The position numbers were made by a program, and so were the translations under genes. This document shows, piece after piece, positions 1 to 33,168 of a stretch of 33,168 nt of DNA. Below the pieces are notes generated by a model. It had not been told where the DNA came from, searched no databases, and worked only from the letters and a program-made list of their open reading frames with translations. The DNA is from Neisseriaceae bacterium (GTDB taxonomy: Bacteria > Pseudomonadota > Gammaproteobacteria > Burkholderiales > Neisseriaceae): contig JAGCOT010000097.1 in assembly GCA_017645365.1 (NCBI GenBank), positions 1 through 33,168 of the forward strand. The letters run 5' to 3'. Position 1 is the first letter of the stretch; the number at the start of each line of letters is the position of its first letter.

Positions 1-99
1 CAAAATATCGGCTGCACTTCTTGCTGTAACTTCTAATACAAAAAATTCAAGCAGTTTCTTCTGTACAGATTTCTTTAATTTACAATGTGTTATCTTCAT
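1..99 (-). CDS. IS1016-type transposase, N-terminal 33 codons (partial)
   Basis: The minus strand translates from the ATG at 99-97 as MKITHCKLKKSVQKKLLEFF and then a segment ending RSAADIL at the window edge. This is the N-terminal helix-turn-helix part typical of IS1016/IS1595-family DDE transposases, which bind the inverted repeats and move the element by cut-and-paste or replicative transposition. There is no stop or frameshift in the visible part. The catalytic domain lies off the left edge, so activity cannot be judged. Confidence 0.85.
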   Translation of the reverse strand, partial: MKITHCKLKKSVQKKLLEFFVLEVTARSAADIL

Positions 100-138
100 T
101 TTTGCAGTCTATCATAACTGCTAATCTAATACAGCCCC
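1..138 (-). mobile_element. IS1016-type insertion sequence (IS1595 family), 5' end; continues off the left edge
   Basis: The tip is at 120-138, where the plus strand reads GCTAATCTAATACAGCCCC; read inward on the minus strand this is GGGGCTGTATTAGATTAGC. The same 19 bases start the IS end at 32939, so this is the terminal inverted repeat. A transposase start lies 21 bases inside it. The element ends abruptly in hsdM coding sequence at 139. The copy runs in the same direction as the one at the right edge. Family assignment rests on the transposase residues and the shared tip; the target-site duplication cannot be seen because the other end is outside the window. Confidence 0.88.
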
Positions 139-139
139 A

Positions 140-406
140 TTTAAAAAGACAGACGAATACAAAAACTGGAAAACCGAAAAGAGTGCCGAATTTACCGAGC
201 AAGTCAATGAATTAAAAGAACGATTAGAAAATCTTTTTGCAGAACAAAAACGCGAACAACTGCCTGACTACCCCATTTTTATGGCGATTGCCGAACAAAT
301 TGGCTATGACGCAACAGGCAAACCCACAGCCGTTAATGAATTGGACGAAATTAAAATTCAACTTGCCCAATTTATTGAACAAGTGCAAAGGGAAGTGTAT
401 GAATAA
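140..406 (+). pseudogene. hsdM: Type I restriction-modification methyltransferase subunit, C-terminal remnant cut by the IS
   Basis: An open frame without a start runs directly from the IS tip to the TAA at 404-406 and encodes 88 residues, beginning FKKTDEYKNWKTEKSAEF and ending QLAQFIEQVQREVYE. The acidic, helical tail with a LKERLENLFAEQKRE segment matches the C-terminus of HsdM, the N6-adenine methyltransferase of type I systems. The next gene, hsdS, starts inside this reading frame (ATG at 399), a typical hsdM-hsdS overlap, which supports the assignment. The catalytic domain with its NPPF motif is not present. Either the IS split hsdM and the 5' part is beyond the IS, or the 5' part is lost; the window cannot tell. 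Confidence 0.8.
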
Positions 407-1763
407 TAAAGTGTTTTTTTTGAATAGAAGTGAAATTGAAGGACGGTTAGACCCTATCTCCTTTCATTCGGAACGCCGAGAAACTATTGCAAAATTAAGT
501 AATTCACGCAAAATTATTCGTTTAATAAATGCAGTTAAATCAAGAAAAAGCGTTGTAACACAAAGCGACAATCCTTATATTGGATTGGAAAATATACAAT
601 CTCATACGGGTGAATATATTGAAAGTCAAGAAAAAGAAACATTTAGTAGTGCCAATATATTTCAGGCAGGCGATATTCTTTTCTCAAAATTACGCCCATA
701 TTTGAATAAGGTTTATTTAGCAGAATTTGACGGTATTTGTTCAACCGAGTTTCACATTTTTAACGGCAATCAAAATTATTTGAATGAGTTTTTGGCAATT
801 TATTTGCGTTCAAATTTAATTGTAAATCAAACAAAATACTTGATGACTGGCAATACCTTACCACGATTGCAGACAGAAGATATTTATAATTTACCTGTTC
901 CAATTTTAAGCAAAGATGAACAAATTGAAATTGTCAAAAAATATAATCAAGCAATGTTAGAGAGAAAAAACAAACTCACCCAATCCCAAACCTTATTAAA
1001 CAGCATTTCTGATTATTTACTGGAAAAATTAGGCATAACTGTGCCGAAAGTGGATAATTCTTTGAGTAGTCGGATATTTATTTGTCAGTCATCAGAATTA
1101 TTCGGTACGCGTTGGGACGCTGAAAATAAGCAGGAAAAATACAAAAGACTGTATCACAATTTACAAAATGGAAAATTTTCTGTTGCACATTTGGGTTCGT
1201 TAATTGAATTTATTGAAAGTGGCTCACGACCAAGTGGGGGAATTAGTGATATTTCCGAAGGTGTTTTAAGTTTGGGCGGAGAACACATTAGCCAAAAAAT
1301 GACGCTTGATGTTAAAACACCCAAATTTATTAGCATTGATTTTCATCAAAAACATTTAGAAACTGAAATACAATTAGGTGATGTTTTGTTGGTAAAAGAT
1401 GGTGCAACTACTGGCAAAGTAGCGATTGTGGATAATAATAAATTTGTTGGGCAAAATATCAATGAACACCTTTTTATGATGAGATTTAGTAAAGATGTTA
1501 ATCCGCATTTTGTGCTGTATTTTTTGTATTCAGAAATTGGACAACGCCAAATTCAACACTATATTACAGGGGCAACTGTTACAGGTATAACAAAATCTGT
1601 TGTTAAAAATCTCAAAATTCCGCTGCCTGATATTGAAACCCAAAAAACTATTGTTGCCCATATCAAGCAAATTCGCAAACAAGCCCAAAACCTTGAACAA
1701 CAAGCAAAAGATTTATTGCAACAAACACAACAAGAAATTGAAAAAATGATTTTAGGTAATTAA
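399..1763 (+). CDS. hsdS: Type I restriction-modification specificity subunit HsdS
   Basis: A 454-residue protein with two target-recognition domains that choose the bipartite DNA site methylated and restricted by the HsdM/HsdR complex. TRD1 covers about 1-170, with the family motif GDILFSKLRPYLNKV at 91-105. The first helical spacer is about 171-215. TRD2 covers about 235-415, starting FGTRWDAENKQ, with GDVLLVKDGATTGKVAIV at 327-344. A glutamine-rich coiled spacer follows at 416-450. An in-frame upstream ATG at 237 is ignored: it would run through the hsdM frame, whereas the start at 399 gives the usual overlap with the hsdM stop. The gene looks intact, but the methyltransferase in front of it is broken by the IS, so expression and function depend on an outside promoter and an intact HsdM. 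Confidence 0.9.
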   Translation: MNNKVFFLNRSEIEGRLDPISFHSERRETIAKLSNSRKIIRLINAVKSRKSVVTQSDNPYIGLENIQSHTGEYIESQEKETFSSANIFQAGDILFSKLRPYLNKVYLAEFDGICSTEFHIFNGNQNYLNEFLAIYLRSNLIVNQTKYLMTGNTLPRLQTEDIYNLPVPILSKDEQIEIVKKYNQAMLERKNKLTQSQTLLNSISDYLLEKLGITVPKVDNSLSSRIFICQSSELFGTRWDAENKQEKYKRLYHNLQNGKFSVAHLGSLIEFIESGSRPSGGISDISEGVLSLGGEHISQKMTLDVKTPKFISIDFHQKHLETEIQLGDVLLVKDGATTGKVAIVDNNKFVGQNINEHLFMMRFSKDVNPHFVLYFLYSEIGQRQIQHYITGATVTGITKSVVKNLKIPLPDIETQKTIVAHIKQIRKQAQNLEQQAKDLLQQTQQEIEKMILGN

Positions 1764-1778
1764 ACCCTTTATTTAACT

Positions 1779-1793
1779 TTCAGACTGCCTGAA
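1779..1793. repeat. DNA uptake sequence variant, one mismatch (TTCAGACTGCCTGAA)
   Basis: It differs from the common 15-mer by one base (A for G at position 6). It lies 16 bases after the hsdS stop, between convergent hsdS and rapZ. A mirror variant, TTCAGACAGCCTGAA, occurs at 17336-17350. Confidence 0.7.
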
Positions 1794-1823
1794 AACAAAC
1801 AACAGCACCGCCGAACCTCTAAC

Positions 1824-1936
1824 TGTCATTGCAAGAGAACGCAGTGAGCGTGGCAATCTCCCTGCTATGGAAAACGCACCAAATTGACACAGCGACAAAA
1901 AGATTGCCACGACTGCTACGCAGTCTCGCAATGACA
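1824..1936. repeat. MITE-like palindromic repeat, 113 bp
   Basis: The left arm starts TGTCATTGCAAGAGAACGC and ends GTGGCAATCTC; the right arm starts GATTGCCACGACTGC and ends TCTCGCAATGACA. The outer 9 bases and the GTGGCAATCT block match as inverted repeats around a roughly 35-base spacer. Each arm also holds its own small hairpin with a different stem: ACGC/GCGT on the left and GACTGC/GCAGTC on the right. It sits in the intergenic space between the convergent hsdS and rapZ and codes for nothing recognisable. Similar TCATTGC...GCAATC palindromes occur in many unrelated bacteria (general knowledge). Confidence 0.75.
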
Positions 1937-1981
1937 AATTCCCCGCACGGGAAGTGCTTTCAGCCTGCCTGTTGTTTAAAA

Positions 1982-2797
1982 TCAGGACAAATCACGATGG
2001 CGAATTTCTATATGAGCATCGTTTTTAAATTGTTCTGCCAACGATTCTGCCACATAAACTGAACGATGTTGTCCACCTGTGCAACCTACCGCAATATGCA
2101 CCATCGGCAATGAAAATAGCCATGAACGAATAAATTGCTCAATATCGTCAATCATGCGTTGTACATCAGGCTCTGCTTGAAAAAAATCTTTAACAGGCTG
2201 ATCTTGCCCTGTCAGCGTTTGCAAATGTTGATGCCAATAGGGATTGGGCAATATGCGAACATCAAAAATATTATTCGCATCAGCAGGAATGCCGTATTTA
2301 AAACCAAACGATGAAAAAATCATGATGCGTTTTCGTTCAGGCAGTTGCAACCAGTTTTGAATGGCGTGCCGTAATTGGGCAATGCCCATGTCTGATGTGT
2401 CCATCACAAAGGCTACATCACGCAACGGTGCCAATAAAGAACGCTCTTGATGAAGATTTTCAGGGAGCGTTCCTTTGGTTTTCCAAGACAATGGATGTAT
2501 GCGATGCGTTTGTGCAAAACGCTGTAATAAAACATCATCTCGTGATTCTAAAAATAAAATACGCGTATTGGATGGAAATTGACTGAACCATTCTTGATTG
2601 ACTGGCGAAGTCATGGTGCGTGCGTCCATGCTGATGGCCATGTGTTGCGTATGATGTTCTTTTTGATGCCATTGTAAAAGTTCTGGCAATAATTGAAATG
2701 GCAGATTGTCCACGCAATAAAAACCATTATCTTCCAATGTTTTTAAAGCAATGGTTTTCCCCGAACCCGATAATCCGCTAATGATGATGAGCGACAT
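1982..2797 (-). CDS. rapZ: RNase adapter protein RapZ (nucleotide-binding, YvcJ/YhbJ family)
   Basis: A 271-residue protein with a Walker A motif GLSGSGKT at residues 8-15 and the conserved C-terminal block CTGGQHRSVYVAE. In enterobacteria RapZ delivers a small RNA to RNase E to control glucosamine-6-phosphate synthase; in Neisseriaceae the RNA target is not known, so only the family role is claimed. The ATG at 2797 follows an AGAGGATC ribosome site and overlaps the end of hprK by 20 bases, as expected for translational coupling in ptsN-hprK-rapZ. The adjacent PTS-type genes fit its usual link with phosphotransfer regulation. Confidence 0.92.
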   Translation of the reverse strand: MSLIIISGLSGSGKTIALKTLEDNGFYCVDNLPFQLLPELLQWHQKEHHTQHMAISMDARTMTSPVNQEWFSQFPSNTRILFLESRDDVLLQRFAQTHRIHPLSWKTKGTLPENLHQERSLLAPLRDVAFVMDTSDMGIAQLRHAIQNWLQLPERKRIMIFSSFGFKYGIPADANNIFDVRILPNPYWHQHLQTLTGQDQPVKDFFQAEPDVQRMIDDIEQFIRSWLFSLPMVHIAVGCTGGQHRSVYVAESLAEQFKNDAHIEIRHRDLS

Positions 2798-3755
2798 AAA
2801 CCTGATCCTCTTTCAAGGCTTGTGCGTGCCGTTTTAAAAATTCCTGTGCTGCGTTCAGGTTGCGTTGATTTAATGTGTGATTTTTGACGGCGGTTTCCAC
2901 CAAAACTGCTAAATTTCGCCCTACCGCAACGGGAAGTATAAAACGGCGTATCGGCACATTGATGATTTTTTGCGTTTCAATTTGAATATTCAGTCGATCC
3001 AATGTTTGGGCTTCATCTTCATTGGGATAGGCTAAATGAATGATGAGTTCTAACCGCTTTTTCGGCAAAATGGCGGTTTGTCCAAAAAGGGTGCTGATAT
3101 CCAAAATGCCCAAACCACGCACTTCTAAAAAATTACGCAAAATATTGGGACAACGCCCTTCTAACATTTCTGGTGCAGTGCGGTAGATTTCTACGGCATC
3201 ATCAGCAATCAGCCGATGTCCGCGTGAAATCAATTCCAAAGCCAATTCGCTTTTGCCAAGACCTGATGAACCTGTGATTAAAACGCCTGTTTCAAAAATC
3301 CCTAAAAACACACCGTGCATCACTGTGGATGTTGCCAAAATTTCTTGTAAATAAACCCGCAATACATCCATTAAATAAGGACTGTTTACAGGGGAAGAAA
3401 GCAGTGTGATTTGATGTTCATCACAATATTGACTTAATGTTTCTGGAATAGGCAAATCATTGGCGACAATAATCAAGCGAACATCCAAAGACAAAAGTTC
3501 ATTCAATGAATTTTGCAACGCATCGGCATAATTTTCTAAACGGGAAAAATAATGATGCTCACTGATACCAAACACTTGAATACGATTGGGATGAATAAAA
3601 TTCAAATGCCCAATCATGGCAACATTGTAATTTTCATCATCGTCAAATTGCAGGGTTTTATCCGCACCCAATGCCCCTGCAACCCATGTCAGTTGCAGTT
3701 TTTCCTGATTATCTTGGAACAGTTTACGAACAGGAATGCTGGGCAGTAACATCAT
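2778..3755 (-). CDS. hprK: HPr kinase/phosphorylase
   Basis: A 325-residue cytoplasmic enzyme that phosphorylates, and dephosphorylates, the regulatory serine of the PTS carrier HPr. The N-terminal domain contains the GHLNFIHPNRIQVFG block (49-63). The catalytic domain has a Walker A loop GSSGLGKS at 162-169, followed by HRLIADDAVEI, and the HprK signature EVRGLGILD. A TTG at 3758 would extend it by one codon, but ATG at 3755 forms a TGATG junction with the ptsN stop and is preferred; ATG at 3752 is also possible. Proteobacteria with this gene usually have an incomplete PTS used for regulation instead of sugar uptake, which suits the ptsN neighbour. Confidence 0.94.
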   Translation of the reverse strand: MMLLPSIPVRKLFQDNQEKLQLTWVAGALGADKTLQFDDDENYNVAMIGHLNFIHPNRIQVFGISEHHYFSRLENYADALQNSLNELLSLDVRLIIVANDLPIPETLSQYCDEHQITLLSSPVNSPYLMDVLRVYLQEILATSTVMHGVFLGIFETGVLITGSSGLGKSELALELISRGHRLIADDAVEIYRTAPEMLEGRCPNILRNFLEVRGLGILDISTLFGQTAILPKKRLELIIHLAYPNEDEAQTLDRLNIQIETQKIINVPIRRFILPVAVGRNLAVLVETAVKNHTLNQRNLNAAQEFLKRHAQALKEDQVYVAHHH

Positions 3756-4207
3756 CAATCTTCACGAGAAAAAACAGCAAGCACCGCTTCTAGATGATCG
3801 GCATTCAGCAAGGCTTCGCGTGCATTCTTATCAGAAAAAACATCAGCTAATTGTGATAACACTTCCAAATGCTGACTATTGGCATCCTCGGGTACAATCA
3901 TCGCAAAAACCAGTTGTACAGGTTTATTGTCTGGCGATTCAAATTCAATCGGTTCTTTTAAGCGAATAAACGCTGCCACCGCTTGTCTAACGCCTGCCAA
4001 ACGACCATGCGGAATAGCAACACCTTGTCCTAATCCTGTACTGCCCAGTTTTTCTCTGGCGAATAAGCAATCAAAAACTTCGCTTTGCGAAAGATTGATT
4101 TGCTGCTCACATAAACGCCCCACTTCTTCAAACAGCCGTTTTTTGCTGTTGATGTCAGCATCTAAAATAATGTTGTCATTCGATAATAAAGGTGTAATTA
4201 AATTCAT
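3755..4207 (-). CDS. ptsN: PTS nitrogen-regulatory EIIA component
   Basis: A 150-residue EIIA(Ntr) domain protein. The phosphorylated histidine is His67 in the motif VAIPHGR, flanked by LGSTGLGQG. It receives phosphate from the PTS chain (NPr/HPr) and acts as a regulator, in other bacteria of potassium transport and nitrogen or carbon balance, and not as part of a sugar permease; no EIIB or EIIC is present here. It is the first gene of the ptsN-hprK-rapZ run and its stop shares one base with the hprK start. The ATG at 4207 is the only reasonable start. Confidence 0.93.
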   Translation of the reverse strand: MNLITPLLSNDNIILDADINSKKRLFEEVGRLCEQQINLSQSEVFDCLFAREKLGSTGLGQGVAIPHGRLAGVRQAVAAFIRLKEPIEFESPDNKPVQLVFAMIVPEDANSQHLEVLSQLADVFSDKNAREALLNADHLEAVLAVFSRED

Positions 4208-4250
4208 GATATCCCTAAAAATATTAAACTAACTTATCCATTGTAAAACA

Positions 4251-4271
4251 ACCCTGAATATTTTTCAGGGT
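4251..4271 (-). terminator. Hairpin terminator after nusB
   Basis: ACCCTGAA (4251-4258) pairs with TTCAGGGT (4264-4271) around a 5-base loop. Read on the minus strand it lies 15 bases past the nusB stop and is followed by TGTTTTAC, a weak U tract. Its right arm overlaps a one-mismatch uptake sequence, TTCAGGGTGCCTGAA (4264-4278). Confidence 0.6.
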
Positions 4272-4286
4272 GCCTGAATACTTATA

Positions 4287-4769
4287 TTAAAAATCATGTC
4301 GGCTATTGCGATAATCTGGGTCATTGGGGCGAAGTTGCGTGGCTAATTTATCCAAAATGCCATTCACGAATTTATAGCCTTCCGTCCCACCGAAGGTTTT
4401 TTCAATCTCCACAGCTTCATTGATGATAACAGGATAAGGTATTTCTGGCATTCCTGCTAACTCATGACAGGCAACGAATAATACTGCATATTCTGTTGGG
4501 CTAATATCTTCTTCATTGCGATCCAGCAATGGGCTAATGAGTTCTGCATACTTAACTTTATTAGTCATCACACCCAAAATCAACGCATCGAAAAAATTTT
4601 CATCGACTTGTGGTTTTTTCTTTTGTTCCATCACGCGAATAAACTCTTCGCTTTCTCGGATGTTTTTGCTGATTTCGCGATAAGAATAATCTGGATTAAG
4701 CATAGATTGATAAATGCCTTGCACTGCAAATTCACGAGCACGACGACGAGGTGTTTTGAATACTTTCAT
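4287..4769 (-). CDS. nusB: Transcription antitermination protein NusB
   Basis: A 160-residue all-helical RNA-binding protein that pairs with NusE (uS10) on boxA RNA to allow antitermination in rRNA operons. The N-terminus RRRAREFAVQGIYQ and the C-terminal blocks IPYPVIINEAVEIEKTFGG and YKFVNGILDKLA are conserved NusB signatures. It lies 21 bases downstream of ribH in the same direction, the usual ribH-nusB pairing. A hairpin follows its stop. Confidence 0.95.
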   Translation of the reverse strand: MKVFKTPRRRAREFAVQGIYQSMLNPDYSYREISKNIRESEEFIRVMEQKKKPQVDENFFDALILGVMTNKVKYAELISPLLDRNEEDISPTEYAVLFVACHELAGMPEIPYPVIINEAVEIEKTFGGTEGYKFVNGILDKLATQLRPNDPDYRNSRHDF

Positions 4770-4790
4770 GAATATTCCTTTGTCGAAAAA

Positions 4791-5252
4791 TCAAGCATCT
4801 TCTTCGATGGCGTATAGCAAATTGGCACATTCAATCGCTACTTCTGCTGCTTCTTTTCCCTTAATGTGCATACGAGCAATGGCTTGTTCGTCATTTTCAG
4901 TGGTCAATACGGCATTGGCAATCGGCGTTGCGTAATCTAACGAAACGCGTGCAATGCCAGCGGCGGATTCATTACTTACCAATTCAAAATGATAAGTTTC
5001 ACCACGAATCACCACGCCCAAAGCAATCATGGCATCGTATTCGCCGTTAAGAATCATCTGCTGCAAAACCACAGGAATTTCCAACGCACCTGGCACAGTT
5101 GCCAATGTGATGTTATCCGAAGATACGCCCAACTCTTGCAAGCGTTGCAAACAGGCTTTTTCTAACTCCTGACCGATTTCATTGGTAAATCGAGCACGCA
5201 CAATGCCGATACGCAAATTGCCTGCCTGATGATTGATAGGATAAGTTTTCAT
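4791..5252 (-). CDS. ribH: 6,7-dimethyl-8-ribityllumazine synthase
   Basis: A 153-residue enzyme for the penultimate step of riboflavin synthesis, condensing the ribityl-aminouracil with 3,4-dihydroxybutanone phosphate; the family forms 60-mer or smaller capsid-like shells. Conserved blocks are VPGALEIP (53-60) and GVVIRGETYHFELV, with the catalytic His88. It is cotranscribed with nusB. No FMN riboswitch is visible in the 18 bases upstream, which separate it from the Sel1-like gene. Confidence 0.95.
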   Translation of the reverse strand: MKTYPINHQAGNLRIGIVRARFTNEIGQELEKACLQRLQELGVSSDNITLATVPGALEIPVVLQQMILNGEYDAMIALGVVIRGETYHFELVSNESAAGIARVSLDYATPIANAVLTTENDEQAIARMHIKGKEAAEVAIECANLLYAIEEDA

Positions 5253-5270
5253 GGTTTTCGATTCTTTCTA

Positions 5271-5858
5271 TTAAGGTTTGACATCAAATTTGACATCATT
5301 GGGCGTTAATTTTTTCATTTCGTTCCACAATAAACAAGCAGTAGGGTCCCCCTTACGACACATGATTTCCATCTCACGCTTCTGATAATAAAGGGTATTC
5401 GTCTTGTCTTTTTGCATTGAATAATAAGTACTCAATTTCATGCAACCACCATCGTTACCTGAATGACAAATTTTCTTGTATAAATCCAGTGCCTTTTGTT
5501 TTTGATGATGAGTGTCATAGTATCTTGCTAATAATTCACAAGTATGAATATTGTTTTTAGCACAATCTTTTTGGTACAACTCAACCATTTGATTGCGTGC
5601 AACACTTGCTTTTTGTGGTTGATTGTTATGTGCATAATGACCGCTCAACAACTGACAAGCCCTGAAATCCCCATTCTGACAAGCAGTTTGAAGTTCTTCT
5701 AAACTGGAAAAGTTTCTCTCCACGCGTTGGGTACGCCCTTTTTCATCTATCCATTCATCTGCATAAGAAAATCGTGGAAGATGGCGATCCGAATAGGGTC
5801 CTGCCCATACAAACACGGCTGAAAACATCAGAGTGATGGTGAATAATATATTTTTCAT
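5271..5858 (-). CDS. Secreted Sel1-like repeat protein with four Cys-X7-Cys pairs
   Basis: A 195-residue protein. The start at 5858 (MKNILFTITLMFSAVFVWAG) gives a signal peptide with probable cleavage after Ala19 and follows an AAAGGATC ribosome site; an in-frame ATG 14 codons upstream would read through the uptake sequence and is rejected. The mature part has four helical repeats, each with two cysteines eight positions apart (60/68, 99/107, 131/139, 167/175), as in cysteine-rich Sel1/Hcp-like solenoids where each pair forms a disulfide. A periplasmic protein-binding role is inferred; the specific function is unknown. It precedes ribH by 18 bases and could be cotranscribed with it. Confidence 0.75.
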   Translation of the reverse strand: MKNILFTITLMFSAVFVWAGPYSDRHLPRFSYADEWIDEKGRTQRVERNFSSLEELQTACQNGDFRACQLLSGHYAHNNQPQKASVARNQMVELYQKDCAKNNIHTCELLARYYDTHHQKQKALDLYKKICHSGNDGGCMKLSTYYSMQKDKTNTLYYQKREMEIMCRKGDPTACLLWNEMKKLTPNDVKFDVKP

Positions 5859-5870
5859 ATTGATCCTTTT

Positions 5871-5885
5871 TTCAGGCAGCCTGAA
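5871..5885. repeat. DNA uptake sequence (exact 15-mer)
   Basis: TTCAGGCAGCCTGAA lies between the rnpB 3' end and the Sel1-like gene, 12 bases upstream of that gene's ATG. Confidence 0.9.
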
Positions 5886-5896
5886 AAGATTTAAAA

Positions 5897-6232
5897 CCAT
5901 CGTAAGGTCGATAAGCCGGGTTCTGTCGTTGGACAGTCATTCATCTAGACTTATTGTCGCCAATAAGTTCAAGCAACCTACCCGAATACTCCGCGAGCAG
6001 CATCTGCGTATTCTATTTGGTCTTGCTACAAATGGGGTTTAGCCTGCCATGACGGTTACCCGTGATGCGGTGTGCTCTTACCACGCCTTTTCACCCTTAC
6101 CTTGCGGCGGTTTGTTTTCTGTGCCACTTTCCGTTATCTTGCGATACCCAGCCGTTAACTGGCATTTTGCTCTATGTAGCCCGGACTTTCCTCCCCGTGT
6201 TGCCACGCGGCGACTGTCTGACCTTGCGATGG
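5897..6232 (-). ncRNA. rnpB: RNase P RNA (bacterial type A)
   Basis: The catalytic RNA that removes 5' leaders from tRNA precursors. On the minus strand the 5' part reads GGTCAGACAGTCGCCG and then GGAGGAAAGTCCGGGCT, the universal CRI region; the 3' part ends AGAACCCGGCTTATCGACC. Helix P1 is formed by CCATCGCAAGGTC (6232-6220) pairing with GACCTTACGATGG (5909-5897), with one G-U pair, which sets the ends. The GGGTAACCGTCATGG and GGGTAGGTTGC blocks are also present. About 336 nt, a normal length. Confidence 0.95.
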
Positions 6233-6239
6233 AAATGCT

Positions 6240-6267
6240 ATTTTATCATGTTTCTATTTGGGTCAAA
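6240..6267 (-). promoter_or_regulatory. Promoter of rnpB
   Basis: On the minus strand TTTGAC (6267-6262) and TAAAAT (6245-6240) are separated by 16 bases. The -10 box ends seven bases before the inferred RNA 5' end. Confidence 0.65.
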
Positions 6268-6287
6268 ATCACTCGTTAACGATTCAG

Positions 6288-6293
6288 TATAAT
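6288..6293 (+). promoter_or_regulatory. Probable -10 box for the Nif3-like gene
   Basis: A perfect TATAAT lies 24 bases before the ATG at 6318. No good -35 hexamer is visible at 16-18 bases upstream, so the promoter call is tentative. Confidence 0.45.
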
Positions 6294-6317
6294 ACGAAAA
6301 AAACACGGAGAACCATC

Positions 6318-7058
6318 ATGCACAGAGACGAATTGCTTTCTTTTTTAGATGATTATTTTCAGGTTGCCTCTTTCCAAGATTACGCACCGAATGGCTTGCA
6401 AGTAGAAGGGAAACCAAACATTCAACGCATCATGTGTGCAGTAACTGCCAGTTTGGCAGCGATTAACGCTGCGATTGACGCACAGGCAGATGCTTTACTG
6501 GTGCATCACGGTATGTTTTGGAAAAATGAAATGCCACAAATCACAGGCTGGAAAAAGCAAAGAATTCAAAAACTGTTGCAACACGACATCAATCTGATTG
6601 CCTATCATCTGCCATTAGACGCTCATAAAGAATTAGGTAACAATGCTCAATGGGCAGCCAAAATGGATTGGATTTTAGATTCTTCTGACAATGGTTTATT
6701 GTGTTTTGGTCATATCAGGCAGCCTGAAACTTTGGAGGATTTAACACAAAAACTCACGCGAGTTTTGCAAAGAATACCAACAGTGATTGGGCAACCTGAA
6801 AAAAATATTGAAAAAATTGCTTGGTGTTCTGGTGCAGGACAAAGTTTTTTTCAGGCTGCCGCAGAACAGTGCGTTGATGCATTTATTACAGGTGAAGCCT
6901 CCGAAGCCCAATATCATCTTGCTCATGAAACACAAACAGTTTTCATCTCCGCAGGGCATCATGCCACAGAACGCTTTGGCATACAGGCTTTGGCTGATTT
7001 TATTCAGCAAAAATGGAATATTGAAACACGCTTTTTTGATGAAGCCAATCCGTTTTAA
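6318..7058 (+). CDS. Nif3-like dinuclear metal centre protein (YbgI family)
   Basis: A 246-residue protein of the NIF3/YbgI family, which forms toroidal hexamers with a two-metal site. Candidate metal ligands are His63-His64 in LVHHGMFW, His97 and Asp101 in AYHLPLDAH, and His214-His215 with Glu218 in SAGHHATERFG. In some databases the family is annotated as GTP cyclohydrolase I type 2, but its real substrate is uncertain. The start at 6318 follows ACGGAGAACC; the longer frame from 6258 has no ribosome site and would overlap the promoter. An uptake sequence (12-mer at 6717-6728) lies inside the gene and supplies the residues RQPE. Confidence 0.9.
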   Translation: MHRDELLSFLDDYFQVASFQDYAPNGLQVEGKPNIQRIMCAVTASLAAINAAIDAQADALLVHHGMFWKNEMPQITGWKKQRIQKLLQHDINLIAYHLPLDAHKELGNNAQWAAKMDWILDSSDNGLLCFGHIRQPETLEDLTQKLTRVLQRIPTVIGQPEKNIEKIAWCSGAGQSFFQAAAEQCVDAFITGEASEAQYHLAHETQTVFISAGHHATERFGIQALADFIQQKWNIETRFFDEANPF

Positions 7059-7086
7059 AGAAAATGGATTTTCTGCATAAAAAATG

Positions 7087-7105
7087 CTTTCAGGCTGCCT
7101 GAAAG
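7087..7105. repeat. DNA uptake sequence within a 19-bp palindrome between convergent genes
   Basis: CTTTCAGGCTGCCTGAAAG is a perfect palindrome around a central T, with the exact 15-mer at 7089-7103. It lies between the convergent Nif3-like gene (stop 7058) and the membrane protein gene (stop 7124), where a bidirectional terminator would be expected. The bases after it are only moderately T-rich, so terminator function is not certain. Confidence 0.75.
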
Positions 7106-7123
7106 ATTTATGAAATAAATATT

Positions 7124-7711
7124 TCAAGAATTTTCAGGCTGCATGGTTACAAAACATTCTTGCAGGCTGCGTTTACCTAAATTTTGTACTGCACGAGCTT
7201 CAATCACCACTTCATTTTCACGATACCGAATAGTCAAACAATCCCCTTTTTCAGCATACATTGTTGCCGCAATTTTCAATTTCTTATTGCTGATGGCTTG
7301 GTTATAGGAAAAATACAATGTATAAGAGGGCGGTCCGCGTCTTCCACGACCATAATAACCTACAAAAGCATTGCCTGTTATAAATGGTGTATCGTGATAC
7401 TTTAACATTATAATTGCGGAAAATTTTAGCCAACCAAAAAGCATAAGAATAAAAAAGCCACTTCCCAGCAGCCAATAAGAAAAGTGTTGAAATGTTTTTT
7501 TAATGTTTTTTCGTTTCGCTATTTTCAGCAAAATACCATCAATAGCAATCAGCAGAAAAAACAATATACCCAACGGAATGGTAATGACATCAAAATGGTC
7601 TGGTCTTAATAAGTAGGGTCTTGAAAGAATATAATCAAACGCCAATAAAAACAGCAATAGGCTCAATATGATTGATATAAAGATGATAAATGTTGATTTT
7701 TGGCTTTTCAT
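7124..7711 (-). CDS. Hypothetical membrane protein with three transmembrane segments
   Basis: A 195-residue protein of no family I recognise. Hydrophobic segments are at about 7-27 (starting FIIFISIILSLLLFLLAFDY), 42-64 and 78-103. A polar C-terminal domain of about 90 residues follows, with a glycine/arginine turn GYYGRGRRGPPSYTLYFSY, and is predicted to be mainly beta. The ATG at 7711 follows GCGGAGCAGAAC. A longer in-frame ORF to 7948 is rejected because it overlaps the 3' part of lpxC and has no ribosome site. It lies 34 bases after lpxC and may be cotranscribed with it. Confidence 0.65.
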   Translation of the reverse strand: MKSQKSTFIIFISIILSLLLFLLAFDYILSRPYLLRPDHFDVITIPLGILFFLLIAIDGILLKIAKRKNIKKTFQHFSYWLLGSGFFILMLFGWLKFSAIIMLKYHDTPFITGNAFVGYYGRGRRGPPSYTLYFSYNQAISNKKLKIAATMYAEKGDCLTIRYRENEVVIEARAVQNLGKRSLQECFVTMQPENS

Positions 7712-7745
7712 CGTTGTTCTGCTCCGCAAAATGCTTTCAGGCTGC

Positions 7746-8675
7746 CTAAAAACCCCTAAAAGCATCATTTGGCACAGGGTGAAAAGCATTGGGCAGAGAG
7801 TGATTGTTAGGAAATTCCACCCATTCATAAGCCGTAGAGTCGGCAAGGATTTGACGCAATAAAGCGTTGTTGATGGCGTGCCCTGATTTAAACCCTTCAA
7901 ACGCACCGATAATGGGATGTCCGCAAACATATAAATCACCGATGGCATCTAAAATCTTATGGCGGACAAACTCGTTGTCGTAACGCAGTCCTTCTGGATT
8001 AAGAATATCCGTTTCATCAATCACAATCGCATTATTTAAATTACCCCCCAAGCCAAGATTGTGGGTTCGCATCAGTTCCATTTCTTGCATAAAACCAAAG
8101 GTTCTGGCGCGTGCAATTTCGTCTATATACGATTGCAATGCGAAATCAATCTCGAAAGTTTGATCGCAACGATGAAAAACTGGGTGATCAAAATCAATGG
8201 TCAGTTTTACTTTAAAACCATCGTAAGGCATAAAACGCACTTCTTTTTGCGGTTCTACAACTTCCATCGGCTTTAAGATTTTAAGAAATCGTTTTTCTGC
8301 CGCTTGGTCGATGATGCCTGCATCACGCAAAACATAGATAAAAGGCAGGCTGGAACCGTCCATAATAGGAATTTCAGGAGCATTCAGTTCTACCAAAACA
8401 TTATCAATTCCCAAAGCACAAAAAGCCGACATCAAATGTTCTATCGTGCCGATTCTCACCTTGTCTTCGGTTACAATGGTAGAAGAAAGACGCGTATCGT
8501 TGATTAAATCAGGCGTTAAGCGAATAATGCGATTTTGTTCTCCTGATAAATCAGTGCGACGAAAAGCAATACCTGAATTTTCTTCCGCAGGTAAAATCTG
8601 TAACTGAACGCGTTCACCTGAATGAAGCCCAATACCTGTTACGCTTACTGCTTGTTTTAAAGTGCGTTGTTTCAT
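7746..8675 (-). CDS. lpxC: UDP-3-O-acyl-N-acetylglucosamine deacetylase
   Basis: A 309-residue zinc enzyme catalysing the first committed step of lipid A synthesis. Zinc ligands are His80 (IEHLMSA), His239 and Asp243 (RHKILDAIGD); the catalytic His266 is in SGHAINNALL, and the N-terminal GIGLHSGE motif is present. The start is ATG at 8675, giving MKQRTLKQAVSVTG as in other LpxC proteins; a TTG four codons upstream has no support. The waaA gene at 14399 acts later in the same pathway. The gene stands apart from the usual ftsZ-lpxC cell-division cluster. Confidence 0.96.
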   Translation of the reverse strand: MKQRTLKQAVSVTGIGLHSGERVQLQILPAEENSGIAFRRTDLSGEQNRIIRLTPDLINDTRLSSTIVTEDKVRIGTIEHLMSAFCALGIDNVLVELNAPEIPIMDGSSLPFIYVLRDAGIIDQAAEKRFLKILKPMEVVEPQKEVRFMPYDGFKVKLTIDFDHPVFHRCDQTFEIDFALQSYIDEIARARTFGFMQEMELMRTHNLGLGGNLNNAIVIDETDILNPEGLRYDNEFVRHKILDAIGDLYVCGHPIIGAFEGFKSGHAINNALLRQILADSTAYEWVEFPNNHSLPNAFHPVPNDAFRGF

Positions 8676-8756
8676 AAAATTTTTCAATCTAAATAATCAT
8701 GAATGATAAAGCATTTTATCAATTTCTTGTGTAAGATACGCATATTGGGTCTTGAA

Positions 8757-9074
8757 ATGTTTTCCACGAATATGAATACCATCATTTTATTGCTTACCGC
8801 ACTTGTCGCTGCTAATTTGCCTTTTTTGATTCGTCATCGTTTTTTGGGTGTGTTGCCTATGGCACGAAAACGCTTTGTACACGAAATGGCAGAGTGGCTG
8901 ATTTATCTGATTTTAATTGGCTTTTTGGCTTATTTTATGGAAACGCGTACCTCGCCTGCTCATCATCAAAATTGGATTTTTTACATCACCGTTTTATGCC
9001 TATTTGCTATTTTGGCGTTTCCTGGATTTGTTTGGCGTTATTTTTGGCACGATAAAAAATCCATGCAAAACTGA
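8757..9074 (+). CDS. DUF2818 family membrane protein
   Basis: A protein of about 105 residues with three hydrophobic segments: the N-terminal NTIILLLTALVAANLPFLI, a middle WLIYLILIGFLAYFM, and a C-terminal segment ending LAFPGFVWRYFW. The VAANLPF and FPGFVWRY motifs match DUF2818, a small inner-membrane protein of Betaproteobacteria whose genes often lie near respiratory complex I genes; its function is unknown. The start is uncertain: ATG at 8757 has a weak GGGT eight bases upstream, and ATG at 8772 is equally plausible. Transcribed away from lpxC. Confidence 0.75.
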   Translation: MFSTNMNTIILLLTALVAANLPFLIRHRFLGVLPMARKRFVHEMAEWLIYLILIGFLAYFMETRTSPAHHQNWIFYITVLCLFAILAFPGFVWRYFWHDKKSMQN

Positions 9075-9109
9075 CTGATGCAAGATAAGTTCAAAGTTAT
9101 AGCCCCGCC

Positions 9110-9297
9110 AAACAAGGTTTATCGTCCGATAAAATCTTTATTGACGAAGTCAATAAAGATTTTGACTTTGTCAAAATAAACCTTGTTTTAGCATCACTTC
9201 GCTCGCAGAAACTGCGGTTTGTTTGCTTCGCAAACCTTTTATTGACTTCGTCAATAAAGATTTTGACTTTGTCAAAATAAACCTTGTTTTGCGAGCG
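9110..9297 (-). repeat. Triloop-hairpin repeat, two units (copies A1 and A2)
   Basis: Two head-to-tail units read on the minus strand, each starting AAAACAAGGTTTATTTTGAC. Hairpins, in plus-strand coordinates: 9134-9160 (12-bp stem, loop GAA), 9161-9175 (TTTGAC/GTCAAA, loop TTT), 9221-9235 (GTTTGC/GCAAAC, loop TTC), 9241-9255 (ATTGAC/GTCAAT, loop TTC) and 9261-9277 (TTTTGAC/GTCAAAA, loop TTT). AAACAAGGTTTAT at 9110-9122 and ATAAACCTTGTTT at 9176-9188 form a 13-bp outer inverted repeat. It fills the gap between the convergent DUF2818 gene and lysA. Confidence 0.85.
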
Positions 9298-9314
9298 TTT
9301 CTTAATGTGAAAAT

Positions 9315-10550
9315 TTATTCAACTTCACAACGCCATAAATCTTCCATTGTTTCTCGGCGACGAATCAAAGTTTTCAGGCTGCCTGAAACCATTACTTCTG
9401 CCGCACGACAGCGCGCATTGTAATTGCTTGCCATTGAAGCCCCATAGGCTCCAACATCATGAATCACCAGTAAATCACCTGATTGCACCGCCAAAGTTCG
9501 TGCTTTGCCCAACCAATCACCTGTTTCACAAATCGGTCCTACAACATCCGCCACAATCTCATGATTCGTTTGGTGTGTAGCAGCCTGAATATGATGATAA
9601 GCTTGATAAAGCGTTGGACGCATTAAATCATTCATTGCAGCATCAATGATGATGAAATTTTTTTCTTCGCCCTGCTTGATGTATTCCACTTGGGTGAGTA
9701 AAACACCTGCTTTGGCTATCAAACTGCGTCCTGGTTCTAAAATCAAAGACAAAGGACGATTGCCAATAATCTCTTTAACGGCATAGGCATAAAGAGACAA
9801 ATCAGGCTGATGATCGCTTTCTTGATAGCAAATGCCGACACCGCCACCTAAATCCAAATGATGCGGATTGATGTTTTCAGCAACCAACTGGTCATACAAA
9901 CGCACCATGCGTTCACAGGCTTCAATCAGCGGTGCCACATCGGTTAATTGGGAACCAATATGACAATCCATGCCCTGAATATCCAGATCGGGCAAACTAT
10001 TTGCCAAACGGTAAGCCTCCAACGCATCATCGTAGGCAATGCCAAATTTATTGGATTTTAATCCTGTGGAAATGTAGGGATGCGTTTTGGCATCAACATC
10101 AGGATTGATACGCAAAGAAACAGGAGCCTTACATTTCAGGCTGCCTGCAATATCGTTGAGGCGATGCAATTCTGCAATAGATTCCACATTAAAACAGCGA
10201 ATGCCGCTTTCTAATGCAAAACGAATTTCCTTTTCCGACTTGCCTACCCCAGAAAAAATCACCTGATTTGCTTGACCGCCTGCTTGAAGTACGCGTGCCA
10301 ATTCTCCACCAGAAACGATGTCGAATCCACAACCCAAAGAAGCAAAATAACGCAAAATGCTTAAATTACCATTTGCTTTCACTGCAAAACACAGTAAAGG
10401 ATTGAGTGCAGCAAATGCATTTTTATATGCCAAAACAGCATTCTGCATGGTTGGCTGATGATAGACATATAAAGGCGTTCCGTATTCTTCCGCCAAAGAT
10501 TTAAATGAAACTTGGTCAATGTAAAGTTCGTCATGCACCAATTGCAACAT
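9315..10550 (-). CDS. lysA: Diaminopimelate decarboxylase
   Basis: A 411-residue PLP-dependent fold-III enzyme converting meso-diaminopimelate to lysine. The PLP lysine is Lys58 in CFAVKANGN; HIGSQLTDV, the glycine loop DLGGGVGI and EPGRSLIAKAG follow in the family order, and the C-terminal half carries CETGDWLGKAR and GAYGASMASNYN. The ATG at 10550 lies one base after the lptM stop, so the two are an operon. An exact uptake 15-mer at 9373-9387 is built into the C-terminus as VSGSLKT, and a partial one at about 10134 encodes AGSLK. Confidence 0.96.
   Translation of the reverse strand: MLQLVHDELYIDQVSFKSLAEEYGTPLYVYHQPTMQNAVLAYKNAFAALNPLLCFAVKANGNLSILRYFASLGCGFDIVSGGELARVLQAGGQANQVIFSGVGKSEKEIRFALESGIRCFNVESIAELHRLNDIAGSLKCKAPVSLRINPDVDAKTHPYISTGLKSNKFGIAYDDALEAYRLANSLPDLDIQGMDCHIGSQLTDVAPLIEACERMVRLYDQLVAENINPHHLDLGGGVGICYQESDHQPDLSLYAYAVKEIIGNRPLSLILEPGRSLIAKAGVLLTQVEYIKQGEEKNFIIIDAAMNDLMRPTLYQAYHHIQAATHQTNHEIVADVVGPICETGDWLGKARTLAVQSGDLLVIHDVGAYGASMASNYNARCRAAEVMVSGSLKTLIRRRETMEDLWRCEVE
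9373..9387. repeat. DNA uptake sequence (exact 15-mer) inside lysA
   Basis: TTCAGGCTGCCTGAA encodes the SGSLK residues near the LysA C-terminus, about 60 bases from the stop. Confidence 0.9.
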
Positions 10551-10551
10551 T

Positions 10552-10752
10552 TTATTTTTCCTCTTGATTGAATTGTTTTTTTGGGGTTGATGGGAGTTGA
10601 TTTTCGATAACTGGCGGTTTCATGCCTGCCCCAGTTTGCCAAATGCCAAAACGGGCAGGATCATTTTCATAAGGCAAATACAAATCGCCACGATAACCAC
10701 AAGCAGTAAAAAATAAGGGAAGTAAAAAAAATAAAGTCCGATACGGATTCAT
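10552..10752 (-). CDS. lptM: LptM-type small lipoprotein (LPS translocon maturation)
   Basis: A 66-residue lipoprotein: signal sequence MNPYRTLFFLLPLFFTA followed by lipidated Cys18 in the context CGYRGDLYLP. This matches LptM (formerly YifL) in E. coli, whose short N-terminal CGxxGxLYxP motif helps assemble LptD/LptE. The rest is a disordered, proline- and lysine-rich tail. The start at 10752 is chosen because the -10 promoter box at 10781-10786 overlaps the alternative ATG at 10782. It is directly coupled to lysA. Confidence 0.82.
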   Translation of the reverse strand: MNPYRTLFFLLPLFFTACGYRGDLYLPYENDPARFGIWQTGAGMKPPVIENQLPSTPKKQFNQEEK

Positions 10753-10780
10753 AAGATTGCTTTCATTTGATTGGATGCCC

Positions 10781-10789
10781 ATTCTAACA
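10781..10789 (-). promoter_or_regulatory. Extended -10 promoter for lptM-lysA
   Basis: The minus strand reads TGTTAGAAT (10789-10781), matching the extended TGn -10 form, 28 bases before the lptM ATG. The -35 region is weak. The DNA just upstream is the decayed transposase, so part of this promoter may be derived from it. Confidence 0.5.
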
Positions 10790-10805
10790 GAAACCCTTGC
10801 TGGTA

Positions 10806-11057
10806 GAGTTGCTGTTTTGCTGGGATTTTATAGTTAAAGCCAAACCCATATTCTTTTAATATAAAGATCTGCGATCAATGCTATTAGGCTTTCGCAATAG
10901 GCTATTTTATTCAGTTTCTAAAATTCTCGATGCCGTTAATGTGATCTTTTTATCCGCAAAATGCGGTTGTAGTTAATTGATATAGTAATGAAATTCACTC
11001 ACATCAAGAGCGTTATCACTTCTAAACAATCTGAAACCTTTGCAAACCGACATCTGC
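10806..11057 (-). pseudogene. Decayed IS1016-type transposase
   Basis: Minus-strand translation in shifting frames gives RLFRSDNALDVSEFHYYIN, then HFADKK, then KDHINGIENF, then ILKEYGFGFNYKIPAKQQL, in the order expected for the catalytic and C-terminal parts of an IS1016/IS1595-family transposase. Several in-frame stops and at least one frameshift separate them. At 10806-10880 the DNA aligns with the intact C-terminal end at the right window edge (GAGTTGCTGTTTTG, ATAGTTAAA, ATTCTTT and AGAT.TGCG blocks in the same order). No inverted-repeat tip is visible on the lptM side. It is a non-functional relic, older than the two edge copies. Confidence 0.8.
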
Positions 11058-11084
11058 AACACATTTCTTCCTTGTGCATTCTTT

Positions 11085-11194
11085 AAAACAAGATTTATTT
11101 TAGTCGTGAAACTAATGTTGATTGATGAAGTAAATCAACAGATGATGAAGTCATCAAACCGCAGTTTTTGTAAGTGTAAGAGAAGCTAAAATTT
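11085..11194 (+). repeat. Triloop-hairpin repeat, degenerate copy B
   Basis: It starts AAAACAAGATTTATTTTAG and ends GAAGCTAAAATTT, matching the outer parts of the other copies (AAAACAAGGTTTATTT and GCGAAGCTAAAAC). Inside are GTTGATT...AATCAAC and GATGAT-GAA-GTCATC, both recognisable as GAA-loop hairpins with one or two mismatches next to the loop, then AAACCGCAGTTTTTG. It directly abuts the integrase relic. Confidence 0.7.
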
Positions 11195-11196
11195 CG

Positions 11197-11502
11197 AAAA
11201 GAGCGGGGATCGAAAACTTCTGTTGGCATGATTTACGGCACACATGGGCAAGTTGACTTATTCAGCGTGGTAGACCATTAGCGGCATTACAAAGAAACGA
11301 AACTTATTTTTACAAAGTAAAAATCTTTTGCAAATGCAGTGAGTAAAAGGATTGCGAAGCAATTAAGTTGAAGTTTCAACAAGCTAATAGGCGAAGTTAA
11401 ATGAGTGATTGGGAAACACCGAGTATGGTGCAACGCTACGCTCATTTAGCCCCTGAACATTTGCACAAGCATTCTGCATTGCTGAATAATTTGCTTGAAT
11501 AA
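11197..11502 (+). pseudogene. Tyrosine-recombinase (integrase) C-terminal relic, interrupted by a repeat
   Basis: Codons 11197-11292 read KRAGIENFCWHDLRHTWAS, stop, LIQRGRPLAALQ. Codons 11401-11502 read MSDWETPSMVQRYAHLAPEH and then LHKHSALLNNLLE with a stop. Together they are the C-terminal catalytic half of a phage-type integrase: the HDLRHTWAS box and the MVQRYAHL box with the nucleophilic tyrosine. It is dead: TGA replaces the expected tryptophan codon at 11254, and a hairpin repeat of about 100 bases (11293-11392) separates the boxes. It reads towards the 3' end of tRNA-Lys, the usual site for such integrases, so it probably marks a lost integrated element. Confidence 0.85.
11293..11392 (+). 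repeat. Triloop-hairpin repeat copy B', inside the integrase relic
   Basis: Three hairpins in the standard order: TTTTTAC-AAA-GTAAAAA (11307-11323), a decayed CTTTTGC...AGTAAAAG pair around AATGCAG, and ATTGC-GAA-GCAAT (11351-11363). GTTGAA-GT-TTCAAC (11367-11380) follows. The end that normally reads TCTGCGAGCGAAGCG is missing. Exact borders are inferred from where the integrase reading frame stops and resumes. Confidence 0.7.
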
Positions 11503-11641
11503 AGCCTTACAGCCGAAAACACCACTGAAAGCCTTGTCGTTACTGACTTTGGCACAACAAGGCACAAAGGGTTGTTTTTATAGAATATTTTCGAAAAATA
11601 AAAAAGCAGTATAACCTATTGATTACACTGCTGAAAATTTT

Positions 11642-11717
11642 TGGTAGGTTGTCAGGGGTTCGAACCCTGGACCAACGGATTAAGAGTCCGCTGCTCTACC
11701 AACTGAGCTAACAACCC
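11642..11717 (-). tRNA. tRNA-Lys (anticodon CUU)
   Basis: A 76-nt cloverleaf including an encoded CCA. The 5' end is GGGTTGTTAGCTCAG, the anticodon loop is CTCTTAA with anticodon CTT reading AAG codons, and the T arm is CAGGG-TTCGAAC-CCCTG. The first acceptor pair is G1-U72 because the 3' strand reads ACAACCT instead of ACAACCC. The 3' end faces the integrase relic. Transcribed divergently from pyrH. Confidence 0.95.
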
Positions 11718-11740
11718 AAAAATGAACTACAAACCTGCCT

Positions 11741-11770
11741 ATTTTAAAACCAAGTATCCTATCATTTCAA
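11741..11770 (-). promoter_or_regulatory. Promoter of tRNA-Lys
   Basis: The minus strand has TTGAAA (11770-11765) and TAAAAT (11746-11741) separated by 18 bases, ending 23 bases before the tRNA 5' end. Confidence 0.6.
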
Positions 11771-11772
11771 GT

Positions 11773-11778
11773 TATAAT
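11773..11778 (+). promoter_or_regulatory. -10 box for pyrH
   Basis: A perfect TATAAT 44 bases before the pyrH start. The -35 is weak, and the region overlaps the divergent tRNA promoter. Confidence 0.45.
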
Positions 11779-11822
11779 CAAAGTTTGTTTATCTAAAATT
11801 GACCGCAGAAAGAAGGTTTATG

Positions 11823-12539
11823 ATGTCGAGACCCAAATATCGCCGTATTCTATTAAAACTCTCTGGGGAAGCACTGATGGGTTCAGATGCCTTTGGCATT
11901 AATCGAGAAACCGTTATCAGCATTGTTTCTCAAATCAAAGAAATTGTTGATATTGGCGTGCAAATTGCCATTGTGGTTGGTGGTGGGAATATTTTTCGTG
12001 GCATGGCTGGGGCTTCCAAAGGGATGGATCGTGCCACTGCTGATTATATGGGCATGATGGCAACGGTTATGAATGCGTTGGCATTGAAAGAAGCTTTTGA
12101 AAATATGGGTATGCCAGCACGCGTTCAGTCTGCCCTATCAATGCAACAAATTGCTGAAACCTATGCCAGACCCAAAGCCATTCAATATTTAGAAGAAGGC
12201 AAAGTGGTTATTTTTGCAGCAGGAACAGGCAATCCATTTTTTACCACAGACACAGCAGCTGCTCTGCGTGGTGCAGAAATGAATTGTGATGTCATGCTAA
12301 AAGCCACTAATGTTGATGGCGTTTATACGGCTGATCCTAAAAAAGATGCAGCAGCAACTCGCTACAAAACCCTTTCGTTTGATGAAGCCATCAGCAAACA
12401 ATTACAAGTCATGGATGCCACTGCATTTGCTTTGTGTCGTGAACAAAAGCTCAACATTACCGTATTTGGCATTTTCAAAGAAGGAGCTCTAAAACGCGTG
12501 GTGATGGGAGAAGATGAAGGCACTTTGGTGTGCTGTTAG
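11823..12539 (+). CDS. pyrH: Uridylate kinase (UMP kinase)
   Basis: A 238-residue amino-acid-kinase-fold enzyme phosphorylating UMP to UDP. Visible motifs are the P-loop-like [11 protein letters not shown], the glycine-rich [49 protein letters not shown] and the nucleotide-site [16 protein letters not shown]. The AGAAGG ribosome site at 11811-11816 favours ATG at 11823; ATG at 11820 is possible, and the TTG at 11799 has no support. pyrH usually follows rpsB-tsf, but here it has a tRNA upstream, so it stands alone with its own promoter and terminator. Confidence 0.96.
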
Positions 12540-12553
12540 TAACGGATAAGCAT

Positions 12554-12582
12554 GGGGAAATAGTAAGTTTCCCCTTGTTTTA
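12554..12582 (+). terminator. Intrinsic terminator after pyrH
   Basis: GGGGAAA (12554-12560) pairs with TTTCCCC (12568-12574) around a 7-base loop, followed by TTGTTTTA. It lies 15 bases after the pyrH stop. Confidence 0.85.
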
Positions 12583-12632
12583 TTGTGTGTTTTTCAGGAT
12601 AATTAGCAAGTTTTTTTGTTGAGAGGAAATAT

Positions 12633-13382
12633 ATGAAAGCGTTGGTTGCAGTAAAACGCGTTGTGGATTACAACGTAAAAGTACGCGTCAAAGCTGACGG
12701 TAGCAATGTAGATATCGACAATGTCAAAATGTCGATGAATCCGTTTGATGAAATTGCCGTAGAAGAAGCGGTCCGCTTGAAAGAAGCAGGCAAAGTAACA
12801 GAAATCGTTGCGGTTTCTGTGGGCGTTGCGAAAGCTGAAGAAGTTTTGCGTACAGCATTAGCAATGGGTGCAGACCGTGCCATTTTAATTGAAGATACCG
12901 CCACCACCGAGCCACTGACAGTGGCTAAATTATTAAAAGCGGTTGTCGATAAAGAGCAGCCTGATTTAATTTTCTTGGGTAAACAGGCTATCGATAATGA
13001 TGCGAACCAAACAGGTCAAATGCTTGCCGCTTTGTTAAATGCAGGTCAAGGGACTTTTGCTGGGAAAGTAGAAATCGGTGCTGGCGAAGTGGAAGTTACT
13101 CGTGAAATTGACGGCGGTTTAGAAAAAGTGGCATTAAAACTGCCAGCAGTGATTACTGCTGATTTGCGTTTGAATGAACCACGTTTTGTGAAGTTGCCAA
13201 ACATTATGCAAGCAAAGAAAAAACCTTTGGAAAAAACAACACCTGCTGATTTAGGCGTGAATACCGCTCCTCGCATTACTGTAACGCAATATGCCGAACC
13301 TAAAAAACGCTCTGCTGGTATTAAAGTGGATAGTGTTGCGGCGTTGGTTGATAAATTGAAAAATGAAGCCAAAGTGATTTAA
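12633..13382 (+). CDS. etfB: Electron transfer flavoprotein, beta subunit
   Basis: A 249-residue ETF beta subunit (AMP-binding, domain III). It begins [20 protein letters not shown] and carries the signature [22 protein letters not shown] and the [23 protein letters not shown] block. With EtfA it accepts electrons from acyl-CoA and other dehydrogenases and passes them to the ETF:quinone oxidoreductase. GAGAGGAAAT lies before the ATG at 12633. It is followed by etfA after 11 bases. Confidence 0.96.
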
Positions 13383-13393
13383 GGAGAAGAATA

Positions 13394-14323
13394 ATGAGCG
13401 TATTGATTATTGCAGAATTAGTTGAAAACACTTTGGCACCTGCTGTTTTGAATGCAGTTACGGCTGCACAGAAATTAGGTGATGTTGATGTTTTAGTGGC
13501 AAGCGATTCCGTATCTGCTGTGGCTGATGCGGTGAAAAGTATTACTGGTGTGCGTAAAGTGATTACCGCAGAAGCAGCTCATTTTGCCAATGCTTTGGCA
13601 GAAGAAATTGCTCCACAAGCAGTGGCATTAGCTGCCAATTATGACATTATTGCAGCAGCATCTACTGCGGCTGGTAAAAATTTATTGCCACGCGTGGCAG
13701 CATTGTTAGATGTTCCCATGATTTCTGATGTTACGGAAGTCATCGATGGTGATACATTCGTTCATCCAGTTTATGCTGGCAATGCTTTTGAAACAGTAAA
13801 AGTTGGCGGAAAAAAAGTGCTCACTTTCCGTGCGACTGCATTTGATGCAGCAGTTAAAGAAGGTGGCTCTGCTGCCGTAGAAAGCGTTTCTGCCACAGCT
13901 GCACAAGGTGTTTCTCGTTTTGTAGGTCGTGAGGTTACCAAATCTGAACGCCCAGAATTGACACAAGCGTCTATTATTGTTTCAGGTGGTCGTGGGACAG
14001 GTAGCAAAGAAAACTTTGAATCTGTTTTAACACCATTGGCGGATAAACTTGGAGCAGCAATTGGGGCCTCTCGTGCGGCGGTAGATTCTGGCTACGCACC
14101 TAATGATTTGCAAGTAGGTCAAACAGGCAAAATTGTAGCTCCTGAATTGTATATTGCTTGCGGGATTTCTGGTGCGATTCAACATTTGGCTGGTATGCAA
14201 GACAGTAAAGTGATTGTTGCCATCAATAAAGATCCAGAAGCTCCGATTTTCAATGTGGCAACCTATGGTTTGGTCGCAGACTTATTTGAAGCCGTTCCAG
14301 AGTTGGTTAAAGCTTTATCTTAA
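13394..14323 (+). CDS. etfA: Electron transfer flavoprotein, alpha subunit
   Basis: A 309-residue ETF alpha subunit. The N-terminal domain starts MSVLIIAELVENTLAPAVLN. The C-terminal FAD domain contains SGGRGTGSKENFE, then GASRAAVDSGYAPNDLQVGQ, then GKIVAPELYIACGISGAIQH and INKDPEAPIF, all standard FAD contacts. It pairs with EtfB in the same operon; AAGGAGAAGAATA lies before its ATG. Two inverted uptake sequences after the stop form its terminator. Confidence 0.96.
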   Translation: MSVLIIAELVENTLAPAVLNAVTAAQKLGDVDVLVASDSVSAVADAVKSITGVRKVITAEAAHFANALAEEIAPQAVALAANYDIIAAASTAAGKNLLPRVAALLDVPMISDVTEVIDGDTFVHPVYAGNAFETVKVGGKKVLTFRATAFDAAVKEGGSAAVESVSATAAQGVSRFVGREVTKSERPELTQASIIVSGGRGTGSKENFESVLTPLADKLGAAIGASRAAVDSGYAPNDLQVGQTGKIVAPELYIACGISGAIQHLAGMQDSKVIVAINKDPEAPIFNVATYGLVADLFEAVPELVKALS

Positions 14324-14342
14324 TCAGAGTTTGCAATAAACT

Positions 14343-14384
14343 TTCAGGCTGCCTGAATAGATTTTCAGGCAGCCTGAACTTTTG
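14343..14384 (+). terminator. Terminator made of two inverted DNA uptake sequences after etfA
   Basis: TTCAGGCTGCCTGAA (14343-14357) and TTCAGGCAGCCTGAA (14364-14378) are exact reverse complements separated by six bases, giving a 15-bp perfect stem followed by CTTTTG. Paired uptake sequences used as terminators are a known Neisseriaceae feature. It separates etfBA from waaA. Confidence 0.85.
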
Positions 14385-14398
14385 TAGAACTGTAAATC

Positions 14399-15667
14399 AT
14401 GAATATGTTTCTTTTGATTTATCAAGGATTATGGCGATTGGCTCCGTTTTGGATTCGCCGTTATTTGCGTCGTCGTGCGGGGAAAAATCCAGCTTATTTA
14501 GAACATTGGGACGAACGATTTGGCAAGATGCAAAACCATGCTTCCAAAGGTGTTTTGTGGATTCATGCTGTTTCGGTAGGAGAAACGCGTGCTGCTGCTC
14601 CCATTATTCGTGCTTTGCAAAAACGCCATCCTGATTTGCCGTTGTTGATTACGCAAATGACGCCTACGGGGCGAGCCACTGCCGAGCAACTTTTTCCGCA
14701 AGTGCAATGTCGTTATTTGCCTTACGATAGAAAAAATTATGTTGAACAATTTTTAGATGACCATCAACCTATTGCAGGCATTTTGATGGAAACGGAAATT
14801 TGGATCAATCTGCTTGATGCTTGTCAAAAACGGCATATTCCCATGATTTTAGCCAATGCACGATTATCAGAAAAATCAGCAAAAGGTTATGAGCGTTTTC
14901 GTGGTTTATTTCAGGCTGCCTTTGCTTCATTTGCAGGTGTTTTGACCCAAACACAAAACGATGCACAGCGGTTTCAAAAACTGGGGGCAAAGCATATTCA
15001 TGTATTTGGAAATAGCAAATACGACATTCAACCTGATGGAGCATCGCAAATTTTGGCGAATGAGTTTCGTCAAAAAGTGGGCAATCGTCCTGTTTTTGTG
15101 TGTGCGAGTACGCGAGAAAAAGATAGTATTGATGAAGCCAAATTGATTTTAGAAGCATGGCAAAAAATTCATTCAGAAAACATTTTATTGGTGTTGATAC
15201 CAAGACACCCTGAACGCTTTCAGGCTGCCTTTGATATGGCAGAAAATTTAGGTTTTCGCGTGCAAAAACGCAGCGACAATCAAAAAGTAGATTTGCAAAC
15301 GCAAGTATGGATTGGCGACAGCATGGGCGAATTGTTCGCGTATTATCTTATTGCCAATGTGGCTTTTGTGGGCGGTTCATTGGTGGATACTGGGTGTCAA
15401 AACATTATTGAACCGATTGCTTGTGGCGTTTCTGTGATTTTTGGATGGTCGACATACAATTTTGCATCGGCAACAGAAGAAGCCTTAAAAGCTGGCGTAG
15501 CAAGGCAAGTGAATGATGCCGATGAATGCGTGGCAACGGCTTTATCTTTATTGCATCAAGAAAGCGAAACACAGCGATTATCCGCTCAAAAAATGATTTC
15601 TCAACATCAGGGGGCTTCTGAAAGAATTGCCGATTATGTTTCAGGCTGCCTGAAAATGCTAAAATAG
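14399..15667 (+). CDS. waaA: 3-deoxy-D-manno-octulosonic acid (Kdo) transferase
   Basis: A 422-residue inner-membrane-associated glycosyltransferase that adds Kdo to lipid IVA. An N-terminal hydrophobic anchor (MFLLIYQGLWRLAPFWIRR) precedes the family motifs WIHAVSVGETRAAAPII, TQMTPTGR, METEIWINLL, NARLSEKSAKGY and FVGGSLVDTGCQNIIEP. The ribosome site before ATG 14399 is weak, and a second ATG lies at 14405. Three uptake-type sequences fall inside the gene: partial ones at about 14909 and 15218, and an exact one at 15640-15654 that encodes SGCLK at the C-terminus. Confidence 0.95.
   Translation: MNMFLLIYQGLWRLAPFWIRRYLRRRAGKNPAYLEHWDERFGKMQNHASKGVLWIHAVSVGETRAAAPIIRALQKRHPDLPLLITQMTPTGRATAEQLFPQVQCRYLPYDRKNYVEQFLDDHQPIAGILMETEIWINLLDACQKRHIPMILANARLSEKSAKGYERFRGLFQAAFASFAGVLTQTQNDAQRFQKLGAKHIHVFGNSKYDIQPDGASQILANEFRQKVGNRPVFVCASTREKDSIDEAKLILEAWQKIHSENILLVLIPRHPERFQAAFDMAENLGFRVQKRSDNQKVDLQTQVWIGDSMGELFAYYLIANVAFVGGSLVDTGCQNIIEPIACGVSVIFGWSTYNFASATEEALKAGVARQVNDADECVATALSLLHQESETQRLSAQKMISQHQGASERIADYVSGCLKMLK
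15640..15654. repeat. DNA uptake sequence (exact 15-mer) at the 3' end of waaA
   Basis: TTCAGGCTGCCTGAA encodes the SGCLK residues six codons before the stop. Confidence 0.9.
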
Positions 15668-15703
15668 CGAATTTTCTTAATTTCATTTGGACAATTTAAA
15701 ACA

Positions 15704-17332
15704 ATGATCAGTACAAATAATTTAACAATGCAATTTGGCGAAAAGCCATTGTTTGAAAATGTGTCGGTAAAATTTGACGGTGGCAATCGTTATGGTTTAA
15801 TCGGTGCCAATGGTTCGGGTAAATCCACTTTTATGAAAATTTTGGGCGGTGATTTAGAACCCACAGCAGGCGAAGTGGCAATAGAAGCAGGCTTGCGTTT
15901 AGGTAAATTACGCCAAGACCAGTTTGCTTATGAAGATAAAAGAGTGCTCGATGTGGTTTTAATGGGACACACCGAAATGTGGGCAGCCATGACCGAAAGA
16001 GACGCGATTTACGCCAACCCAAACGCCACCGAAGACGATTATATGCACGCTGCGGAATTAGAAGCGAAATTTGCCGAATATGACGGTTATACTGCGGAAG
16101 CCAGAGCGGCGGAATTATTAGACGGTGTCGGTATTGAGCAATCGCTTCACAATGCCACAATGGCAGAAGTCGCTCCTGGTTTTAAATTGCGGGTTTTATT
16201 AGCCCAAGCCTTATTTTCTAAACCCGATGTTTTGCTGTTAGACGAGCCGACTAATAATTTGGACATTAACACCATTCGCTGGTTAGAAGGGGTATTAAAC
16301 GATTACGATTCTACGATGATTATTATTTCCCACGACCGCCATTTTTTAAATGAAGTTTGCACGCATACGGCTGATGTGGATTATGGTGGCATTACGCTTT
16401 ACCCTGGTAATTACGATGATTATATGTTAGCGTCAGCCCAAGCCAAAGAAAGAGCGATGCGAGATAACGCCAAAGCGAAAGAAAAATTACAAGAATTGCA
16501 AGAATTTGTTGCCCGTTTTTCGGCAAATAAATCCAAAGCACGGCAAGCGACTTCTCGCCAAAAACAAGCGGATAAAATTAAAGCCGAAATGGTGGAAATT
16601 AAACCGTCAAGCCGCCAAAATCCGTATATTCGATTTACCGCAGATGAAAAAGCCAAGTTGCACCGTCAAGCGGTTGAAGTGGAAAATTTGGCTAAATCAT
16701 TTGATAAAAAATTGTTTGAAAAACTGTCGTTTATCTTGGACGCAGGCGAAAGATTAGCGATTATCGGTCCGAATGGTGCAGGTAAATCCACACTATTAAA
16801 ATTACTCGCAGGGGCGTTTGATGAACATTATTCAGGCAGGTGCAAAGCCGACAATGGCACAATCAAATGGGCAGAAAAAGCCCAAATCGGCTACTACCCA
16901 CAAGACCACGAAAACGATTTTGACTGCGATTTGACGCTCACCGAATGGATGCGACAATGGGGACGCGAAGGGGACGATGAACAAGTCATTCGCGGCACTT
17001 TGGGACGCTTACTGTTTGGCGGCAGCGAAGTGGGCAAACAGGTGAAAGTGTTGTCAGGCGGGGAGAAAGGCAGAATGCTTTACGGCAAACTCATCTTGCA
17101 ACGCCCCAATGTGATGATTATGGACGAACCCACAAACCATATGGATATGGAAAGCATTGAGTCCTTAAATATGGCATTAGAAAAATACAACGGCACGCTG
17201 ATTTTTGTATCCCACGACCGCCAGTTTGTGTCATCTTTGGCAACGCAAGTTATCGAATTAGACGGAAAAGGTGGCTTTGATTACTATCAAGGCGGCTACG
17301 AAGAGTATTTGGCGAAAAAAGGCTTGGTGTAA
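15704..17332 (+). CDS. ybiT: ABC-F family ATPase, YbiT-like
   Basis: A 542-residue soluble protein with two ABC ATPase domains and no membrane part, so an ABC-F translation factor acting on ribosomes. Domain 1 has Walker A GANGSGKS (34-41), a non-standard signature [15 protein letters not shown], and Walker [12 protein letters not shown]. The charged linker at about 245-310 includes [19 protein letters not shown]. Domain 2 has [22 protein letters not shown] and [10 protein letters not shown]. Long stretches (such as [20 protein letters not shown]) follow E. coli YbiT as I recall it, more closely than Uup or EttA. It has no exact uptake sequence and slightly different codon use from waaA. Confidence 0.9.
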
Positions 17333-17374
17333 AATTTCAGACAGCCTGAAAAGGCGTTTAAGAAATTATTGATT

Positions 17375-18334
17375 ATGGAAAACAAAAAATTAGCCGTTTT
17401 AATTGATGCAGATAACACTTCTTCCAATTATGCCGAAGTATTATTCCAAGAAATTGCCAAGTATGGGATTGCTTCGGTGCGTAGAATTTATGGTGATTGG
17501 ACAAAAAATCCACAAAGTTGGCAAGATAAATTATTGGATTATTCCCTAACACCCATTCAACAATTTGCTTATGTCAAAGGCAAAGACGCAACCGATATGC
17601 AACTTTTAATTGACGCAATGGATTTGTTGTATAGCAAAACATTTGATGGTTTTTGTTTGGTATCGTCTGATAGCGATTTCACACCATTAGCACAAAGATT
17701 GCGTCAATCTGGAATGACGGTTTATGGTTTTGGTTTGCAAAAAACACCTAAATCATTGATTATGTCTTGTGATAGTTTTATTTATTTTGAAAATTTACTT
17801 CCTGATGAAAAAATAGATAAAAAATCAGACGATGCTTCCGAAGATAATAAAGAAAAACAAAATAATGCCCAACAATCATTGAATGAAAAAACACTCATAC
17901 AACAAATTATTTATTCAGCAATCAAACAATGTGCTGATGAAACTGGCTGGGTTTATGTGGGACAATTAGGAACATACATTAGAAATGTTCTCCCTGATTA
18001 TGATCCAAGAAGTTTTGGATTTTCTCAATTATCCAAGCATTTAAAATCATTTGGAACTATACAAATATCTACCAACGATAGAAATATTATGCATTGTCGC
18101 AAAATTCCATTTAGAGAATTTATTACTGTATTACAAGAAATAGTAGAAAAATACAAAGATGAACAAGGGTATGTGGATATATCCAAAGTAGAATATCAAA
18201 CCAAGAGCAAATGGAATTGGGAAGAATATGGATTTAAATCTTTCCAAGAAATATTAGAAAAAACGCACGGTGTAACGATTTATGAAAATAATAAATTTAA
18301 ATATGCAATAATAAATACCAATGAGAAAAAATAA
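17375..18334 (+). CDS. NYN-domain (LabA/PIN-like) protein with OST-HTH/LOTUS region
   Basis: A 319-residue protein. The NYN nuclease-like domain (1-145) starts MENKKLAVLIDADN and has the acidic residues of the PIN-like active site: Asp11, Asp13, Asp74 in KGKDATDMQL, and Asp99/Asp101 in SSDSDF. A lysine/glutamate-rich linker (about 150-172) follows. The segment at about 175-245 (TLIQQIIYSAIKQ...SKHLKSFGTIQI) resembles an OST-HTH/LOTUS RNA-binding domain, and 253-315 may be a second, diverged copy. It probably binds or cuts RNA; no substrate is known. ATG 17375 is preferred over a TTG two codons upstream. AT-rich relative to its neighbours. Confidence 0.82.
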   Translation: MENKKLAVLIDADNTSSNYAEVLFQEIAKYGIASVRRIYGDWTKNPQSWQDKLLDYSLTPIQQFAYVKGKDATDMQLLIDAMDLLYSKTFDGFCLVSSDSDFTPLAQRLRQSGMTVYGFGLQKTPKSLIMSCDSFIYFENLLPDEKIDKKSDDASEDNKEKQNNAQQSLNEKTLIQQIIYSAIKQCADETGWVYVGQLGTYIRNVLPDYDPRSFGFSQLSKHLKSFGTIQISTNDRNIMHCRKIPFREFITVLQEIVEKYKDEQGYVDISKVEYQTKSKWNWEEYGFKSFQEILEKTHGVTIYENNKFKYAIINTNEKK

Positions 18335-18336
18335 CT

Positions 18337-18351
18337 TTCAGGCAGCCTGAA
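18337..18351. repeat. DNA uptake sequence (exact 15-mer)
   Basis: TTCAGGCAGCCTGAA two bases after the NYN gene stop, 31 bases before the SIMPL gene. Confidence 0.9.
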
Positions 18352-18382
18352 AGCATGGATTAACGATAAAAAGGATTGAATC

Positions 18383-19120
18383 ATGGCAGAACGCTCTTTA
18401 CTTTTACCTGCTTTGGTGTTAGCGATTGGTCTTGCATCTGCTGCTCTCTTATTGGGCTCGCAGTTAAAAAACTTGCGACAGCCTGGTGAAATTACCGTTA
18501 AAGGCTTGGCGGAAGAAATTCATCAAGCAGATTTTGCCGAGTGGGAGATCGGCGTGTCTTTGCATTATCCGAATTATGCAAGTGGCGTATCTGGCTTAAA
18601 GAAAAATCTTCCCATTGTCTTGGATTTCTTGAAATCACAAGGATTTTTAGAAGATGAAATGCGTGTGCAAAATCCTAATATTGAAATCCATCAGCGTGAA
18701 GTGTATGAAAACAACAGTTATCACTATGTCAATGACGGTTACACTGCCACACAAAATGTGCGTATTAACACCAAAGATTTGAAAAAACTCAATCAGGCGT
18801 ATGCTGCGGCGTTGAATTATCGGGCAGAACATGATGAAGTTCGTTTTAACGAACCACAATATTTATTGGGTAATTTGGAAGAAATTAAACACTCTTTGAT
18901 AGCCAAAGCCACAGCAGATGCTTACCGCCGTGCTGAAGAATTTGCTAAAACAGGAAATGGCAAAGTAGGTGCTATGAAATCCGCATCACAAGGGGCATTT
19001 AATATTTATTCCGACAGCATTGGCAATAGCGATGACGATTCTTATGGCGGCACATACAGCAAAACCACAGTAGGCAAACGCGTACGATTAGTGGTTACGG
19101 TGAAATATGGAATTGAATAA
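18383..19120 (+). CDS. SIMPL-domain (DUF541) envelope protein
   Basis: A 245-residue protein with an N-terminal membrane anchor or signal (LLLPALVLAIGLASAALLLG, about 6-25) followed by a SIMPL domain: GEITVKGLAEEIHQADFAEW, TQNVRINTKDLKKLNQAY, a Tyr/Asp-rich loop, and the C-terminal strand KRVRLVVTVKYGIE. SIMPL proteins (BP26/YggE family) are periplasmic and linked to stress tolerance, without a defined enzyme activity. AAAAAGGATTG precedes its ATG. No clear terminator follows; the hairpin repeats begin 43 bases later. Confidence 0.85.
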   Translation: MAERSLLLPALVLAIGLASAALLLGSQLKNLRQPGEITVKGLAEEIHQADFAEWEIGVSLHYPNYASGVSGLKKNLPIVLDFLKSQGFLEDEMRVQNPNIEIHQREVYENNSYHYVNDGYTATQNVRINTKDLKKLNQAYAAALNYRAEHDEVRFNEPQYLLGNLEEIKHSLIAKATADAYRRAEEFAKTGNGKVGAMKSASQGAFNIYSDSIGNSDDDSYGGTYSKTTVGKRVRLVVTVKYGIE

Positions 19121-19163
19121 TTTGCCAAGAAAATCTCTGAATGTTGATCATCAAAGAAGTTTT

Positions 19164-19366
19164 AAAACAAGGTTTATTTGATACGAAGTATCAACCTTTA
19201 ACAAATGCAGTTTGTTAAAGTGGATTGCGAAGCAAAAACCTGCGTTTCTGCGAGCGAAGCGAAGCTAAAACAAGGTTTATTTCACGAAGTGAAATCTTTT
19301 ATTCGCAAAGCGAATAAAAGGAGATGACGAAGCCAAAAACCTGCGTCTCTGCAAAGCTAAAATTTT
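19164..19366 (+). repeat. Triloop-hairpin repeat, two units (copies C1 and C2)
   Basis: Two tandem units each begin AAAACAAGGTTTATTT. C1 hairpins: TTGATAC-GAA-GTATCAA (19178-19194), CTTTAACAAA-TGCAG-TTTGTTAAAG (19196-19220), TTGC-GAA-GCAA (19225-19235), then CTGCGTTTCTGCGAGCGAAG. C2 hairpins: TTTCAC-GAA-GTGAAA (19280-19294), an 11-bp stem with AAA loop at 19296-19320, then a damaged GATGAC-GAA-GCCA, then CTGCGTCTCTGCAAAGC. The stems differ between units and from copies A and B, but stay paired. The remaining bases to 19429 show no gene or motif. Confidence 0.88.
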
Positions 19367-19429
19367 GCTTAACCTTTTGTTATGTCTTCGATTTAAAGTG
19401 CTACTACAATTTTGAGTGCATCACATCTG

Positions 19430-20308
19430 TTAGTTTTGCAAGGGAGTTCTTTCATGCTGCCCTATCCAATCACACACAAACTGCCAAGCCGTACGACCAC
19501 TACGATTACCACGCGATAAAGACCATTGCAATGCCGCTGCTGTAACTTCTTCATTCATCTCCAATTGGGCAGCCTGAATCCATTTTTCCACCGCAGCCAA
19601 ATAATCGTCCTGACTAAATGGATAAAAACTCAACCACAGCCCAAAACGATCAGATAAAGAAACTTTTTCTTCCACCGTTTCTTGCGGATGCACTTCGCCA
19701 CGACTGCCTGTATAACCAGAATTATCCGCCATATATTCGGGCATTAAATGACGGCGATTGGAAGTCGCATACACCAAAACATTTTCACAACGCATCGACA
19801 AACCACCGTCCAATGCAGTTTTTAAAGCTTTGTAACCATCATCACCATCATCAAAAGATAAATCATCACAAAAAATAATAAACTTTTCGCTTCTCTTCGC
19901 CAAAATTGGTAATAAATGCGATAAAGAAAGCAAATCGTTTTTATCCACCTCAATCAAACGCAACCCCTGCTCGCCAAATTCGTACAACAAAGCTTTGATT
20001 AAAGAAGATTTTCCTGTTCCTCTTGCACCAGTCAATAAGGCATTATTGGCAGGACGACCTTTTAAAAACTGGGCAGTATTGCGAACTAAAATCTGCGTTT
20101 GTTGATCAATCGCTGCTAAATGACTTAATGGAAAAGTATGCGGTTGAGGCAAGGCAGTTAAAATGCCTTTTTGTCCTACACGCTGCCAACGAAAAGCCCA
20201 AGCATCCCAATCAGGCTCTTTGGATTCAGGGGGAAGATACGCATCAAGACGCAAAAGAACACTGTGTGCCAACTGTAAAAAGGATTTAAACTGTTTAAAT
20301 TTTTTCAT
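19430..20308 (-). CDS. DUF815 family AAA-type ATPase
   Basis: A 292-residue protein with Walker A GARGTGKS at 94-101, Walker B FIIFCDDLSF at 143-152, and conserved VYATSNRRHLMPE and DRFGLWLSFYPFSQDDYL motifs. These identify DUF815, a stand-alone P-loop ATPase of proteobacteria whose cellular role is not established. The start is ATG 20308 (MKKFKQFKSF); the longer frame begins with an unsupported TTG. No strong ribosome site is visible. Confidence 0.88.
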   Translation of the reverse strand: MKKFKQFKSFLQLAHSVLLRLDAYLPPESKEPDWDAWAFRWQRVGQKGILTALPQPHTFPLSHLAAIDQQTQILVRNTAQFLKGRPANNALLTGARGTGKSSLIKALLYEFGEQGLRLIEVDKNDLLSLSHLLPILAKRSEKFIIFCDDLSFDDGDDGYKALKTALDGGLSMRCENVLVYATSNRRHLMPEYMADNSGYTGSRGEVHPQETVEEKVSLSDRFGLWLSFYPFSQDDYLAAVEKWIQAAQLEMNEEVTAAALQWSLSRGNRSGRTAWQFVCDWIGQHERTPLQN

Positions 20309-20437
20309 GTTTTGCAATAATTTATCGAATGGAAAACGATTATATCGCAACAAATAACCGCTTTACCTTGTGAAATAAGATTTTTAAAAAATCACTTTCA
20401 AGGAACAGAAAGAAAGTTTTGTGTTGTTGCATCTTCT

Positions 20438-20483
20438 TAAAATAAAATACAGGTAGCCTGAAAAATATCTTTCAGGCTGCCTG
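20438..20483 (-). terminator. Terminator of the spc-alpha ribosomal cluster, built from two uptake-like arms
   Basis: On the minus strand CAGGCAGCCTGAAA (20483-20470) pairs with TTTCAGGCTACCTG (20463-20450), 14 bp with one G-U, followed by TATTTTATTTT. It lies 30 bases past the rplQ stop. The right arm carries one base change from the uptake sequence. Confidence 0.88.
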
Positions 20484-20512
20484 TGTGAATGTATCAATCA
20501 AAAAGTGATACT

Positions 20513-20911
20513 TTATGCGTTGGCTTCTTCTGCTTCAAGAGCCGCTGTTCGTTCTGGAACATCCACTAATTCCACTAACGCCATAGGAGCATTGTCCCCT
20601 TGACGAAAACCGCATTTCAAAATACGCAAATAACCACCATTGCGTGTTGCAAAGCGTTCAGCCAATTCGCCAAACAATTTAACCACTACATCACGATCGC
20701 GAGTGCGACTAAATGCTAAACGACGATTCGCCAAACTTGGTTTTTTGCCCAATGTAATCAAAGGCTCTGCCACACGACGCAACTCTTTTGCTTTCGGCAA
20801 TGTGGTTACAATACTTTCATGCGTGAGTAATGAATTAGCAAGATTACGCAACATAGCCAAACGATGACTACTGGTGCGATTTAATTTTCGATTAGTATTG
20901 CGATGACGCAT
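20513..20911 (-). CDS. rplQ: 50S ribosomal protein bL17
   Basis: A 132-residue protein of the large subunit near the exit tunnel. The [17 protein letters not shown] start and the [20 protein letters not shown] block are diagnostic. Last gene of the alpha cluster, 25 bases after rpoA and followed by the cluster terminator. Confidence 0.97.
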
Positions 20912-20936
20912 TTTGTTTTTCCTTTTTTATACAGGT

Positions 20937-21923
20937 TCAAAAACGTTCCAAACCAGCAGGTGGCCAGTTCTCTAATTTAGAACCTAATGTCAATCCTTTG
21001 GACGCCAAGACTTCCTTGATTTCGTTCAAAGATTTACGCCCTAAATTCGGTGTTTTCAGAAGTTCCGTCTCTGTACGCTGGATTAAATCACCAATGTAAT
21101 AGATGTCTTCTGCTTTCAAACAATTCGCTGAACGAACCGTCAATTCCAAATCATCAACTGGACGCAACAAAACGGGATCAATCGGAGGCGTTTCGTCTTT
21201 TTCTTCCTCAATGGTCATGTTTTGAAGATCTCCAAATACATTCATTTGATCCATCAAAATCCGTGCCGCTTGTCTTACAGCTTCTTCTGGATCAAGCGAA
21301 CCATTTGTTTCTACATCTAAAATCAAACAGTCCAAATCCGTACGCTGTTCTACACGAGCAGATTTGACTTCAAAACTCACTCGATTCACAGGAGAAAAAC
21401 TTGCGTCTAATAAAATGGTGCCAATTTCTCGAACATCATCTTTCATACGACGATTACTCACAGGAACATATCCACGCCCTGCTTCAACTTTAATCTCCGC
21501 GTTTAAAACACCGCCTTCTGCCAAATGACAAATCACATGCTCTGGATTAAGAATTTCTACATCGTGTGTCGTTTGAATATCTTCCGCCCGAACTGTGCCT
21601 GCACCAGTTTTGTTTAAAGTCAATACAGCCTCTTGGCGACCACCATGCAGTTTGAAAACCACACCTTTAAGATTTAAAAGAATATCAACAACATCTTCTT
21701 CTACTCGATCCACTGTAGAATATTCATGCAACACACCGTCAATCTTTACTTCCGTTGGAGCATAACCTGTCATGGAAGATAAAAGAATACGACGCAATGC
21801 ATTTCCCAAAGTGTGCCCAAAACCGCGTTCAAACGGTTCCAAGGAAATTTTGGCATGCGAAACGGACAAAGCCTCAACAGAAATCTGCCTTGGTTTCAAA
21901 AATTCAGAAGTGCTTGCTTGCAT
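20937..21923 (-). CDS. rpoA: RNA polymerase alpha subunit
   Basis: A 328-residue subunit that nucleates polymerase assembly and contacts upstream promoter DNA and activators. The N-terminal domain includes [20 protein letters not shown]. The C-terminal domain (about 240-325) includes [20 protein letters not shown] and [19 protein letters not shown], with the DNA-binding residues conserved. Located between rpsD and rplQ as usual. Confidence 0.97.
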
Positions 21924-21953
21924 TTCATTGTCCTTACTTTGCGTTCAAACTAA

Positions 21954-22604
21954 TTATTTGGAGTATAACTCAACCACCAAATGTTCTTTAATATCGCCAC
22001 TCAATTCGGAACGATCTGGCAGGTTTTTAAATGTACCTTCCATTTTAGATGCATCAACCTCAACCCAACTAGGCAAACCAATTTGAGTTGCCAAACCTAA
22101 TGCCTCTTGAATACGAACTTGTTTCTTCGCTTTTTCTCGAACGGATACAACATCACCAGGTTTTACTTGATAAGAAGGAATATTCACCACTTGACCATTT
22201 ACAGTAATCGCTTTGTGGCTCACCAACTGGCGTGCTTCTGCACGAGTAGAACCAAATCCCATACGATAAACAACATTATCTAAACGAGATTCTAAAAGTT
22301 GCAATAACCATTCACCAGTAGAACCACGACGGCGTTCTGCTTCCGCAAAATAACGGCGGAATTGTCGCTCTAATACACCATAAATACGGCGAATTTTTTG
22401 TTTTTCTCGTAATTGAGTACCATAGTCAGAAATACGACCACGATTGGCACCATGCTGACCAGGTGCTTGATCAATCGAACGACCTTTACGATTACCGCCC
22501 TTTTTACAACATTTATCTTCTAATGAGCGACGGGCACTCTTTAAGAATAAGTCTGTTCCTTCTCGGCGAGCAAGTTTACATTTAGGACCAATATAACGTG
22601 CCAT
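21954..22604 (-). CDS. rpsD: 30S ribosomal protein uS4, with a basic insertion
   Basis: A 216-residue protein that starts 16S assembly and, in E. coli, represses the alpha operon. It begins [20 protein letters not shown] after a strong TAAGGAGG site; an upstream in-frame extension to 22655 is rejected. It is ten residues longer than E. coli S4 (206): the stretch [20 protein letters not shown] contains roughly ten extra, mostly basic residues before the conserved APGQHG. The S4 domain ([20 protein letters not shown]) is normal. Confidence 0.96.
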
Positions 22605-22620
22605 GTTTTCTACCTCCTTA

Positions 22621-23013
22621 TTAAATACGACGACGTTTCGGAGGACGGCAACCATTATGTGGAACTGGAGTGACGTCCGTGATAGCGGTTATTTTGAAAC
22701 CAAGAGCATTGAGTGCACGAACAGAAGATTCACGACCAGGTCCAGGACCTTTGATACATACTTCCAAGTTTTTAACACCATACTCTTGGGCAACTTTACC
22801 AGCTGCTTCTGCCGCAACCTGTGCGGCAAACGGTGTGCTCTTACGCGAACCTTTAAAACCTGCACCGCCAGAGGTAGCCCAAGATAATGCATTGCCTTGA
22901 CGATCTGTAATGGTGATGATGGTGTTATTGAAAGAGGCATGAACATGCACAATACCATCACTAACTGTTTTGCGTATTTTTTTGCGCACACGGGCTGTGT
23001 TTGCTTTAGCCAT
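22621..23013 (-). CDS. rpsK: 30S ribosomal protein uS11
   Basis: A 130-residue platform protein. [35 protein letters not shown] and the C-terminal [10 protein letters not shown] are diagnostic. Its stop is 16 bases before rpsD. Confidence 0.97.
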
Positions 23014-23046
23014 TGTTACTTAATCCTTAATCTTAAGATTTTGTTT

Positions 23047-23409
23047 CTATTTCTTACCAGCGATCGCTTTGCGAGGACCCTTACGAGTACGCGCATTGGT
23101 ACGAGTACGCTGACCACGACACGGTAATCCACGACGATGGCGGAAACCGCGATAACAACCCATATCCATCAAACGCTTGATAGACATGGTTACCTCACGT
23201 CGCAAGTCGCCTTCTACTTCAAATTTAGCAACTTCCGAACGCAACGCTTCTAATTGAGCTTCAGTCAAATCTTTGACTTTTTCGCTCGTTCCCACACCCG
23301 CACGCTCACAAATTAAACGAGCACGTGTAGAACCAATACCATAAATCGCTTGTAATCCAATAACGATATGGGCATGATTGGGAATATTAACACCTGCAAT
23401 ACGAGCCAT
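23047..23409 (-). CDS. rpsM: 30S ribosomal protein uS13
   Basis: A 120-residue head protein contacting the P-site tRNA and bridge B1 to the large subunit. It starts [20 protein letters not shown] and has [20 protein letters not shown] and a lysine-rich tail. First gene of the alpha set, 33 bases before rpsK. Confidence 0.97.
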
Positions 23410-23433
23410 AATTCCTATTCCTTAAATAAAAAA

Positions 23434-23547
23434 TTAACCTTGTCTTTGTTTATGACGCGGATCTGTACAAATCACTCGAATCACACCATGACGGCGAATG
23501 ATTTTACAATTGCGACATATTTTTTTCACAGAGGGCTGAACGCGCAT
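23434..23547 (-). CDS. rpmJ: 50S ribosomal protein bL36 (zinc-binding form)
   Basis: A 37-residue protein beginning [20 protein letters not shown] with Cys11, Cys14, Cys27 and His33 as the zinc site, so the C+ paralogue. Located between infA and rpsM, as in other Neisseriaceae and many proteobacteria. Confidence 0.96.
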
Positions 23548-23578
23548 TTTGTTAAGTCCTTTCTTAACTTAAATCTAC

Positions 23579-23797
23579 TTACTTCGTCCTGAAAACAATC
23601 CGAGCACGACTTAAATCGTATGGTGTCATCTCAACCGTTACCTTGTCCCCAGGAGAGATGCGAATATAGTGCATTCGCATCTTCCCAGAAATGTAACCCA
23701 ATACTACATGATCATTTTCAAGTTTGACTTTGAAAGTTGCATTGGGCAACATTTCCAAAACCTCACCTTGCATCTGAATCGTATCTTCTTTTGCCAT
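23579..23797 (-). CDS. infA: Translation initiation factor IF-1
   Basis: A 72-residue OB-fold protein binding the 30S A site during initiation. [34 protein letters not shown] and [20 protein letters not shown] are standard. It sits between secY (11 bases) and rpmJ, so it belongs to this cluster. Confidence 0.97.
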
Positions 23798-23808
23798 AAA
23801 TACACTGC

Positions 23809-25113
23809 CTATTTGCGTTTGTTTTTATTCATAAGATACTCATATTGCTGACTCACTCTGTAATTGCCAATCTGACCTGCAAAATCCATAGTTACAACTA
23901 CCAAAATCAACAAAGAAGTACCTCCTAAATAAAATGGAATCTTCGCAAACGATACCAACAATTCAGGAATCAAACAAACAATTGCAATATAAAGAGCACC
24001 GTAGAAAGTTAAACGCAAAACAACTTTCTCAATATATTTAGCCGTATGCTCACCAGGACGCTGTCCTGGAACAAACGCTCCACTCTTTTTCAAATTATCA
24101 GCAATTTCACGCGGACTGAAAACCAATGCCGTGTAAAAATAACAAAAGAAAATAATCGCTGATGCAAAGAAAATAATGTACAAAGGCTGACCGTGCTGAA
24201 AATACAGAGCCAATTTACCTAAAAACGAACCAGAATCACCGCCATACCCACCAAACCAACTCATGATGGTTGTTGGAAATAAAATAATACTGGACGCAAA
24301 AATCGGAGGAATCACTCCTGACATATTCAGTTTGAATGGCATATGACTGGTTTGTGCTGGCATCATGGAATTACCCATTTGGCGTTTCGCATAATTGATC
24401 GGTACTTTTCGCTGACCACTTTCAATCAATACAACCAAATAAACCAATGCTAATGCTCCTGCAACAATCAACACCGCAACCAAAGCATTCAGGCTGCCTT
24501 GTGCAGTCATACTAAACAATTTTCCAATTGCACCAGGAATACCAGCAGCAATACCTGCACAAATAATGAGCGATATACCGTTGCCCACGCCACGCTCGGT
24601 GATTTGCTCCCCCAACCACATTAGAAACATTGTGCCTGTGGTCAAGCAAACAACTGTGGATACATAAAACTCAAATTGTGAAACATCAATCAATCCAGGT
24701 TGCCTGTACAACATAACCGCTGCCGCGAAACTTTGCAATGCGGCCAAAATCACCGTGCCAATACGCGTGTATTTAGTGATGACTCTACGCCCTGCCTCGC
24801 CTTCTTTTTTCAAAGCTTTAAGCGATGGAACAATTTCCGTAGCCAACTGCATCACAATAGATGCAGAAATATACGGCATAATCCCAATGGCAAAAATGGA
24901 AAAACGAGATAATGAGCCACCAGAAAACATATTCAGCATGCCCAAAATACCGTTATTCACACCTTCAAACAAACGGTTCAATTCAACAGGATTAACACCT
25001 GGAACAGGAATATGCGACCCAATACGGAACACAAATAAAGCACCTATCAAAAACATCAAGCGTTTTTTCAAATCAGGTGAAATACTGGTCCCCAATGATG
25101 ACGATTTAGCCAC
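23809..25113 (-). CDS. secY: Protein translocase channel subunit SecY
   Basis: A 434-residue inner-membrane protein with ten predicted transmembrane helices, forming the Sec channel with SecE and SecG. Visible: the plug region [40 protein letters not shown], and cytoplasmic loop 5 [20 protein letters not shown]. It is 11 bases after rplO. A partial uptake sequence is embedded at about 24489 (encoding QGSLNA). Confidence 0.97.
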
Positions 25114-25124
25114 GAGTACATTCC

Positions 25125-25559
25125 TTATTCGGCAATTTTACCGCCAGCAGCTTCAATGGCCTGACGAGCACCTTTGGTTACTTTTATACCACGCAAGGTG
25201 AACGCACGATTCAGGCTGCCTGAAAGAATAACTTTTACTTGATTAACATGAGAAGGAATTAAACAAGCCTGTTTCAAAGCCAAAACATCAACTTCATCTA
25301 CTGGAATCAAATTCAATTCACTCAATGTAATCTCTGCACAGTATCGAGCAGTCATAGATTTAAAGCCGCGTTTAGGTAAACGGCGTTGTAAAGGCATTTG
25401 ACCACCTTCAAAACCAACTTTATGAAATCCGCCAGCACGGCTTTTTTGACCTTTATGACCACGACCGCCTGTTTTACCTAAACCACTACCAATGCCACGA
25501 CCTACTCGGCGTGCCGCATGTGTTGCACCTTCTGCGGGTGCAATTGTATTCAAGTACAT
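25125..25559 (-). CDS. rplO: 50S ribosomal protein uL15
   Basis: A 144-residue protein with the glycine-rich N-terminus [20 protein letters not shown] and [20 protein letters not shown]. An exact uptake 15-mer at 25210-25224 is part of the coding sequence and supplies the residues LSGSLNRAF. Its start is two bases after the rpmD stop. Confidence 0.97.
25210..25224. repeat. DNA uptake sequence (exact 15-mer) inside rplO
   Basis: TTCAGGCTGCCTGAA, in frame, encoding SGSLN about 30 codons from the C-terminus of uL15. Confidence 0.9.
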
Positions 25560-25560
25560 A

Positions 25561-25743
25561 TTATTCCACCACTTCCAATAAATAGCTGATTTTATTGATC
25601 ATGCCACGATTTTCTGGAGTATCCAAAACTTCAACAGTATGCTCACGATGACGCAACCCCAAACCTTTGGCACAAGCAATATGAGAATCAATGCGACCAA
25701 TCAAACTTTTCTTTAAGGTTACTTTGATGGTTTTCTTACTCAT
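25561..25743 (-). CDS. rpmD: 50S ribosomal protein uL30
   Basis: A 60-residue protein: [20 protein letters not shown] and [20 protein letters not shown]. The start overlaps the last eight bases of rpsE, implying translational coupling. Confidence 0.96.
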
Positions 25744-26257
25744 GACCTACTCCCAAAATTTGTTCTACCGTCAAACCTCGTTTCGCAGCGACTTCGGCAG
25801 GGGTATACAGTTTACTCAAACCATCTAATGTTGCTCGAACAATGTTGTATGGATTGGTTGAACCATAAACTTTGGCAGAAATATTACGAACACCCATTGC
25901 ATCAAAAACCAAACGCATTGGACCACCCGCTTTCACACCACTACCTTCTTTTGCAGGTTGCATAAATACTTTGGTTGCACCGTGTTTACCAATAACTTCG
26001 TGATGAATAGTGCCATCTTTCAAAGGAACTTTGACTAAATTACGGCGAGCTTGATCCATCGCTTTCTGAACAGCAACAGGTACTTCGCGTGCTTTCCCTT
26101 TGCCCATACCAATACGACCATCGCCATCACCAACAACTGTCAAAGCAGAAAACGCCATAATGCGACCACCTTTGACCACCTTTGTTACGCGATTGACGGC
26201 AACCATCTTCTCAATTAAACCATCTCCGCGTTCTTCTTGTGTTTCATGTTTTGCCAT
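25736..26257 (-). CDS. rpsE: 30S ribosomal protein uS5
   Basis: A 173-residue protein acting in decoding fidelity and mRNA entry. It has [20 protein letters not shown] and [20 protein letters not shown], then the S5 C-terminal domain with [16 protein letters not shown]. It lies 20 bases after rplR. Confidence 0.97.
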
Positions 26258-26277
26258 TACTTGACTCCGTAATTGAT

Positions 26278-26625
26278 TTAGAAGCTCAAACCATTTTCAC
26301 GTGCAGCTTCAGCAAGTGCTTTGACACGACCATGATATTGAAAACCAGAACGATCAAAAGCTACTTTTTCAATACCAGCGACTTTCGCTTTTTCAGCAAT
26401 ACGCTTACCCACTAAACTTGCTGCTGCAATATTGCCACCTTGTTTAAATTCGCTACGTACTTCTGCTTCAACACTAGAAGCTTGAGCAAGCACACGATCG
26501 GCATCAATAATTTGAGCATAAATGTGATTGTTGCTACGATAAACGCACAGACGAACAGTATTCATTGCTGCAATTTTGGCACGGGTTTTGCGTGCACGAC
26601 GCAGACGAGCTATTTTTTTATTCAT
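26278..26625 (-). CDS. rplR: 50S ribosomal protein uL18
   Basis: A 115-residue 5S rRNA-binding protein: [40 protein letters not shown] and [20 protein letters not shown]. Two ATGs are adjacent (26628 and 26625); the second is better spaced from the TGAGG ribosome site. The first codon of the longest frame is a TTG and is rejected. Confidence 0.95.
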
Positions 26626-26639
26626 CATCAAAACCTCAA

Positions 26640-27176
26640 TTATTTTTTCTTGGTTTCTTTTAAGACAATTGTTTCATCAGCATAACGAACACCTTTACCT
26701 TTATAAGGTTCAGGAGCACGGAAACCACGAATTTCTGCTGCAACTTGACCCACCTTTTGGCGATCTGCCCCAGAAATAACAATTTCCGTTTGCGACGGTG
26801 TTTGTGCTGTGATGCCATCTGGTAAATTGTAAATGACAGGGTGAGAGTAACCCAATGCGAGATTCAAAACTTTACCTTGTGCTTGAGCACGATAACCAAC
26901 GCCCACCAATTGAAGTTTCTTTTCAAATCCTTCAGAAACACCTTTCACCATATTGGCAATCAATGCACGGAATGTTCCAGATAAAGCATTAGCATCCCGA
27001 CTATCATTCTTCACATTGAATGTAATCTGACCATTGTCCACTTTCACTTCGACATGTTGGTCATTCAGACGCTGTTTCAACTCACCCAATTTACCTTTAA
27101 CAGTAATTTCACCATCAGCGACCTTAACATCAACACCAGAAGGAATTGTCACTGGATTTTTTGCAATACGCGACAT
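26640..27176 (-). CDS. rplF: 50S ribosomal protein uL6
   Basis: A 178-residue protein near the sarcin-ricin loop: [37 protein letters not shown] and the C-terminal [18 protein letters not shown]. The start at 27176 follows AAGGAGGAAAAC and overlaps the end of rpsH (stop at 27188) only in the Shine-Dalgarno region; the longer frame to 27203 is rejected. Confidence 0.97.
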
Positions 27177-27187
27177 CGTTTTCCTCC

Positions 27188-27580
27188 TTATGCCACAATA
27201 CAAAGCAACTCACCACCAACACCGTTGGCTCTTGCTTTGCGGTCAGTCATTACACCCTTGGAAGTGCTAACAATAGCAACACCCAAACCATTCATTACAC
27301 TTGGAATTTCCTGTGCACCTTTATAAATACGCAAGCCTGGTCGTGAAACACGCTTAATCTGCTCAATAACAGGACGGCCTGCATAATATTTCAAGTCAAT
27401 GGTCAACACTGGTTTTGCATCTGTGCTGACAGCGAAATTCTCAATATAGCCTTCTTCTTTCAGAACTTGTGCAATAGAACACTTCAATTTAGAAGATGGC
27501 ATCGAAACATTAACCTTATTCGCATGTTGAGCATTGCGAATGCGGGTCAACATATCGGAAATAGGATCATGCATACTCAT
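27188..27580 (-). CDS. rpsH: 30S ribosomal protein uS8
   Basis: A 130-residue 16S rRNA-binding protein; in E. coli it also represses the spc operon by binding near the rplE start. It begins [20 protein letters not shown] and ends in the conserved [20 protein letters not shown] block. ATG 27580 follows GAGAG; a second ATG at 27574 is possible. Confidence 0.97.
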
Positions 27581-27593
27581 TATTTCTCTCCTA

Positions 27594-27899
27594 TTACCAG
27601 CTGGCCTTAATCACACCAGGGATTTCACCACGCATGGCGATTTCACGAATTTTTGTACGCCCCAAACCAAACTTACGGAAAGTACCGCGAGGACGACCCG
27701 TCAATGCACAACGACGACGCTGACGAACAGGCATTGCATTACGAGGAATGGCTTGAAATTTCAAGCGAGCCTCGAATTTTTCTTCTGGCGTTGCATTGCT
27801 GTCGTTGATAACGGCCATAATTGCTTCGCGTTTTGCGGCATATTTTTTCGCCATAGCAAGACGCTTCAGATCTCTGTTAATTAAAGATTTTTTAGCCAT
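27594..27899 (-). CDS. rpsN: 30S ribosomal protein uS14 (long, zinc-free form)
   Basis: A 101-residue protein ending [20 protein letters not shown] and [11 protein letters not shown]. It lacks the four-cysteine zinc site of the short paralogue. Located between rplE and rpsH, one base-pair step from each. Confidence 0.97.
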
Positions 27900-27901
27900 A
27901 A

Positions 27902-28441
27902 TTAACCCTTAAATGGAAATTTGAATAAAGCCAGCAATTCGCGAGCTTCTTCATCAGTTTTCGCTGTTGTGGTAATCGTGATGTTCATACCACGCAACGC
28001 ATCAATTTTGTCGTATTCAATTTCTGGGAAAATGATTTGCTCACGCACACCCATATTGTAATTACCACGACCATCAAATGATTTCGCAGAAACACCACGA
28101 AAATCGCGAACGCGAGGCAATGCAATAGAAATCAAACGATCTAAAAACTCAAACATACGCTCACGACGCAAGGTTACTTTACAGCCGATTGGATAATTAT
28201 CACGGATTTTAAAACCTGCGATTGATTTGCGTGCCACTGTAACCACTGGTTTTTGACCCGCAATTTTTTCCATATCCGCCACAGCGTGTTCCATCACTTT
28301 TTTATCCGCAACCGCTTCACCAACACCCATGTTCAAGGTGATTTTTTCGATGCGTGGAACTTCCATAACGCTCTTGTAGTTGAATTTTTTCATCAATTCA
28401 GGAACTACTGTATCTTTATAAAATTCTCTTAATCGTGCCAT
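27902..28441 (-). CDS. rplE: 50S ribosomal protein uL5
   Basis: A 179-residue 5S rRNA-binding protein: [40 protein letters not shown] and [20 protein letters not shown]. The start is three bases after the rplX stop. Confidence 0.97.
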
Positions 28442-28444
28442 TTC

Positions 28445-28765
28445 TTACTCCTTGCGTGCGATTTCTGCACCGTTAGATTTGAAAAAACGCACTTTCTCGC
28501 CATTTTCGAGCACCTTAATACCTACTCGGTCAGCTTTTTGTGTTTCTGGGTTCAAAATGGCTACATTAGAAACATCCAAAGGCATATTTTTGGTAATAAT
28601 GCCTCCTTCAATTTGACGCATAGGATTAGGTTTTTGGTGGCGTTTCACAACATTCACACCATCAACAATCACACGATCACCCAAAACTCGAACAACTTCG
28701 CCTTGACGACCTTTATCTTTACCAGCAATAACAACTACTCTATCGCCTTTAATAATCTTTTTCAT
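28445..28765 (-). CDS. rplX: 50S ribosomal protein uL24
   Basis: A 106-residue KOW-domain protein starting large-subunit assembly: [20 protein letters not shown] and [20 protein letters not shown]. Follows rplN after 12 bases. Confidence 0.97.
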
Positions 28766-28777
28766 ACCAAGGCTCCC

Positions 28778-29146
28778 TTAAATTACTTCTGGCGCTAAAG
28801 ATACGATTTTCATGAACCGCTCTGTACGCAATTCGCGTGTTACAGGACCGAAAATACGAGTACCTAAAGGTTCCAATTTATTATTGAGCAAAACTGCTGC
28901 ATTGTTATCAAATTTAATCAATGCACCGTCTGCACGGCGTACGCCTTTAGCTGTACGCACAACCACCGCATTGTATACTTCACCTTTTTTTACACGCCCG
29001 CGTGGTGCAGCATCTTTAACTGTTACTTTGATGATGTCACCAACAGAAGCATAACGGCGTTTTGAGCCACCCAACACTTTAATGCACATCACACGGCGTG
29101 CACCAGAGTTGTCAGCCACATCCAACATGGTCTGCATCTGAATCAT
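28778..29146 (-). CDS. rplN: 50S ribosomal protein uL14
   Basis: A 122-residue protein at the subunit interface: [40 protein letters not shown] and the C-terminal [19 protein letters not shown]. It is the first gene of the cluster here. The usual upstream genes of the S10 operon (rpsQ, rpmC, rplP) are absent and a strong promoter stands in their place. Confidence 0.97.
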
Positions 29147-29210
29147 TTGTGTATATCCTAATCTATAACTGGCATAATTGATCTGTTCAGACTTGCACCT
29201 AAAAATGCTT

Positions 29211-29225
29211 TTCAGGCTGCCTGAA
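29211..29225. repeat. DNA uptake sequence (exact 15-mer) in the rplN leader
   Basis: TTCAGGCTGCCTGAA lies 65 bases upstream of the rplN start, within the transcribed leader. CCTTAAATTTAAGG, a perfect 14-bp palindrome, follows at 29227-29240. Confidence 0.88.
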
Positions 29226-29276
29226 ACCTTAAATTTAAGGTATTGCTCAATCTGTTCCAGTTCCCGAAGGGTAAAG

Positions 29277-29300
29277 AAAAAACGCTTCGCTCACCGAAGC
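29277..29300 (-). terminator. Hairpin with U tract just downstream of the rplN promoter
   Basis: On the minus strand GCTTCG (29300-29295), loop GTGAG, CGAAGC (29289-29284), then GTTTTTTC. It begins only nine bases after the TATAAT box. It is either a leader attenuator for the ribosomal cluster or the dnaE terminator placed on top of the promoter; the sequence allows both. Confidence 0.65.
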
Positions 29301-29309
29301 AAAAGAAAG

Positions 29310-29338
29310 ATTATACGAGCCTTTTTGTTTTTTGGCAA
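29310..29338 (-). promoter_or_regulatory. Strong promoter for the rplN-rplQ cluster
   Basis: TTGCCA (29338-29333) and TATAAT (29315-29310) on the minus strand with 17 bases between them. It lies about 74 bases after the dnaE stop and 164 bases before the rplN ATG, giving a long leader. Confidence 0.85.
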
Positions 29339-29411
29339 GTGTGTTTTTCATTTTTTGCGAGTCATCTGTAACGAGATGTTACAAAAAGCACTTGTATAAG
29401 AGCTTGAACTC

Positions 29412-32400
29412 TTAAAATTTTAATTCAATATGTTGATGTCCAATCAAATTACCAATCTCTTCGAGCAACTCTTGTGATGGTGTAACCGTTATATCGCTTT
29501 TCAGGCTGCCTGAAACTTGATTACTTATGTATTCAATACTGATGGGAACTGTGCGTTCTCCTTTGGGGGCGGTTTGAATGATTTGTGCAATTTGCTCAAT
29601 CGGGTCTTCATGATGCAAAATGATTTCTACATATCGTATACGACTCATGCGTACTTGATTTAAACCTCGTATCTGCTTGGCAAGAATTCGCACTTGCGTG
29701 TTGTCTTTACGGTCTTCTGTAATTTGACAATTAAATAGTAAGGCAGTATCGGGTTTTAAATCTTCGCCGTATTCCTGTATGGTAGTTTCAGGCACCATTA
29801 CTTCTTGCTTACCTGTATTATCTTCCAAAACCACTATGTACAATTTGCTGTTGTCTTTTGTATAAATAAAACGCACGGAAGTTACAAAACCACCAATCCA
29901 AGCAGTTTTTTTAAATCCCAAAGGTTGTAGATGCCTTAATGGTGTTGATGCAATAGCACGAATTTCTTTTGCATAAGGTTCAAAAGGATGGGCAGAAAAA
30001 TAAAATCCCATGACCATTTTTTCTTGAATCAGTTTTTCGGTTAACTTCCATGGTTTTTCTTCTTTTAACTGCACTGCTTCAATCGCATCGCTTACTGCAT
30101 CAAACAATCCGCATTGCATTTGAGAAGCTGCTTTTTGCTCGGCATAATCCATCGCCAAATCAATATTGGCAAGTAATTGAGCACGATTGCTGTTGATATC
30201 ATCAAAAGCCCCAGCACAAATCAATGCTTCTAAAACACGCCGATTGACTTGCTGTTTATCCACTCGCTGACAAAAATCAAACAGATCTTTAAATTTTCCG
30301 CCTGCCTGTCGGGCTTCACAAATCAGATTGATGACATTTTCGCCCGTACCTTTAATCGCCCCCAAAGCATAACGAATTTGCGTGGGTGATAATGGCGTAA
30401 AGCGATAATTAGACTCATTGACCAATGGCGGTAAAAATTGAATGCCGTTTTCTCGTGCATCGTCATGGAAAATTTTAAGTTGGTCGGTATTGGCCATTTC
30501 ACTGGACATGGTGGCGGCAAAAAATTCTGCGGTGTAATGTTTTTTCAACCAAGCGGTTTGATAAGAAACCAAAGCATAAGCAGCAGCATGAGATTTGTTA
30601 AATCCATATCCTGCAAATTTTTCCATGTAGTCGAAAATTTCATTCGCTTTGGCTTCATCAATACCTTTTTGAGCAGCTCCATCGACAAAAATCTGTCGAT
30701 GTTTAATCATTTCTTCTGCTTTTTTCTTACCCATTGCACGCCGCAGCATATCCGCACCACCCAATGAATAACCTGCACATACTTGTGCCACTTGCATCAC
30801 TTGTTCTTGATACACCATGACACCATAAGTAGGTCGCAAAACGCTTTCCAATACTGGATGCAGGTATTCAAACGGCTTACCACGCATGCGTGCAATAAAA
30901 TCTGGTATCAAATCCATCGGACCTGGTCGATAAAGAGAAACAAAAGCAATCAATTCTTCAAATTGTGTTGCCCCTGCTTCTTTCAGCATGCGTTTCATAC
31001 CTGTGGATTCAAACTGGAAAACCGCTGTTGTATTGCCTTTGGCAAAAATATCTCGATAAACAGAAGCATCGTCTAATGGAATTTCTTCAATATGAATTTC
31101 TTCCTGACGAAGTTGTTGAATCATCTCTTCTGCCATTCGAATAATGGTTAAATTACGCAAACCCAAAAAGTCGAACTTCACCAAACCTGCTTGTTCCACA
31201 TCGTCTTTATCGTACATGGAAACTGTAACCGCATCATCATTGGCGGCACGATACACGGGACAATAATCCGTCAATTTTCCTTTGGCAATAAGCACGCCAC
31301 CTGCATGCATTCCTGTCCCACGCGTTAAGTCTTCCAACTTCATTGATAACGACATGATTTCATGTGCGTTTTCTTGGTCCAAGAATTTTTTGATTTCAGG
31401 CTCACTTTCCAAAGCTTGTGCCAAATGCATCGGTTTGTTTTTTTCTACTGGAATTAACTTGGATAATTTATCGCAAACCGCAAAAGGAAATTCCAACACT
31501 CGCCCCACATCTCGGACAACAGCCTTACTGGACAATGTAGAAAAGGTAATAATTTGACTGACCGCATCTTCGCCGTATTGATGTCGCACATAATCAATCA
31601 CACGATACCGATTTTCCTGACAGAAATCGACATCAAAGTCAGGCATAGAAACACGCTCTGGATTTAAAAAGCGTTCAAACAGCAAGGCGTATCGCAATGG
31701 GTCTAAATCGGTGATTTTTAAAGCGTACGCCACCAAAGAACCTGCCCCAGAACCACGACCTGGTCCCACTGGACAGTTATTATTTTTTGCCCAGTTAATA
31801 AAATCGGCGACAATTAAAAAATATCCTGGAAAATCCATCTGAATAATAATATCCAGTTCGAATTCCAAGCGTTGCTGGTATTCAGGAAGCTTTTGCATGC
31901 GTTCTGCTTCGTCTGGATACAACACCTTCATGCGTTGCAACAAACCTGCTCTTGCTTCCTGTTGTAAGTATTCGCCCAAAGACAAATTGTTTGGCGTAGG
32001 AAATTGTGGCAAAAAGTGTTTACCTAAAACAATTTCTGTGGAACATCGTTTGGCAATTTCAACAGTATTTTCAATCGCTTCGGGCAAATCGGAAAATAAT
32101 TCCTGCATCCTTTGCCCTGATAAAAAAAATTGCGATGGGTGAAATTTTCTTTCTCGTTTATCGTCAGCAAGCAATTCTCCTGCCCCAATGCACACACGCA
32201 CTTCGTGGGCAATAAAGTCATCGGCTTGCATAAACTGTACAGGGTGTGTGGCAACCACTGGCAAATCTAATTTTTCTGCAATATTCAGGCTGCCTGAAAG
32301 TGCAGTTTCATGATGCTGACGCAAAGCATCAAAGCGTTGATTTAACGATTCTGAAAAAGCATTACGATCATGCTCGGGCAAGCGTTGAATTTCCAAATAA

Positions 32401-32897
32401 AAAGCATTCGGAAACAAATCCGCAAGATATTGTGCAATTTTTTCAGCCTGCCTGTATTGTTCATTGAGAATCGCCTGACCAATCGCACCGTCTTTACCAC
32501 CTGACAAACAAATCAAACCTGTGCGATCGTCATTTTCAATCCAAGACCAATCCAGTTGCGGACGAATTTCTCGCTGTTCATCAATATGTGCTTTGGTGAG
32601 CCATTCGCATAATGTTTGATAGCCCTGATGATTCTTTGCCAAAAACAATAATCGTGAAGATGGTTCCTCTGGGGAACGCGATTTCATTTCAGCATCAACG
32701 CCCAAAATGGGAACAATGCCATGATTGCGACAGGATTTATAAAACTTAATCGCCGCAAACATATTCATGGCATCAGTTAACGCCATGGCTGGAAATTGCT
32801 GTTCTACTGCAAAACGCACAGCATCATCTAAACGAACCGTACCGTCTTCAATAGAAAATTCAGAATGTACGCGTAAAGAAACAAAAGAATTCATCAT
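29412..32897 (-). CDS. dnaE: DNA polymerase III alpha subunit
   Basis: A 1161-residue replicative polymerase. The N-terminal PHP domain starts SFVSLRVHSEFSIEDGTVRL. The polymerase core has GPGRGSGAGSLVAYAL (378-393) and the catalytic aspartates in MPDFDVDF (420, 422); the third aspartate is in VKFDFLGLRNLTII. The finger region TYGVMVYQEQVMQVAQV, an OB-fold (about 965-1050, starting AWIGGFVTSVRFIY) and a C-terminal tail follow. Uptake sequences are embedded at 29500-29514 (encoding SGSLK) and 32284-32298 (SGSLN). ATG 32897 is followed by a second ATG. The upstream region is only 41 bases before an IS. Confidence 0.97.
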   Translation of the reverse strand: MMNSFVSLRVHSEFSIEDGTVRLDDAVRFAVEQQFPAMALTDAMNMFAAIKFYKSCRNHGIVPILGVDAEMKSRSPEEPSSRLLFLAKNHQGYQTLCEWLTKAHIDEQREIRPQLDWSWIENDDRTGLICLSGGKDGAIGQAILNEQYRQAEKIAQYLADLFPNAFYLEIQRLPEHDRNAFSESLNQRFDALRQHHETALSGSLNIAEKLDLPVVATHPVQFMQADDFIAHEVRVCIGAGELLADDKRERKFHPSQFFLSGQRMQELFSDLPEAIENTVEIAKRCSTEIVLGKHFLPQFPTPNNLSLGEYLQQEARAGLLQRMKVLYPDEAERMQKLPEYQQRLEFELDIIIQMDFPGYFLIVADFINWAKNNNCPVGPGRGSGAGSLVAYALKITDLDPLRYALLFERFLNPERVSMPDFDVDFCQENRYRVIDYVRHQYGEDAVSQIITFSTLSSKAVVRDVGRVLEFPFAVCDKLSKLIPVEKNKPMHLAQALESEPEIKKFLDQENAHEIMSLSMKLEDLTRGTGMHAGGVLIAKGKLTDYCPVYRAANDDAVTVSMYDKDDVEQAGLVKFDFLGLRNLTIIRMAEEMIQQLRQEEIHIEEIPLDDASVYRDIFAKGNTTAVFQFESTGMKRMLKEAGATQFEELIAFVSLYRPGPMDLIPDFIARMRGKPFEYLHPVLESVLRPTYGVMVYQEQVMQVAQVCAGYSLGGADMLRRAMGKKKAEEMIKHRQIFVDGAAQKGIDEAKANEIFDYMEKFAGYGFNKSHAAAYALVSYQTAWLKKHYTAEFFAATMSSEMANTDQLKIFHDDARENGIQFLPPLVNESNYRFTPLSPTQIRYALGAIKGTGENVINLICEARQAGGKFKDLFDFCQRVDKQQVNRRVLEALICAGAFDDINSNRAQLLANIDLAMDYAEQKAASQMQCGLFDAVSDAIEAVQLKEEKPWKLTEKLIQEKMVMGFYFSAHPFEPYAKEIRAIASTPLRHLQPLGFKKTAWIGGFVTSVRFIYTKDNSKLYIVVLEDNTGKQEVMVPETTIQEYGEDLKPDTALLFNCQITEDRKDNTQVRILAKQIRGLNQVRMSRIRYVEIILHHEDPIEQIAQIIQTAPKGERTVPISIEYISNQVSGSLKSDITVTPSQELLEEIGNLIGHQHIELKF
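29500..29514. repeat. DNA uptake sequence (exact 15-mer) inside dnaE, 3' part
   Basis: TTCAGGCTGCCTGAA encodes SGSLK about 30 codons before the stop. Confidence 0.9.
32284..32298. repeat. DNA uptake sequence (exact 15-mer) inside dnaE, 5' part
   Basis: TTCAGGCTGCCTGAA encodes SGSLN near residue 202, at the end of the PHP region. Confidence 0.9.
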
Positions 32898-32908
32898 CGT
32901 ATGAACTT

Positions 32909-32923
32909 TTCAGGCTGCCTGAA
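32909..32923. repeat. DNA uptake sequence (exact 15-mer) upstream of dnaE
   Basis: TTCAGGCTGCCTGAA lies 12 bases before the dnaE ATG and 16 bases from the IS tip. Confidence 0.9.
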
Positions 32924-32938
32924 AACTTAATATATTTT

Positions 32939-33126
32939 GGGGCTGTATTAGATTAGCCCAAAAAATTGTTAAATTCCACACCATTTTCGCAATGTTTTGA
33001 GTTGCTGTTTTGGTGTCCCATAGTTAAATCTAGGGGCTGTATTAGATTAGCCCAAAAAATTGTTAAATTCCACACCATTTTCGCAAGGTTTTGAGTTGCT
33101 GTCTTGGTGTCCCATAGTTAAATCTA
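32939..33126. repeat. Tandem duplication of the 94-bp IS end
   Basis: Unit 1 is 32939-33032 and unit 2 is 33033-33126. They differ at two positions: T or G within CGCAATGTT/CGCAAGGTT, and T or C within GCTGTTTTGG/GCTGTCTTGG. Each unit holds one terminal inverted repeat and the last 30 or so transposase codons with the stop. Confidence 0.93.
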
Positions 33127-33168
33127 AACTCACATTCTTTCAAGAAAAGTGGGAAAGATTTGCGGTCA
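33063..33168 (-). CDS. IS1016-type transposase, C-terminal end (partial)
   Basis: Minus-strand codons read DRKSFPLFLKECEFRF, then NYGTPRQQLKTLRKWCGI and TAA at 33065-33063. This is the typical end of the IS1016/IS1595 DDE transposase. The frame is open to the window edge. A second copy of the last part (with Lys for Arg after GTP and a Thr kept) lies in the duplicated unit at 32969-33032 but has no start and is not a gene. Confidence 0.87.
   Translation of the reverse strand, partial: DRKSFPLFLKECEFRFNYGTPRQQLKTLRKWCGI

Follow-up and report, generated by a model that had tools for sequence, protein, structure and literature searches.

At positions 19164–19358 of the window, that is, the whole stretch of 33,168 nucleotides analysed here (a contig of 33 kb from the draft genome, 1.78 Mb in size, of a Neisseriaceae bacterium), two hairpin-rich units of about 100 bp stand in tandem, both opening with AAAACAAGGTTTATTT. 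The hairpins hold up on inspection and are part of an extensive family of dispersed copies. A sequence-only reading of the same DNA had described units of this length with paired stems and several hairpins in a row, and the tandem pair bears this out, including the set of three hairpins; the third hairpin of unit 2 (TGAC-GAA-GCCA) carries one mismatch, so that calling the stems always paired is too strong, and a stem that encloses the hairpins, an AAAA target and a link to DNA uptake sequences (DUS) had been overlooked. Three other sites of the window carry units as well (9290–9092 on the minus strand, 11085–11185 and 11294–11396; Table 1).

Table 1. Coordinates of the repeat units and their parts in the window
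Feature	Position	Strand	Description and basis
Unit 1	19164–19266	+	AAAAC, closing stem, hairpins H1–H3 and tail hairpin; sequence; covariance-model match, E 9.3e-18
Unit 1, closing stem, 5' side	19165–19175	+	AAAC-AA-GGTTT; partner is 19236–19247
Unit 1, H1	19178–19194	+	TTGATAC-GAA-GTATCAA; sequence
Unit 1, H2	19196–19220	+	CTTTAACAAA-TGCAG-TTTGTTAAAG; sequence, DNA fold
Unit 1, H3	19225–19235	+	TTGC-GAA-GCAA; sequence
Unit 1, closing stem, 3' side	19236–19247	+	AAACC-TGC-GTTT; covariation, DNA fold
Unit 1, tail hairpin	19248–19266	+	CTGCGAGCGAAGCGAAGCT; with flanking GTTT/AAAAC, counterpart of the family-wide 19-nt module
Unit 2	19267–19358	+	Partial decay of the third hairpin and the tail; AAAA follows at 19359–19362
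Unit 2, H1	19279–19295	+	ATTTCAC-GAA-GTGAAAT; sequence
Unit 2, H2	19296–19320	+	CTTTTATTCGC-AAA-GCGAATAAAAG; sequence
Right end of a separate MITE	19359–19455	+	The array occupies its AAAA site; resembles array-less MITE copies, e.g. L040:478-617
Full unit	9190–9290	-	Best covariance-model match in the genome (E 4.6e-27); sequence, covariance-model search
Second, truncated unit	about 9092–9189 (also bounded 9189–9133)	-	H2 (9131–9163) has an inverted loop, read as TTC along the element strand
Diverged unit	11085–11185	+	Adjoins the left end of a MITE (11021–11084); covariance-model search
Diverged unit	11294–11396	+	Closing stem AACTT/AAGTT in place of GGTTT/AAACC; covariance-model search

Fold, covariation and loop classes

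The closing stem has the form AAAY-AA-GGTTT ... AAACC-NNN-RTTT, in which AAAY pairs with RTTT and GGTTT with AAACC, and it encloses the three hairpins. Unguided DNA folding of unit 1 (19165–19266) recovered this stem together with the three hairpins (z -2.9), and for the unit at 9190–9289 it returned the hairpins without the closing stem. In an alignment of 39 units (A1), 91.5% of the cells are paired and 19 of 32 pairs have changed on both sides; the covariation score is 0.287 against 0.129 in shuffles, was reached by none of 500 shuffles, and is about 0.05 or less in slid controls (≤0.047). The counts for helices 3 and 4 in this alignment are conservative, because MAFFT misaligns H1 hairpins of differing lengths. 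At the pair formed by columns 5 and 90, the 39 units hold C-G 26 times, T-A 11 times and other combinations twice, and Y and R match in 63 of 66 cases. Hairpins with a stem of at least 6 number 331 in 146 units (shuffle mean 15), and the window alone holds 19 triloop hairpins with a stem of at least 7 (shuffle mean 3.75, maximum 7), several of which are uptake-sequence dyads. The proposal that stem changes on one side are matched on the other is in the main upheld: stems are compensated across the 39 units, although one-sided changes are common as well.

Loops follow the pattern (G/A)NA or GNNA and are closed by C-G. Among 173 matches, the triloops of hairpins with a stem of at least 6 are C(GAA)G (241), AAA (32), GCA (27), ACA (5), GTA (3), GGA (3) and TTC (2), and 67 of 72 short-stem tetraloops are GNNA, divided into 32 GNRA and 35 GNYA (e.g., GTTA and GTCA). 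GAA and AAA triloops therefore dominate, as had been stated from the sequence alone, with the GNNA tetraloops missed at that stage. The loop classes d(cGNAg) and d(cGNNAg) are unusually stable as DNA, and RNA prefers GNRA tetraloops. We read the structure as putative single-stranded DNA hairpins, and not as RNA, because roughly one in two GNNA loops falls outside GNRA, single mismatches show no clear excess of G.T (8, against 4 A.C) and the arrays keep no consistent orientation to genes. As both strands have nearly equal folding energies, the choice of strand follows from loop type alone.

That the repeat is a structured RNA element selected on transcripts, as a terminator or through mRNA stability or 5'UTR control, is very improbable. 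RNA versions of the units do fold (z -2.1 to -3.7), three genomes have an array immediately upstream of metK, and 24 of 70 placed arrays, most arrays being intergenic, lie between convergent genes; against this, sense (20), antisense (13) and divergent (13) placements give no clear bias, there is no clear G.U excess beside the many GNNA loops outside GNRA, and Rfam offers no match near threshold (in the window it recognises only RNase P and tRNA, and the best sub-threshold matches fall far below the gathering score). The earlier suggestion of a structured RNA end is not favoured either by the distribution of reverse transcriptase, which was considered and rejected, being found in only 3 of 12 genomes.

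Copies, insertion sites and turnover of units

A covariance model built from the 39 units finds at least 113 copies in the draft genome that contains the window (E≤0.01, the model's E-values being rough), and a 16-mer taken from the unit start has 89 genome matches with up to two mismatches, against 12 for its reversed control; these copy statistics were computed on extracted stretches of the genome. Across 83 family genomes, most of them drafts that break at repeats, the model is strong in 7 of 7 genomes of the same genus (14 to at least 49 matches each) and also in a single genome from a neighbouring genus (23 matches), and the remaining genomes give only one or two weak matches apiece. Copies are therefore spread genome-wide and genus-wide, contrary to the outcome, copies confined to the window, that by the sequence-only reading would have told against a structured family. 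The relatives that carry the repeat are mostly ruminant-gut MAGs named 'Neisseriaceae bacterium RGIG...', and the plasmids, phages and viral contigs searched held no units, so that, as far as sampled, the repeat is not plasmid- or phage-borne.

Through the weak matches a simpler form came to light, in which GTTTCTGCGAAGCTAAAAC, the counterpart of the tail hairpin of the unit, is arrayed in tandem. With at most one mismatch, this 19-mer occurs in 38 of 83 Neisseriaceae genomes and 6 of 12 genera, in up to 118 copies that are often spaced by 22 or 30 bp (reversed control, 0), and several of its arrays start directly 3' of an uptake sequence (GCCGTCTGAAAACGAAGTTT...). The unit of about 100 bp appears to be a more complex form within a series that spans the family, because its tail hairpin corresponds to this minimal module, which itself forms arrays at uptake sequences. 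The exact sequence of the module had no match in the literature searched. Smaller relatives made of one large hairpin (AAAACGAAGTTTTGACAAAGTCAAAACGAGTTTCTGCG...) also occur in tandem next to uptake sequences (L043:79-330 and L016:319-390).

Uptake sequences in this genome read AGGC(A/T)GCCTGAAA, a type that corresponds to the kingDUS/simDUS dialects (PMC3630211). From 4 to 33 kb of the window they appear throughout as overlapping dyads of TTTCAGGC(A/T)GCCTGAAA; overlapping dyads have been reported for Simonsiella (PMC3630211). Nearly all arrays have AAAA at the left flank, and AAAA(Y) remains on both sides of the unit. When duplicates are removed by left flank, a procedure that may leave some orthologues in place, 98 arrays remain, and in 29 of them the start coincides exactly with the AAA(A) end of an uptake sequence, leniently defined. 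Among background AAAAY sites the figure is 198 in 7305 (2.7%), which gives a binomial p of 4e-22. Two orthologous sites (L182 and L196) hold an intact uptake sequence and no array, as would be expected if arrays insert where an uptake sequence already exists, array loss being also possible; at L164:3829-4014, compared with G062, the uptake sequence is broken and scar-like. Elements with GTTT tend to precede AAAC and those with ATTT to precede AAAT, weakly (Fisher p 0.019).

The comparison of orthologous empty sites, proposed with the sequence-only reading, yielded one truly clean case: genome G060 reads GCAAATAAAACACGATTG without a unit, and its orthologue in G059 (L164:5524-5611) holds one, the left flank being 99.7% identical. 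The empty form GCAAATAAAACACG corresponds to the filled form ...AAAAC-unit-AAAACACG, in the context GCAAATAAAAC-unit-AAAACACGATTG, so that a complete unit occupies a non-DUS AAAAC site with AAAAC as direct repeat. In the genome of the window, one unit interrupts a transposase gene (TGGGAAAAC...GCTAAAAAGGG), named IS30-type from its reading frame and with its empty form deduced from that frame alone; an intact second copy of this gene was searched for and not found. In one clear case of in-frame insertion within an ORF, an array is translated near the N-terminus of a Dyp-type peroxidase (L045:1263-2318) whose homologue in L168 has none. The AAAA flanks at the transposase and peroxidase sites, like the AAAAC at the clean site, are indistinguishable from element-borne sequence. 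As judged by sequence comparison, the clean empty site and the insertions inside both genes show that units move. Together with stem covariation and the dispersed, genus-wide family, they speak for the structured, transposon-like element that had been suggested.

The AAAAC direct repeat could also be the 4–5 bp AAAA(Y) duplication left by a DDE transposase moving a miniature transposon as double-stranded DNA, the hairpins being incidental or otherwise used, and a separate MITE with terminal inverted repeats does coexist with the arrays and hosts some of them. We regard this explanation as rather unlikely, for terminal inverted repeats are not evident in the unit (its ends, AAGG... and ...GCT or GTT, do not form such a pair), and a duplex transposon needs neither strand-specific loops nor interior stems that are compensated throughout. 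The MITE itself is about 140 bp long, with terminal inverted repeats GAAACYYCTGCAAAACTGGCAGATGTG (window 11021–11084 and 19359–19455; L040:478-617; L016:1933-2061), and copies of its right end are numerous in the genus, some hairpin arrays lying in the central AAAA of the MITE. It was rejected as the element itself, as it occurs without arrays and arrays occur without it.

Tandem arrays hold one to three units, and the number varies at orthologous sites (1, 1 and 3 upstream of metK; 1, 2 and 2 at L101, L157 and L165). At L157 and L165, two whole hairpins differ within nearly identical surroundings, and among 75 units the hairpin types form 35 combinations, with four-gamete sets complete for every pair of positions; part of the covariation thus reflects block exchange, since hairpin types recombine among units. 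The metK orthologues display a stepwise series of stems (GAC/GTC, GAC/GTA, TAC/GTA), and in unit pairs that differ at no more than 6 positions, stem changes are one-sided 24 times whereas a compensated pair occurs once, so that arm repair is not immediate. Loops inverted to TTC from GAA (window 9131–9163; L017/L051; L035) fit the footprint expected of template switching, a process that is reported both to create and repair stems and to reverse the orientation of loops (PMC8794818). It had been proposed that the arms are kept identical by hairpin-templated repair, and this gains partial support: the inverted loops agree with it, whereas the one-sided changes and the exchange of whole hairpins at one orthologous site indicate that any such repair would not be strict. 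Stepwise change, template switching and module exchange probably all contribute.

These processes raise the question of whether a dedicated recombinase is needed at all, as template switching, slippage and fold-back synthesis at hairpins, followed by spread through transformation beside uptake sequences, would account for the inverted loops, the changes in unit number, the replacement of hairpin blocks and the DUS bias of arrays. This is quite improbable, however: for a whole unit to arrive at an AAAAC site outside any DUS, within otherwise near-identical DNA, it has to be copied from elsewhere, and near-identical copies carry one-sided stem changes.

Candidate mechanism and known repeat families

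We consider it rather likely that the unit is a non-autonomous mobile repeat, active as one DNA strand, the strand that displays GAA, AAA or GNNA loops, and we file it as a candidate new family of single-strand hairpin mobile repeats that would act like a single-strand hairpin transposon. Sequence comparison and folding show that the strand folds into a closing stem around three C-G-closed mini-hairpins, plus the tail hairpin, that the unit inserts at AAAA, leaving AAAA(Y) on both sides, that whole hairpins can pass from one unit to another, and that arrays lie with a strong bias at the AAA(A) end of the DUS. In the proposed mechanism, a putative trans-acting enzyme would recognise folded single-stranded DNA, in replication or transformation intermediates, and cut between AAAA and Y, where the RTTT of the element would pair with AAAY. 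The fold would persist because only folded strands get moved, and a position beside a DUS would help the arrays to spread by natural transformation. The sequence of such a short mobile repeat drifts and its hairpin set is preserved, and it may be a selfish element travelling with natural transformation. A more ambitious version, which we think unlikely, is that it homes to the DUS as a selfish single-stranded element riding transformation, that DNA–DNA pairing between an RTTT guide and AAAY sets the target, and that the family, from the 19-nt hairpin to a four-way junction of about 100 nt, evolved in Neisseriaceae alongside the uptake-sequence dialects.

In the search for an enzyme, no Y1 transposase (PF01797) was found in the genome of the window, which is 99.99% complete. 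Y1 genes are present in three relatives (G059, G062 and G064), with no unit beside them and with other palindromes, GTAGGGTGGG-type and CAACGCC(GNNA)GGCGTTG, in their flanks. Three single-copy RAYT-type Y1 genes, one of them truncated, have hairpins of these types nearby (L192:1354-1890, L193:122-664 and the truncated L194:1462-1746). Y1/RAYT was rejected as the mobiliser, being patchy, adjoining other palindromes and not tracking repeat number across the family, and on the same grounds, together with the lack of a Y1 gene in the window's genome, membership of IS200/IS605 fails.

The likeness to IS200/IS605 elements, and to IS608 in particular, extends to hairpins in single-stranded DNA and to insertion just 3' of a short, fixed target, which is kept at the left flank. 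It may also include a segment by the foot of the hairpin that could pair with the site of cleavage or the target, the order target, complement and hairpin being repeated at the right end. The differences are a non-coding unit of about 100 bp without tnpA or tnpB, an AAAA target, three extra internal hairpins and no linked Y1 enzyme. For IS608, target choice by guide pairing and retargeting by guide change are established (PMC5934647). REP/REPIN palindromes, which are associated with RAYT (TnpA-REP) transposases, are likewise short, dispersed, structured and non-coding, with compensated stems and many intergenic copies, but REPs are 20–40 bp long and have a GTAG or CGTC tag (PMC3733652), whereas the unit has about 100 bp, three hairpins within a closing stem and the A1 consensus AAAAY/RTTT with neither tag, and the RAYT-like genes of the genus adjoin palindromes other than the unit. 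Several stem-loop repeats occur in Neisseriaceae, namely NEMIS/Correia, dRS3, Nem-4, which is built from DUS pairs, ATR and Rep2; none is described as a multi-hairpin unit at the 3' end of a DUS in the sections of the source drawn on here (PMC2267715).

Modular structured repeats are also represented by the Rickettsia palindromic elements (RPE) and the pneumococcal BOX elements, from which the unit differs in sequence, loops, DUS anchoring and its family-wide minimal module. RPEs are translated in frame within genes, as is the array inside the peroxidase. The R box of integron attC sites has an invariant GTT/AAC core, and this reading was ruled out, as 11 of 39 units have AAAT/ATTT.

It is rare for bacterial genomes to provide documented cases in which DNA hairpins, as opposed to RNA ones, keep their fold, have DNA-stable loops and act as units of selection. 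Should the DUS bias stem from targeted insertion, a mobile element would be exploiting the uptake signal of competent bacteria, and transformation as a vehicle for selfish DNA would become directly testable. The many orthologous copies make it possible to measure how compensated stems originate, be it stepwise, through template switching or through the exchange of modules. Apart from the units, the contig end carries two 94-bp direct repeats, 95% identical, at 32931–33118, of which 20 nt also match positions 120–139 in inverted orientation.
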